Both the position numbers and the translations under genes were made by a program. From NCBI GenBank assembly GCA_007376285.1, contig VMFZ01000002.1, positions 1 to 52,042 of the forward strand: a DNA stretch of 52,042 bases. The letters run 5' to 3'. Under the pieces are notes generated by a model, which had not been told where the DNA came from, did not search any database, and saw only the letters and a list, made by a program, of their open reading frames with translations. Every line of letters begins with the position of its first letter. Positions within the stretch are counted from its first letter, which is position 1. Of this stretch, positions 1 to 52,042 are shown in pieces. The stretch comes from Parcubacteria group bacterium Gr01-1014_17 (lineage in GTDB: Bacteria > Patescibacteriota > Minisyncoccia > Phycocordibacterales > UBA10002).

Positions 1-36
1 CTCCTTCACCTCTGGGGCGGTACGATGTTTTTTCAT
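1..36 (-). CDS. 5' end of a CDS running off the window (MKKHRTAPEVKE...)
   Basis: ATG on minus strand (cat at 34-36), open to the window edge, directly downstream of a near-perfect 30-bp palindrome. Confidence 0.4.
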   Translation of the reverse strand, partial: MKKHRTAPEVKE

Positions 37-39
37 ATG

Positions 40-69
40 CTTGTATATTAGCGCTGCTAATTATACAAG
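40..69. promoter_or_regulatory. Palindrome, candidate operator/promoter for the minus-strand gene starting at 36
   Basis: CTTGTAT-A-ATTAGC-AGC-GCTAAT-ATACAAG (minus strand): 13 paired bases with one bulge; contains TATAAT. Confidence 0.45.
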
Positions 70-70
70 G

Positions 71-799
71 TTAGTGTATGAAATTTGGGGGACGGGCCAC
101 CTTCTCATCAATGCTTTCCTTTAATTTCAAGGTAAGGAAATAGATTGAGTTCCTGATAACCCCTAAAGGGTTTTTAATCTCATGAGCCATGATACCGGCT
201 AGTTTGCCAATGGTAGCCAATTTTTCGGTGCGAGCTAGCTTATCGGTCGTCACCGCCAGCTTGCGCCTGACATCTTCCTTTTCCTCGGCTATTATCGCCA
301 ACTTTTTCTCAATCTCCTTTCTGGCAGTAATGTCTTCTATGGCCAGTAAGATTAACTCTTCTTCTTCTTCTTCTTCTTCTTCTTTTGTGATTAATACCGC
401 AATCTTTTTTGGAATCCGTAGCTGACGGGCGTTCAGATTCATAATTCGGTGTCCGATGGTCTTAAACTCATGCTCAACTTCGTAATTTATTACGACCGTT
501 TTTTGGGGTAAGATTTCTTCCAACAGGTGGATTAATGGGGGGATGTTCCATTGCCCATTGCCCAAATGAGGAAGTAATTGGCCTATTGTCTCTTTTTCGG
601 TAATCTTGAAAGTGGTACAGAAAGATTGGTTGGCAGAAACAACCCGCAAATTTCTATTAATCACCAAAAACGGCTCTCGTAATGTAGCAATGATACTGTT
701 CGTATACTTCAAAGCTACCTCAACTGCCTTTTCCTTGGCTAAAGATTTGCGCTTGAGCGCCGTTTTATCTGATGCGGAAATAATAGTTTTTTTGTTCAT
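71..799 (-). CDS. PAS-domain sensor histidine kinase fragment (PAS + HisKA; no HATPase domain)
   Basis: PAS-like N-terminus, H-box 'AGIMAHEIKNPLGVIRNSIYFLTLKLKES', ORF stops at DEKVARPPNFIH before any N/G boxes; poly-Glu tract. Confidence 0.7.
   Translation of the reverse strand: MNKKTIISASDKTALKRKSLAKEKAVEVALKYTNSIIATLREPFLVINRNLRVVSANQSFCTTFKITEKETIGQLLPHLGNGQWNIPPLIHLLEEILPQKTVVINYEVEHEFKTIGHRIMNLNARQLRIPKKIAVLITKEEEEEEEEELILLAIEDITARKEIEKKLAIIAEEKEDVRRKLAVTTDKLARTEKLATIGKLAGIMAHEIKNPLGVIRNSIYFLTLKLKESIDEKVARPPNFIH
356..384. repeat. (CTT)n microsatellite encoding poly-Glu in the histidine kinase
   Basis: cttcttcttcttcttcttcttctt seen directly; protein KEEEEEEEEEL. Confidence 0.9.
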
Positions 800-809
800 A
801 TTTCCAAAT

Positions 810-838
810 TAAAAAACCGCTGCAAAAAGATTGCAACG
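810..838 (-). terminator. Intrinsic terminator/attenuator hairpin just upstream of the histidine kinase start
   Basis: minus strand CCGTTGCAA-TCTTT-TTGCAGCGG-TTTTTT, 9-bp stem with one G-U. Confidence 0.6.
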
Positions 839-892
839 GGGTCTCCGCCTTTGACAAGTCGAATTGAAAAAAGTTATCCAGGCGAGAAAGTA

Positions 893-907
893 CTCTCTCT
901 CTCTCTA
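893..907. repeat. (CT)n dinucleotide microsatellite
   Basis: actctctctctctctctatt. Confidence 0.8.
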
Positions 908-1048
908 TTCAAAAATGTGAGGGGTGTTTGCATAAGCACTATTATTGTAACATAGAGGAACAGGACAAGTTATTCACAGTCCGCCCATTGACTTTTTATA
1001 TGCCATTCGTTAATCTATCAACACATCTGGCAGTAGTGCCAAATGACA

Positions 1049-1687
1049 TCAACTGCGGAGTCCCGAGCCGAAAGGCTCGGGACTCTTTGCTTTTGGGCTC
1101 ACTTTCATAAACAGCGTGCGGAAATTAGCAACATCAAAATAGTGCGACAAGACGGGAGGCAATTCCTTTGCGACATGACCTGACCGAGAAAAACCAATAA
1201 CTATCTTGCCGTTTCCGCGTAAAAACTTTACCAAATACTCAAAATCGCAATCCCCAGAAAACAGAATCAGGGTGTCAAAATCTCCCATAGAAAATGTGGC
1301 ATCAACGGCAATCTCAACATCAAAATTTGCTTTGCGGTGCGGAACTTTTATCGTGTGATCTTCATACTCCTTGAGCGGTTTCGTAACAAGCTTGAATTTC
1401 AGTCCCTTGTCCAGAAAATATCTAAATCTGTGATGCCCCTCGCCGTCAAATGCCGCTGTGTAAAAGCGCACACTTTTGAAATCGCCAATGGTCTTAAAAA
1501 AATTATTAATCTTTTGATAATCAACTGACCATCTCAAGACATCAGCAGTCAAATGTTTCAAATCTTCCGGCACTTCATCCGACCGCACGAACATACTCTT
1601 GACCGATTGCTCAAGATTGGCGGCGTCAATATACACAACCACCTTGCCTTTAACCGCAGCTTTTAGCTTTGATTCATACTCATTCAT
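1049..1687 (-). CDS. NYN domain (LabA/DUF88-like, PIN-fold) protein
   Basis: VVYIDAANLEQS, ANFDVEIAVDATFS, TLILFSGDCDFEYLVKFLRGNGKIVIGFS. Confidence 0.8.
   Translation of the reverse strand: MNEYESKLKAAVKGKVVVYIDAANLEQSVKSMFVRSDEVPEDLKHLTADVLRWSVDYQKINNFFKTIGDFKSVRFYTAAFDGEGHHRFRYFLDKGLKFKLVTKPLKEYEDHTIKVPHRKANFDVEIAVDATFSMGDFDTLILFSGDCDFEYLVKFLRGNGKIVIGFSRSGHVAKELPPVLSHYFDVANFRTLFMKVSPKAKSPEPFGSGLRS
1058..1085. repeat. 12-bp perfect-stem hairpin at the 3' end of the NYN gene
   Basis: GAGTCCCGAGCC GAAA GGCTCGGGACTC. Confidence 0.8.
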
Positions 1688-1815
1688 AATCTATACACTT
1701 AATATGATAATCAAAATCCTACCATTTTTAGACACGCAAAAACAGCCAACCCGTCATACGCTTTACGCTATGGAACCCTTCGCCCGAAGGGTCCTATACG
1801 CAATTCTCTACTTTT

Positions 1816-2166
1816 TTATTTCTTAATTAAATCTCCAGGAAAAGAATAAAGCGAAGGTTTTTTAATGATGGTCTTGTAAACATTTTCCAGAAAATCACCG
1901 CCGGCATAGCCAATCACAAAAGCCAAGGCCGGAGTGAGTTGCGGCAAGCCGAAAAATGTCAAACCCAATTCTTTAATCGTCATTGCACTTAAAACACCAA
2001 CGATACCGGAAATAAACATCATTCCCAAAAAATACGGCAATTTGAACGGAACACTTTTGTAGGAATATTGGTGCTTGATAAAACCAACCAAGCCCCTGAC
2101 TGCTCCGCCGCCAAATCCAGCAATTAAAATTGATACATAGATTGATTCAAACATAGTTTTGCGCAT
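1816..2166 (-). CDS. hypothetical small membrane protein
   Basis: 116 aa with several hydrophobic, Gly-rich segments. Confidence 0.55.
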   Translation of the reverse strand: MRKTMFESIYVSILIAGFGGGAVRGLVGFIKHQYSYKSVPFKLPYFLGMMFISGIVGVLSAMTIKELGLTFFGLPQLTPALAFVIGYAGGDFLENVYKTIIKKPSLYSFPGDLIKK

Positions 2167-2175
2167 TGTATCACA

Positions 2176-3054
2176 TCATCTTGAAATGCTATCCACATCC
2201 AATCGTTTTTTACCTTCTGGATTTTTCAAAAAGTTTTTCTTTGATACCACCGACCGTCCGAGCCGCTTTTCCAGCTTCTTTCTTGCTCCGCCGGCAATAT
2301 CGCCGCCGGCTTTGGCGTCGGCTTTCAATTTTGGTACGCCTCTTGAATTTTCATTGCGATGAATTTCTGTTGTGGCGCGTTCGCCGAGCATATTGAAAAT
2401 CAATTCAAAATCATCCATATGATCACGCAGATTCTCCCGCTTAAGACCTTTAAGTTTTTTGTACTCGCTTGGCGTAACTCCGAATGACGCTTTAGAAATT
2501 TCAGCGGTCAAAATTTCATAATCTCTCTGCTCTTCCGCGCCACGCTTCTGCCACTCATCCGTCAGCTCCTCACGAATCGCAATCCCGCGCATTCGTTTTT
2601 CTATCCAATCCTCGCTATAGCCCTTCAGCTTATATAATGTCCTTGTCCGCTTAGTTGCCAATTCGGGGTTCTCAATTTCCTGCACTCTTTCGTAGCCAAC
2701 TTTTGCGAGCCATCTCTTGAACGGTTCGGCTTTTGGCGAAGGAATTGATTGGATAATGCGAAAAACGCCTTCAGTGTTGGCGCAGTCGGTTTCGTATTTT
2801 TTGCCATCAGAGGATTCTAATTTCAGTTGTTTACAAATTGTAAATAACTGAATTCCATCTTCACTGTTTACTCGAGCTTTCATTGCACTCCAATAAACAC
2901 TTGGTTTAGCACTATCGGTAAGCGCCTCAACGACATCCACAATTGAAAACCACCACTCATTGTTATGAAGGATTTTTCTGATCTGCTTGCCCTTAAATAA
3001 AGCAATCTTTGTCGTTTCAAGATTATTAATTGATTCGTTCACGCCATCAATCAT
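2176..3054 (-). CDS. BRO-N domain (DinD/antirepressor-like) DNA-binding protein
   Basis: IRKILHNNEWWFSIVDVVEALTDSAKPSVYWSAMKARV...WLAKVGYERVQEIENPELA. Confidence 0.75.
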   Translation of the reverse strand: MIDGVNESINNLETTKIALFKGKQIRKILHNNEWWFSIVDVVEALTDSAKPSVYWSAMKARVNSEDGIQLFTICKQLKLESSDGKKYETDCANTEGVFRIIQSIPSPKAEPFKRWLAKVGYERVQEIENPELATKRTRTLYKLKGYSEDWIEKRMRGIAIREELTDEWQKRGAEEQRDYEILTAEISKASFGVTPSEYKKLKGLKRENLRDHMDDFELIFNMLGERATTEIHRNENSRGVPKLKADAKAGGDIAGGARKKLEKRLGRSVVSKKNFLKNPEGKKRLDVDSISR

Positions 3055-3108
3055 ACTACATCTTACTTTGCGTTTCTAAGATTTCTTCAATGGCGTAATG
3101 CGGGGTGT

Positions 3109-3507
3109 TTATTTCAACATCACCTTCCCGCCCGCCACTTCTACATCTTTTTTCAGTTTTTCGGCGTCCTCTTTCTTCATATTTTCTTTCAGAACTTTCG
3201 GCGCCGCGTCTACCAAGTCCTTTGCGTCTTTGAGGCCCATCGCGAGCGCCTCTTTTACCACTTTAATAACCGCAATTTTGTTGGCGCCGCTGTCGGTCAA
3301 TTCCACGGTAAAGGCAGTCTTTTCCTCAGCTCCGACGCCCCCTGGGGTCGGAGCCCCGACCGCAAGCGTCGGGGCCGACGCAGACACACCGAACTTTTTC
3401 TCCAAAGTCCTCACGAGCTCGTTCAAATCAACCACCGACATTTGCTCAACGGCGTCAATAATTGCCTTGAACTTTGCCGGTATCTCTATGTTCTTATTTT
3501 CTTCCAT
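3109..3507 (-). CDS. rplL: 50S ribosomal protein L7/L12
   Basis: EKTAFTVELTDSGANKIAVIKVVKEALAMGLKDAKDLVDAAPKVLKENM. Confidence 0.97.
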   Translation of the reverse strand: MEENKNIEIPAKFKAIIDAVEQMSVVDLNELVRTLEKKFGVSASAPTLAVGAPTPGGVGAEEKTAFTVELTDSGANKIAVIKVVKEALAMGLKDAKDLVDAAPKVLKENMKKEDAEKLKKDVEVAGGKVMLK

Positions 3508-3512
3508 AATAG

Positions 3513-4010
3513 TTATTTTTTAATTTTGCTAATTTCGCTTAATCCAATCACGAATCGCTGTATTGGCGAATTCACGATGTTGGCGAATTGCGCGAGGAGC
3601 GTCTCGCGCGAAGGTATGAGCGAGAGCGCGAGCGCGGTACTTTGCCCGATAAATGCGCCTTCAAAAATCCCGCCGATAAGCTCCACCGCCTTCTCAAACC
3701 TCTTCGTAAACAGCGCGACTTCGCGCGATGGCGCAAGTGTGTCGTGCGCACCTATTGCGTACGCAACCGCAACTTCACCCTCTAGTTCCGGTAATTCGCC
3801 GACCGTGTTCTTACTTTGGAGCGCTTTGCGGATGAGCGTCTTTTTCGCCACGAAATACCCGACACCTTTTTCTTTGAGCGTGCGGCGAAGCGTGTTTGCT
3901 TGCGCAACCGTGAGCTTTCCGAACTTCACAAACGCCGCACTCGGCGCCTTCGCGAAAATGTCGGTAAGCTTTTCTACAATCGCCTTCTTTTTTTCTTTGG
4001 TTATGGCCAT
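3513..4010 (-). CDS. rplJ: 50S ribosomal protein L10
   Basis: MAITKEKKKAIVEKLTDIFAKAPSAAFVKFGKLTVAQANTLRRTLKEKG; start placed at the internal ATG (4010) because the longer ORF start lies in a palindrome. Confidence 0.93.
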   Translation of the reverse strand: MAITKEKKKAIVEKLTDIFAKAPSAAFVKFGKLTVAQANTLRRTLKEKGVGYFVAKKTLIRKALQSKNTVGELPELEGEVAVAYAIGAHDTLAPSREVALFTKRFEKAVELIGGIFEGAFIGQSTALALSLIPSRETLLAQFANIVNSPIQRFVIGLSEISKIKK

Positions 4011-4020
4011 GGCTCTGAGC

Positions 4021-4059
4021 CGGCACCCGATGTTGATAGGCGGCAAACATCGGGTGCCG
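4021..4059. repeat. Palindromic repeat copy 1 (14-bp perfect arms) just upstream of rplJ
   Basis: CGGCACCCGATGTT-gataggcggca-AACATCGGGTGCCG; sister copy at 38533-38570. Confidence 0.85.
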
Positions 4060-4174
4060 AAAATTAAAAGGGCATATAGTAGATAGAGTTCGACCTCTCG
4101 GTAGGATCATTATAGATTTAACGCTTGCGCGTCCTACTGTCTCTGAAGCCCTTACCAATAAGATAGCAAACAAG

Positions 4175-4363
4175 CTAAAAATCGTCAACAGGTGTGGCGC
4201 GCACTGAATCCGGCGTATTCTTTCCTTTTACTTCCACTTCATAGTACCCGACCGCGACAATTACGCTGAAACTTATAGCGAGCATCGCCGCAAAGCCAGC
4301 AAGAAATTTCCAAAATGAAGCATCCAAAAGCCCTCGTTCCATGCGCAAATTATAACACAGCAT
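4175..4363 (-). CDS. hypothetical small single-TM protein (start possibly internal at MERGLL)
   Basis: one hydrophobic segment WKFLAGFAAMLAISFSVIVAVGYY. Confidence 0.5.
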   Translation of the reverse strand: MLCYNLRMERGLLDASFWKFLAGFAAMLAISFSVIVAVGYYEVEVKGKNTPDSVRATPVDDF

Positions 4364-5066
4364 TTGAGCGTCGATACATCCGCCAAACGAGGCCTGCGAG
4401 TGCGGCGATAATGAGTAATGTGAGAATTAGAACTGGACGAAGAGGTTGATTATTTAATCCTGCGATTGCCGCGCTTTGCGCGGATGTAGTTGCCGTTGAA
4501 GAATCTACTTCGGGAGATGTAATTTGAGGCGCGTCGATTTCCGGTACAAGTTTTGCCTCTGATATGTTCAGAAGAGCCGGAACGGGTGCCGGAGGCGCGG
4601 CAATCGTAATCACGGCAGAACTCAAATCGTTCAACCGATTTGCGCTTTGCGTGTTGAGCAAAAGCGAGTCGTTTGAAACAGAAACCGTTGCCACGCCTGC
4701 CTGCGCAGGCAGGCCTGCCTGCTTTGCCTTAAAAACCAACGTCCCGAACTCTTTTATGCCCGTAAACCCACCAGGAAACCCAGCGGTTTTTACAATAATT
4801 CCATCTTTCATTTGGTCGTACCCCGGCTGTGCAAGTTGAACCGCATTTGGCGTTAATAAAAACGAAACCGGCTCCAACAAATCTTGCGGATACGATAATG
4901 CAGTTTTTACGGTTACGATTTTTTCATCTCCAGCATCTACCTTAATCACAAAAGAAATTGTTTCTCCTTGCGTAACAGATGCAGTTGCAGGAACAAAATT
5001 AATAGTTGCGGCAAAAGCCGGCAGAGCAAAAAACACGAGTGCAGAAAAAATGAGGAGTTTTTTCAT
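4350..5066 (-). CDS. cohesin-domain-like surface protein with signal peptide and C-terminal TM anchor
   Basis: ATINFVPATASVTQGETISFVIKVDAGDEKIVTVKTALSYPQDLLEPV...GTLVFKAKQAG...TVSVSNDSLLLN; C-term LILTLLIIAALAGLVWRMYRR. Confidence 0.7.
   Translation of the reverse strand: MKKLLIFSALVFFALPAFAATINFVPATASVTQGETISFVIKVDAGDEKIVTVKTALSYPQDLLEPVSFLLTPNAVQLAQPGYDQMKDGIIVKTAGFPGGFTGIKEFGTLVFKAKQAGLPAQAGVATVSVSNDSLLLNTQSANRLNDLSSAVITIAAPPAPVPALLNISEAKLVPEIDAPQITSPEVDSSTATTSAQSAAIAGLNNQPLRPVLILTLLIIAALAGLVWRMYRRSNAVL
4695..4722. repeat. Overlapping perfect palindromes GCCTGCCTGCGCAGGCAGGC / GCAGGCAGGCCTGCCTGC inside the cohesin-like gene
   Basis: read directly from sequence. Confidence 0.85.
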
Positions 5067-5070
5067 AGTA

Positions 5071-5604
5071 TTATTTCCAATTAAGCATCAAGAGATTAAA
5101 ATCCAAAATGTCTACCGCGCTGTCGCGGTTCAAGTCAGCGCCAGTATAAAACGGCCCTGCTGACACAACTCCTCCCCACACCGCAAACAAAATATTGAAA
5201 TCAAAAATATCGGTGTTTCCATCTCCGTTCATATCGCCCACTGAAGACGGTACACCAAATCCAGCCGGTCCATTGCCCCTCAAACTCACCACCGTTGACT
5301 GTCCCGACTCAAGCGCGGCAAATGAAGTAAAGTGATAGGTATGCACCTTTGTATCGGCCCCATTTGAAATAGCACATTCGCCGGGGAAAACCGGTGCAGA
5401 CGGTGCGTCATAGGTGCCACCGCACCCGTTTGCAATCTGAACCCACGCAGTTGAACCAGATGACTTGTACCCTACCGTGCCAGTAACTCCTGATAACACG
5501 ACAGATACTGGCTTATCGAAAAGAAGCACGCCCGCTGACGAACCGACTTCAAAAATCGTGCCGCCGACTGAAAACCCGACGGGAGGTTCCCCAGAACGCG
5601 ACAC
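5071..5604 (-). CDS. C-terminal part of dockerin type I protein (probably continuous with 5549-6298 via a frameshift)
   Basis: duplicated Ca-binding motif VGDMNGDGNTDIFDFNILF...GADLNRDSAVDILDFNLLMLNWK. Confidence 0.8.
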   Translation of the reverse strand: MSRSGEPPVGFSVGGTIFEVGSSAGVLLFDKPVSVVLSGVTGTVGYKSSGSTAWVQIANGCGGTYDAPSAPVFPGECAISNGADTKVHTYHFTSFAALESGQSTVVSLRGNGPAGFGVPSSVGDMNGDGNTDIFDFNILFAVWGGVVSAGPFYTGADLNRDSAVDILDFNLLMLNWK

Positions 5605-6298
5605 GGCTTTTGGGGGTGCGATGGTTCCGTCCCAGCCCTTGAATCACGACTGCCTTGCCCACTGATACAGTTTGCCCACCGACAAAAATCGGAATACTTA
5701 AATCAACTGATACTAAATTGCCGTTAGTAAAAGCCGAAAGGTTCTTCACTGCGCCGCCTATAATAACCTGCCCCGCAGATGCGGTATTTACAGAGGCAGA
5801 TACATCAAGCGATGTGGTGTTGCTCAATTTCACGGAAGTTGCTTGATTCGGCAGTGCCGCAGAGCCAACGCCCACGGTCGTGAGTGCCGCGTTTTCGGTG
5901 CGTGCGTCAATCAAAGAAAGAAGATACGAAAATGACACTGCGGTTGACTCCGTACTGTTCGGATAGCACGAAATCGCTTTTATGGTCTGCGTTTTCTTCA
6001 CGGAAATTGGCACAGAATAAATTGCGCCGCTTGCGCATGTTGGCGTTGTGCCGTCTGTCGTGTAACGAATACTCGTGGAACTATCCGCGGAAAGTGCGAT
6101 GCTCTGCGCGGCGTTGTAGGTACCGGCAGACGGAATCGCGGACGGGGCGAACGCGACAAAACCGCTTTGCGCCGGCGCGCAGCCAGTGCTCGTTGCAGTC
6201 AAAGAAAGCGTGCATAAAATTTCAGATGCAAACGAATTAGTGCCCGATATAAGGAATAAGATTGCTATCGTCAGTATCACAAAAGAATTTTTTCTCAT
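5549..6298 (-). CDS. N-terminal part of surface protein with chitobiase/hexosaminidase C-terminal-like domain (CHB_HEX_C type)
   Basis: signal peptide; IRYTTDGTTPTCASGAIYSVPISVKKTQTIKAIS; frame lost near the GGG at 5636-5638. Confidence 0.7.
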   Translation of the reverse strand: MRKNSFVILTIAILFLISGTNSFASEILCTLSLTATSTGCAPAQSGFVAFAPSAIPSAGTYNAAQSIALSADSSTSIRYTTDGTTPTCASGAIYSVPISVKKTQTIKAISCYPNSTESTAVSFSYLLSLIDARTENAALTTVGVGSAALPNQATSVKLSNTTSLDVSASVNTASAGQVIIGGAVKNLSAFTNGNLVSVDLSIPIFVGGQTVSVGKAVVIQGLGRNHRTPKSRVAFWGTSRRVFSRRHDF

Positions 6299-6300
6299 AA

Positions 6301-8124
6301 TTATTGGGCGATAATAATCACTGAACCGGAAACGCCGGAACCATCGACTGCAATCGCACGAACCCGCATATTGCCTAAATCAATACTCGTCAATAAACCT
6401 GCCGAAGTAATCGTTCCTCCGCCGTCAAGACCGCCGACATTCTCGCCGCCCGGACAATTGTTGGTAACATTGTCGCATCCGATAATCCAACTCACGGACT
6501 TATTCGTCGCGTTTGCAGGCAACACGGCAACGCTCATTTGCAAAGTGCCGTTCAAAGAAATCGTAGTTGCGTTGTTTGCTCCAGTTACTGTAATACTTGT
6601 TACCAATACTTTCCGCACCTGAACAGTGCGCGTTGCGGTTGCGGTATTTCCAAGCGCGTCCGCCGCGGTATAGGTAATCGTATAATCGCCCTCCGCATTT
6701 ACATTGACCGAACCCGAAGAAACAACGGATACCGCTCCATCGCGGGTATCACTTGCCGTCGCGCCAGAATCAGTATAGGTGGTGCCAAAATCGTGCGTTA
6801 TGCTTGTGTTGCCGGTAATCGTAATCACTGGCGCAGTCGTATCCACGGTGATGGTCTTGCTGATATAGTCGTTAAACTCGTTGCCAGCCGCGTCTTTGAT
6901 ATGCACTTTTACACGATATACGCCATCTGTACGCACGCCTTGCGACACATCGCCAGTCCAAGTTTTGGCGCACGAAGAGCCGCCGTCTTCGCACCCAACT
7001 CCTGACTGGAAAATCTTGTACACAGATGCATCAATTTGTTTTTCAACTTTTACGGAAAGCCAATTCACCGGTTCGCTTGACGCAAGCGCAACCGCGACGG
7101 TAGTGGACGCGATATTCACCGCCACATCTTGAACAACGCCGTTCAATGAAAAACTAGTGAGAGATGGTACAATCTTATCAATATTTCCGACAGTGGCCGT
7201 GGTACTTCCGGTATTGCTAGCCACATCCGCAAATTGAAAAGTGAAACTGCCGTTGTTAGTAAAAGTGGTCGTGGTAGCGCCGCTATTGTTGGTAACGGTT
7301 ACTGGCTCACTTGGAGTAAGCGTCGCTGTTACATTCTGATTCGTGGGGGTCGTAGTGCTGTAGCCAATCGTTCCTGTGGGCGCAATCGTATCTTGTACCA
7401 CAACCGTTCTCGTCACAGTGGTGGCGGCATTTCCCGCCAAATCGGAAGCATTATAGGAAAGAGTGTAAGTGCCTATGCTCGCAACGGTCACGGTACCCGA
7501 CAATACAACACTGGAATTGATACTTCCGTCAATCGTATCGGACGCAGTCGCTCCCGCGTCAGTATAGGCAGTGCCGCGCTCAATGGTAACTGGTGAAGTA
7601 CCCAAGAGAGTGATAACGGGTGCCGTCGTGTCTGGAGTGGTCGAAATCCCGTAGTTTGTCGTGTACGAACCGCCTACTGAACCCATAGGAATACGCGCTT
7701 CAACAGTAATCTGAATCTGCCGTCCGGCGGTTGAAGTGCTCAAATCGAAAGCCGAGTTCGTACTCGGCAGTAAATTTATAACGCTTCCGTATGTATCAGC
7801 CGTAGCGACTGAAATCGCGCTTCCCACAGAAGCCGCATTTGACGATTGCGCCGAGTAAAACCGCACATTTCCGGCAACAGGAATTGTTCCGCTTGCGCTC
7901 GTCCAATTTCCAAATTTCATCTGCAACACTGGCTCATTTGACGGCACGGTTACGGAGAATACCCATTTCCATCCGTGCGCAAAGTCCCCATCCGCCTGGG
8001 CGTATGTTTTTTCCGCAGAAATTGTAGTTATTCCCAAAACCCCGTCAGCGTGCGCGAGGGGCGCAGAAAAACCAAGTACGAGAAAAACAAAAACAGGAAA
8101 CAAAAAAAGGAGATTACGGTTCAT
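6301..8124 (-). CDS. secreted Ig-like repeat protein (DUF5011-type and Big_2-type domains)
   Basis: PVITLLGTSPVTIERGTAYTDAGATASDTIDGS repeated; C-term SITVTGANNATTISLNGTLQMSVAVLPANATNKSVSW. Confidence 0.8.
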   Translation of the reverse strand: MNRNLLFLFPVFVFLVLGFSAPLAHADGVLGITTISAEKTYAQADGDFAHGWKWVFSVTVPSNEPVLQMKFGNWTSASGTIPVAGNVRFYSAQSSNAASVGSAISVATADTYGSVINLLPSTNSAFDLSTSTAGRQIQITVEARIPMGSVGGSYTTNYGISTTPDTTAPVITLLGTSPVTIERGTAYTDAGATASDTIDGSINSSVVLSGTVTVASIGTYTLSYNASDLAGNAATTVTRTVVVQDTIAPTGTIGYSTTTPTNQNVTATLTPSEPVTVTNNSGATTTTFTNNGSFTFQFADVASNTGSTTATVGNIDKIVPSLTSFSLNGVVQDVAVNIASTTVAVALASSEPVNWLSVKVEKQIDASVYKIFQSGVGCEDGGSSCAKTWTGDVSQGVRTDGVYRVKVHIKDAAGNEFNDYISKTITVDTTAPVITITGNTSITHDFGTTYTDSGATASDTRDGAVSVVSSGSVNVNAEGDYTITYTAADALGNTATATRTVQVRKVLVTSITVTGANNATTISLNGTLQMSVAVLPANATNKSVSWIIGCDNVTNNCPGGENVGGLDGGGTITSAGLLTSIDLGNMRVRAIAVDGSGVSGSVIIIAQ

Positions 8125-8167
8125 GTACCGCCAATGCTACTCTCATTATTTTTGCTGTCAACTAATT

Positions 8168-9355
8168 TCAGTTGCCAAATACTTCTTGAAGTTTTGCGCG
8201 TGTTTTTGGCCCAAGATTCCCGTATCCAGCATCCCCAGAGCGGGCAACGCCATATTTCACCTGAAACTTCTGAATCGCCTTTGTGGTCAGAGAACCGAAA
8301 TACGAGGTCTCATTTCCAGGCGAACCAACCCCCGATTCCATAATGCGCGTGTCGGGGTCAGTATTAAGCAGTTGCTGGAGGCGCTTTACATCAGTACTGT
8401 TTGCCCCGATAGAAAGCGTTCTGGTAAATACCGCTGACACCGCTCCAGCCGTAGGAGTTGGAGTTGGAGTTGGAGTTGGAACAGGTGCCGCTTGTTCCAT
8501 TATTGAGGGAACGACACTCGCTATTTCTAACAACTTCGCCCGCGTTTTCGCGCCGACCAGCCCATATCCTGTCGTGTCTGGAGTCCCGGACGAAACAATG
8601 CCGTATTTTACTTGAAACTTCTGTACTGCTTTCTCTGTCAGTTTTCCGAAGCGGTTCGTCTCATATCCGGGAGAGCCATCTCCGCTTACAGCAATCGTAA
8701 TTCCAATTTTATTCAGAAGTTGCTGGAGTACTTTAACATCATTATTCGTGGCTCCAGAACGAAGCGCTTTAGAACTTGTGAATACAGGAGAAACGAGGGG
8801 CGCAACCGCTTGTGCGGGAAGTGCAGGCGGTACAACCACTGCGGGGATATTCACAACCGGTATTTTAATATTTTGCGCTACCGTAGATGGCGGTGTGGGG
8901 TTAATGAGTCCAGCCGGTGTGCTTCCGCCTCCGCCAGAAGAAGATGACGATGAACTAGGAACCGTGGCGCTGGTGGCGCTACTACCGCAAGCAGATGACT
9001 GTGGCGTAACGGTAATAATCGTTTCACTGCTGTCGGAAGAAGAAAACTTCAATATAGACGACGAACTACCGCATTCGTTGGTTGTAATGTATTGAACTGG
9101 AGCACTCGTCGTGAGTTGTTTTTTGTCAGTAGAGGTTACTTGAATAGACGAACCAGAACGGAGAGTAAAAAAGAAACGGTCGGAATTAACAGTAATGGAC
9201 TCTACCACAGCACTCGAACCCGACACACTTAAGTTAATACCTCCAGCAGTTATCACCACATCGGTAGTAAGCGTCACATCATCAAATACTGCAAAGCTTA
9301 TTGTTGGTGCAATGATAAGTAGCGCAAAGAGCAGTGTAAATAAGAATTTGTACAT
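8168..9355 (-). CDS. secreted protein with two peptidoglycan-binding (PG_binding_1-like) domains
   Basis: NDVKVLQQLLNKIG...FGKLTEKAVQKFQVKYGI...GAKTRAKL, occurring twice; signal peptide. Confidence 0.85.
   Translation of the reverse strand: MYKFLFTLLFALLIIAPTISFAVFDDVTLTTDVVITAGGINLSVSGSSAVVESITVNSDRFFFTLRSGSSIQVTSTDKKQLTTSAPVQYITTNECGSSSSILKFSSSDSSETIITVTPQSSACGSSATSATVPSSSSSSSGGGGSTPAGLINPTPPSTVAQNIKIPVVNIPAVVVPPALPAQAVAPLVSPVFTSSKALRSGATNNDVKVLQQLLNKIGITIAVSGDGSPGYETNRFGKLTEKAVQKFQVKYGIVSSGTPDTTGYGLVGAKTRAKLLEIASVVPSIMEQAAPVPTPTPTPTPTAGAVSAVFTRTLSIGANSTDVKRLQQLLNTDPDTRIMESGVGSPGNETSYFGSLTTKAIQKFQVKYGVARSGDAGYGNLGPKTRAKLQEVFGN
8454..8480. repeat. (GGAGTT)n hexanucleotide repeat encoding a Pro-Thr linker
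   Basis: ggagttggagttggagttggagttgga; protein PTPTPTPTPT. Confidence 0.9.
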
Positions 9356-9379
9356 AAATGACCCATAGTTTGCAAGAAG

Positions 9380-10585
9380 CTACTTAATCGCCATCCACGA
9401 GACACTCGTAGAGATTGGATCTAAACCTCCACCAAATGCACCGCTGGTAGAGGCATGACCACTGTTATACACCGCAATACTGATAGCGTCATCTGCTGTA
9501 GAAGATGCGCTTACAAGAGAAAGACCGTATTCAAGTTGAGTGGCAGTTATAAATATTCTTTCAGGATTTGTTCCGGCTGTTGTCCTTCCCGTCACACCGG
9601 TTGCCCCTGTGCAACTGACAATTAATGTGGAGCTCGCTTGAATAAAACCTGGATCTAAGGTACAGGCACCAAAACGAATTTGACTCACTGGTGAGCCGTT
9701 AATTCCGAGAATGGCTCCTGCGCTAGAGGTAGTTGTGCCTGTGACGCCAAGACGCACAAACGGAGATGATGATGCGATGCCGACACGCCCATCGTTTCCG
9801 TCAACCATAAGAAACGGAGTGGTGGTTCCCGCGTCGCTGACCGCGAAAATGGGGGTAGAGGCACCGACAGTCCCGCCCACCGCTTCAAATGAAACAAGGG
9901 CCCACGGGGAAGTTGTTCCCACGCCAATCCTGCCACCGGCGTCTATCACAAACGGAGTTGTATCATTCGCACTGTCCTCTGCAAAGAAAGTGTAATTGCT
10001 TCCCGCGTTGGAAAGAAGGAACGCTGTAGCAGAACTATTGCTTGAGGTAGCAACCGATAACGAAGCACCCGGGGTGGAGGTACCGACGCCAAGATTGCCG
10101 CCAATCGTGTAATATATGCCACCGCCGCCAAATACGGAAAGTGGATGCAACGGAGAGGTCGTGCCTACCCCAACATTACCAGATGCATCAATCACAAATG
10201 GGGTGCCGTCATTGGCGCTGTCTTCCGCGTAAAAAGCATAGTTGGAACCAAGGTTTGAGAGGAGGAGCGCGGTCTGAGTTGCCGCAGTACCAGTTGCAAT
10301 CGCGAACGCCGCACCGGGAGTGGTAGTTCCTATACCGATACCGAAGCCACCGCTTATGGTTGAAGTTGCCGTACCGTTACCAAGATTAATGTCATTGCCG
10401 TATATATTGAGATCAGCAGCCAGATGCCCGATTCCGGTAACGGTTAAGGTACCGCCCGTATTAATGTTAGTGCTGATAGTTGTTGCGGCATTGACTGCAG
10501 TTACCACAAAAAGTACGACAAAAACAACCGAAAAAACAACAGAGAACGGACCCCTACTTAAGAGAAGCGTGCGAAATTTCAACAT
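9380..10585 (-). CDS. tail-fibre/endosialidase-like repeat surface protein
   Basis: repeats LLSNxGSNYxFxAEDSANDxTPFVIDAxGxxGVGTTSP. Confidence 0.65.
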   Translation of the reverse strand: MLKFRTLLLSRGPFSVVFSVVFVVLFVVTAVNAATTISTNINTGGTLTVTGIGHLAADLNIYGNDINLGNGTATSTISGGFGIGIGTTTPGAAFAIATGTAATQTALLLSNLGSNYAFYAEDSANDGTPFVIDASGNVGVGTTSPLHPLSVFGGGGIYYTIGGNLGVGTSTPGASLSVATSSNSSATAFLLSNAGSNYTFFAEDSANDTTPFVIDAGGRIGVGTTSPWALVSFEAVGGTVGASTPIFAVSDAGTTTPFLMVDGNDGRVGIASSSPFVRLGVTGTTTSSAGAILGINGSPVSQIRFGACTLDPGFIQASSTLIVSCTGATGVTGRTTAGTNPERIFITATQLEYGLSLVSASSTADDAISIAVYNSGHASTSGAFGGGLDPISTSVSWMAIK

Positions 10586-10711
10586 ATAATTTTATAAATA
10601 AAGTTAGACCTTCCTAATACCAGACCATAATTTTACATACTGTTTCAAATTATACCGCACTATCTAAAAAATAAAGAAAGTGGGGTGTGGATAACTTCTG
10701 GTTTTTACAAT

Positions 10712-12766
10712 TTATTGTTCCTCTTCAATTTTCTTTCTGATATATTCTGCTTTTTCGTACTGCCCCACTCTCTCATACGAATCCGCAAGCCGGTTGTCTA
10801 AAAACATTGTTTCCCCAAAGATTTTCTTCATATACGCGTCGGCTTCAACATATTTGCGCGCGTACACGAGTGAAATAGCATATAACCGTTTGGATTCTAT
10901 GTCCTCGCCGTCGGGTAAGATGTCCGCGGCTTGTTTAAAGATTGTCACCGCTTTATCAAACTTTCCCATATTCAGAAAACTGGTTCCCCATTCATAAAGC
11001 GAGGGTTGTTTGTTCGGTGAAAGGGCTACTGCTTTTTCCAAAAACGGTACAGCGGCGGCATACTGCCGATAGGTGTTGAGCACCGTACCAAGCCGCAAAA
11101 GATATCGCGGGTCGCCGGGCGATTCTGCAATCTGCTGCGATAACTCTTGCGTAACTAATGAGACAATTTTAGCGCGCGATTCATCTTTAAGCGGTACACT
11201 AGAAACATCAACGGCAAATTGTGCGAGCATTTCGCGTGCTTCGGTGGTCGCAAATGTGTTGAGCGAGATGGCGCGGGTAAAATATCCGAGCCGCTCATCC
11301 AGATTGGGAGAGGGGCTCCGAAGCCCAAGATTAATGGCGTGCGCCGCAACGGCGGGTTTTGCGATGGTGAAATAAAAAATAATACTGGCTATAGCACAAA
11401 CCAAGAAAATAAAAAACATCCTCCGATTTTCGGAAGCTCCCCCTTTCAAGGGGGGTTGGGGGGATGTGATTGTGTATTCCGCGAAGCGTTTTTTTGACTC
11501 TGCATACGCCAAAAACGAGAAGAAAATTATTGACGATGTAACTGTATCAAAAGAAAAGATATTAAACGCGGCATATCCTGCAAACATTCCGGAAAGTGCG
11601 ACTTTTTCCCACGAGGAAAAAGCGGCAACGCGGCGACTCCAGACCGCGCGCGCGAGCCCAACCCAAAGCGCGAGGTACGCAAGCAAACCAATACCACCCG
11701 CCTGCACAAGCCAATCAAGATAAGTGTTGTGTGCGCGGTCAAACCATTGTTCCCGCCCATACAAGCGCGGGTCGTAATATTTCACAAAAACAGAGCGATA
11801 CCCTTCGGGACCCCAACCGAACAGCGAACGCTCTTTCGCCCCTTGAAGCGCAATCTTCCATGACAAAAACCGCGCTTCTGCATCTTGTCCGGTGAGTGAA
11901 ATAGAAAGAAGGCGGCCAAGCAATGGATGAGCCGTGGCAGAGGGAATCTGGCGCAAAGCAAAAAATAACCCAACAAAGAGCGCGAGCCCCGCGAGCGCTG
12001 CAATGCTAAACCGCTTTATACTCACACTTTCTTTACAAAGCAAAAATGCCGCGCTTCCGGATACAAAAAGCGCTACGGGAAGCGCGACAAACGCGCTTCT
12101 TGTTCCCGAAGCAAGTGCGAGAAAAACAAACAATGCGGAGCAGGTGGTATACATGAGACGCCGTCGCCGCACCATCTCACCTGAAGCGAGAAAGAGCCCG
12201 AGCCCAGCCGAAAGCAGCATATAAGCGGCAAAAAATGAAGGGTTACCGACGGTTGCATCAATACGCAACACTCCTTGGTGTGTAGGAAGAACACTCACAA
12301 GTTGAAGAAGTGCAATGACGGACACGATGATAGCCGTCCCGATGAAGGTGTTAAAAAAAATCTTCCAAGATTTTTCGTCTAATAAATGGGACGCAGAAAA
12401 GAAAAACGCTGCAAGAAAAAGCGCGCCCACTAATCCGTCCATCCGTTCAAGCGTTGACCAAAATGCCAAAGACGGATATGGCGCGAGCATGGTTGCACTA
12501 CCAATCAAAATTATAAATACAGACATCGCCCATACCAAAAACGAGGAACGCGGCCGAAAGCGCTCGGGCGACTGAACCCATAGCAAAATCCAGCACGCCA
12601 ATGCCATGAGTGCGAGTGCTCGAAAAAAGAAATTCCTACCGCTCGTATAGGGAAACAAAAAACCTAGGTACACCGCGAGCGGAGTAAGCGGAATCAAAAA
12701 CAGAACGCTGACACCAACACGCCGCGTCAACCAAGTCATAGTATTATGATGTGCGAAACCCAGCAT
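10712..12766 (-). CDS. O-antigen ligase/polymerase-like membrane protein with C-terminal TPRs (paralog 1)
   Basis: multi-TM; GWGPEGYRSVFVKYYDPRLYGREQWFDRAHNTYLDWLVQAGGIGLLAYL; TPR tail. Confidence 0.85.
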   Translation of the reverse strand: MLGFAHHNTMTWLTRRVGVSVLFLIPLTPLAVYLGFLFPYTSGRNFFFRALALMALACWILLWVQSPERFRPRSSFLVWAMSVFIILIGSATMLAPYPSLAFWSTLERMDGLVGALFLAAFFFSASHLLDEKSWKIFFNTFIGTAIIVSVIALLQLVSVLPTHQGVLRIDATVGNPSFFAAYMLLSAGLGLFLASGEMVRRRRLMYTTCSALFVFLALASGTRSAFVALPVALFVSGSAAFLLCKESVSIKRFSIAALAGLALFVGLFFALRQIPSATAHPLLGRLLSISLTGQDAEARFLSWKIALQGAKERSLFGWGPEGYRSVFVKYYDPRLYGREQWFDRAHNTYLDWLVQAGGIGLLAYLALWVGLARAVWSRRVAAFSSWEKVALSGMFAGYAAFNIFSFDTVTSSIIFFSFLAYAESKKRFAEYTITSPQPPLKGGASENRRMFFIFLVCAIASIIFYFTIAKPAVAAHAINLGLRSPSPNLDERLGYFTRAISLNTFATTEAREMLAQFAVDVSSVPLKDESRAKIVSLVTQELSQQIAESPGDPRYLLRLGTVLNTYRQYAAAVPFLEKAVALSPNKQPSLYEWGTSFLNMGKFDKAVTIFKQAADILPDGEDIESKRLYAISLVYARKYVEADAYMKKIFGETMFLDNRLADSYERVGQYEKAEYIRKKIEEEQ
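11416..11467. repeat. Dispersed element, ACATCC...GGATGT ends, in-frame in O-antigen ligase paralog 1
   Basis: ACATCCTCCGATTTTCGGAAGCTCCCCCTTTCAAGGGGGGTTGGGGGGATGT; 33-bp block near-identical to 43118-43150 (opposite strand). Confidence 0.8.
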
Positions 12767-12771
12767 AAGAG

Positions 12772-14997
12772 CTATCTTTTTCTTCTCAATACACCGTTCG
12801 ACGATTGAATGATCTTTATCATACTGTCGGCATCGACTGCGTATTGAGGACTCTTTTTTAGACCTTCTTGTATTTCTTTTATTGCCATTTCTTCAGGATA
12901 TCCGGCGAAAAATAGCGCACCTCCGTAACGGATTTGTGCAAGACCATTATTCGGCTCTATTTTTAATAAGTTACGATATGTGTTAATTAACTCTTCGTCT
13001 TTACCTGCTTCAGTGTATGCCCGAATAATTCGTTCATCAACGACATAGGGGTCAGGGAACAATGGTGGAATTAACACTTTTTTAACTTCAGCTGTATTAC
13101 CGTTGTAGATAAGCCCAACTGCATAAATAATAGCGGCCTCGCGATTTTCCATATTCAACTCGTAGGCGGTTTTGAAGTACGGAACCGCTTCTTGCGCTCT
13201 TCCCACATTCAACCGATTGCCTCCAATTTGGAACAAAAGCGCTTGTTTGTGCGGTGACTGCGCAATGGCGGTCTGCCAATAGGGAAACGCTTGTTTATAC
13301 AACTTAAACGCATCAAGTAGTGACGCCAAAAGCGTGTAGTAGCGCGCATCCGCGGGGCGTTTCTTTATTTCCTTATCAATCTCGCTCGCCGCAACATTCA
13401 GAAACTCCTGCTTCACGGCAACGGGGACTTGTGAAAGTGGTGCTACCGCGGCGGTGACTTGCGCAAGTTGTTCACGAATTTCTGCGTTTGCAAAAGTATT
13501 CAATGCAAGCGCGCGGCGAAACAACGCAAGATTTTCCGAAGGACCTCCTTGGTGTGCGTGAAGCGCTTGCAAAAGCAAGGTACCGGCATACGCGGGACGC
13601 GCATTGAACCAGTACAAAGAAAATGAGAGCACCGCAATAATGGCCGGCGCGCAGGCGCGCGCGACGGCACTCTTTGATGCAAATACGCGCGAGTGAAAGA
13701 GGGGCGCAACTCCTTCCGTTGCACGCGAATAGACATACGCGAGCAACATAAAAAACAAAAAATAACTGGTACCGTTATCAAACACAAACACATTGTTCAC
13801 GGCGTATGCTGTTCCAAAGCCCGCAAAAAGCGCGCGCTCTGCGAAGTCGAAAAGCGGACGACCGCGCGGAGCTTTGGCGCGAAGTATAATTCGTGCGGCA
13901 AAAAACCAGAGCGCAAGATAACCAAAAATTCCAAAAATCCCCCCAGCAATCATCCAGTCAAGATAGGTATTGTGTGCACGGTCAAACCACGCTTCGCGGT
14001 GATACAAACGCGGGTCGTAGTGCTTGTTGAACACAAAATTAAACCCTTCTTGCCCCCAACCAAACAGCGGCCGCTCTGTAAATCCTTTCCACGAAATCTG
14101 CCATATCACAAAACGCGCTTGCGCGTCATCGTTCATTGGAGACGCGGAAAGAATACGACCGAATATCGGATGGTTGCGTAAGTAAGATACTTCCCGTGCC
14201 GTAAAGAATCCGCCGACGGCAAGAAGCGCAAGCACGCATCCCACCATGCCCACGCGCCGAAAGCGAGAAGAGACGCCGCGCGAAAATGCGATGAGCATGG
14301 ACCCTGCGACAAAACCGACAAATAACCCCAGGATTGCGCCGCGCGTTGCGGAAAGAAACACGAGCACCACATTGCCGAGCGCAATCGCCGAAAAACCACC
14401 GACCCACCATGCGTTCTTACCCGCCGTACGCGCATGGTATGCGGTAAGAAGAGCAAAAAAGAGGTGGAACAGCGCATACACGCCAAGGTATATCGCATTG
14501 CCGAAGGTCGCGTCTACACGCACGCCGCCCTGATTTATGTTCAGTACGCCGAAAAATTGAAGCAAAGAATAACCAATTATGAGTACATTTACGCAAAGCG
14601 ACGCGAGCACGAATGTGCGCCATTCTTTTGCGCGAAACATTGCGCCAGCGACGACAAAGTAGAGCGCGAAATGCGCGACGCCTATAAGCCCCTCCATTCG
14701 TTCAAAATTGGACCAGAAACTTTTGTACGGGTCCTCGGCAAGCAGTGTAGATACGCCGAGTGTTACAACAAAAAATAAAACACTCCACAAAAGAGCCGAG
14801 CGGCGCGGGCGATATTCCGGATTTCGGAATGAGAGGATGAGCCACGCGGCGAATGCAATTTCTGCGAGAATCCGAAACGCGAAATTTTTACCGCTAATAA
14901 AAGGGAAAAAAAGCGAATTGGAAACAAAAAGCGGCACAAACACCGCGGCAATAAGTGCGCCTAGAACCGTCCATCGTAATGCTTTATTAAAAGTCAT
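12772..14997 (-). CDS. O-antigen ligase/polymerase-like membrane protein with C-terminal TPRs (paralog 2)
   Basis: GWGQEGFNFVFNKHYDPRLYHREAWFDRAHNTYLDWMIAGGIFGIFGYL; TPR tail; tandem paralog of 10712-12766. Confidence 0.85.
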   Translation of the reverse strand: MTFNKALRWTVLGALIAAVFVPLFVSNSLFFPFISGKNFAFRILAEIAFAAWLILSFRNPEYRPRRSALLWSVLFFVVTLGVSTLLAEDPYKSFWSNFERMEGLIGVAHFALYFVVAGAMFRAKEWRTFVLASLCVNVLIIGYSLLQFFGVLNINQGGVRVDATFGNAIYLGVYALFHLFFALLTAYHARTAGKNAWWVGGFSAIALGNVVLVFLSATRGAILGLFVGFVAGSMLIAFSRGVSSRFRRVGMVGCVLALLAVGGFFTAREVSYLRNHPIFGRILSASPMNDDAQARFVIWQISWKGFTERPLFGWGQEGFNFVFNKHYDPRLYHREAWFDRAHNTYLDWMIAGGIFGIFGYLALWFFAARIILRAKAPRGRPLFDFAERALFAGFGTAYAVNNVFVFDNGTSYFLFFMLLAYVYSRATEGVAPLFHSRVFASKSAVARACAPAIIAVLSFSLYWFNARPAYAGTLLLQALHAHQGGPSENLALFRRALALNTFANAEIREQLAQVTAAVAPLSQVPVAVKQEFLNVAASEIDKEIKKRPADARYYTLLASLLDAFKLYKQAFPYWQTAIAQSPHKQALLFQIGGNRLNVGRAQEAVPYFKTAYELNMENREAAIIYAVGLIYNGNTAEVKKVLIPPLFPDPYVVDERIIRAYTEAGKDEELINTYRNLLKIEPNNGLAQIRYGGALFFAGYPEEMAIKEIQEGLKKSPQYAVDADSMIKIIQSSNGVLRRKR

Positions 14998-14998
14998 A

Positions 14999-15814
14999 TT
15001 ATTTCATTTGTGCCCGAGCTTCTGCGCGATACCCAATAAACATATCCACCAGTTTTGCATTTCCCTGCCGTTCCGCCTCGGCAATCGCTCGGTCGTACTG
15101 TGCGACCGATTCTTCAAACCGCTTCAAATCCGCATACCTTCCCGCAAGCACCGCCATAAGGTCAATAGAACCGGTCTCCAGAATACCTTGTTTGAGCGCG
15201 TCTTCCCACGCATTCGTGCCGAGCTTATACGAATAGCGGTAGAGTTCATACAAACCTCGGTGCCATCCTGGTTGCGTCGGGTCCAATGCAATCGCTTTTT
15301 TGTATGCGGTTTCTGATTTTGTAAAATCTTTCAAGTACAGATGATAGAGAGAACCGAGATTGCCTTGAGGCACCGGTTGCGTCGGCCAAAGCGTTGCAAC
15401 ATACAAAAAAGCATCGCGTGACGCTTCATATCTTTCCAATTGCTTCAATGACATACCAGCAGTAAGCCACGCATCGTAGTTTGTTGGATTGTTTTTGAGT
15501 GAATCTTGCGCGTTTGTTAAATTAGAAAGTATCAATTTTTCGTAGTCATTTTTTGCAACAATACCGGCAACCAGCGCATCCAAATTCGGTGCTTGAGGAA
15601 CGGAAACTACTTGCGGTAAGGGGATGGATTGCACTTTATATCCGCCTCCCGATGGGTCGTTGATTGATACTTCTGGTACTGTAGTGGATGCAAGTGTACC
15701 GTTTGATTCTACAATCGGCTCCTGCTGGTTTTTTCCACGCATGATTAAATACTGAACAAAAGCGGCGAAAAATAACACAAAAACGCCTAAGGTAATTTTC
15801 CATTGTATTTTCAT
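14999..15814 (-). CDS. TPR repeat protein, membrane anchored
   Basis: N-terminal TM; TNYDAWLTAGMSLKQLERYEASRDAFLYVATLWP...SETAYKKAIALDPTQPGWHRGLYELYR. Confidence 0.8.
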   Translation of the reverse strand: MKIQWKITLGVFVLFFAAFVQYLIMRGKNQQEPIVESNGTLASTTVPEVSINDPSGGGYKVQSIPLPQVVSVPQAPNLDALVAGIVAKNDYEKLILSNLTNAQDSLKNNPTNYDAWLTAGMSLKQLERYEASRDAFLYVATLWPTQPVPQGNLGSLYHLYLKDFTKSETAYKKAIALDPTQPGWHRGLYELYRYSYKLGTNAWEDALKQGILETGSIDLMAVLAGRYADLKRFEESVAQYDRAIAEAERQGNAKLVDMFIGYRAEARAQMK

Positions 15815-15840
15815 ACCTTTATTTTAACTTTTTTTGCACA

Positions 15841-15872
15841 AAAAAACAACCCCCTTTTGGGGGTTGTTTTTT
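15841..15872. terminator. Bidirectional intrinsic terminator after the S-layer-like gene
   Basis: AAAAAACAACCCCC TTTT GGGGGTTGTTTTTT. Confidence 0.92.
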
Positions 15873-15877
15873 AGACC

Positions 15878-15897
15878 CTCCGACTGAAGCGTCGGAG
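15878..15897. repeat. Short palindrome CTCCGAC-TGAAGC-GTCGGAG next to the terminator
   Basis: same design as CCCCGAC-CGCAAGC-GTCGGGG in rplL. Confidence 0.7.
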
Positions 15898-15916
15898 CAC
15901 AAGTGGTCTATTCCGT

Positions 15917-18900
15917 TTAGAGCGCTTTGTCGCTCAAGGTTTGCGGAGTCAGGTTGCTGGTTGGCAATCCTGCTACGCCATACCCGTTCAAGAAGTCGTT
16001 CGCAAGGGCGCCGGCCGTAATCGTTGTTTGCGTTGTCGTTGAGTACGGACTCCAGATGAAGTTGTCAGCACCCGCCAGTCCTGAGTTCACGAAGAATGTT
16101 GATGTTGCGAGGAATGAACCGTAGGTGGTCAAACTGCCGCTAGTCGGCGTTGAGGTCGCACCCGAGTATTCCGCAATATTAGCATAGAACTTCGTATCAC
16201 CCTGCAACTGTGTCGTTACCGAATAGGTCGTACCTGCTCCAGAGAGTGTCACATCACCGATAACTTCAAAGTACCGTGTGCCGCCCGCTGGAATTTGAAC
16301 CGTCGTAGACGCGTTCCCAGCGGTTTCCGCATAGATTTCAATGTCAGTTGAAGCGCTCGCCCACAAAGTGGGATTCATTGTTTTGTCGGTCGCCATAAGG
16401 GTACCGTCGGTCTGAATTCCGGAAACTATTCCTGTAAAGTCGGGATTAAGGAACGCGCGGACATTGATGTTATCCACCAAGTCGGCAATCACTGTCGCTG
16501 AAGATGTCGCGAACCGGAAAGTCAACTTGTTGATACCGATTGGACCCTTCGGAGAAGCAGTGATGCTGAATCTGTAGAGCGGCTTGTCAGAAGATGCGGT
16601 AAGCGAGGTACCGGTCGGAAGCGAAATATACTTCACCGTTGGTGTTGATTTCACGACGCGGAAGCCCGCTGATGCCGTATCGGAGCTCGTGCCACCGAGC
16701 GTCTTAGTTCCGCTCTGTGAGCCGGTACCAGCAACGCCTCCAAAACCAGTTGAAGCCGCGGATGTCCGAGTCGCCTCAAAGTCAACCGCAAGGAATGCGC
16801 CCGGAGTACCTGGTTGGCTGGTGCCTTGCGCTGCAAGGTCAACTTTGACCGTCAGGTCTTTATAGGCATCTTTGTCAACAATGAACTGAGAGCATCCTGC
16901 GCAAGTACTGACCGTTGTGGACGCCGTATTGTAATACGCGCCGGTCACAAAGGTCGCTTCGCCAACTTTATTCGCGCCGTCCCAGAGCGTCACTTTACCG
17001 CCACCCAAATCAGAGATTGAGCTAGACGCCTTTGCTGTTAACTGGAGCGCGATGTCGTTGATGCGCACCGCTTCGTTCGTTGCGCGAATGCGCAATACGC
17101 TTGCCACATAATCGGTCGTACCAGCCGCGGCAAGGGTATACGACGGGCTGTCTGCGGAGAGCTCAACCGTGAGCGAACCGCTGCTGGTTACCGTAATGGT
17201 CTGTCCGGCATTCGTATTCTCAGTAATCGTTACGGACGAACCGGATACCTTTCCGTTCGCGGTCGGAGATGATGCGTCGTTATAGCCGAACGAGAATGAA
17301 CCTGAGGTAATTGAAGACGGAATGTTGCACTTTGCCGCGAGCGTTAGCACCGTTCCTTTCGGAATCGTAAGCGTTGTGTCAAAGGTAAACGCTTGGCTAT
17401 TAGCATCACCTGCCGGGTCAACAGTGTTGGTTCCAGTTGTGAGCTGTGTTGAACCGTTGTAGAGGTTACAGCTCGTTACATTTGTGGAACCGCTGACCAA
17501 TTCATAGTCAAGTGGAAGTGAGTTCAAAGTCACATCCTCGCCTGAACTGATCGCAGACAACTGAATGTTTGCGAAGGTAAATTGCTGTGCGCCAGCGACA
17601 ATGGTCTGCGCCGACGGGCTTGAAGACACGCTAATCGCCAACGCCGCGGTCTTCACCGTCATGGTGCTTAATGCTACCGACGACGAGGTCATAGACGATG
17701 TTGAAATCGTCTTGCCTGTCACTTGACCGGTCACTGTAGTCCATGCCGTTGATGGCGTAAATGCAACTGCCACCGTGCCGTCTGAACCGAACCCTGAACC
17801 AACTTTTCCTTTCAATGTGTAGACCTTCTTGCCTACACCGTAGAGAATCGTATCACCCAAGGTCAAGGTGCCGGTGTGTCCAACATCTGCCGGACCAGCA
17901 ACCACCGTGCCATTTTCGTCAACGAGCGTTACATTGGTGATTTGCGCGTCGCCTCCAGCAGTCGCGCTACCGGTCGTCGTAAAGGTAAACGCGCTGGACG
18001 CAACCGTAATCGGCTCACCCTTCGTTTCTACAGAAAAACCACCGAGCGGTTGTCCTGCAAGTGTTACGGCAATGTTTGCCGCCGCAACTGATGTGGCATT
18101 CTGAATCGTGAGAGATCCTGTATCAACCGTTACGGTCTTGCCCGCGTACCAAATGGTGCCGCTGGTAAAACCCGTACCTGATGTCGGAGGCGTAATGCCG
18201 TATTTGTAGGTCTCACCCGTAATATAGATATCCGTGGTCTTTTCAATGTTAAACGCAACGGTGCGCCCAGAACCACCTACAATATCTCCCTTTAGGGAGA
18301 TTTCTTTGTTGAGGCCCTTCGCAATCACAATACCGCTTCCAAAGTTTGATGTGTAGTACTTTCCGTCTGAGGAAACTGTGGTTGGGTATGAAGTCCCGTC
18401 AACAATCGTCACGATATTCGCAAGGTCGGATGAACCAGCGGAAGACGCCTGATTCCACCGAATTGAGTGAATGCGTATGTCTTCTTGCGAGCCATCCGTA
18501 ACTTGGATAGCCGAGAATGTGTACCCTGTGATACCAACATTCTTGCTTGCCGCCGCATTCGGGTCAAGCGAACCTCGTTGGTTCGTTACAGAGCCGAGCG
18601 CCAGCGTTGAGTTGATGGTATGCGCCGCGCCGGTAATCGGGAGCGAGCCCGAAACCGCCGCAGAGGTGTTCACCGCAAGCAGTTTAAGGCTTGAGATTTC
18701 GCCCGCGCGCGCATCGTTGTTTGCCGCCATGTTGCCGGCAATCGTGTAGGTTTTTGAGGTGCCGGCTTTTATCGTAAACGCTTCGCCGAGCGTTGCTTGA
18801 TGATTGGAATTAAAGGTCTTGGAAACGCCGATTTGGGTGCCGTCCTCGCCAAGGAGAATGACGCCGCTAAACACTGCGTCACCCGCCAAAGCCGTGTGTT

Positions 18901-19573
18901 CAATTGTCAGGTTATTCACCGCCACATCGCCTGAACCGGCCGTGAGGGTGAACTTCGTAAACGGAACGCGCGCCGCGTTTTCAGGCGCGAGACCTGACGC
19001 TGGCTGTTGCGGAGAAGATACTACAAGTCCTGAGCCAGCCGGAACGGTTACCGTTGTGGTAGTCCCACCAGTTGTCGTGGTTGTAGTTGTCCCACCAGCT
19101 GAATTAACTTTTGCTCGAGTTGCAGGGCCGAAATATCCGACTGCTGGCGAAAGGCCGCTGGCTGCTTGATATTTCGCAACTGCTGAACGAGTCGCCGGAC
19201 CGAAGTAAGTTGACTCACTGCCAACAGAACCCGGACCGGACGCCGCTACAACATATCCTTTACTATTAAGAAACTTCTGAAGATCCTTCACATCGCTTCC
19301 AGTAGAACCTACCGTCAGATTACGAGTAAAGGTGGTGCTTGCAGTTGTCCCCGTTGAAGGAGAAGAAACTGCGGTGCGAGCTTGTGCCGCCTTGTCGGGA
19401 GAAATGATACCCAAGCTGATGAAAAGTTCCACCAGGTCTTTGAGCGTCATACTCTGTGCATTCGCAACTTGTACGAATGCTCCGGCAAAGAGAACCGCCG
19501 CCACTCCCACACCAACCAATCCTACCGCAAGCCATTTTGTCTTGGATGTATAAATGGTATTCATAAATAACAT
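15917..19573 (-). CDS. large S-layer-like surface protein with N-terminal peptidoglycan-binding domain
   Basis: signal peptide; SDVKDLQKFLNSKGYVVAASGPGSVGSESTYFGPATRSAVAKYQAASGL; long Thr/Ser/Gly/Ala beta-rich repeats; strong promoter and terminator. Confidence 0.8.
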   Translation of the reverse strand: MLFMNTIYTSKTKWLAVGLVGVGVAAVLFAGAFVQVANAQSMTLKDLVELFISLGIISPDKAAQARTAVSSPSTGTTASTTFTRNLTVGSTGSDVKDLQKFLNSKGYVVAASGPGSVGSESTYFGPATRSAVAKYQAASGLSPAVGYFGPATRAKVNSAGGTTTTTTTGGTTTTVTVPAGSGLVVSSPQQPASGLAPENAARVPFTKFTLTAGSGDVAVNNLTIEHTALAGDAVFSGVILLGEDGTQIGVSKTFNSNHQATLGEAFTIKAGTSKTYTIAGNMAANNDARAGEISSLKLLAVNTSAAVSGSLPITGAAHTINSTLALGSVTNQRGSLDPNAAASKNVGITGYTFSAIQVTDGSQEDIRIHSIRWNQASSAGSSDLANIVTIVDGTSYPTTVSSDGKYYTSNFGSGIVIAKGLNKEISLKGDIVGGSGRTVAFNIEKTTDIYITGETYKYGITPPTSGTGFTSGTIWYAGKTVTVDTGSLTIQNATSVAAANIAVTLAGQPLGGFSVETKGEPITVASSAFTFTTTGSATAGGDAQITNVTLVDENGTVVAGPADVGHTGTLTLGDTILYGVGKKVYTLKGKVGSGFGSDGTVAVAFTPSTAWTTVTGQVTGKTISTSSMTSSSVALSTMTVKTAALAISVSSSPSAQTIVAGAQQFTFANIQLSAISSGEDVTLNSLPLDYELVSGSTNVTSCNLYNGSTQLTTGTNTVDPAGDANSQAFTFDTTLTIPKGTVLTLAAKCNIPSSITSGSFSFGYNDASSPTANGKVSGSSVTITENTNAGQTITVTSSGSLTVELSADSPSYTLAAAGTTDYVASVLRIRATNEAVRINDIALQLTAKASSSISDLGGGKVTLWDGANKVGEATFVTGAYYNTASTTVSTCAGCSQFIVDKDAYKDLTVKVDLAAQGTSQPGTPGAFLAVDFEATRTSAASTGFGGVAGTGSQSGTKTLGGTSSDTASAGFRVVKSTPTVKYISLPTGTSLTASSDKPLYRFSITASPKGPIGINKLTFRFATSSATVIADLVDNINVRAFLNPDFTGIVSGIQTDGTLMATDKTMNPTLWASASTDIEIYAETAGNASTTVQIPAGGTRYFEVIGDVTLSGAGTTYSVTTQLQGDTKFYANIAEYSGATSTPTSGSLTTYGSFLATSTFFVNSGLAGADNFIWSPYSTTTQTTITAGALANDFLNGYGVAGLPTSNLTPQTLSDKAL

Positions 19574-19862
19574 AAATAACTAATTAAGTAACTGAATAAT
19601 TTTCTTCACGGTATTTATTAATAAAAACAATAATGCCGGAAGAAAAACTATATTTTTTTCTATAAACCGCGACTGCGGAACGCGCGCGTTCGACGCGCAC
19701 ACGCTCAAAGCGGTTTGGCATCCAGCCCTTACAGTAAGGGCTGGATCCAACTCTCTTTTTCTTTTTTCTGTCATCGCCAACAGAAATAAAAAGAGCTTGT
19801 TGGTTTGATAAAGTACCGTAACAAACATATGCGCTTATGAGTTTAACCTTATAGCGCAATGT
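19574..19862 (-). promoter_or_regulatory. Long structured 5' leader of the S-layer-like gene
   Basis: about 290 nt between predicted start of transcription and ATG; hairpin ATCCAGCCCTTAC-A-GTAAGGGCTGGAT (19720-19746) and AAACCGC...GCGGTTT domain. Confidence 0.5.
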
Positions 19863-19866
19863 ATCT

Positions 19867-19896
19867 ATCCTATACTACCTACTATGAAGTTGTCAA
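19867..19896 (-). promoter_or_regulatory. sigma70-type promoter for the S-layer-like gene
   Basis: TTGACA (rc of 19891-19896), 16-nt spacer, TATAGG. Confidence 0.55.
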
Positions 19897-19998
19897 CGAA
19901 CACAAAAGTCATTATAAGGCACATACTAAATAAGCGCCAAATATATATGTGGATAACCCACATAATGTGAGTATTGCACAGCTCTTAAAACCAGTCAA

Positions 19999-20925
19999 TT
20001 AAGCGTCTTTTTCTCTTTCAAACAACAGCGGCTGAACAAAAGAATAGGAACTCCATCTCTTCTCTCCTAGTTTTTTCAATACACCCCTATCTACCAATTC
20101 GTATAATTCTCGTTGAATTGTTTTTTCTCCACAGTCATTTATAAAGGACAAAATCTCTTTAACGGTCAATTTCTTTTTGTCCTTTAGAGCATCTATAATT
20201 GCTTTTTGTCTCGCAAAACGCCTTTCTAACCTTATTTGTCTTATGTTTTTTGTCGTATCCTTTTTTACTAAAATGGAGACTTCTTTCTGTCCGTGAGATT
20301 CATAAAGGACATTATTAGTTGGCGGCATATTCTGTATCGGACTTATCAATTCATTTTCGTAATCTCTAACGGACAATTTGCGCGTCCCGCGCGGTCTTCC
20401 GCGCACCTGTTTCCGGCGAAAAGAAACTCCTTGTATTTTTGCAATCGGCAACGCAATATCCCCACCTTTCATTTTGAATATCTGAACATTAAAAATAGGG
20501 AAAAAACTCTGTATTTCATGCTTCAAAAGTGAAGTGTTCGCCTCCGAAACAGCTCCGCCTTCTTCTCCAACATTTAAGAGCGACACCAACACAGAAAGAC
20601 ATCCTAAGAAATGAGCGCGATGTATGGGTTCATTCGCTTTGTTTTTATCATCTCGTATAAAGGACATCACTCTATCAATTAGTTCTGTAGCCACTGTCCG
20701 TAACTTCCACTTTAATGGTTCACTGTCCGATAGAAAGTTTGTTATAAGGTATATCGCACGAACAAAGTTCTCCACCTTTTTAACAAGGAAAATCAAGTAC
20801 TTTCCTCCTATAAAGGACATATCTGGGTAATCGGTGACTTTATAAAGGACATTACTATTTGCCCTTATGTCCTTTATGGTGTTTTTGCTCATATTGTTCT
20901 GTCCTTTATAAATTCTAACGGACAT
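19999..20925 (-). CDS. winged-HTH transcriptional regulator (start may be 20892)
   Basis: C-terminal wHTH IIDALKDKKKLTVKEILSFINDCGEKTIQRELYELVDRGVLKKLGEKRWSSY; many TGTCCTTTATA motifs in and upstream of the ORF. Confidence 0.7.
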   Translation of the reverse strand: MSVRIYKGQNNMSKNTIKDIRANSNVLYKVTDYPDMSFIGGKYLIFLVKKVENFVRAIYLITNFLSDSEPLKWKLRTVATELIDRVMSFIRDDKNKANEPIHRAHFLGCLSVLVSLLNVGEEGGAVSEANTSLLKHEIQSFFPIFNVQIFKMKGGDIALPIAKIQGVSFRRKQVRGRPRGTRKLSVRDYENELISPIQNMPPTNNVLYESHGQKEVSILVKKDTTKNIRQIRLERRFARQKAIIDALKDKKKLTVKEILSFINDCGEKTIQRELYELVDRGVLKKLGEKRWSSYSFVQPLLFEREKDA

Positions 20926-20960
20926 CTATAAAGGACATAGCAAGTATACATAAAGGACAT
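20139..20960. repeat. Cluster of TATAAAGGACA(T) / TGTCCTTTATA motifs in the wHTH gene and promoter
   Basis: copies at 20139, 20178, 20301, 20656, 20809, 20841, 20867, 20900, 20927, 20949; variant TCTAACGGACA at 20365 and 20914. Confidence 0.9.
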
Positions 20961-20972
20961 GTTCGTTATCAA
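20943..20972 (-). promoter_or_regulatory. sigma70-type promoter of the wHTH gene with a motif copy in the spacer
   Basis: TTGATA (20967-20972) - 18 nt - TATACT (20943-20948); motif copies at 20949-20960 and 20927-20938. Confidence 0.65.
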
Positions 20973-21057
20973 GAAATTTTTGCTATAGGAAACGAAGGGA
21001 AGAATTATGCAAGGGTAATCGAAGTTCTTTTGAAGCGTATGCTATCATTACTTTAAT

Positions 21058-23196
21058 ATGGCAAAAAGAAACAAAGAACGGGGATGGCATTCAATTAAAC
21101 TGGAAACATGGCGCGGTATCGCCACGGTGATTTTATTGGCGCTTGCAATATTTTCGGTTCTTTCTGGTATAGGTAAAGCTGGCGCTGTCGGTACTGTATT
21201 TTTTAACACGCTATCGAATATATTCGGTGTCGCCTATGTTCTCATTCCTCTTGTATTGTTAGGCGGCGGTATACTGATGCTCCGTCCATCAGAAAACGAG
21301 AATATGGCGCCAATCATCAAGATTGTATGTTTGTTTGTCTTTATTGCCGGAGCGCTCGGGCTTATAGGACTCTTCCTTCCATCGCGCGGGGGGCTTGCAG
21401 GAGTTTCAATGGCCAATTTCTTTGTATCGCTTTTTGACCGCTATGCAAGCGCGGTGATACTTAGTGCGCTTACAGTCATACCTCTCTTGATTATATTCAA
21501 CACACGCTTTTCATTTTCGTCGTTTGTGAACGCGTGGCAAAAAATAGTCGGAATCATTCGCCCGCCTATGCGTGTTTCCGATGAAATCGCAGATACAGCG
21601 ACCGTCTATGAACAAAATACCGATGAAACAGAAACCCATGAAAACAACGCGGGCGCCGCAGAAACATCTGAACCCTCAATCCAAACTGACGATAACGGCT
21701 GGCAACCAAGAAAATCTACGCGCCTTAAATTCGGAGCGTATGAGCCGCCGCCGTTATCTATTCTTGAACGCGACCAAGGAAAACCAGATGTTGGCGACAT
21801 AAAAGCAAATTCAAATGTAGTAAAGCGTACCCTTCGAAACTTCGGCATTGAAGTTGAGATGGATGAAGTGTCTATCGGACCATCGGTAACTCGCTATGCG
21901 CTTAAACCAGCGGAAGGAGTCAAACTAACCGCAATCGTTGCGCGTCAGAACGACCTCGCTCTCGCGCTTGCAGCGCACTCTATAAGAATTGAAGCGCCGA
22001 TTCCAGGCAGGTCACTCGTTGGTATTGAAATCCCAAACCAGGCGCGCGCTACAGTTCGGCTCGGCGCGCTTATTGGAAGCGAGGAATTCGCGTCATCCGA
22101 CAAACATCTGCTTTTTGCGCTCGGCAAAAGCGTTGCAGGCAAACAGCACTTCACTAACCTCGCAAGAATGCCGCACCTTCTTATCGCCGGAGCAACGGGC
22201 TCGGGAAAATCAGTAGCAATTCATACGCTTGTTGCATCGCTCATTTACCGCAATTCTCCGGAAGCGCTCCGCTTTATGCTCATTGACCCGAAGCGGGTAG
22301 AACTCACGCTTTATAACGGCATACCGCACCTGTTAACCCCCGTGATTACGGATGCAAAAAAAGCGATACAGGCATTGCGGTGGGCGGCAAAAGAAATGGA
22401 ACGGAGGTACAACATTCTGGAAGGAGAATCGGTGCGCGACATTGATTCATATCACAAAAATGTATTTCTTCCTGCGCGTGAAAAAGCGGACCCAATGCCG
22501 TATATCGTAATTATTATTGACGAACTTGCTGACATTATGTCTACCTACCCGCGCGAACTTGAGGCGGCCGTCGTTCGTCTAGCGCAGATGAGCCGTGCGG
22601 TCGGTATTCACCTCGTGCTCTCTACTCAGCGCCCGTCAGTCAATGTCATTACGGGACTTATCAAAGCAAATATACCATCGCGTATCGCGCTCCAAGTGGT
22701 CTCGCAGATTGACTCGCGCACTATTTTGGATGCCGCTGGAGCCGAGAAACTTCTCGGAAGCGGTGATATGCTCTTTCTATCGGGAGAACGCTCTAAGCCC
22801 GAACGCATCCAGTCCGCATTTATTTCCGAACATGAAGTCAAAAAGATTACAAGCTATCTTACCAACCGATACCCGGATAGAGGCGGCACGGAACTCCTCA
22901 CGCCAAACGGGAATGTATCTTCTGGCGCACTGGAGCACTCATTTACGGATAGCGATGATGTAGATGACGACCTCTATGAAGCCGCGAAAGAAGAAGTGGA
23001 ACGGGCGGGTAAGGCCTCTACTTCGTACTTGCAACGGAAACTGCGCGTCGGCTATGCGCGCGCGGCGCGGATTATGGACATTCTTGAAGAGCGCGGCATT
23101 ATAGGACCGTCTGACGGCGCAAAGCCGCGCGAGATTCGTAGTGGCCTATCGCAAGAATCTCCTCTTGCACCAACCCTTCCAGAGGAAACAGTATGA
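21058..23196 (+). CDS. ftsK: DNA translocase FtsK/SpoIIIE
   Basis: N-term TM segments, LIAGATGSGKSVAIHTLVASLIYRNSPEALRFMLIDPKRVEL, VIIIDELADIM, C-term gamma-like wHTH. Confidence 0.95.
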   Translation: MAKRNKERGWHSIKLETWRGIATVILLALAIFSVLSGIGKAGAVGTVFFNTLSNIFGVAYVLIPLVLLGGGILMLRPSENENMAPIIKIVCLFVFIAGALGLIGLFLPSRGGLAGVSMANFFVSLFDRYASAVILSALTVIPLLIIFNTRFSFSSFVNAWQKIVGIIRPPMRVSDEIADTATVYEQNTDETETHENNAGAAETSEPSIQTDDNGWQPRKSTRLKFGAYEPPPLSILERDQGKPDVGDIKANSNVVKRTLRNFGIEVEMDEVSIGPSVTRYALKPAEGVKLTAIVARQNDLALALAAHSIRIEAPIPGRSLVGIEIPNQARATVRLGALIGSEEFASSDKHLLFALGKSVAGKQHFTNLARMPHLLIAGATGSGKSVAIHTLVASLIYRNSPEALRFMLIDPKRVELTLYNGIPHLLTPVITDAKKAIQALRWAAKEMERRYNILEGESVRDIDSYHKNVFLPAREKADPMPYIVIIIDELADIMSTYPRELEAAVVRLAQMSRAVGIHLVLSTQRPSVNVITGLIKANIPSRIALQVVSQIDSRTILDAAGAEKLLGSGDMLFLSGERSKPERIQSAFISEHEVKKITSYLTNRYPDRGGTELLTPNGNVSSGALEHSFTDSDDVDDDLYEAAKEEVERAGKASTSYLQRKLRVGYARAARIMDILEERGIIGPSDGAKPREIRSGLSQESPLAPTLPEETV

Positions 23197-23537
23197 GCAC
23201 ATTTCGCAAACGGCTTACTCTCACGCTCTCTTTTATTGTACTAACTGGACTTGTTTCATACGGAATATATCAAGCGCGCGCATATTTGCGCGGACCGAAT
23301 ATCTTCATTGAAAGCACAATACAGAGCGGGCCATTACTCGCGCTTGCTGGCACTGCAGAGCGCATCGCGTTCCTGTCGCTCCAAGGTAAGCAAATCTTCA
23401 CCAATGAAAACGGTCGCTGGCAAGAGACACTGCTTCTCCTGCCGGGATATAATAGTATTGCTATAGTCGCAACCGACCGATTCGGACGGAAAACGGAAAA
23501 ACATCTTGAAGCGTATCGTGTGCAAGAAAATATTTAA
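23193..23537 (+). CDS. hypothetical membrane-anchored protein, translationally coupled to ftsK
   Basis: ATGA overlap; N-terminal TM. Confidence 0.55.
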   Translation: MSTFRKRLTLTLSFIVLTGLVSYGIYQARAYLRGPNIFIESTIQSGPLLALAGTAERIAFLSLQGKQIFTNENGRWQETLLLLPGYNSIAIVATDRFGRKTEKHLEAYRVQENI

Positions 23538-23558
23538 AAATAGAAGCATCTAAAAAAT

Positions 23559-24587
23559 ATGGCATTTGGAAAGAAAAAAGAACCGAAAGCGGAAAAGACG
23601 CTTGATAAAGGTATTGAAAACGCGATTGCGGCGATTAAAACAAAATTCGGAGATGAGGCGATTATGAAGCTCGGAGAGAAACCGCGCGTGGATGTGAACG
23701 CCATACCGACTGGCTCTATCGGTCTAGATGCCGCGCTCGGGGTGGGCGGTCTTCCGCGCGGCAGAATTGTTGAAATCTTCGGACCGGAAAGCTCCGGCAA
23801 AACTACTGTTGCGCTCCATGTGGTGCGCGAAGCGCAAAAAAAAGACGGCATTTGCGCGTACATCGATGCTGAACATGCGATGGACCCCGAATACACAAAA
23901 AAAATCGGAGTGAAAATTGACGACTTGCTCATTTCCCAGCCGGATACTGGAGAACAGGCGCTTGAAATCGTGGAGGCGCTCGTGCGGAGCGGAAAACTTG
24001 ATGTGATTGTGATTGACTCTGTTGCGGCGCTCACACCAAAAGACGAAATTGAAGGCGATATGGGGCAACAGCATGTCGGCAAACAAGCGCGGCTTATGTC
24101 GCAGGCGCTCCGAAAGCTCACGGCGATCGTCGCGCGTTCAAAAACCGTTGTTATTTTCATCAATCAAATCCGGATGCAAATCGGCGTGATGTGGGGCAAT
24201 CCGGAAACGACTCCCGGCGGCAAAGCACTAAAGTTTTACACATCCATTCGTATTGATCTGCGCCGCATCGCGCAAATAAAAAAAGGAGAAGAGATTGTTG
24301 GCGGGCGCGTGCGCGCAAAAATCGTAAAAAACAAAGTTGCCGCGCCATTCAAGCAGACAGAGTTTGACTTGATGTACAACGAGGGCATTTCCGAAGAAGG
24401 CGAAGTTATCGCGCTCGGCGAAAAGTTCGGGATTATCCAAAAAGGAGGAGTCGGTTCATATTCCTATGGCGAGGTAAAGCTCGGCCGCGGCTACGACGCA
24501 ACGCGCACCTTCCTCAAAGAAAACCCGAAAATAAAAGCGGAGATTCTCAAACAGATTCGGGAGAAATTGAAGGAAGGGGTGGTGTAA
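23559..24587 (+). CDS. recA: recombinase RecA
   Basis: [81 protein letters not shown]. Confidence 0.98.
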
Positions 24588-24600
24588 GTAACGCAAAAAG

Positions 24601-24632
24601 AAAAACCGGTCTAAACTACTTTAGCCGGTTTT
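24601..24632. terminator. terminator between recA and the convergent hypothetical gene
   Basis: AAAAACCGG-t-CTAAA-ctac-TTTAG-CCGGTTTT. Confidence 0.75.
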
Positions 24633-24652
24633 GCAACGAAAATTTGAACTTC

Positions 24653-25132
24653 TTAAGTTCTACACTTTGGAAGGAACGCAGTAACCTTAAATACTGGCGT
24701 GTAATCGTTAATGACCCATGTCCAAGTCCTGCCATTCGCTGTGTCCTCTCCAAAAATTCGCGGTTTATTGATATCCCAACCCTCAATTTCTTGGAAAGAC
24801 CATACCCACATAGGCAAATGTTTCCGCATTATAGGCAATGGATTTACATTAAACCTGTATGTGCTCTTTAAGAATTCGTAAATCTGCATACAAGAATGCA
24901 AATCTCGGTCATTGACATCTTCATGCACTAGTTTTTCGTGCACAATATCATAATATCTCTTTCGAAATAAATACTTATCCTCCCACCATGAAATGGCGAT
25001 TGGCCAAGGACTGCAATCAAAAGAAAGTGCGTGTTTTATGAACTCAAGAACTTCATTCTGTTTAGGATCCACACCAGACCAGTGTGTAAGTTTTCTTGTC
25101 AACGGTTTTAGTTTTTCTGTTCGATTTTTCAT
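24653..25132 (-). CDS. hypothetical protein
   Basis: 159-aa ORF, well-formed composition, no family recognised. Confidence 0.5.
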   Translation of the reverse strand: MKNRTEKLKPLTRKLTHWSGVDPKQNEVLEFIKHALSFDCSPWPIAISWWEDKYLFRKRYYDIVHEKLVHEDVNDRDLHSCMQIYEFLKSTYRFNVNPLPIMRKHLPMWVWSFQEIEGWDINKPRIFGEDTANGRTWTWVINDYTPVFKVTAFLPKCRT

Positions 25133-25267
25133 TGTGGATTCTCCACTGTCTCACGGACAAGTTCACCACTTGCAGGCAGGTGACGCCGTTTTGTTTTCAA
25201 CAGAAACGCTCCTCGCGTTCCTTACTGTATCCGATATACATCATACACACTTCCCACATCTCGTCAA

Positions 25268-25292
25268 TATACACTATCTTTGGCGACCGTTA
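25268..25292. repeat. 25-bp repeat copy 1 (TATACACTATCTTTGGCGACCGTTA) overlapping the Cas2-like gene promoter
   Basis: identical to 25947-25971; followed by TAATTAGTGTAT making TACACTA...TAGTGTA. Confidence 0.9.
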
Positions 25293-25296
25293 TAAT
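25291..25296 (+). promoter_or_regulatory. -10 box TATAAT of the Cas2-like gene (apparently leaderless start)
   Basis: TATAAT ends 6 nt before the ATG at 25303. Confidence 0.6.
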
Positions 25297-25302
25297 TAGT
25301 GT

Positions 25303-25890
25303 ATGGGAAAATTAGAACAAAAAGTGAAACAGAGGGCAAAGAAGAAGAATGTAGCGGGAATTATTCTCCGCATCGTGGCAGGAGCAGGGCTACTCAGCGC
25401 GGCGCTTGTTGCGCCAAACGCGCTCAAAGCGATGAAAACGCTCGGCATCCTTCCTCACGGACGGCAAAAGGAAGTAGTGCGCCGCGCACAAGCTCGACTA
25501 GTGACGCAAAAGCTTATTTCTAGAAATTCACGCGGATTTTTGCGCCTTACAAGCCAAGGAGAAGAAAAGTTGGAATATCTGAAACGAAATAACTTTGAGC
25601 GTTTTAGAATGACGCTTCCGCCGAGGTGGGATAAGAAATGGCGTTTGTTTATCTTTGATATAAAAGAAGAACGTAGACGCGACCGCGACTATATCCGCCG
25701 TACGCTTGAAAATATGGGGGCTGTGCCACTGCAAAAGAGTGTTTGGGTGTACCCTCACGACTGTGAAGATATGATCGCGCTTCTCAAGGTCGACTTTAAA
25801 GTAGGGAACAATCTCTTGTATATAATCGCTGATGAAATAGAAAATGATCGTTCGCTCCGCGAGCATTTCAACCTGCCCCTGCAATCATAA
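25303..25890 (+). CDS. PaaX-like regulator with HTH and C-terminal Cas2-like (ferredoxin-fold) domain
   Basis: KKWRLFIFDIKEERRRDRDYIRRTLENMGAVPLQKSVWVYPHDCEDMIALLKVDFKVGNNLLYIIADEIENDRSLREHFNL; N-terminal HTH-like region. Confidence 0.75.
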   Translation: MGKLEQKVKQRAKKKNVAGIILRIVAGAGLLSAALVAPNALKAMKTLGILPHGRQKEVVRRAQARLVTQKLISRNSRGFLRLTSQGEEKLEYLKRNNFERFRMTLPPRWDKKWRLFIFDIKEERRRDRDYIRRTLENMGAVPLQKSVWVYPHDCEDMIALLKVDFKVGNNLLYIIADEIENDRSLREHFNLPLQS

Positions 25891-25946
25891 AAAGCGGTAA
25901 CGATGGAAAACAGAAGAAAAAAACTAGGAAAACAACCAAGGTTCGG

Positions 25947-25982
25947 TATACACTATCTTTGGCGACCGTTAAAGATAGTGTA
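25947..25982. repeat. 25-bp repeat copy 2 within a perfect 12-bp-arm palindrome upstream of efp
   Basis: TACACTATCTTT-GGCGACCGTT-AAAGATAGTGTA. Confidence 0.9.
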
Positions 25983-26023
25983 GGTGGACTTTTTTAGATG
26001 TCTCGGATAGAATTGCGCTTTGT

Positions 26024-26584
26024 ATGCTTACCTACAGCGAAATCTTGCCGAAGAAAGTTATTGTGATGGATGGCGCGCCGTACGAAGTACTGGACGCGCA
26101 TATTTTCCGAATGCAGCAGAGAAAGCCCGTTAATCAAACGAAGCTCAAAAACCTTATTACTGGAAAAATTGCCGAGACCACCTTCCACCAAGCGGATAAG
26201 GCGGAAGAAGCTGACTTGCAAAAGAAAGAAGCGAAATATCTCTACACAAACCGCGGAGAATGGTGGTTTTGCGAGCCAGCGGTGCCGTCAAACCGATTTA
26301 AGATTACTGAAGAGATGATTGGGGGCGCGGGAAAGTTTTTGAAGCAGAATGCGCCAATTGAGCTTTTGGTGTTTGATGAAAAGATTATCGGCGTTAAGTT
26401 GCCGATTAAAGTTGAATTAAAAGTTACCGAAGCGCCGCCTGCAGTTAGAGGAGACACAGCAAGAGGCGGCTCAAAACAAGTAACACTGGAAAACGGCGCA
26501 ACGCTGAATGTTCCATTCTTCATCAACGAAGGAGACACACTCCGCATCAATACCGAAACGGGAGAGTATGTGGAGCGGGTCTAA
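26024..26584 (+). CDS. efp: translation elongation factor P
   Basis: [43 protein letters not shown]...[32 protein letters not shown]. Confidence 0.93.
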
Positions 26585-26775
26585 CGAGCAACGAATGGCA
26601 AAAGAGCCATAAAGCGCGCGCGTTTGACCGCGAGCGCCAAACTGCGCTGGGCTTTTGAGGTAAGCCCAGTGCGCGAGCGCGAAAGAATCCTCCCATGGGG
26701 ATTTAGGAACTTTTTCAACAGTTCCTGATTTTTGTAATCAAATGTTTTATGAATATGAGCTGAATTTGGACCCAT
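26581..26775 (-). CDS. rpsR: 30S ribosomal protein S18
   Basis: [51 protein letters not shown]. Confidence 0.93.
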
Positions 26776-26833
26776 GTTTTTTGTTTTTTATTCGCGGCAT
26801 TCGCGTTTTAATTTGTAGATTCGCATCGAGTTA

Positions 26834-27322
26834 CTAAAATGGAATATCTTCTGGCTTAATATCTTCTTCGGGATATTGGATCGTCTCACCAGCGTTTTGA
26901 TCATGCGCTTCCGCAGAAGCAGACCTGACCCCCGCCTCTTCGGCGGGTCGCCGATGAGGCGACTGCCAGTTACCTCCTCCGCCCGCGCCAGCTGGGCGCG
27001 GGCCAAATTGAAACCTATCTATGACAATCTCTGTTTTGTAGCGCTTTCCGCTACCGTCTTTCGCCTCCCAATTGCGAGTGCGGATTCGGCCTTCAAGGAA
27101 AATGGGGCTTCCCTTTTTGAGATACTGCGCGATAACCTCCGCCTGTCTTCCGAAAGAAACTATATTATGGAATTCCGCCTCTTCTTTATTATTCCCCTCT
27201 TTGTCTTTGTAGACGCGATTTGTCGCCATACCAAACTCAACAACCTTTGCGCCGGAAGGAAGCGCTTTGAGTTCCGGGTCGCGCGTCAAGTTGCCGTACA
27301 AAATTGCTTTGTTGATGTACAT
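26834..27322 (-). CDS. ssb: single-stranded DNA-binding protein
   Basis: MYINKAILYGNLTRDPELKALPSGAKVVEFGMATNRVYKD...EEDIKPEDIPF. Confidence 0.95.
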   Translation of the reverse strand: MYINKAILYGNLTRDPELKALPSGAKVVEFGMATNRVYKDKEGNNKEEAEFHNIVSFGRQAEVIAQYLKKGSPIFLEGRIRTRNWEAKDGSGKRYKTEIVIDRFQFGPRPAGAGGGGNWQSPHRRPAEEAGVRSASAEAHDQNAGETIQYPEEDIKPEDIPF

Positions 27323-27332
27323 ATATAGATTT

Positions 27333-27836
27333 TTATACCCCTACTAACTCATCAATTTTGCGGTCAAGTTCCTCCTCGGACACTATCGCTTTTGGCTCTA
27401 CGGGGATTCCGGATGTCTGTTTTTCAGATATTGGAAAAGCCGGCTCAATATGCCGCACAGAGCGGCTCGTAAATATTTTTGCCGGCTCTGGCGCTTCTGC
27501 TTTTACGATAAGAAAGCGGATGATGTCGGGCGATGATGCAAACAATTTCTTCGCCTCGCCGATTGTCTCGGCATCGGCTTCAAAGCGAATCCAGCCAAAC
27601 GACGCGGAATCAAAAACCTGCTTTTTCTCTCCTGTGGCCGCCACGCGTATGGGGTACGCCAAACGGCGAAACTTGGGGAACTCTTCGGCAGAAACCACCA
27701 CATTTTTCCCAGCAAGCAGGTCCTTGAGCGGCAATACCGCAGAAGACGCTTTGTCTTCCGCAAGCGCAGGACTTACCAGATATGAAATCTCATAGAGCCG
27801 CATCAACTCCGGGTCCATTACTTTATTTTCAGACAT
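27333..27836 (-). CDS. rpsF: 30S ribosomal protein S6 (C-terminally extended)
   Basis: YEISYLVSPALAEDKA...FRRLAYPIRVAATGEKKQVFDSASFGWIRFEADAETIGEAKKLFASSPDIIRFLIVKA; rpsF-ssb-rpsR order. Confidence 0.85.
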   Translation of the reverse strand: MSENKVMDPELMRLYEISYLVSPALAEDKASSAVLPLKDLLAGKNVVVSAEEFPKFRRLAYPIRVAATGEKKQVFDSASFGWIRFEADAETIGEAKKLFASSPDIIRFLIVKAEAPEPAKIFTSRSVRHIEPAFPISEKQTSGIPVEPKAIVSEEELDRKIDELVGV

Positions 27837-27857
27837 GAAAAAAAGGATAACATGGCG

Positions 27858-28706
27858 CTAGAACCCTTGCAAACCGAAAAACTGTTCGGCGTTTTTGAGA
27901 AGTTGCACTCGCACACTCTCATGGTCCTCGTTGCGGATTTCTGCAATTTTCTTTACCACTTCTACAACATACGCCGGTTCGTTCCGCTTTCCGCGAAATG
28001 GCACAGGGGCGACATACGGGCAGTCGGTTTCTGACATAATTCGTTCAAGCGGAAGGTAGCGAACCACTTCGTCGTAGTCGTGCGTAAAGGTGACAACGCC
28101 CGTGAATGAAAAAGAGTATCCGAGTTCAAGAAATTTCTTCGCATCCTCTACCGTTCCTGCAAAAAAATGCAGGTTGCCGGGAACTTTTGCGGCGGTTTTT
28201 AAAAGAGCATGCGCCTCCTGATATGCCTGCCGAATATGGAGCATCAAGGGTTTGCGTACCTCATTTGCCAACTCAATTTGTTTCCTAAACGCTTCTTCCT
28301 GTTTTTTATTCGCGTCATTCGCGCTCATTCGTGTATTGGTGTCGTGTCTATAGTAATCCAGCCCGCACTCTCCTATCGCGACAACCTTAGGGTGCAGAGC
28401 GAGTTTTTTGTAATATTCATAATCAAAGCCCTCGCCTCGTGAAGTGAATTCTTTTCCGTTCTCACCAAGTTCCTCCTCATCATGAAATGATTTCGCGGTA
28501 TGAATAGGGTGGAGCCCCACTGCCGCATATACGCCGTTTTCGTATTGTTCCGCAATTTCAATCGCCGCGCGCGAAGTGTCTTGTTGCGTACCAACATTTA
28601 TTAGCGCAACGCCTGCCTCATACGCGCGTTGTGTCGCCTCCGCACGGTCATTATCAAACGCCGCGAAGTTCGTATGCGAATGGATGTCGATGTATGAAAA
28701 ACGCAT
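27858..28706 (-). CDS. tatD: TatD family metal-dependent hydrolase
   Basis: YIDIHSHTNFAAFDND...AIGECGLDYYRHDT...PLMLHIRQAYQEA...MSETDCPYVAPVPFRGKRNEPAYV. Confidence 0.92.
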   Translation of the reverse strand: MRFSYIDIHSHTNFAAFDNDRAEATQRAYEAGVALINVGTQQDTSRAAIEIAEQYENGVYAAVGLHPIHTAKSFHDEEELGENGKEFTSRGEGFDYEYYKKLALHPKVVAIGECGLDYYRHDTNTRMSANDANKKQEEAFRKQIELANEVRKPLMLHIRQAYQEAHALLKTAAKVPGNLHFFAGTVEDAKKFLELGYSFSFTGVVTFTHDYDEVVRYLPLERIMSETDCPYVAPVPFRGKRNEPAYVVEVVKKIAEIRNEDHESVRVQLLKNAEQFFGLQGF

Positions 28707-28710
28707 AACA

Positions 28711-30174
28711 TTATTTCCGTGGAAATAGCGGCTTTTCTGGCATGCGGTTTTGGGTTATTGCGTCATGGATTTTTACTGCAGTTGTGGGAAGAATTGGCTG
28801 AAGCAAGGACGCGATGTGAGAAAGTTTATTCACCAACTCCGCGATTATTTTCTGTGCAGCGGTTTTATCTTTCTTCACCAATTTGAACGGCTCAGTTTCT
28901 TGAATGCGCCTGTCCAAACGCGCGATTTCCTGTGAAATATATTCTGCATACGCTTGGATATTATAAGATTCCAAAATCCCCTCCTCAGTTGAGGAGGGGC
29001 CCGCCCGACTGAACAGTCGTTCGGTCGGGTGCCGAATCGGTGAGGCTGGGTGGTGGTGTTCCTCCGCCATTTTCATAATCCGGCTCACTAAATTCCCCAA
29101 CCCGTTCGCCAAATCGGCGTTATATGCATTCTTAAACATTTCAAGTGTAATATCCCCATCTTCAAACGGCGAAATGTGGCGTGCGAGAAAATAACGCACA
29201 GCTTCCCCGCCGTATTCCGCAATAAGTACATCGGGGTCAATTACATTGCCGAGTGTCTTTGACATTTTCTTTCCGCCGCTTGTGATAAAACCGTGCACCA
29301 AAATCTTTTTCGGCAAAGGCAACCCCGCGGAAAGGAGCATCCCGGGCCAAATACCCGCATGAAAGCGCAAAATATCTTTACCGATAATATGCAGAGTATC
29401 GGCGCCATCATACCAAAACTTCCGAAACAACCAATCATCGCGCCCATACCCTAAAGCGCTTATATAATTCGTGAGCGCGTCGCACCATACATACATCTTT
29501 TGCGTTGAATCGCCGGGCACCGGAATCCCAACCGACACCTTGCCGGTAGGGCGCGAAAAGCTCACATCCTGCAGTCCCTGTTCAAGAAGGGCGAGTATTT
29601 CATTTTTCCGAGCCGCAGGAATAATTTCTAATTCGTTGCTTTCAATTCTTTTCTTTATTTCATCAGTATATTTTGAAAGCCGGAAAAAATAATTAGTTTC
29701 TTTAAGATGTTCTGGCGCTTCGTTGTGGTCTGGGCACTTTCCGTCTATCAAATCTTTTTCCGTAACAAACGCTTCGTGCCCCACGCAATAGAACCCGTCA
29801 TAAGAGGCGGGATAAATGTCTCCGGCGTCCACGAGTTTTTGCCACATCGCCTGCGCGCCTGGCCAATGAACTTTCTCATTGGATGTTCGGATAAACTGAT
29901 CGTACGAAATATTGAGTTTTTGCGCGGAAAACAAATCTGTAAAAGCCGAGACCACTCCGTCAAGATACGACTTCGTATCCTGACCTACCGCTATCGCCGC
30001 GCGCACCACTTTTTCTGTATTTTCATCAACACCAGTTAACAAATACACCTCATCTCCAGACAACCTTCTATGCCGTGCGAAAATATCCGCCAGTGTTGCC
30101 GTATACGCATGCCCCAAATGTGGCTTTGCGTTTGGATAAAAGATCGGCGTGGTGATATACGAAACATTACGCAT
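28711..30174 (-). CDS. metG: methionyl-tRNA synthetase
   Basis: YITTPIFYPNAKPHLGHAYTATLADIFARHRRLSGDEVYLLTGVDEN; KMSKT motif. Confidence 0.95.
   Translation of the reverse strand: MRNVSYITTPIFYPNAKPHLGHAYTATLADIFARHRRLSGDEVYLLTGVDENTEKVVRAAIAVGQDTKSYLDGVVSAFTDLFSAQKLNISYDQFIRTSNEKVHWPGAQAMWQKLVDAGDIYPASYDGFYCVGHEAFVTEKDLIDGKCPDHNEAPEHLKETNYFFRLSKYTDEIKKRIESNELEIIPAARKNEILALLEQGLQDVSFSRPTGKVSVGIPVPGDSTQKMYVWCDALTNYISALGYGRDDWLFRKFWYDGADTLHIIGKDILRFHAGIWPGMLLSAGLPLPKKILVHGFITSGGKKMSKTLGNVIDPDVLIAEYGGEAVRYFLARHISPFEDGDITLEMFKNAYNADLANGLGNLVSRIMKMAEEHHHPASPIRHPTERLFSRAGPSSTEEGILESYNIQAYAEYISQEIARLDRRIQETEPFKLVKKDKTAAQKIIAELVNKLSHIASLLQPILPTTAVKIHDAITQNRMPEKPLFPRK
28978..29031. repeat. In-frame palindromic insertion in metG
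   Basis: CCCCTCCTCA-GT-TGAGGAGGGG plus CCCGAC-tgaacagtcgttcg-GTCGGG; protein RHPTERLFSRAGPSSTEEGILES. Confidence 0.75.
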
Positions 30175-31270
30175 GCGCAGATTGGGTTGAAATCTTGCGG
30201 CGTTGGAGATCGTTCAAATACTCCATCACCGTCGTTGCGAGCGGTACAGAAAGAAGCAACCCTAGAAAGCCTGCGAGTTTCGCGCCGATAATCAGAGAAA
30301 GAATGACGAGAATCGGCGGCACGCCAATGATCTTTTTCACCACAAGCGGATAGAAAAGGTGGTTCTCAAATTGCTGAATAATTAAATACAGCCCAACAGT
30401 CAAAAGTCCTGACGATACGCCGCCAAAAAGATACGCCGCGGCAACCGCGGGAATTGCTGCGATAATCGGACCAAAGAGCGGTATGGTTTCCATCACCGCC
30501 GCCAAAAACGCAAGCGCAAGCGCATTTTCAATGCCGAGAACCGTAAGCCCGAGATACACCAAAAGGCCGACGAGTACAGCAAGCAAAAGTTGACCCTGCA
30601 TCCAGAGTCCGATTTTCTCCTGCGCGCGGCGCCAGAGCCCGATGACATACGCTTCGTGCTTGATTGGCGTTACAATGCCCAAAAACTTTGCGATGCCGTC
30701 TTCCTGCACCGCAAGGTAAAACGAAAGCACGATAATCAGCACAAACGAGACCGCCCCGCCGAAAAATACCGAGAGCGTCGGGAGAAACCCTTCCGACACA
30801 TTTGCCGCAACGATGCGGAACGCTTCAAGCATATCTCCGAACGCAAGTTTTCCAGCAAGCGGGGCGCTCTCTTCCACACCTGTACCAAGCGCGGCCTCCG
30901 CTCCAAACACTCCAAATGGGCTCCAAGTGGACACGGTATTCAAAAGCACAGGCACATTCCCGAGCAAACTCACCACATCTGACACGAGCGCCGGCACGAC
31001 GAAATAAAAAATAGCGACTGCGACAAGCGCAAATGCAAGATAAATCAAAATCACGGCAGGCAAGCGCGCAATGTGCCACCTGCGGAGAGTGCGCGCAAAT
31101 GGCTCTATCGCAGATGCGAGCACGACCGCCGTGAGCACCACCAGCACGACATCGCGCAAGTAAAAAAGCGCCAACGCAAGCATCGCAACTGCGATTGCCT
31201 TCGCAATCGTACCTGCTGAAACAGAGAAATGAGGAGATGTAATTGGTTGCATATATATAAAGAATAGCAT
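30167..31270 (-). CDS. AI-2E family transporter (PerM-like)
   Basis: ALFYLRDVVLVVLTAVVLASAIEPFARTLRRWHIARLPAVILIYL... PLFGPIIAAIPAVAAAYLFG. Confidence 0.88.
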   Translation of the reverse strand: MLFFIYMQPITSPHFSVSAGTIAKAIAVAMLALALFYLRDVVLVVLTAVVLASAIEPFARTLRRWHIARLPAVILIYLAFALVAVAIFYFVVPALVSDVVSLLGNVPVLLNTVSTWSPFGVFGAEAALGTGVEESAPLAGKLAFGDMLEAFRIVAANVSEGFLPTLSVFFGGAVSFVLIIVLSFYLAVQEDGIAKFLGIVTPIKHEAYVIGLWRRAQEKIGLWMQGQLLLAVLVGLLVYLGLTVLGIENALALAFLAAVMETIPLFGPIIAAIPAVAAAYLFGGVSSGLLTVGLYLIIQQFENHLFYPLVVKKIIGVPPILVILSLIIGAKLAGFLGLLLSVPLATTVMEYLNDLQRRKISTQSAHA

Positions 31271-31276
31271 ACTACC

Positions 31277-32545
31277 CTACTGCGTCAAAAGGTCGCACAA
31301 TTTAGCTTCTGCTGGTAATTTTCCCACCGCCGCAAAGTTAAGCCGTTCGGGCGTGAAGATAAGGCGCGCGACTTCCTGCACATCGCCACTTTCCACCTTT
31401 TCAATTTCTCTCGCAATCTCATCCGGCTGTTTCAACTCCTTGCGCAAAATCTCCTGCATACCGTAAAACTCTGCGAGTTCGTCCGTTGATTCCAGCGACA
31501 AATACATATTCCCAATCAAACAATCTTTCACTTTCCTCAACTCGTCTTTTGAAAGAGGTTCAGTGCGTAAGCGCGCAAACTCGGCAAGAATCGCACCGAT
31601 TGCCTCCTCCACGCGATGGGGGGCAACGCCCGCCGAAACGGTAAAAAAACCATGGTCAGTCAGCGCGTCGTTGTCGGTCTTCACATAATAGCAAATGCCG
31701 AGTTCCTCGCGCATTTTCTGGAACAGGCGCGAGCTCATCCCCGCGCCGAGCAATCCCGCAAGTACTTTAAGCGCCGGCAATTTTTTGTCGTACGCATTGC
31801 AGGTGCGCACACCGAGCACAAAATGTGTCTGGTCGGTTTTGCGCGATTCAACGCGCACGGCGGGCGTATTTTGATTTTCAACAACGGCGGTTTTCTGATG
31901 CTTTTTTCCGGAAGACATTCCCTCAAACGCACGCAAAGCAACTTCTTCCGCTTCTCTTTCTGAAACCGCACCAGCAACAACCATGGTCGTTGCGCCGGAC
32001 ACATAGTGCTTGTCGCGGTATGCAACGAAATCCGCGCGCGTCATCGCGCGCACACTCTCGGGCGTTCCCGCTATATTCCACCCCGCCGGCTGAGCGCCGT
32101 AAAGCAATTCCAAAAACAAATCCTGCACATGCCTCTGCGGGAGGTCATTGTACATATTTATTTCCTCCACAATAACGCCCTTCTCTTTTTCAATCTCTGG
32201 TGCGGGAAACGAAGGATTGAGGTAAATGTCGGATACCACAGAAAGAATCTTCCCGAAATGCTGTTTGGCGGATTTTGCAAAATACCCCGTGAATTCCTGC
32301 GAGGTGAATGCGTTGTACACGGCGCCTATGGCATCTAGTTCGCGGGAAATGTCTATCGCTTTTGGCCGCTTCGCGGTTCCCTTGAAACACATATGCTCCA
32401 AAAAGTGCGATAACCCGCTTATGTTTTTCGTCTCATACTTGCTCCCCGCTTCCACCAGCGCCATCACTGTTACAGTTTGACTGTCTTTCATCGGCACGAC
32501 AATCAGCCGCATCCCGTTCGGGAGGATTGTTTTAGAAAATTTCAT
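31277..32545 (-). CDS. M16 (insulinase/processing peptidase) family metalloprotease
   Basis: GSKYETKNISGLSHFLEHMCFKGTAKRP (HxxEH). Confidence 0.93.
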   Translation of the reverse strand: MKFSKTILPNGMRLIVVPMKDSQTVTVMALVEAGSKYETKNISGLSHFLEHMCFKGTAKRPKAIDISRELDAIGAVYNAFTSQEFTGYFAKSAKQHFGKILSVVSDIYLNPSFPAPEIEKEKGVIVEEINMYNDLPQRHVQDLFLELLYGAQPAGWNIAGTPESVRAMTRADFVAYRDKHYVSGATTMVVAGAVSEREAEEVALRAFEGMSSGKKHQKTAVVENQNTPAVRVESRKTDQTHFVLGVRTCNAYDKKLPALKVLAGLLGAGMSSRLFQKMREELGICYYVKTDNDALTDHGFFTVSAGVAPHRVEEAIGAILAEFARLRTEPLSKDELRKVKDCLIGNMYLSLESTDELAEFYGMQEILRKELKQPDEIAREIEKVESGDVQEVARLIFTPERLNFAAVGKLPAEAKLCDLLTQ

Positions 32546-32559
32546 CGTAAATAAAAATA

Positions 32560-32817
32560 TTATGGGCGCTTTAGTATATCATGTGGACCGGCGCGGCGAA
32601 TCAAATATGTGTCTTTTTCTTTTCGAAAAGTGAAACGATAGCCCTTTGTAATGCGCGCTTCCCACACATTTTCGTACCCCTCCATTTTCTTCATACGAAG
32701 TGACGGATGCCGTGCATTACTCAAAAGAAGCGCGAACTTTTTGTCCAGTACCTTTCGTATTTCTGGAGAAAGTTCCCAGTAATCACGACCAAAAGAAGCG
32801 GCAAAGCGAATTTCCAT
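32560..32817 (-). CDS. RelE/ParE-like toxin
   Basis: MEIRFAASFGRDYWELSPEIRKVLDKKFALLLSNARHPSLRMKKMEGYENVWEARITKGYRFTFRK. Confidence 0.78.
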   Translation of the reverse strand: MEIRFAASFGRDYWELSPEIRKVLDKKFALLLSNARHPSLRMKKMEGYENVWEARITKGYRFTFRKEKDTYLIRRAGPHDILKRP

Positions 32818-32819
32818 GT

Positions 32820-33137
32820 TTAGCGCTGAAAGCGAGCAAGTGCTTTTTTAAGCGCGGGTACGGTGTGATATCCTTTACTTACTCGTCCCGCTTGGATGTC
32901 CGCATCAGCTTCCATTTCTTTTTGTCGCCAGAGAAGTGTTTGATATGAACGCTCTATATCATCAAGTGTGTGTCGACCCTTGTGCCGTGCTTCAGATGCT
33001 ACATATCTTTCCACCGACATAACCACGGCTACCCGCCTTCCATTTCTCTCAACTCCCACAGGAGAATGCCGTGCTTCGTCCAAAAGCCGCCCGAAATTAT
33101 TCTTTGCCTCTTTTGCACTAAAGGTTGTTGTAATCAT
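32820..33137 (-). CDS. Phd/YefM-like antitoxin (start revised to ATG at 33137)
   Basis: MITTTFSAKEAKNNFGRLLDEARHSPVGVERNGRRVAVVMSVERY; the called upstream start lies upstream of the -10 box. Confidence 0.78.
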   Translation of the reverse strand: MITTTFSAKEAKNNFGRLLDEARHSPVGVERNGRRVAVVMSVERYVASEARHKGRHTLDDIERSYQTLLWRQKEMEADADIQAGRVSKGYHTVPALKKALARFQR

Positions 33138-33144
33138 AGTGGCC

Positions 33145-33172
33145 ATTATAGCCACAGTGGCTACTTTGTCAA
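33145..33172 (-). promoter_or_regulatory. consensus promoter of the TA operon with palindromic operator in the spacer
   Basis: minus strand TTGACA-AAGTAGCCACTGTGGC-TATAAT; palindrome TAGCCAC-A-GTGGCTA at 33149-33163. Confidence 0.8.
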
Positions 33173-33303
33173 TTCAGAGCCAACTACTTCATAGTCCCCC
33201 CACCCCTGCACCAACTTTTTGTTTTTTTGACGAGGAAAATCTCCCCGGAACCCGCCACCGCAAGCCGTAGCCGGCGGTGCCAGCGTGTTCAGATAAAAGA
33301 ATA

Positions 33304-33330
33304 CCCCTTGCTCTCAGAGAGAGCAAGGGG
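33304..33330 (-). terminator. intrinsic terminator of the orphan gene 33384-34001
   Basis: CCCCTTGCTCTC-AGA-GAGAGCAAGGGG, 12-bp stem; U-rich tail on minus strand. Confidence 0.85.
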
Positions 33331-33383
33331 TTGAACTCGTCCGCCGATGAGGTGGGGAGTCAAGCAGACAGGAAGTCAGGAAC

Positions 33384-34001
33384 TCAAGTTGCGAGAGAAA
33401 AGAACCGGTCCTCGGCAGGCCACTCGTCCCCCGCAGCGAAGTGGTACAGGAGCACACGCCACCCATCACCGAGCCGGTCCGCGCTCACGGCGAAGACAGA
33501 ACTGCCCACTTGTAAGAAGAAGATGCTGGCGTATCCATCTTTTCGGAGACCAGTCTTCTCGCCCTCGGTTCGCAGAATGAAATCTTCAATCTGCAAGAGA
33601 TTGGTGAAGGGTTTGCCGATTTTAATGAATGTCTCTTCAGTGGTGAATTCCGTGAGTTCAAAGCCCGAGACCGTGATCTTCTTGCTTGCCGGAAGTGTTT
33701 GGGGGAGCAGTGAGTCAAAATCGTTGTCCCGCCATACGAAGATTTTCTTGTCGGTGAAGCAGTCTGCCACGACACACTGCGGTTGAGCCGAAATGGTTAG
33801 GATGACGCCAAGGTCTCGTATGAACGATTTCGGTTCCGCTGGTGGCGGGCACAGTATTTCTGCAAGAACTTTTTGTAATCCTTTCGGATTTTCAATCCAT
33901 CCTTGCATTACATCCGCCGACAAGTCGGGAATGTTCTGACAAAGTGTGGAGATGAATTTTGCGGTTTGTCGGTCGTAGGTGTTCTGTGTATTGGTATTCA
34001 C
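33384..34001 (-). CDS. orphan hypothetical protein A (GTG start)
   Basis: 205 aa; own promoter, RBS-like AAAGGA and terminator. Confidence 0.65.
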   Translation of the reverse strand: MNTNTQNTYDRQTAKFISTLCQNIPDLSADVMQGWIENPKGLQKVLAEILCPPPAEPKSFIRDLGVILTISAQPQCVVADCFTDKKIFVWRDNDFDSLLPQTLPASKKITVSGFELTEFTTEETFIKIGKPFTNLLQIEDFILRTEGEKTGLRKDGYASIFFLQVGSSVFAVSADRLGDGWRVLLYHFAAGDEWPAEDRFFSLAT

Positions 34002-34072
34002 AGTTTTTTCCTTTCATTTATTGTTTTTGTCTTGGTCCTCCGTAACCTTACAAGGTACATTGAACTACCGAC

Positions 34073-34102
34073 AGTGTATCATTATTGATATCTTTTTGTC
34101 AA
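34073..34102 (-). promoter_or_regulatory. strong sigma70-type promoter of orphan gene A
   Basis: TTGACA - 18 nt - TACACT. Confidence 0.75.
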
Positions 34103-34146
34103 TGGGCGAAAATATGGCTTTGTAGAGCCGTATTTTGACGGCTCAA

Positions 34147-35373
34147 TCAACCGAGCCGTTTCTTAAGCTCTGCGGACAAGTCGGGAAGAGGTATCCGTTC
34201 CTGCTTGCCCGTATCGCGAGCGCGAACGGTTACATCTCCTTTTTCCAAAGAGTCAAAATCAACAGTAACGCAGAACGGCGTGCCGATTTCATCTTGGCGG
34301 CGGTAGCGTTTGCCGATATTGCCGTTATCGTCAAAGACAACCGCGCCGATTGATATTTTTAAATCTCTAAATATCTCGCGGGCTTTTTTGACCAATTCAG
34401 GTTTGTTTTTTAAGAGAGGGAACACCGCAACTTTTACAGGCGCAATGGCGGGTTTTAATTTAAGAACAATGCGCGGTTCGCCATTCATTTCATCTTCCGT
34501 GTAGGCGCTACACAAAACTGCGAGCACAGTACGGTCTACCCCGAGCGACGGCTCAATCACATGTGGCGTAATTTTTGTTTTCGTCTCTTCATCAAGATAC
34601 GACAACTCAACACCGCTTGCTTTTGCGTGATTGCTCAAATCGTAATCGGTACGGTATGCAAGCCCATACAATTCTTTTCTTCCGAACGGAAAATCAAACT
34701 CAAAATCAATGGTGCGTTTTGAGTAGTGTGCGCGCTCGTTGTCCGTCACTTCAAGTTCATACACTTTTTTTGCATCAATTCCTACGGCATCAATCCACTC
34801 GTGCATCTTTTTCTGCCACAGCCCAAATGCTTCTCTCCAACCGTCTGGTTTTACAAAGTATTCAACCTCCATCTGTTCAAACTCGCGCGCGCGGAATATA
34901 AAATCGCGTGGGCTGATTTCGTTGCGAAACGCTTTCCCTATCTGCGCGATGCCGAACGGCAGTGATGGGTGGAACGAATCAATAATGTTTTTGAAATTGG
35001 TAAAGATTCCTTGCGCGGTCTCGGGCCTAAGATATGCTGTTGCGGTTTCCTCGCCTGCTCCGGCAGAGGTGCGAAACATTGTATTAAAACGAGAACCGTC
35101 TGCGAGCGGGTCACTAAAACCGCTCACATGTCCACTCGCCTGGAGTACTTCGTGCTTGGTAATTTGCGCCGCATCCACGCCGTACATATCGTCGCGGTCC
35201 ATGACAAACATCTTCCACCATAACTGTTTGATATTGTTTTTGAGCGCCAACCCGTACGGCCCATAATCCCAAAAACCTGCGAACCCGCCGTAAATCTCCG
35301 CGCTCGGATACACAAACCCGCGCCGCTTGCATAACGATACGATTTTATCCAATAGATTGTCTATTTTCTCCAT
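34147..35373 (-). CDS. glyS: glycyl-tRNA synthetase (class II, single-chain type)
   Basis: KRRGFVYPSAEIYGGFAGFWDYGPYGLALKNNIKQLWWKMFV; YLRPETAQGIFTNFKNI; PHVIEPSLGVDRTVLAVL. Confidence 0.96.
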   Translation of the reverse strand: MEKIDNLLDKIVSLCKRRGFVYPSAEIYGGFAGFWDYGPYGLALKNNIKQLWWKMFVMDRDDMYGVDAAQITKHEVLQASGHVSGFSDPLADGSRFNTMFRTSAGAGEETATAYLRPETAQGIFTNFKNIIDSFHPSLPFGIAQIGKAFRNEISPRDFIFRAREFEQMEVEYFVKPDGWREAFGLWQKKMHEWIDAVGIDAKKVYELEVTDNERAHYSKRTIDFEFDFPFGRKELYGLAYRTDYDLSNHAKASGVELSYLDEETKTKITPHVIEPSLGVDRTVLAVLCSAYTEDEMNGEPRIVLKLKPAIAPVKVAVFPLLKNKPELVKKAREIFRDLKISIGAVVFDDNGNIGKRYRRQDEIGTPFCVTVDFDSLEKGDVTVRARDTGKQERIPLPDLSAELKKRLG

Positions 35374-35392
35374 ACGAATACTCTACCACAAA

Positions 35393-37312
35393 TTACTTCC
35401 CTACAATCTCCTGCCCGCTTGTAAACGACGCGTCGGAAAAGCGTGCGGTGAGCGCTGGGCGAGTAGAGCTTGTTACAGTGCGACCAGTAAAGCGGTCATC
35501 TCCTTCGGCAACCGCTTCGCTAATAATAGTCGGCACCGTACCTGCTTGATTATCCGCTGGTACAAGCGCTACTTGAAACGCCACCTCGCGCGGACTTCCG
35601 CCAATACCAACTCCGGCTTTGAGTTCGCCCACATCCCATACAACACCCCCGCTTACTGCGTCATAACTCACGCGTTCACTGACAGGCGACACGGCGCCGA
35701 CAAATCTTACATACGATGGAAGTGTTGCAGAAACCCGCGCGTCCGCGAGGTCATTGAATGCATTAGATAGAGACCACACAATCGTATATGTTGTTTCTTC
35801 GCCAACTTTGGGCGGAATAGGACCGCGGTTTGAAAACGGACCGCTCCATCGCACCAAGCGCGTAGATAATGAAAGGTAGGCAAGTAATTTTACATCTGCT
35901 TTTACTTTTGTTTCAATTGCGCCACCTGACTCTCCCGCCCCAGCGGGACCGCGCGCCGCGATTGTTGTATTCATAGAAAATGACGGATTTTTAAGAGCGT
36001 AGACGCCGCTCCCGGGCCCGCGCACATTTACGGAAAAATATTTTACTCCGCGGTCTCCCGGCTCTAACACACCGAGAGACGAATCGGAACTTGTATCCCA
36101 CACGATAGTACCCTCCTGCGCCCGATAGTACCCGCCTTCTGGAAGCACCGACGCCGGGTCATACAGTGCGCCTTCCAAGCGCACGATAATTTGCGCATCA
36201 GTCGCCCGCGACGGCAAATTATTTTCCCATGCAATGCCAACGCGCACGGTTTTTCCTTTTTCAACAATAAACTCCGTCCCCTCTTCGCTCCCAACTAATA
36301 TGGAAAGCGCCAAAAACGGTTTGCGCAAAAGCACTGCGTGCGAGGCGGATACTAGTGCAGTGCCGATTGCGCGTCCGCCGCCCGTTTCTGCCGGACCTGC
36401 GCGGAACCGAATAATGCGCTCATCGCCTTCCGCGCCAGAAAGTACTCCGGCAAGCGTAATACGGCGCGTTCCACCCGCTGGAATATCACCAAGCGCCCAC
36501 ACTCGCTCGCCTGATGTAGGGCGCGGCGATGCGCTATTAAACGCAAACCCGAACGGGTAATCCGCCTCAACCATAATATCTCGGAGCGCAGTTGCACTGT
36601 TTGATTTCACTTCAAGCACAAGCTCAAAAGGGGCTTTATTCGCGCTCTCGCGCGGACCTTCTACGGAAATAGAGAGTGGCGCAGTGCCAAGTACCACTTC
36701 GTAGCGCGCCGTTTTTTTCAGGAGCGCATTTGAGCCGCGTACGCGGTATTCAAGTGTTGCGGAAATAGAAAGTTGTTCGCCTTCTTCGCCGAATAAAATC
36801 GCTTCTTCTTTTTTGAGTAAGCTCTCTCCTGGTGAAATCGCGCCGAGCGCTTCGCGGTATCGGCGAAAATCGGCACGCGGATTGTCCGCGCGCCTAGTAC
36901 CTTCCGGAAATTCCAAAAGCAAATCAGCGGCTTCAATCTCGGAATTGTTGTCATTCCGCACCGATACCTCAAAACTAAACGGCTCGCCGCCAGCCACAGA
37001 AAGCGGCCCGCTGAATTGCACAGACACTTTTTCGGAACTCACTACATTCCCGCCGCGAAGCACGACAAACGCGGCAAATGAGACAGCAGCGACAAAAAAA
37101 AGCGATGACACTATAAAAAGTTTTCTTGCAAAAGACATAGCGGTGCGTGGTGAAGGAGGTGGTGGCGCGTCCGGAACTGCGGGCTCTTTCTCCCATTCAG
37201 GGCGCGACTCTGGTGCCTCTGCATGGAAAACATCGTGACCGACAGAGTTTTCTTTTGGAACATCCGACTCGCGAGCGTAGAGGCCCTTGCGTATTTTTTC
37301 CAATCCGTTCAT
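35393..37312 (-). CDS. hypothetical membrane-anchored surface protein with repeated beta domains
   Basis: cytoplasmic N-term, TM RKLFIVSSLFFVAAVSFAAFVVL, then repeated Ig/DUF11-like segments. Confidence 0.6.
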   Translation of the reverse strand: MNGLEKIRKGLYARESDVPKENSVGHDVFHAEAPESRPEWEKEPAVPDAPPPPSPRTAMSFARKLFIVSSLFFVAAVSFAAFVVLRGGNVVSSEKVSVQFSGPLSVAGGEPFSFEVSVRNDNNSEIEAADLLLEFPEGTRRADNPRADFRRYREALGAISPGESLLKKEEAILFGEEGEQLSISATLEYRVRGSNALLKKTARYEVVLGTAPLSISVEGPRESANKAPFELVLEVKSNSATALRDIMVEADYPFGFAFNSASPRPTSGERVWALGDIPAGGTRRITLAGVLSGAEGDERIIRFRAGPAETGGGRAIGTALVSASHAVLLRKPFLALSILVGSEEGTEFIVEKGKTVRVGIAWENNLPSRATDAQIIVRLEGALYDPASVLPEGGYYRAQEGTIVWDTSSDSSLGVLEPGDRGVKYFSVNVRGPGSGVYALKNPSFSMNTTIAARGPAGAGESGGAIETKVKADVKLLAYLSLSTRLVRWSGPFSNRGPIPPKVGEETTYTIVWSLSNAFNDLADARVSATLPSYVRFVGAVSPVSERVSYDAVSGGVVWDVGELKAGVGIGGSPREVAFQVALVPADNQAGTVPTIISEAVAEGDDRFTGRTVTSSTRPALTARFSDASFTSGQEIVGK

Positions 37313-37328
37313 GACCGAAATAATAACA

Positions 37329-37386
37329 TAAAATCCACCCCCTTGAATCCCCCTCCTTTATAAAGGAGTGGGCTGGGGGAGGATTT
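37329..37386. repeat. Intergenic palindromic repeat of the ACATCC/CCCCCT-related family
   Basis: AAAATCCACCCCC...CTCCTTTATAAAGGAG...GGGGGAGGATTTT. Confidence 0.65.
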
Positions 37387-37387
37387 T

Positions 37388-37981
37388 TCAAAGACCCGTC
37401 ACTCTAAGAGATGAATTTATTATTGAAACCAGTTGTCGCCGAAGCGGCGCAACTGAAGAAATCTCAAATGCGCCGAAGCCCTCGCCCGCCGCAACATCCA
37501 AAAACTCGCGTGGTTCTCCGAGGTATCCCAAATGGAACAAAATGCGTAGCGCGAGCAAAATCTCAATATCGCGGAGTTCTCCTGGCGCGCATGCGCGACT
37601 CTGCAAAATCGCCGCACACGAAACTACCGCATCAAAAAGTTTTTCGTGTTTCTCTTCCGGCGGCAAAAGTCGCCGGAGAAGGAGCGCCGCCCGCCCCAAA
37701 CACAGGCGGGCGGCGTCCTGTCCATCGAGTGCGGAGAAAAAGTTTGCGCGCGACACCGCGTTCGCAAGCCGCCATATTTCCCTACCACGCACAAGCCACG
37801 CATCCGTGTACGAAAAATCGGTTAGATGGTAGCGGAGTTTTGAGCGCGCAAGGCGTATGCCTTGCGCGCGCGCAGAAACGAGCCCAAGCTCGCGCGTGAA
37901 AAGCAGAATCGTCCGGCTTCCTTCGCCAACGGGTGTGCTTCCCAACACGAGTGCAGGAGTGTGGTAGAGATGATAAGACAT
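37388..37981 (-). CDS. recO: DNA repair protein RecO
   Basis: YHTPALVLGSTPVGEGSRTILLFTRELGLVSARAQGIRLARSKLRYHLTDFSYTDAWLVRGREIWRL. Confidence 0.82.
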   Translation of the reverse strand: MSYHLYHTPALVLGSTPVGEGSRTILLFTRELGLVSARAQGIRLARSKLRYHLTDFSYTDAWLVRGREIWRLANAVSRANFFSALDGQDAARLCLGRAALLLRRLLPPEEKHEKLFDAVVSCAAILQSRACAPGELRDIEILLALRILFHLGYLGEPREFLDVAAGEGFGAFEISSVAPLRRQLVSIINSSLRVTGL

Positions 37982-37983
37982 AT

Positions 37984-40900
37984 CTACACTTTAATATCAA
38001 ACTTATAGAGATCTCCGCAGATTGAAGTTGTTTCGCCAACTGCAATCGAAACAAACTGAACATCTTTAAGCAATGCGGATTTTTTGAGTTCGCCAATAAA
38101 CTTTTCTACAAACGCCTTACCATCCGCGCTAGTGTCCACGATAAGCGTTGCTAAGTCGGAAATGGTCAATCCTTTCTTTTTGCGTAAATTCTGCACCGCA
38201 CGAACAAGTTCGCGAAAATTACCTTCTTCTTTGAGTTCTTGTGTTATTGTGGTATCTAATTCCACTTCTCCAGCAAGGGTTTTATCAAAGATTACCTCTT
38301 TTATATTTACTTCTTCTTGTATAAGGAGTAAGAATTCTGTGTGAATTTCTAATTTTTTAATTTTTAATTTTTGGAGAGGTTGTCGAATCTTTATATTCGC
38401 TTTCGCACGCGCTTCCAGTGCAAGTGACACTATTTTTCTCACTTCCTCCATTTTTTCTAGCACTCCAGTTTCCAATTTCCAGTTTCCAGTGTCTGGCCAA
38501 CTTTCAAGATGCACGCTTGGGACCGACAAAATCGGCACCAGATGTTTGAAGCCCCCAACATCTGGTGCCGTAAAAATAGACTGATACATCTCTTCCGCCA
38601 AAAACGGCATTATTGGGGCGATGAGTTTTGATAGAGATAGCAAGACCTCGCGCTGGGTCGCAAGCGCGTACTGCTTGTCTTGTTCGTTTTCGGACTTCAC
38701 CCGCGCCCGCGAACGGCGGATGTACCATGTGGAATAATCTTCTGTGAACGCGCGGATTTCACGGCACGCAGAGGGCGTATCATACACCTCCATTGCATTT
38801 GTGATTGTCTGCACAGCGCGCGCGAGGCGCGCGCGTATCCATACATCCAATATATGCATACTTTCTTCCGCGTGTGTTTTCCCGTTATACTTGTCTTTAT
38901 ATAACTCAAAAAACGAAAGACAGTTTCGTAGAATCCCCACCACGCGATTGTGCGCTTCGCGCACATCGTCATCGCGGAAACTCAAGTCCTCGCCCTGCAT
39001 CACCACACTTCCCATAAGGCACAACCGAAACGCGTCCGCGCCGTATTGGTCCATCAAAAGAAACGGGTCCGTGTAATTACCTTTTGATTTTGAGATTTTC
39101 GCGCCGTCTTCCGCTAAAATCGTACCGGTGGAAACCACTGCATTAAATGCGCGTCTGTTGGACAACAAAATACCAAGCGCGTGAAGGTAATAGAACCAAG
39201 TGCGCGTTTGGGCAATATATTCTGCAATAAAATCCGCCGGGTATTTCGCCGGCTTTGACGCAAACGGCATCGCCGCCGATTCCACCCAACAATCAACCAC
39301 TTCAGGAATGCGCTCGTATTCCCTTCCAGCTTCATCAACAAGAGTCAGCGTGTCTATCCACGGGCGGTGCAAATCAAGTTCATAGTCCTGATTGTGTGGG
39401 AAAAGTGCAAACTGAAGCACGAGCGTTTCTGCAAGCCCCAACATAACTCTGTCTGAAAACTGGTTAGACGGTTTACCTTCTGCAACTTGAGACAAAACCC
39501 ATAACGGACCGCCGTGTCCAACGATAAGAATTCTTTTATTTTGATAACGGCTCTCTATTTCAAACAAAAACTCGCCGACTCGCCGACGAACCTCTACAAG
39601 TGTCTGCTCGTTGCGTTCATGCAGGCGCTCGTCAACTATAACGGCGTTGTCCGGCAATCCGAGCTCTTTTTGAACAAGGAGAGCCGTCTCGCGCGTACGC
39701 ACAAACGGCGAGGTAATTATAAAATCAATTTTCTCGCGTTTAAGATTAGCAGCGGCATGCACCACACCCGCTTTTCCATTACCTGTCAGATGATTCTGCG
39801 GGTCTCCATACAAATCTTCTATGTTTTTAACATTATCAATCGCTTCGCCGTGCCGCATAATAAAATATTGATTGCCAGATTTTTTCACCAGATGTTTCAA
39901 TTCATCAAGTGAACCGACCACAATCACACGGCTACCTCCCTTCTCTTTCCAAATCGGCAACGGCGTCGCCCAAAAACGGTTACGCGAAATGTTCCAATCA
40001 GGAGCCCCTTCCACAATGTTTTTGAAACGACCGTGTTTCAAGTGTTCTGGCACCCACTGTATCTTTTCGTTTTCCGAAAGCATTTTCTTTTTTGCTTTTT
40101 GTATGGCGATGAACCACGACGGCACCGCGTTGTAAATCAAAGGCGTCCCACACCGATAGCAGTGCGGGTATTCGTGCGTGTTCAATGCGCGCGCAAAAAG
40201 CAATCCTCGTGTTTCCAAATCCGACTTTATTTCTTCCTCCGCATCCTTTACATACTTTCCGCGCAAAAACTCCGGTGCGTGTTCGTTGTACTTCGCGCTT
40301 GCATCAAGCAGTTGCACCATCGACAACCCTTCTTTCTGACCGAGCGCAAAATCATCTTCTCCATACATCACCGCCGTATGCACGATTCCCGTTCCTTCTT
40401 CCGTGTTAACAAAATCCGCTGCGTACACTTTGTATGATTTCTCCGACTTGAGCGCGGGTACTTCAAAAATCGGCTCGTATTCCAACCCAACCAACTTCTT
40501 TCCTTTTATTTCCTCTATTGTTTCGTACGCTTTCCCTTTAAAAACTTCGGCAAGTCGATCTTTTGCAAGAATAAAAAGATCGTTCTCGATTTTGACTTTC
40601 ACATAAACAATCTTCTCTCCCACTGCGAGCGCGACATTCCCCGGAAGCGTCCATGGCGTCGTCGTCCACGCAAGCAAATAAACATCCCCATTTAATCCAA
40701 TCTTCTCCGGTTTTTTGACCTTAAACTTTACCGTTACCGCTTCTTCCGTAATTTCTTTATAGGTATTGTCCATCGCAATCTCGGCTTTCGCCAAAGGCGT
40801 TTCGCAGTGCGGGCAATACATAAGCACCTTTTTTCCTTCATACAAAAGTTTTTTCTCGTGCAACTGTTTAAGCGCCCACCACACGCTCTCCATATATGAG

Positions 40901-41355
40901 TTGTCCATCGTCTTGTAGGAGTTTCCGAAATCCACGAATCGCCCCACGCGCTCCACATACTTTTCCCATTCTTTTTCAAACTCCAAAACGCTCGCGCGCG
41001 CCGCATTATTAAACGTGGCAATACCGATTTTCTCAATATCTTTTTTTGTTTTAAGCCCGAGCCGCTTTTCCACCAAGCTCTCAATCGGGAGCCCGTGGCA
41101 ATCCCACCCCCAACGCCTGGCCACGCGAAATCCGCACATTGTCTTGTAGCGTGGAATTACATCTTTAATCACGGAAGAAAGGAGCGAGCCATGATGCGGA
41201 AGCCCTGTCGCAAACGGCGGCCCATCATAAAACACAAAGTCGCCTTCAGGTGATTCCTTTTGCAAGGACTTCTCAAAAACCTTGTTTTCTTTCCAAAACT
41301 TCAATACTTCCCGTTCTTTGTCGGCAACCGTCTTTTTTTGTTGATTTCCATCCAT
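37984..41355 (-). CDS. ileS: isoleucyl-tRNA synthetase with inserted histidine-phosphatase domain
   Basis: PPFATGLPHHGSLLSSVIKDVIPRYKTMCGFRVARRWGWDCHGLPIE; KISKSKGNYTDP; inserted FIMRHGE...SPFVRTRETA...ILIVGHGG. Confidence 0.96.
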   Translation of the reverse strand: MDGNQQKKTVADKEREVLKFWKENKVFEKSLQKESPEGDFVFYDGPPFATGLPHHGSLLSSVIKDVIPRYKTMCGFRVARRWGWDCHGLPIESLVEKRLGLKTKKDIEKIGIATFNNAARASVLEFEKEWEKYVERVGRFVDFGNSYKTMDNSYMESVWWALKQLHEKKLLYEGKKVLMYCPHCETPLAKAEIAMDNTYKEITEEAVTVKFKVKKPEKIGLNGDVYLLAWTTTPWTLPGNVALAVGEKIVYVKVKIENDLFILAKDRLAEVFKGKAYETIEEIKGKKLVGLEYEPIFEVPALKSEKSYKVYAADFVNTEEGTGIVHTAVMYGEDDFALGQKEGLSMVQLLDASAKYNEHAPEFLRGKYVKDAEEEIKSDLETRGLLFARALNTHEYPHCYRCGTPLIYNAVPSWFIAIQKAKKKMLSENEKIQWVPEHLKHGRFKNIVEGAPDWNISRNRFWATPLPIWKEKGGSRVIVVGSLDELKHLVKKSGNQYFIMRHGEAIDNVKNIEDLYGDPQNHLTGNGKAGVVHAAANLKREKIDFIITSPFVRTRETALLVQKELGLPDNAVIVDERLHERNEQTLVEVRRRVGEFLFEIESRYQNKRILIVGHGGPLWVLSQVAEGKPSNQFSDRVMLGLAETLVLQFALFPHNQDYELDLHRPWIDTLTLVDEAGREYERIPEVVDCWVESAAMPFASKPAKYPADFIAEYIAQTRTWFYYLHALGILLSNRRAFNAVVSTGTILAEDGAKISKSKGNYTDPFLLMDQYGADAFRLCLMGSVVMQGEDLSFRDDDVREAHNRVVGILRNCLSFFELYKDKYNGKTHAEESMHILDVWIRARLARAVQTITNAMEVYDTPSACREIRAFTEDYSTWYIRRSRARVKSENEQDKQYALATQREVLLSLSKLIAPIMPFLAEEMYQSIFTAPDVGGFKHLVPILSVPSVHLESWPDTGNWKLETGVLEKMEEVRKIVSLALEARAKANIKIRQPLQKLKIKKLEIHTEFLLLIQEEVNIKEVIFDKTLAGEVELDTTITQELKEEGNFRELVRAVQNLRKKKGLTISDLATLIVDTSADGKAFVEKFIGELKKSALLKDVQFVSIAVGETTSICGDLYKFDIKV
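38533..38570. repeat. Palindromic repeat copy 2 (14-bp perfect arms) in-frame in ileS
   Basis: CGGCACCAGATGTT-tgaagccccc-AACATCTGGTGCCG. Confidence 0.85.
39400..39875 (-). other. Histidine phosphatase (phosphoglycerate-mutase-like) domain inserted in IleRS
   Basis: RHGE, SPFVRTRETA, HERNEQ and GHGG catalytic motifs between CP1 and the DLHRPWID segment. Confidence 0.85.
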
Positions 41356-41372
41356 CGCGCCATTTTAACATA

Positions 41373-41407
41373 CAAAAACAACCCCTGTCGTAAAACATGG
41401 GTTGGTG
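41373..41407 (-). terminator. intrinsic terminator of orphan gene B
   Basis: minus strand CAACCCatgttttacgacaGGGGTTGTTTTTG. Confidence 0.6.
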
Positions 41408-41439
41408 AGAAGCCGAAACCAAAGCCAAGTGACCGAGGG

Positions 41440-42111
41440 CTAGGACTCATTTTCTGAAGCCGAGGACTGAACTTGCGGGACAGCAAAGGCGAAGCCGCCG
41501 CCAGAGTCCCACCGACCGCCGGGCCCGTCAAAGTACGCGCCCAACCACTGACCGTCACCGACGCGAACCGTGCGGAGCAAGTTCGGGTAGCCGTCGGAGT
41601 CGTTGATGGGTTCGTGCATGGCAACGATGTACCACAGACCCATCGCTTCGATCTCCTTGTCCGTGAACTTTTCACGGATGAGGCAGGCCATCTCAGCGTT
41701 GGGCTTCGAGAGCTTGCGCGTGTCGGCCTCGGCGCGGATATTCTTCGTGATTCGGTCTTCATTCTTGAAGAGCGTGCCCTTGAGAACGGCGACTTCGGTC
41801 GTCACGCTGGATGTCGGCTTGAAGTCCGGCGAACGGAGCACCTGCTTGGCGTAGTCACCCACGCTGAAGCCTTTGCTCTCGAGCTTGGTAATCCAGGCCT
41901 CGCCAGTCGTGCCATCGCTTGTGACGGAGAAGTGAATCACTCCGTCTTGTTCGCGCCAGGAAGAGGTTTGTTTCGTAACAATCCATTCCCCGGAATTGAC
42001 CAACCTGACCGCTTCGTTTGGGTTATCCACCTGTGTTTGACGCATGAGGTTTTTGACCAATGCGTTCAGTTGACCGGCTGTGAGTTCTGCGGAAGCGAAT
42101 AATTCGCTCAT
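41440..42111 (-). CDS. orphan hypothetical protein B
   Basis: 223 aa; AGGAG RBS upstream; shares promoter/leader module with orphan gene A. Confidence 0.65.
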   Translation of the reverse strand: MSELFASAELTAGQLNALVKNLMRQTQVDNPNEAVRLVNSGEWIVTKQTSSWREQDGVIHFSVTSDGTTGEAWITKLESKGFSVGDYAKQVLRSPDFKPTSSVTTEVAVLKGTLFKNEDRITKNIRAEADTRKLSKPNAEMACLIREKFTDKEIEAMGLWYIVAMHEPINDSDGYPNLLRTVRVGDGQWLGAYFDGPGGRWDSGGGFAFAVPQVQSSASENES

Positions 42112-42189
42112 TTTATCTCCTTGCGCTTAATTGCGCGTTGAGTTTCACTCTCATCCGAGTAGGAACTATGGACTGTAGTAGTCATAGCC

Positions 42190-42237
42190 AGCAATCCCGA
42201 ACAGAGTTGAGGGACTTTTGGCTATGACCACGGCGAT
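42190..42237 (-). other. stem-loop in the 5' leader of orphan gene B
   Basis: GTCATAGCC ... GGCTATGAC arms with inner TCCC/GGGA. Confidence 0.5.
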
Positions 42238-42272
42238 AAATCCATTCTTTCAAGGTGCTTTGAACTATGCAA

Positions 42273-42302
42273 AGTATAGCATGGACGGTGCCTTTTTGTC
42301 AA
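42273..42302 (-). promoter_or_regulatory. strong sigma70-type promoter of orphan gene B
   Basis: TTGACA - 18 nt - TATACT. Confidence 0.8.
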
Positions 42303-42355
42303 GGGGCTGAAATATGGCTCTGTTGAGCCCTATTTACATCATTATAGAAACGGTC

Positions 42356-42601
42356 TCAACGATAGGTCGTATCGCTCCGCCATTGAATATCTAAATTAAC
42401 TGCACATTTTTTCTCATTCAAAGAAAACTGTATACGAACTGCGCCTTTGCGTATCCTGTACTTATTGTCAAAACCGCCCAATTTCTTTATATCTAAATCA
42501 GTAAAATCCCCCGCTGTGATGCGGGAAACTACTGCATCAAGCTCAACGCGCCCATTACGACCGAGCTTTCGAAGAAACTTTTCTACCTTGTTTGGCATCA
42601 A
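42356..42601 (-). CDS. RelE/HigB-like toxin candidate
   Basis: VEKFLRKLGRNGRVELDAVVSRITAGDFTDLDIKKLGGFDNKYRIRKGAVRIQFSL. Confidence 0.65.
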   Translation of the reverse strand: MMPNKVEKFLRKLGRNGRVELDAVVSRITAGDFTDLDIKKLGGFDNKYRIRKGAVRIQFSLNEKKCAVNLDIQWRSDTTYR

Positions 42602-42836
42602 ATTCGCGAATATACTTGAGCAGTTGTCCGGCAGTGATATTTCTGTCTTTACCCTTCGTCAAATCAAGTATTGTTTCCCAAGTGCCTTCATCACCCCACT
42701 CGTCTACCGGCACAGGCGCTAAGTGAAAAACGGGCTCCGAGCGACGCACCACCATGAAAGAGCGGCCGCGCTTTACCGCGCCGATATATTTCTCCGTATT
42801 ATTCCGCAGTTCCTTGAGTCCAATAATCGTTTGCAT
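42555..42836 (-). CDS. Phd/YefM-like antitoxin
   Basis: MQTIIGLKELRNNTEKYIGAVKRGRSFMVVRRSEPVFHLAPV; overlaps the toxin ORF. Confidence 0.75.
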   Translation of the reverse strand: MQTIIGLKELRNNTEKYIGAVKRGRSFMVVRRSEPVFHLAPVPVDEWGDEGTWETILDLTKGKDRNITAGQLLKYIREFDAKQGRKVSSKARS

Positions 42837-42842
42837 ATCTTA

Positions 42843-42870
42843 AGTTTATCTTAAGATAACCTTATGTCAA
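42843..42870 (-). promoter_or_regulatory. TA promoter with palindromic operator
   Basis: TTGACA-TAAGGTTATCTTAAGA-TAAACT; palindrome TTATCTTAAGATAA at 42846-42859. Confidence 0.65.
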
Positions 42871-42873
42871 ACA

Positions 42874-44622
42874 TTACATCTTCTCCGGCGTGGCGATGCC
42901 GAGAAGCCAGAGACCGTTTTTCATTACTTGCGCGAACGCCCGCGTGAGCGCGAGGCGATACGCCGTCTCATCGCCGGCATCTAAAATGCGCTCTTTCGCG
43001 TACCACCCGTTAAATGCGCCAGCGATCTCAATAAGATAGGTCGCAATATAATGCGGCGCGTATTCTTTGCCAGCGCGTTCAACAATTTCTGGGAAGCGAT
43101 AGAGAAAGCGAGGAAGAACATCCCCCCCACCCCCCTTCAAAGGGGGAGCTTTTACAGTTCCTCCCTTGAGGGAGGTGTCCCGACATAATGTCGGGACGGA
43201 GGATGTTCCTTTCCGCAACACCGAGCACGCCCGCGCGTAGGAATACTGCAAGTACGGCCCTGAGTCGCCTTCAAACGAAATTGATTTATCGAAATCAAAA
43301 ACAATATCTCCGCCGACTTGTTGGCGCAAAATGGAGTATTTTATAGAGCCGACAGCAACCACTTCAGCAACTTTTTCTTTTTCAATATCAGAAAATTCCC
43401 GTTCTTTTACTTTTTCCAACACCATCTTTTTAACCCGTTCAATAAGCCACTCGCCAGTAATCACGCCGCCTTTGCGCGACGACATTTTGCCGGTTGGAAG
43501 CCGCAACATTCCATGCGACAAATGCTTCGTCTTTTTCGCCAAATCCGGAAATACAAACTCCATCGCCTTCAAAAGTACCTTGAAATATTCATTTATCTCA
43601 TTACCTGTTATCACGACTGAAAAATCATAGGGATATTTTTCGTATTTTATTTTCGCAAGCCCCAATTCTTTCGCTTCATAGGTCGGAAGGCCTTGCGAAT
43701 TCAGAAAGACGCGGGTATGCAACCCTGACTTTGATTCCGGAAATACAACTGCGCCTTCGCTTTTTTCAAAAATCCTCCCAAGATTTTCTTCAACGAGTTT
43801 TTTCCCAAGCACGCCGGTCTCGCTCTCAAAAAAATAATAGTCAAACTTCGTCCCAAGTGTTTTGTAGATTCCTTCAAAGTGTTCCAAACTAACCTTTTTT
43901 CCATCTTGGTATATCTTATTTACCGTGTTGTCTGATTGTTCAAAAATCTTTGTGTTTAGTTCATTGATTTCTTTCTTGATGTCCTCGTAGGACTCATACA
44001 TTTCTGAACCATACGCATACGCCTTACCCCAGTCCGTAATGGTCTTGCCACCTAATTTTTGATATCCATAAACCGCTTTCGCAACATGAAGCCCGACATC
44101 GCCTTGATAGCACGCGCGCTTCACTTCTGCTCCGTGAAAAGCGGTAATGCGCGCGATTGCTTCTCCGATCGCGTTGCTCATCAAATGCCCGATATGAAAT
44201 TCCTTGAAGGGATTTGGTTGCGTATATTCAACCAAAGCCCTCATTCCCGCACAGTGTTCATTTCTTCCAAAATCATCTTTCTTTTCCAAAATTTCTTTCA
44301 CCTGCTCCGCAAAAAACTCTTTGGATAGATAAAAATTAATGAAACCAGCACCAGCCACTTCTGCCTTTCCCATCCAAGTTCCCATCCAAGGACTTCCAAT
44401 CCAAGGACTGTCCTTGGATTTTAAGGACAGTCCTTTTAATATTTTCTCCGCCAACTCCTTCGGCTTCATCTTCAATTCTTTCGCATACTGAAGCGCAACA
44501 TTCGTAGAATAATCGCCATGCGCCAAATCTTTGGGGTGTTCCAACGAAACCTCCGAGTTATCCACCCCGAGTGCTTTGAGCGCCTCGCCAATCACTTTTT
44601 TAATTTCTTCTGTAATCATCAC
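42874..44622 (-). CDS. argS: arginyl-tRNA synthetase
   Basis: VEYTQPNPFKEFHIGHLMSNAIGEAIARI...HLSHGMLRLPTGKMSSRKGGVITGE. Confidence 0.96.
   Translation of the reverse strand: MMITEEIKKVIGEALKALGVDNSEVSLEHPKDLAHGDYSTNVALQYAKELKMKPKELAEKILKGLSLKSKDSPWIGSPWMGTWMGKAEVAGAGFINFYLSKEFFAEQVKEILEKKDDFGRNEHCAGMRALVEYTQPNPFKEFHIGHLMSNAIGEAIARITAFHGAEVKRACYQGDVGLHVAKAVYGYQKLGGKTITDWGKAYAYGSEMYESYEDIKKEINELNTKIFEQSDNTVNKIYQDGKKVSLEHFEGIYKTLGTKFDYYFFESETGVLGKKLVEENLGRIFEKSEGAVVFPESKSGLHTRVFLNSQGLPTYEAKELGLAKIKYEKYPYDFSVVITGNEINEYFKVLLKAMEFVFPDLAKKTKHLSHGMLRLPTGKMSSRKGGVITGEWLIERVKKMVLEKVKEREFSDIEKEKVAEVVAVGSIKYSILRQQVGGDIVFDFDKSISFEGDSGPYLQYSYARACSVLRKGTSSVPTLCRDTSLKGGTVKAPPLKGGGGDVLPRFLYRFPEIVERAGKEYAPHYIATYLIEIAGAFNGWYAKERILDAGDETAYRLALTRAFAQVMKNGLWLLGIATPEKM
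43118..43205. repeat. In-frame dispersed element in argS with ACATCC...GGATGT ends and three nested palindromes
   Basis: near-identical 33-bp block to 11435-11467; TCCCTTGAGGGA; GTCCCGACA-TAA-TGTCGGGAC. Confidence 0.8.
44399..44435. repeat. In-frame palindromic insertion in argS N-terminal region
   Basis: ATCCAAGGACTGTCCTTGGAT and AAGGACTGTCCTT/AAGGACAGTCCTT. Confidence 0.75.
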
Positions 44623-44650
44623 GAAATGATTCTACCATTTTTCAGCAAAC

Positions 44651-44683
44651 AAAAAAGGCGCACATATAAAGGTGGGCGCCTTT
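44651..44683 (-). terminator. intrinsic terminator downstream of the YvcK-like gene
   Basis: minus strand AAAGGCGC...GCGCCTTTTTT. Confidence 0.75.
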
Positions 44684-44691
44684 GCGATGAC

Positions 44692-45663
44692 TTACAACTC
44701 GGCTAGAGTTGTTGCAATTCCTTCGTGGTGGCGCACGACTCCTCCGCTCTCATCCACGAGTGGCACGCGAACTACGCGTTTTGCGTAACATTGCAGGCGC
44801 TTGAGATCAACGCGAACAGGTCGAGCGCGTTCACTGCGATACCGCGCCAGAATTGCTGGAGAGAAATCCGAGTTGTTGCAAATCACTGCGTCAAAACGAT
44901 CGCGGCCGAGATACGATAGAAGTACTTTTGCGAAACACGACGCGGTAAAACGATGTGTTTCCGCTTTCTTCGTCATGATGTTTACCACAAAGACTAGCTG
45001 TGCGCGGCTTTTTTTAATCGCCTCGCAAAAGCCGGAAACAAGTACATTCGGCACTATGGATGTGTAGAGGTCTCCAGGACAAAATATTATTTTGTCCGCA
45101 GAAATAAGTGCTTCGTATGCTGGAGTATAGATGTGAGCAGTGGGCTTAAGAAACACTCTGGTAATCATGCGATCGTCCGATGTTGAGCGGGTATCTATGA
45201 GACCTTCTCCATGTACAACAGTTCCGTCGGATAACACGGCACACAGTTCGGAATGGCTCAAGCTTACAGGCAAAACATTACCGGATATCCTGAACCAGCG
45301 GCACATGGTATGGATTGCGCCGATCATGCTTCCGGTAATATCAGAGAGAGCCGTCAACATAATATTCCCTACTGTCACATCGTCCAACGCAGAGCTGTTT
45401 TTCGGCGCAAAACGATACGCGAGGAGCGCGCGCAGTTCCGATTCTATGGTGTCGTCGGCAAGCGCGAGAATCGCCTGCCTAATATCTCCAGGCGGAAGAA
45501 CTCCGCGCTCATCGCGCAATTCCCCTGAATGGCCGCCATGGTCAAACATGGTTTGAATGGTCGTAATGTTCCGGCGGATATGCTTCAAAAAACGCGCAAC
45601 GCGATACACACCTCCGCCGCCTCCAACTAGCACGATTTGTTCATGTATGTTATTCATATTCAA
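44692..45663 (-). CDS. YvcK/CofD-like (gluconeogenesis factor family) protein
   Basis: IVLVGGGGGVYRVARFLKHI...TTIQTMFDHGGHSGELRDERGVLPPGDIRQAILALA...IIFCPGDLYTSIVPNVLV. Confidence 0.9.
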   Translation of the reverse strand: MNMNNIHEQIVLVGGGGGVYRVARFLKHIRRNITTIQTMFDHGGHSGELRDERGVLPPGDIRQAILALADDTIESELRALLAYRFAPKNSSALDDVTVGNIMLTALSDITGSMIGAIHTMCRWFRISGNVLPVSLSHSELCAVLSDGTVVHGEGLIDTRSTSDDRMITRVFLKPTAHIYTPAYEALISADKIIFCPGDLYTSIVPNVLVSGFCEAIKKSRAQLVFVVNIMTKKAETHRFTASCFAKVLLSYLGRDRFDAVICNNSDFSPAILARYRSERARPVRVDLKRLQCYAKRVVRVPLVDESGGVVRHHEGIATTLAEL

Positions 45664-45759
45664 TTCTCAAAGGACAATATCCGCACAATATAACAAATGT
45701 GTGCAGAGAAATATAACAACACCCAACAAAAAACCTGTGCAAGTTTTTTTAGTATGGCA

Positions 45760-46953
45760 CTATCTTCTTAACACCCTGTCAATTTTCCACGCAATCTCCC
45801 GAAAGTCCTTTTCTTTTTTTCCGCGCGTGGTTTCTGCGGCACTGCCGAGGCGTATTCCGGAGGGGTCCACGGGACTCCGTGTGTCAAAAGGAATTGTATT
45901 TTTGTTCACAATAATACCAGCTTTTTCCAGCCGCTCACTGGCATCCTTGCCAGTGAGCGACTGCCCTGAGCTTGTCGAAGGGCAGCCGCCCATCCACACA
46001 TCAACCAAGAGAAGATGGGAATCAGTACCGCCGCTTACAATGCGCCAATCAAGTTTCTTTAGTTCGTCCGCAAGTACTTGCGCATTTTTTATTACTTGCG
46101 CCGCGTACTTTCGAAACGCTGGCGTACTCGCCTCTTTAAGTGCAACTGCAACTGCTGCTATTTGATTGAGATGTGGACCACCTTGCATCCCTGGGAAAAC
46201 TGCTTTGTCTATTTTCTTATCTAACTCTCTATTATCTTTGCGAGAAAAAATCAAAGCTGCGCGCGGACCACGGAGTGTTTTGTGCACTGTAGTCGTTACA
46301 ACATCTGCGTACAGAAACGGGCTCGGATATACCCCTCCAGCTACCAGCCCTCCAGTGTGCGACATATCTACCATTAAATACGCACTGCATGAATCAGCTA
46401 TTTCGCGGAACTTTTTGAAATCAATCGTACGCGAATACGCGGTAAAACCTGCGACAATGAGTGCGGGCTTTTCGCGTGTGGCAATATCTTTTAACTCTTC
46501 GTAATCCAGCGTTTCTGTATTTTGAGCAACGCCGTACGGAACTTGTTGCCACATCTTTCCGGAAATAGAGACCTTATGCCCATGCGTCAGATGCCCACCG
46601 TGCGCGAGCGACATTCCCATAATTTTTCCTCCTTGCGGAACAAGCGCGAGATACACCGCAACATTTGCCGGCGAGCCGGAAAGCGGCTGGACATTCACGC
46701 TCCATTCGCTCGGAGAAAGTTTAAAAAGTTTGAGCGCGCGCTCTTTTGCAAGATTTTCTATTTTATCCATCACCTTATTTCCGCCATAATACCGCGCCCC
46801 CGGATACCCTTCGGCATACTTATTCGTCAGCTCGCTCCCGAGCGCCTCAAGCACATCTTTGGACACATAATTTTCCGACGCGATAAGATTAATGACGCTT
46901 TTCTGTCGTTTCTTCTCGGCATCTATGAGTTTTTTGATTTGAATGTCTTTCAT
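45760..46953 (-). CDS. glyA: serine hydroxymethyltransferase
   Basis: NLIASENYVSKDVLEALGSELTNKYAEGYPGARYYGGN...TTTVHKTLRGPRAALIFSRK. Confidence 0.96.
   Translation of the reverse strand: MKDIQIKKLIDAEKKRQKSVINLIASENYVSKDVLEALGSELTNKYAEGYPGARYYGGNKVMDKIENLAKERALKLFKLSPSEWSVNVQPLSGSPANVAVYLALVPQGGKIMGMSLAHGGHLTHGHKVSISGKMWQQVPYGVAQNTETLDYEELKDIATREKPALIVAGFTAYSRTIDFKKFREIADSCSAYLMVDMSHTGGLVAGGVYPSPFLYADVVTTTVHKTLRGPRAALIFSRKDNRELDKKIDKAVFPGMQGGPHLNQIAAVAVALKEASTPAFRKYAAQVIKNAQVLADELKKLDWRIVSGGTDSHLLLVDVWMGGCPSTSSGQSLTGKDASERLEKAGIIVNKNTIPFDTRSPVDPSGIRLGSAAETTRGKKEKDFREIAWKIDRVLRR
45933..45985. repeat. In-frame palindromic insertion in glyA (GGCPSTSSGQS peptide)
   Basis: GCTCACTGGCA-TCCT-TGCCAGTGAGC then CTGCCCTGAGCTTGTCGAAGGGCAG. 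Confidence 0.8.
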
Positions 46954-46956
46954 AGT

Positions 46957-47592
46957 TTATATAATATATTTTTTCAGTTCTGCGGCAAGCGCTTTGGTTA
47001 CTGTGTCAAATTGTGGGTTTGCATCAATTGTAGAGTGCGGGACTTGTTTAAAAAAATCCAGAAGCCCGCGGCGCATTCGTGTGTGAAATTGCACATCGCG
47101 TTCGTCAAAATGGTTGAGTTTTTCTCCTGTTTGTTGTTGTTTGCGCGACAAACCAACGCGCGGCTTCACATCAAGGAAAAAATAACGGGCTGGCACATAC
47201 TTTCCTAAATAAAACCGACGCATCTCCCAGAAAAAGCCCTTGAGTTCGGATGCCTTTTGCGCAAAAATCTGGTACGCATAAGTAGACGAATCAAACCGGT
47301 CTACAAGAACATTTTGCCCTCGCGCGAGAGCCGGAATAATAGTATTTTTCAAATGGTCTGCCCGCGCCGCCCAAAACAAAGCGAAGTGTGTCTTGGCGTC
47401 CGCCTGTCCTGCATTTTTTGAATTAAGAATAATGGAACGAATCTCTTCGGCGTACGGAGAACCGCCCGGCTCGCGTGTAATTAAAACGCGCACACCAAAA
47501 TACTCTTGAATCTTGCGTATTTGAGTGCTTTTCCCTGAACCCTCGCCGCCTTCTAGAACAAAAAATTTGCCTTTTTTATTTTTCATAATCAC
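46957..47592 (-). CDS. tmk: thymidylate kinase
   Basis: FFVLEGGEGSGKSTQIRKIQEYF...LITREPGGSPYAEEIRSIIL...LVDRFDSSTYAYQ. Confidence 0.92.
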   Translation of the reverse strand: MIMKNKKGKFFVLEGGEGSGKSTQIRKIQEYFGVRVLITREPGGSPYAEEIRSIILNSKNAGQADAKTHFALFWAARADHLKNTIIPALARGQNVLVDRFDSSTYAYQIFAQKASELKGFFWEMRRFYLGKYVPARYFFLDVKPRVGLSRKQQQTGEKLNHFDERDVQFHTRMRRGLLDFFKQVPHSTIDANPQFDTVTKALAAELKKYII

Positions 47593-48071
47593 CTTTTTGT
47601 ATTAAAGAGCTTTTCACTTCCTTCAAGAAGATACACATTTTTTATGCCGGCGGCAAGCATCGCGTCCCAGCACGGCTTACAACACCACCAGTGGCCGTAT
47701 AAATATAAATCTGCGCCACGAGTATCTTCGCCATGCGAAATGGCATCTTCAAGCGCTTTCGGTTCGCTGTGATTTTTCGGATTGCATCCTTCGCAAAGGT
47801 CATAGCGCTCTCCTGTTGGAATGCGCTGGCGCACCCGCTCACAGCCGTGCTCTTGGTGATACCTATTGCCGTTTGCGCCCTGTCCTATAATGCGTCCATT
47901 CTTTACCACGACACTGCCGGTTTTCTGAAAATCATCCAATGAATGCGCGAGTGCATACTCATGCGCAGCGCGCATAAATTGGTTGTCCGCAGAAACATAT
48001 TCAACAGTTCGCCCTTCCGGAAGATATGGGTATTGAATGGCCATAAGAAACAGCATATAGTATAAAATCAC
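47589..48071 (-). CDS. dCMP/cytidine deaminase-like zinc enzyme
   Basis: HSEPKALEDA and CCKPC zinc motif; TGSVVVKNGRIIGQGANGN. Confidence 0.8.
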   Translation of the reverse strand: MILYYMLFLMAIQYPYLPEGRTVEYVSADNQFMRAAHEYALAHSLDDFQKTGSVVVKNGRIIGQGANGNRYHQEHGCERVRQRIPTGERYDLCEGCNPKNHSEPKALEDAISHGEDTRGADLYLYGHWWCCKPCWDAMLAAGIKNVYLLEGSEKLFNTKR

Positions 48072-48072
48072 T

Positions 48073-48909
48073 ATGACAAAATTTGATGGGATTTATCAGG
48101 ATATGATTCGGCGCATTATGCTCGGAGGCATTGCAGAAGTGAACCAGCGAACTCGCCACGAAACGCGCGCCATCCCAGGTATGCACTTTTCCGTAGATAT
48201 TGAAAAAGATGGCTTCCCACTCATAACACTTCGCAAAATACCGATTCAGATGTTTGTCGCGGAACAATTATGGTTTATTTCTGGCAGCCGCAAGCCCGAA
48301 GATTTCCTCCGCGAGTTCACCAAAATCTGGGACGACTTCACCAATCCCGGCGATGTCGTAACGGTTGCCTATGGCTACCGGTGGCGGAAGCATTTCGGGC
48401 GTGACCAGTTGGGACTGCTTGTTAAACTTCTTGAAAAAGACCACAGCTCGCGACATGGCGTTGTGGTGGCGTGGGACCCATCTGGCGACGGGCTCGGCGG
48501 CGTGGTAAAGAAAAATGTGCCATGCCCATATACATTTACAGTTAATATAATCGGTGATCGGCTTAATCTACATAATATTATTCGTTCGAACGATATCATA
48601 CTTGGAACGCCATCGGATGTTGCCGGTTTCGCTCTCCTCCAATGCATCCTTGCGCAACGATTGGGAGTAAAGCCCGGCATTTATAGCCATTCAATTTCCA
48701 ACGCGCACATTTACGACACGCACTATTTTGCCGCAGAAGAAATCTTGCGTAGGAGCAATGAACATAAAAGAATAATCCTAAACCTTCCGCTAAAAACATT
48801 TGGGCGCGCGGAAAAGAAAGACCGGAAATTAGTTAAAGAAATTGTTGAAAATCTACAAATCCAATACCACCCACTTGAACCAATCAAAGGAATTAAAATT
48901 GTGCTATAA
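48073..48909 (+). CDS. thyA: thymidylate synthase-like protein (Asp at the Asn177-equivalent position)
   Basis: GMHFSVDIEKDGFPLITLRKI...NVPCPYTFTVNIIGDRLNLHNIIRSNDIILGTPSDVAGFALLQ. Confidence 0.85.
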   Translation: MTKFDGIYQDMIRRIMLGGIAEVNQRTRHETRAIPGMHFSVDIEKDGFPLITLRKIPIQMFVAEQLWFISGSRKPEDFLREFTKIWDDFTNPGDVVTVAYGYRWRKHFGRDQLGLLVKLLEKDHSSRHGVVVAWDPSGDGLGGVVKKNVPCPYTFTVNIIGDRLNLHNIIRSNDIILGTPSDVAGFALLQCILAQRLGVKPGIYSHSISNAHIYDTHYFAAEEILRRSNEHKRIILNLPLKTFGRAEKKDRKLVKEIVENLQIQYHPLEPIKGIKIVL

Positions 48910-48917
48910 CATAATCT

Positions 48918-49550
48918 ATGGCGATACTGACCAAAAAAGGAATTCTTGAACGCGTTGCAAAAAAAGAAATCGGTTTCTCGCCGAATCTTGACACATTCCA
49001 GCTACAAGACCACGCGGTTGACTTGCGGCTCGGCTTCACCTTTCTCATTCCAAAAATTTGGCATCTTACAGAAAAAGGGCGCGAGTCGTTGGATATTCTC
49101 AATTTTGATAAAGTGAATGCGGAATATTTTGAGGTGGTAGAGCTTGAGCATGGGCAATATTTTGACCTCTTGCCGCACGAATATGTGCTCGTGGTTACAC
49201 TTGAATCAATAAAAGTGCCGAACGATTTGATGGCGGTTTTATACCCTCGCTCGTCTACCAACCGCAAAGGACTCTCGCTGGACCTCACCGGCATCATTGA
49301 TTCCGGCTATGAAGGTCAACTAACGCTTCCAATACGAAATAACACGGCATCGCAAATCGTGCGACTCTACCCTGGGGAACGGCTGTGCCAAGTCGTATTT
49401 GAAGAACTCACCGAGCCCGTGAGTCCGCAAAAGAGCAAGTACCATAAGCGCGACATTATAGAGGGCATCAAACGGGAAAAAGCGATTGAGTCGCGCCTTA
49501 TATTAAAGGGAGATATAAAAAAACTGAAAGCGGAACATGCGGTAAAATAA
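48918..49550 (+). CDS. dcd: dCTP deaminase/dUTPase superfamily protein
   Basis: LYPRSSTNRKGLSLDLTGIIDSGYEGQLTLPIRNNTASQIVRLYPGERLCQVVFEEL. Confidence 0.85.
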   Translation: MAILTKKGILERVAKKEIGFSPNLDTFQLQDHAVDLRLGFTFLIPKIWHLTEKGRESLDILNFDKVNAEYFEVVELEHGQYFDLLPHEYVLVVTLESIKVPNDLMAVLYPRSSTNRKGLSLDLTGIIDSGYEGQLTLPIRNNTASQIVRLYPGERLCQVVFEELTEPVSPQKSKYHKRDIIEGIKREKAIESRLILKGDIKKLKAEHAVK

Positions 49551-49554
49551 CTTC

Positions 49555-50100
49555 GTGCAAGCAAAAATCAGTATTATAGTTGCAGTCGGAAAAAACAACC
49601 GCGCTATCGGGAAAACGGGTGCGCTCCTTTGGCGCATTTCGGACGACCTAAGGCGTTTCAAAGAGCTCACGACCGGACATCCGATTATTATGGGCCGCAA
49701 GACCTTTGAATCCATCGGCAAGGCACTCCCGAACCGCACAAACATAGTTATAACGCGCAATCCCGATTTTAAACATGCCCGCCGAGGAGGCGTGGCGGAA
49801 GGAGTAATTGTCGCGTCATCGTTGGAGAATGCGATTGGTCTCGCAAGGTCGGACCTTGAATCGGGAAAAAGGTCCGACCTTAAAGACCCTGAAATCTTTA
49901 TTATTGGCGGGGGAGAAATTTACCAGCAAGCGCTTCCGCTTGCCGACAAACTTTATCTCACGCTCGTAGAAAGCGACGCCGAGGGCGACACTTTTTTCCC
50001 CGACTGGCGTAATGACTTTACGAAAGAGGTCTTCCGCGAAGAGCGCATCGACCCCAAAACCGGACTGAAATATGTGTGGGTTGATTTGGAACGCGCGTAA
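49555..50100 (+). CDS. folA: dihydrofolate reductase (GTG start)
   Basis: ISIIVAVGKNNRAIGKTGALLWRISDDLRRFKELTTGHPIIMGRKTFESIGKALPNRTNIVITRN...IFIIGGGEIYQQAL. Confidence 0.93.
   Translation: MQAKISIIVAVGKNNRAIGKTGALLWRISDDLRRFKELTTGHPIIMGRKTFESIGKALPNRTNIVITRNPDFKHARRGGVAEGVIVASSLENAIGLARSDLESGKRSDLKDPEIFIIGGGEIYQQALPLADKLYLTLVESDAEGDTFFPDWRNDFTKEVFREERIDPKTGLKYVWVDLERA
49780..49881. repeat. Two in-frame palindromic insertions in folA
   Basis: CGCC-gagga-GGCG (49780-49792) and AAGGTCGGACCTT/AAGGTCCGACCTT (49845-49881). Confidence 0.75.
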
Positions 50101-50102
50101 AC

Positions 50103-50525
50103 TTACTTCACCTCAATTCCCATTGAGCGAGCAGAGCCAGCAATAATCTTTTCCGCCGCCTCAATAGTTGTAGCGTTCAAGTCCTGCATTTTCTTTTCCG
50201 CAATTTCGCGCAGTTTAGCTTTGGTAATCGCGCCCGCTTTTTCAACAGGCGGCTTGCCCGCCCCTTTCTCTTTGCCGATTGCCTTCAAAAGCATGCTGGA
50301 AACGGTCGGTGCTTTTATTTTCAAATCAAACGACTTGTCATCAAAGATATACACCTCTACAGGAAGCGTCTCGCCTTTCATCTTTTGCGTTGCCGCATTG
50401 AAGCGGGTAACAAACTCGCCGATATTCACCTTCGCCTGCCCCAAGGCAGGACCTAAGGGCGGCGCGGGCGTTGCCGCGCCGCCCGCAACTGTTACTTTTA
50501 ATTTTCGGATAAGTTTTTTTGCCAT
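50103..50525 (-). CDS. rplK: 50S ribosomal protein L11
   Basis: VAGGAATPAPPLGPALGQAKVNIGEFVTRFNAAT. Confidence 0.97.
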   Translation of the reverse strand: MAKKLIRKLKVTVAGGAATPAPPLGPALGQAKVNIGEFVTRFNAATQKMKGETLPVEVYIFDDKSFDLKIKAPTVSSMLLKAIGKEKGAGKPPVEKAGAITKAKLREIAEKKMQDLNATTIEAAEKIIAGSARSMGIEVK

Positions 50526-50534
50526 GTAATTTTA

Positions 50535-51077
50535 TTAAATCTTCTTAACCTGAAGGAAGTCCAATTCCACCGGCGTTTCGCGCCCGAACATAGATACGAG
50601 AACTTTCACCTTGCCGCGGCTCCTATCCACTTCAGCGACCTTGCCTTCCAATTCCTTAAACGGCCCGTCTGTAATCACCACCGCATCGTCCGGCACGAGG
50701 TCTATATTGTGCTCAACCTTCTCTGCACTCATTCGTGCAAAAAGCCCATCCACTTCTTTTTTATCAAGCGGCACGGGGAAAACGCCCGACCCCACAAAGC
50801 CCGTTACGCGCGGAGTGTTCCGCACCACATACCACGAATCGTCGGTGACGGTCATATCAACGAGCACATACCCGGGGTAAATCTTTTCCTCCTCCTCCAC
50901 GCGCTTGCCTCCTTTTATTTTTATCTTCTTCTCCACGGGCACCACCACATTGAAAATCTTGCCCTCCATACCCAAGGACTCAATGCGCTGTTTCAGATTG
51001 CGCGCCACCGCATTCTCATACCCGGCGTATGTATGAATCGCGTACCAGTTTCGTTCCGCTGTTTGTTGTTTTGACAT
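50535..51077 (-). CDS. nusG: transcription termination/antitermination protein NusG
   Basis: NWYAIHTYAGYENAVARNLKQRI...YPGYVLVDMTVTDDSWYVVRNTPRVTGFVG. Confidence 0.97.
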   Translation of the reverse strand: MSKQQTAERNWYAIHTYAGYENAVARNLKQRIESLGMEGKIFNVVVPVEKKIKIKGGKRVEEEEKIYPGYVLVDMTVTDDSWYVVRNTPRVTGFVGSGVFPVPLDKKEVDGLFARMSAEKVEHNIDLVPDDAVVITDGPFKELEGKVAEVDRSRGKVKVLVSMFGRETPVELDFLQVKKI

Positions 51078-51078
51078 A

Positions 51079-51258
51079 TTAAATAACTAAACGGAGTATC
51101 CGCGAAAACACATAATCAAACACGCCAAGATAGGCGGCGGTAATAAGCGAAACCGCGACCACGAGTACAGTAAAAACCGCGGCCTGCTTTCGTGTCGGCC
51201 AGTTCACATGGCGCAATTCTGCGCGCGTTTCTTTGAGATAATCGGTAATCCGAGCCAT
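51079..51258 (-). CDS. secE: preprotein translocase subunit SecE (not in the supplied ORF track, 59 aa)
   Basis: hand translation MARITDYLKETRAELRHVNWPTRKQAAVFTVLVVAVSLITAAYLGVFDYVFSRILRLVI; immediately upstream of nusG. Confidence 0.9.
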   Translation of the reverse strand: MARITDYLKETRAELRHVNWPTRKQAAVFTVLVVAVSLITAAYLGVFDYVFSRILRLVI

Positions 51259-51269
51259 AGTTTTTTATT

Positions 51270-51290
51270 AAAAAACCCCTCGCGGGGCAA
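51270..51290 (-). terminator. intrinsic terminator between the SIMPL gene and secE
   Basis: minus strand CCCC-GCGA-GGGGTTTTTT. Confidence 0.65.
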
Positions 51291-51328
51291 CACCTCCATA
51301 ATACGCCAAACAAAATTGCTGTCAAATT

Positions 51329-52042
51329 CTATTTGATCTCGTAGGTAATACTCACTTGCGAGACGAGCTTGTCTTCGCCGACTGGAATCTCGGGCGTCAC
51401 GCGGCTATCGCCGCCCATGCCGTACGCCGTTGACTCCGCTTTACCGTAATAAATTGGATATCCGCCACCTTCGTTGTAAGAAACAATGCGCACGAGCCGC
51501 ACGCCGAGTGCTTTAGCCAATTTTTCCGCCTCTGAACGCGCGTCTGCAATCGCCTTGTCGCGCGCTTCGCGCACCAATTCATCGCGCTTATCAAAATCAA
51601 AAGAGAGGCCGGAAACATTCGTTGCGCCAAGTTCTCCGATGCCGGACAGGAGCTTGCCCGCATCCGCAAGCGCGCGAACTTTTACGGTGATACTTTGTGT
51701 GACCACATACGCTACCAACTCACGCTTCCCTTCTGTGGACGGAAAATACTCTTCTCCGCGCGTTCCTTTTACATACTCATAGCGAGGGTAAATATTGTAA
51801 CCAGATGTCTTGATATCTTTTTCGGACACATTGTTTTTCTTTAGAAACGCAATGATGTCGTTGGTACGCTTCGCCACCTCGCTTTGCGCATCCGCAACAA
51901 AGAGCGACTCTTTTTCAACTGAGAAACTAAATGTCGCAATATCAGGCACTGCAACGACCTCTCCTTTTCCGGAGACGGAAATAATGCTCTGCGCTTGCGG
52001 ATTTGTGCCGATATAGCGAAGCGAACCAAACTCGGCAAACAC
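51329..52042 (-). CDS. SIMPL domain (DUF541) protein, 5' end truncated by the window
   Basis: IISVSGKGEVVAVPDIATFSFSVEKE...DARSEAEKLAKALGVRLVRIVSYNEGG. Confidence 0.88.
   Translation of the reverse strand: MFAEFGSLRYIGTNPQAQSIISVSGKGEVVAVPDIATFSFSVEKESLFVADAQSEVAKRTNDIIAFLKKNNVSEKDIKTSGYNIYPRYEYVKGTRGEEYFPSTEGKRELVAYVVTQSITVKVRALADAGKLLSGIGELGATNVSGLSFDFDKRDELVREARDKAIADARSEAEKLAKALGVRLVRIVSYNEGGGYPIYYGKAESTAYGMGGDSRVTPEIPVGEDKLVSQVSITYEIK

Follow-up and report, generated by a model that had tools for sequence, protein, structure and literature searches.

A DNA word that fills a winged-helix regulator gene recurs, interlocked with DnaA boxes, at the presumptive chromosome origin of a patescibacterial order

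Introduction

Why should a single regulator gene carry so many copies of one short DNA word, scattered through its coding sequence as well as its upstream region? The question arises from a 52-kb stretch of a Parcubacteria genome (52,042 nucleotides; hereafter the window), in which a winged helix-turn-helix (wHTH) gene is saturated with what looks like an operator. Here, we follow this word through the gene, its orthologues and the genomes of related bacteria, where it leads to the probable origin of replication.

Results

Twelve copies of a nine-base word in and upstream of one gene

The first-pass annotation of this DNA had listed some ten copies of the word plus two variants, and all of these were found, at positions off by about one base at most. 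In the degenerate form TAAMGGACA, the word occurs at 12 sites in the 822-bp span 20139-20960, as compared to 0.013 expected from base composition, and is absent from the remaining 51 kb of the window. The form TAAAGGACA occupies positions 20142-20150, 20303-20311, 20658-20666, 20811-20819, 20843-20851, 20929-20937 and 20951-20959 on the plus strand and 20178-20186, 20868-20876 and 20900-20908 on the minus strand; the variant TAACGGACA lies at 20367-20375 and 20916-20924, both on the plus strand. For the word AAAGGACA, 10 of the 11 occurrences in the window fall within the wHTH-gene span, whereas shuffled sequences give 1.9 ± 1.1.

Alignment of three congeners showed 10 of the 12 sites to be common to all three or nearly so, with 91-92% identity inside the sites versus 65-76% outside. 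Individually, each site is kept in two congeners, with three qualifications: the one at 20303 is read as TGTCTTTTA in one of the two, the one at 20951 is kept in a single congener, as TGTCTTTTA, and the one at 20900 is likewise kept in a single congener. The variant at 20367 is retained in its C/G form. Within the gene, the copies occupy several reading frames and both strands and, as detailed below, exceed the number found after synonymous shuffling of orthologues. This rules out a repeat at the peptide level and bears out the earlier claim that it is the DNA, not the peptide, that is conserved.

The sites surround a probable start codon and a predicted promoter

The wHTH open reading frame (19999-20925, minus strand) encodes 308 aa when read from M1, and has orthologues in 54 of 61 relatives. 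The true start is probably M12 (the ATG ending at 20892) rather than M1, as judged from the near-invariance of M12 among orthologues. Since this is the conserved start, the sites at 20900 and 20916, the latter overlapping the M1 codons, would lie in the leader; the Shine-Dalgarno-like AAAGGA placed ahead of M12 is itself contributed by the copy of the word at 20900-20908. Further upstream, the previously proposed promoter TTGATA-18-TATACT (20943-20972, minus strand) is present as a consensus match, a class of prediction that does not exceed chance here. The site at 20951, one half of a degenerate palindrome, fills the spacer between its -35 and -10 elements, and the site at 20929 follows directly downstream of the -10, positions that would suit a classical repressor. 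Across nearly all wHTH loci, the gene is accompanied by the divergent ftsK (21058-23196, plus strand, in the window), and recA, efp and ssb are frequent near neighbours.

A helical bundle, a disordered linker and a winged helix

AlphaFold2 divides the protein into a four-helix bundle (residues 42-146; 20488-20802, minus strand; pLDDT 86-98), a disordered linker (residues 152-223; 20257-20472, minus strand; pLDDT < 50) and a winged helix (residues 228-296; 20038-20244, minus strand) with a near-invariant EKT.QR recognition helix and an RRW wing. Two structure models show this architecture. The linker, where the sites at 20303 and 20367 lie and which hosts sites in many orthologues, consists of unconserved columns rich in KGH, KDI, MSFI and NVLY, i.e. 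translations of the motif.

The fold and the profile matches agree with the original wHTH assignment. In structure comparisons, the C-terminal domain resembles BlaI/MecI/AntR as well as the AspA/pNOB8 centromere-binding proteins, and a DeoR-type HTH is matched by 18 of 21 members at E ≤ 1 (best 2.2e-6), the window protein itself scoring 17.7 bits against PF08220, for which the Pfam cut-off is 21 bits. A search of PDB sequences with the wHTH protein returned no match, and a PHROGs scan yielded weak wHTH matches and nothing else. BlaI/MecI penicillinase repressors are dimers of ~120 aa with a C-terminal dimerisation domain; membership of their family (PF03965) is rejected by a score of 16.0 bits versus a cut-off of 22.6 and by the different domain order. 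A response regulator akin to CtrA, Spo0A, HP1021 or MtrA is likewise rejected, the N-terminus being an all-helical bundle with no Pfam receiver match.

For the bundle, the best Foldseek match was 2gsc, an S23-like bundle; the relation to S23/bAvd proteins (2gsc/2rld) amounts to a TM-score by target of 0.74-0.80 and a Foldseek E of 0.004-0.04, without a sequence match. Several S23/bAvd proteins are pentamers, and the modelled bundle might similarly serve for oligomerisation.

The word is maintained in orthologues beyond codon constraint

Full-length relatives of the protein are almost confined to the order; in other classes, matches extend to the winged helix alone, and the genes behind these half-matches lack the word. 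Within the order, comparison of homologues with shuffled controls, as the first-pass annotation had suggested, favours selection on the DNA: the word is widespread among orthologues, with 187 in-gene copies of TAA[AC][AG]GACA in 54 orthologues versus 35 expected after synonymous shuffling, and an in-gene density of 4.08 per kb versus 0.037 per kb in the background. The figure of 35 overestimates chance because the shuffles preserve amino acids, some of which (KGH, KDI, MSFI, NVLY) are present owing to the sites. Several orthologues hold no or one exact copy.

Spacings between copies are also structured. Among direct repeats, distances of 11-13 and 21-24 bp stand out; inverted pairs peak at an offset of 9. 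As the direct-repeat spacings approximate whole helical turns, binding to the same face of the DNA, and hence cooperative binding, is likely. A short homologue lacking the linker occurs in a genome of the same class but a sister order (G411), at a locus (L199) with TAGGACAT repeats at 1406, 1993, 2014 and 2027. Perhaps TAGGACAT is a divergent counterpart of the word; this genome showed no further TAGGACAT cluster, and total counts equal the control.

A second cluster lies at cca, yraN and rpsO

The word could have been equally frequent across the genome, a possibility raised at the outset; instead, it clusters in just two loci. In the 610-kb genome from which the window derives, 26 of 30 copies of TAAAGGACA fall in the wHTH gene and at a second place, contig C27:11655-14214. 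The latter holds the perfect palindromes TAAAGGACATGTCCTTTA and TAACGGACATGTCCGTTA, from which it follows that the word as first described is a half-site. Clusters in the wHTH gene and in the cca/yraN/rpsO region recur across many families of the order. In 40 mapped stretches, sites lay within or close to cca, yraN, rpsO and a neighbouring nuclease gene, and in an unbiased palindrome scan of 85,462 species all five patescibacterial matches (Kaiser-, Taylor- and Adlerbacteria and two others; one being contig MHSB01000049.1 of Ca. Taylorbacteria, 18,135 bp) fell at cca-yraN. Selfish palindromic repeats of the RPE type are ruled out by there being just two clusters per genome rather than dispersed copies, and a DNA-uptake-type signal by the word not being genome-wide.

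At one locus (L039, 13218-13352), the CCA-adding enzyme contains the low-complexity insert KGHNDSHKGHNKLSNGHMSVRNVLYNSKGHYKSYKGHITDPYKGQED, which consists almost wholly of copies of the word, and several orthologues lacking in-gene sites are shorter. Near another cca (L116 2552-3832, genome G024), a tyrosine recombinase gene carries four copies.

The cca-yraN-rpsO region is almost certainly oriC

Of 12 genomes, 10 show a GC-skew switch no more than about 40 kb from the word cluster. The closed genome G014 has its cumulative-skew minimum at 75-92 kb, with cca at 82 kb and dnaA at 51 kb, and G015, G747, G653, G531, G055, G545, G501, G563 and G441 likewise turn from negative to positive skew at the cluster itself or no further than about 40 kb from it. 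The skew was read around the circle from a sampled cumulative curve, with the local sign change taken as decisive, and locates an origin to about ±25-40 kb; the sequence of G556 covers one side of the cluster and the contig of G006 is too short for the test. All of this evidence comes from relatives' genomes, the origin contig of the window genome measuring 23 kb. One genome is contrary: in G048, the switch (60-70 kb on C2) lies beside dnaA, about 60 kb from the cca/yraN cluster (120-128 kb), which could reflect a rearrangement, a mis-assembly or an origin shift.

Partition sites point to the same place. Allowing up to two mismatches, 284 kb of origin loci yielded 39 parS-like sites and 973 kb of background yielded none; 58 of 61 genomes encode ParB. 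The skew, the parS sites in the region and the separate presence of ParB together mark this region as the origin domain and the word as not that of ParB. Some parS-like sites lie inside or between cca and yraN (L039 12909, in cca; L122 9022; L113 10746; L124 8249), and the domain is packed entirely into protein-coding genes; parB itself is remote from the parS cluster (G014: 712 kb). The dnaA gene is about 31-60 kb from the predicted origin (G014:C1:51371, G015:C5:135253, G027:C2:130592, G048:C2:68742), so the rule that oriC sits beside dnaA would mislead in this order.

The word interlocks with DnaA boxes at fixed offsets

The origin loci contain 33 perfect DnaA boxes, 26 of them no more than 30 bp from the word; of the 22 perfect boxes in 1.43 Mb of background, none is that close. 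The interlock occurs in 17 of 18 origin loci at fixed offsets and takes two forms, cores A and B, which flank cca. In core A, TGTCC[T/G]TTATACACATATCCACNGACTTATCCACAG, the word shares TTA with TTATACACA, a DnaA box that has two others behind it; the word thus overlaps the outermost of three tandem boxes (TGTCCTTTATACACATATCCACNGACTTATCCACA / TGTCCTTTATACACA), where the flank is rich in AT (0.67-0.68 next to the motif versus about 0.58). Core B, TTATCCACAGNNATGTCCTTTACA(A)TGTCCTTTA, comprises a DnaA box followed by two direct repeats. With up to three mismatches allowed, core A turned up in 127 of 395 genomes from the order, almost always as a single copy; none of 31 genomes from elsewhere contained it. 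Co-variation of TAAAGGACA and TAAAAGACA between oriC and the wHTH gene is suggestive only.

Discussion

We consider it likely that the wHTH protein is a new origin-binding regulator, which cooperates or competes with DnaA at oriC and uses the same sites to regulate its own gene. Its winged helix would recognise TMTAAMGGACAT, half of TAAMGGACATGTCCKTTA, and its main targets would be its own gene and the chromosome origin, located within and beside cca and yraN. Given the overlap in core A and the two helically phased direct repeats that follow the DnaA box in core B, the protein would assemble beside DnaA or compete with it and so set the time or frequency of initiation, while its own level would be controlled through sites in promoter, leader and ORF. 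That it binds the word is suggested by the presence of the word in its own gene and by their shared taxonomic range; that it competes with DnaA, oligomerises and bridges sites, and whether its effect is positive or negative, are further steps that we infer.

This reading recasts the earlier proposals for the gene. Autoregulation stands and is well supported, with sites in the promoter spacer, leader and ORF conserved beyond codon constraint, and of the cooperative spreading then envisaged, cooperative binding is plausible given the 11-13 and 21-24 bp repeats. A self-contained autoregulatory, titration or memory switch, however, misses the main point, namely that the same word is a DnaA-interlocked origin element; the cluster in the wHTH gene would then be the second half of an origin-control system. 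As the wHTH locus is separated from core A by about 181 kb in G014, 130 kb in G015 and 141 kb in G055, the array is copied some time after initiation, and a titration or timing role is possible. One may go further and picture a new class of system, in which an oligomeric winged-helix protein with flexible linkers ties a two-core origin to an array in its own gene, whose duplication 130-180 kb later resets the free protein and so acts as a replication timer; we regard this extended version as speculative and rather doubtful.

A conventional transcription factor that regulates itself and a few other genes (cca, yraN and rpsO), with DnaA boxes and parS nearby through the location of these genes at the origin, is the least improbable of the alternatives, albeit an unlikely one. 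Sites do flank the promoters of the wHTH gene, rpsO and yraN and come near that of cca, and the winged helix is of a BlaI/MecI/DeoR type. Yet the spacing to DnaA boxes is fixed across families, to the point of overlap in core A, sites occur deep inside and downstream of cca, and they track the DnaA boxes where gene order differs (in G048, yraN is about 7 kb from cca).

Still less probable is a second centromere-like or origin-organising system, in which the protein, instead of controlling initiation, serves segregation by bridging or condensing the origin region and the wHTH locus. The predicted oligomerisation domain, the flexible linkers and the AspA/pNOB8-like winged helix would fit this role, as would origin-proximal arrays with several sites inside coding genes, a likeness to ParB-parS (the B. 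subtilis parS is located in the parB gene). However, the protein is not ParB, as it lacks ParB_N (PF02195), the word is unlike TGTTTCACGTGAAACA-type parS, and ParB is encoded elsewhere in the same genomes, with canonical parS in the very region; nor was a partner ATPase seen beside the wHTH gene, and the interlock with DnaA boxes speaks against segregation as well. A binder other than the wHTH protein, acting on the word at oriC and repressing or marking the wHTH gene, is highly improbable: protein and word are linked by co-occurrence only, but outside the origin no locus other than the wHTH gene is saturated with the word across dozens of genomes.

The favoured origin-regulator model has parallels in better-known bacteria. 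Autoregulation is common among master regulators of the CtrA, Spo0A and AdpA type. At oriC, the sites of CtrA (Caulobacter), Spo0A (Bacillus), AdpA (Streptomyces) and HP1021 overlap DnaA boxes, resulting in competition with DnaA (PMC4285127), and the sites described here similarly overlap or adjoin such boxes. CtrA, Spo0A and AdpA belong to the response regulators or the AraC-type proteins and control regulons spread across the genome, whereas the present system comprises two site clusters per genome and a protein that lacks a receiver and differs in fold architecture. HP1021, an orphan regulator of Helicobacter pylori, binds multiple short sites in a bipartite origin and competes with DnaA (PMC4285127), which recalls cores A and B on either side of cca. 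In contrast to the wHTH protein, which is unrelated by sequence to CtrA and HP1021, HP1021 is an atypical response regulator with an effect on about 80 genes and the recognition sequence TGTT[TA]C[TA]. Chromosomal loci that tune initiation include datA/DARS in E. coli and crtS in Vibrio. Like these, a cluster 130-180 kb from oriC could serve titration or timing; unlike these, it lies inside the regulator's gene, without DnaA boxes interlocked with the word.

For the Peribacteria, short repeats and DnaA-box-like sequences have been described near the GC-skew origin in a 2016 paper, the consulted portion of which, unlike the situation in this order, names no protein, no shared word and no link to a regulator gene (PMC4736985). 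In the literature searched, from which subscription journals and bioRxiv mostly fell out of scope, the word is undescribed, there is no oriC or origin regulator for this order, and for Patescibacteria as a whole there are few descriptions of oriC and no origin-binding regulator. Through the present analysis, one large order gains an origin sequence and position that can be put to the test, together with a candidate regulator with a defined DNA word, whose sites are kept inside its own coding sequence across the order and shape disordered regions of the protein. It thereby offers a handle on replication timing in ultra-small, host-dependent and for the most part uncultured bacteria.

A separate feature of the wHTH loci concerns DnaA itself. 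Between the wHTH gene and a giant surface-protein gene (15917-19573) lies a perfect DnaA box, TTATCCACA (19948-19956, minus strand), which abuts a promoter -35; the arrangement TTATCCACA-N-TTTTGC..-TATAAT (19911-19956) reads into the surface-protein gene. A box abutting the -35 is found in the same place in most wHTH loci (e.g. L103 9897, L110 5000, L139 7934). Might this be a conserved, DnaA-controlled promoter of the surface-protein gene? The 21 wHTH loci contain 21 instances of a DnaA box with TATAAT 30-50 bp beyond it, as compared to two in 1.43 Mb of background.
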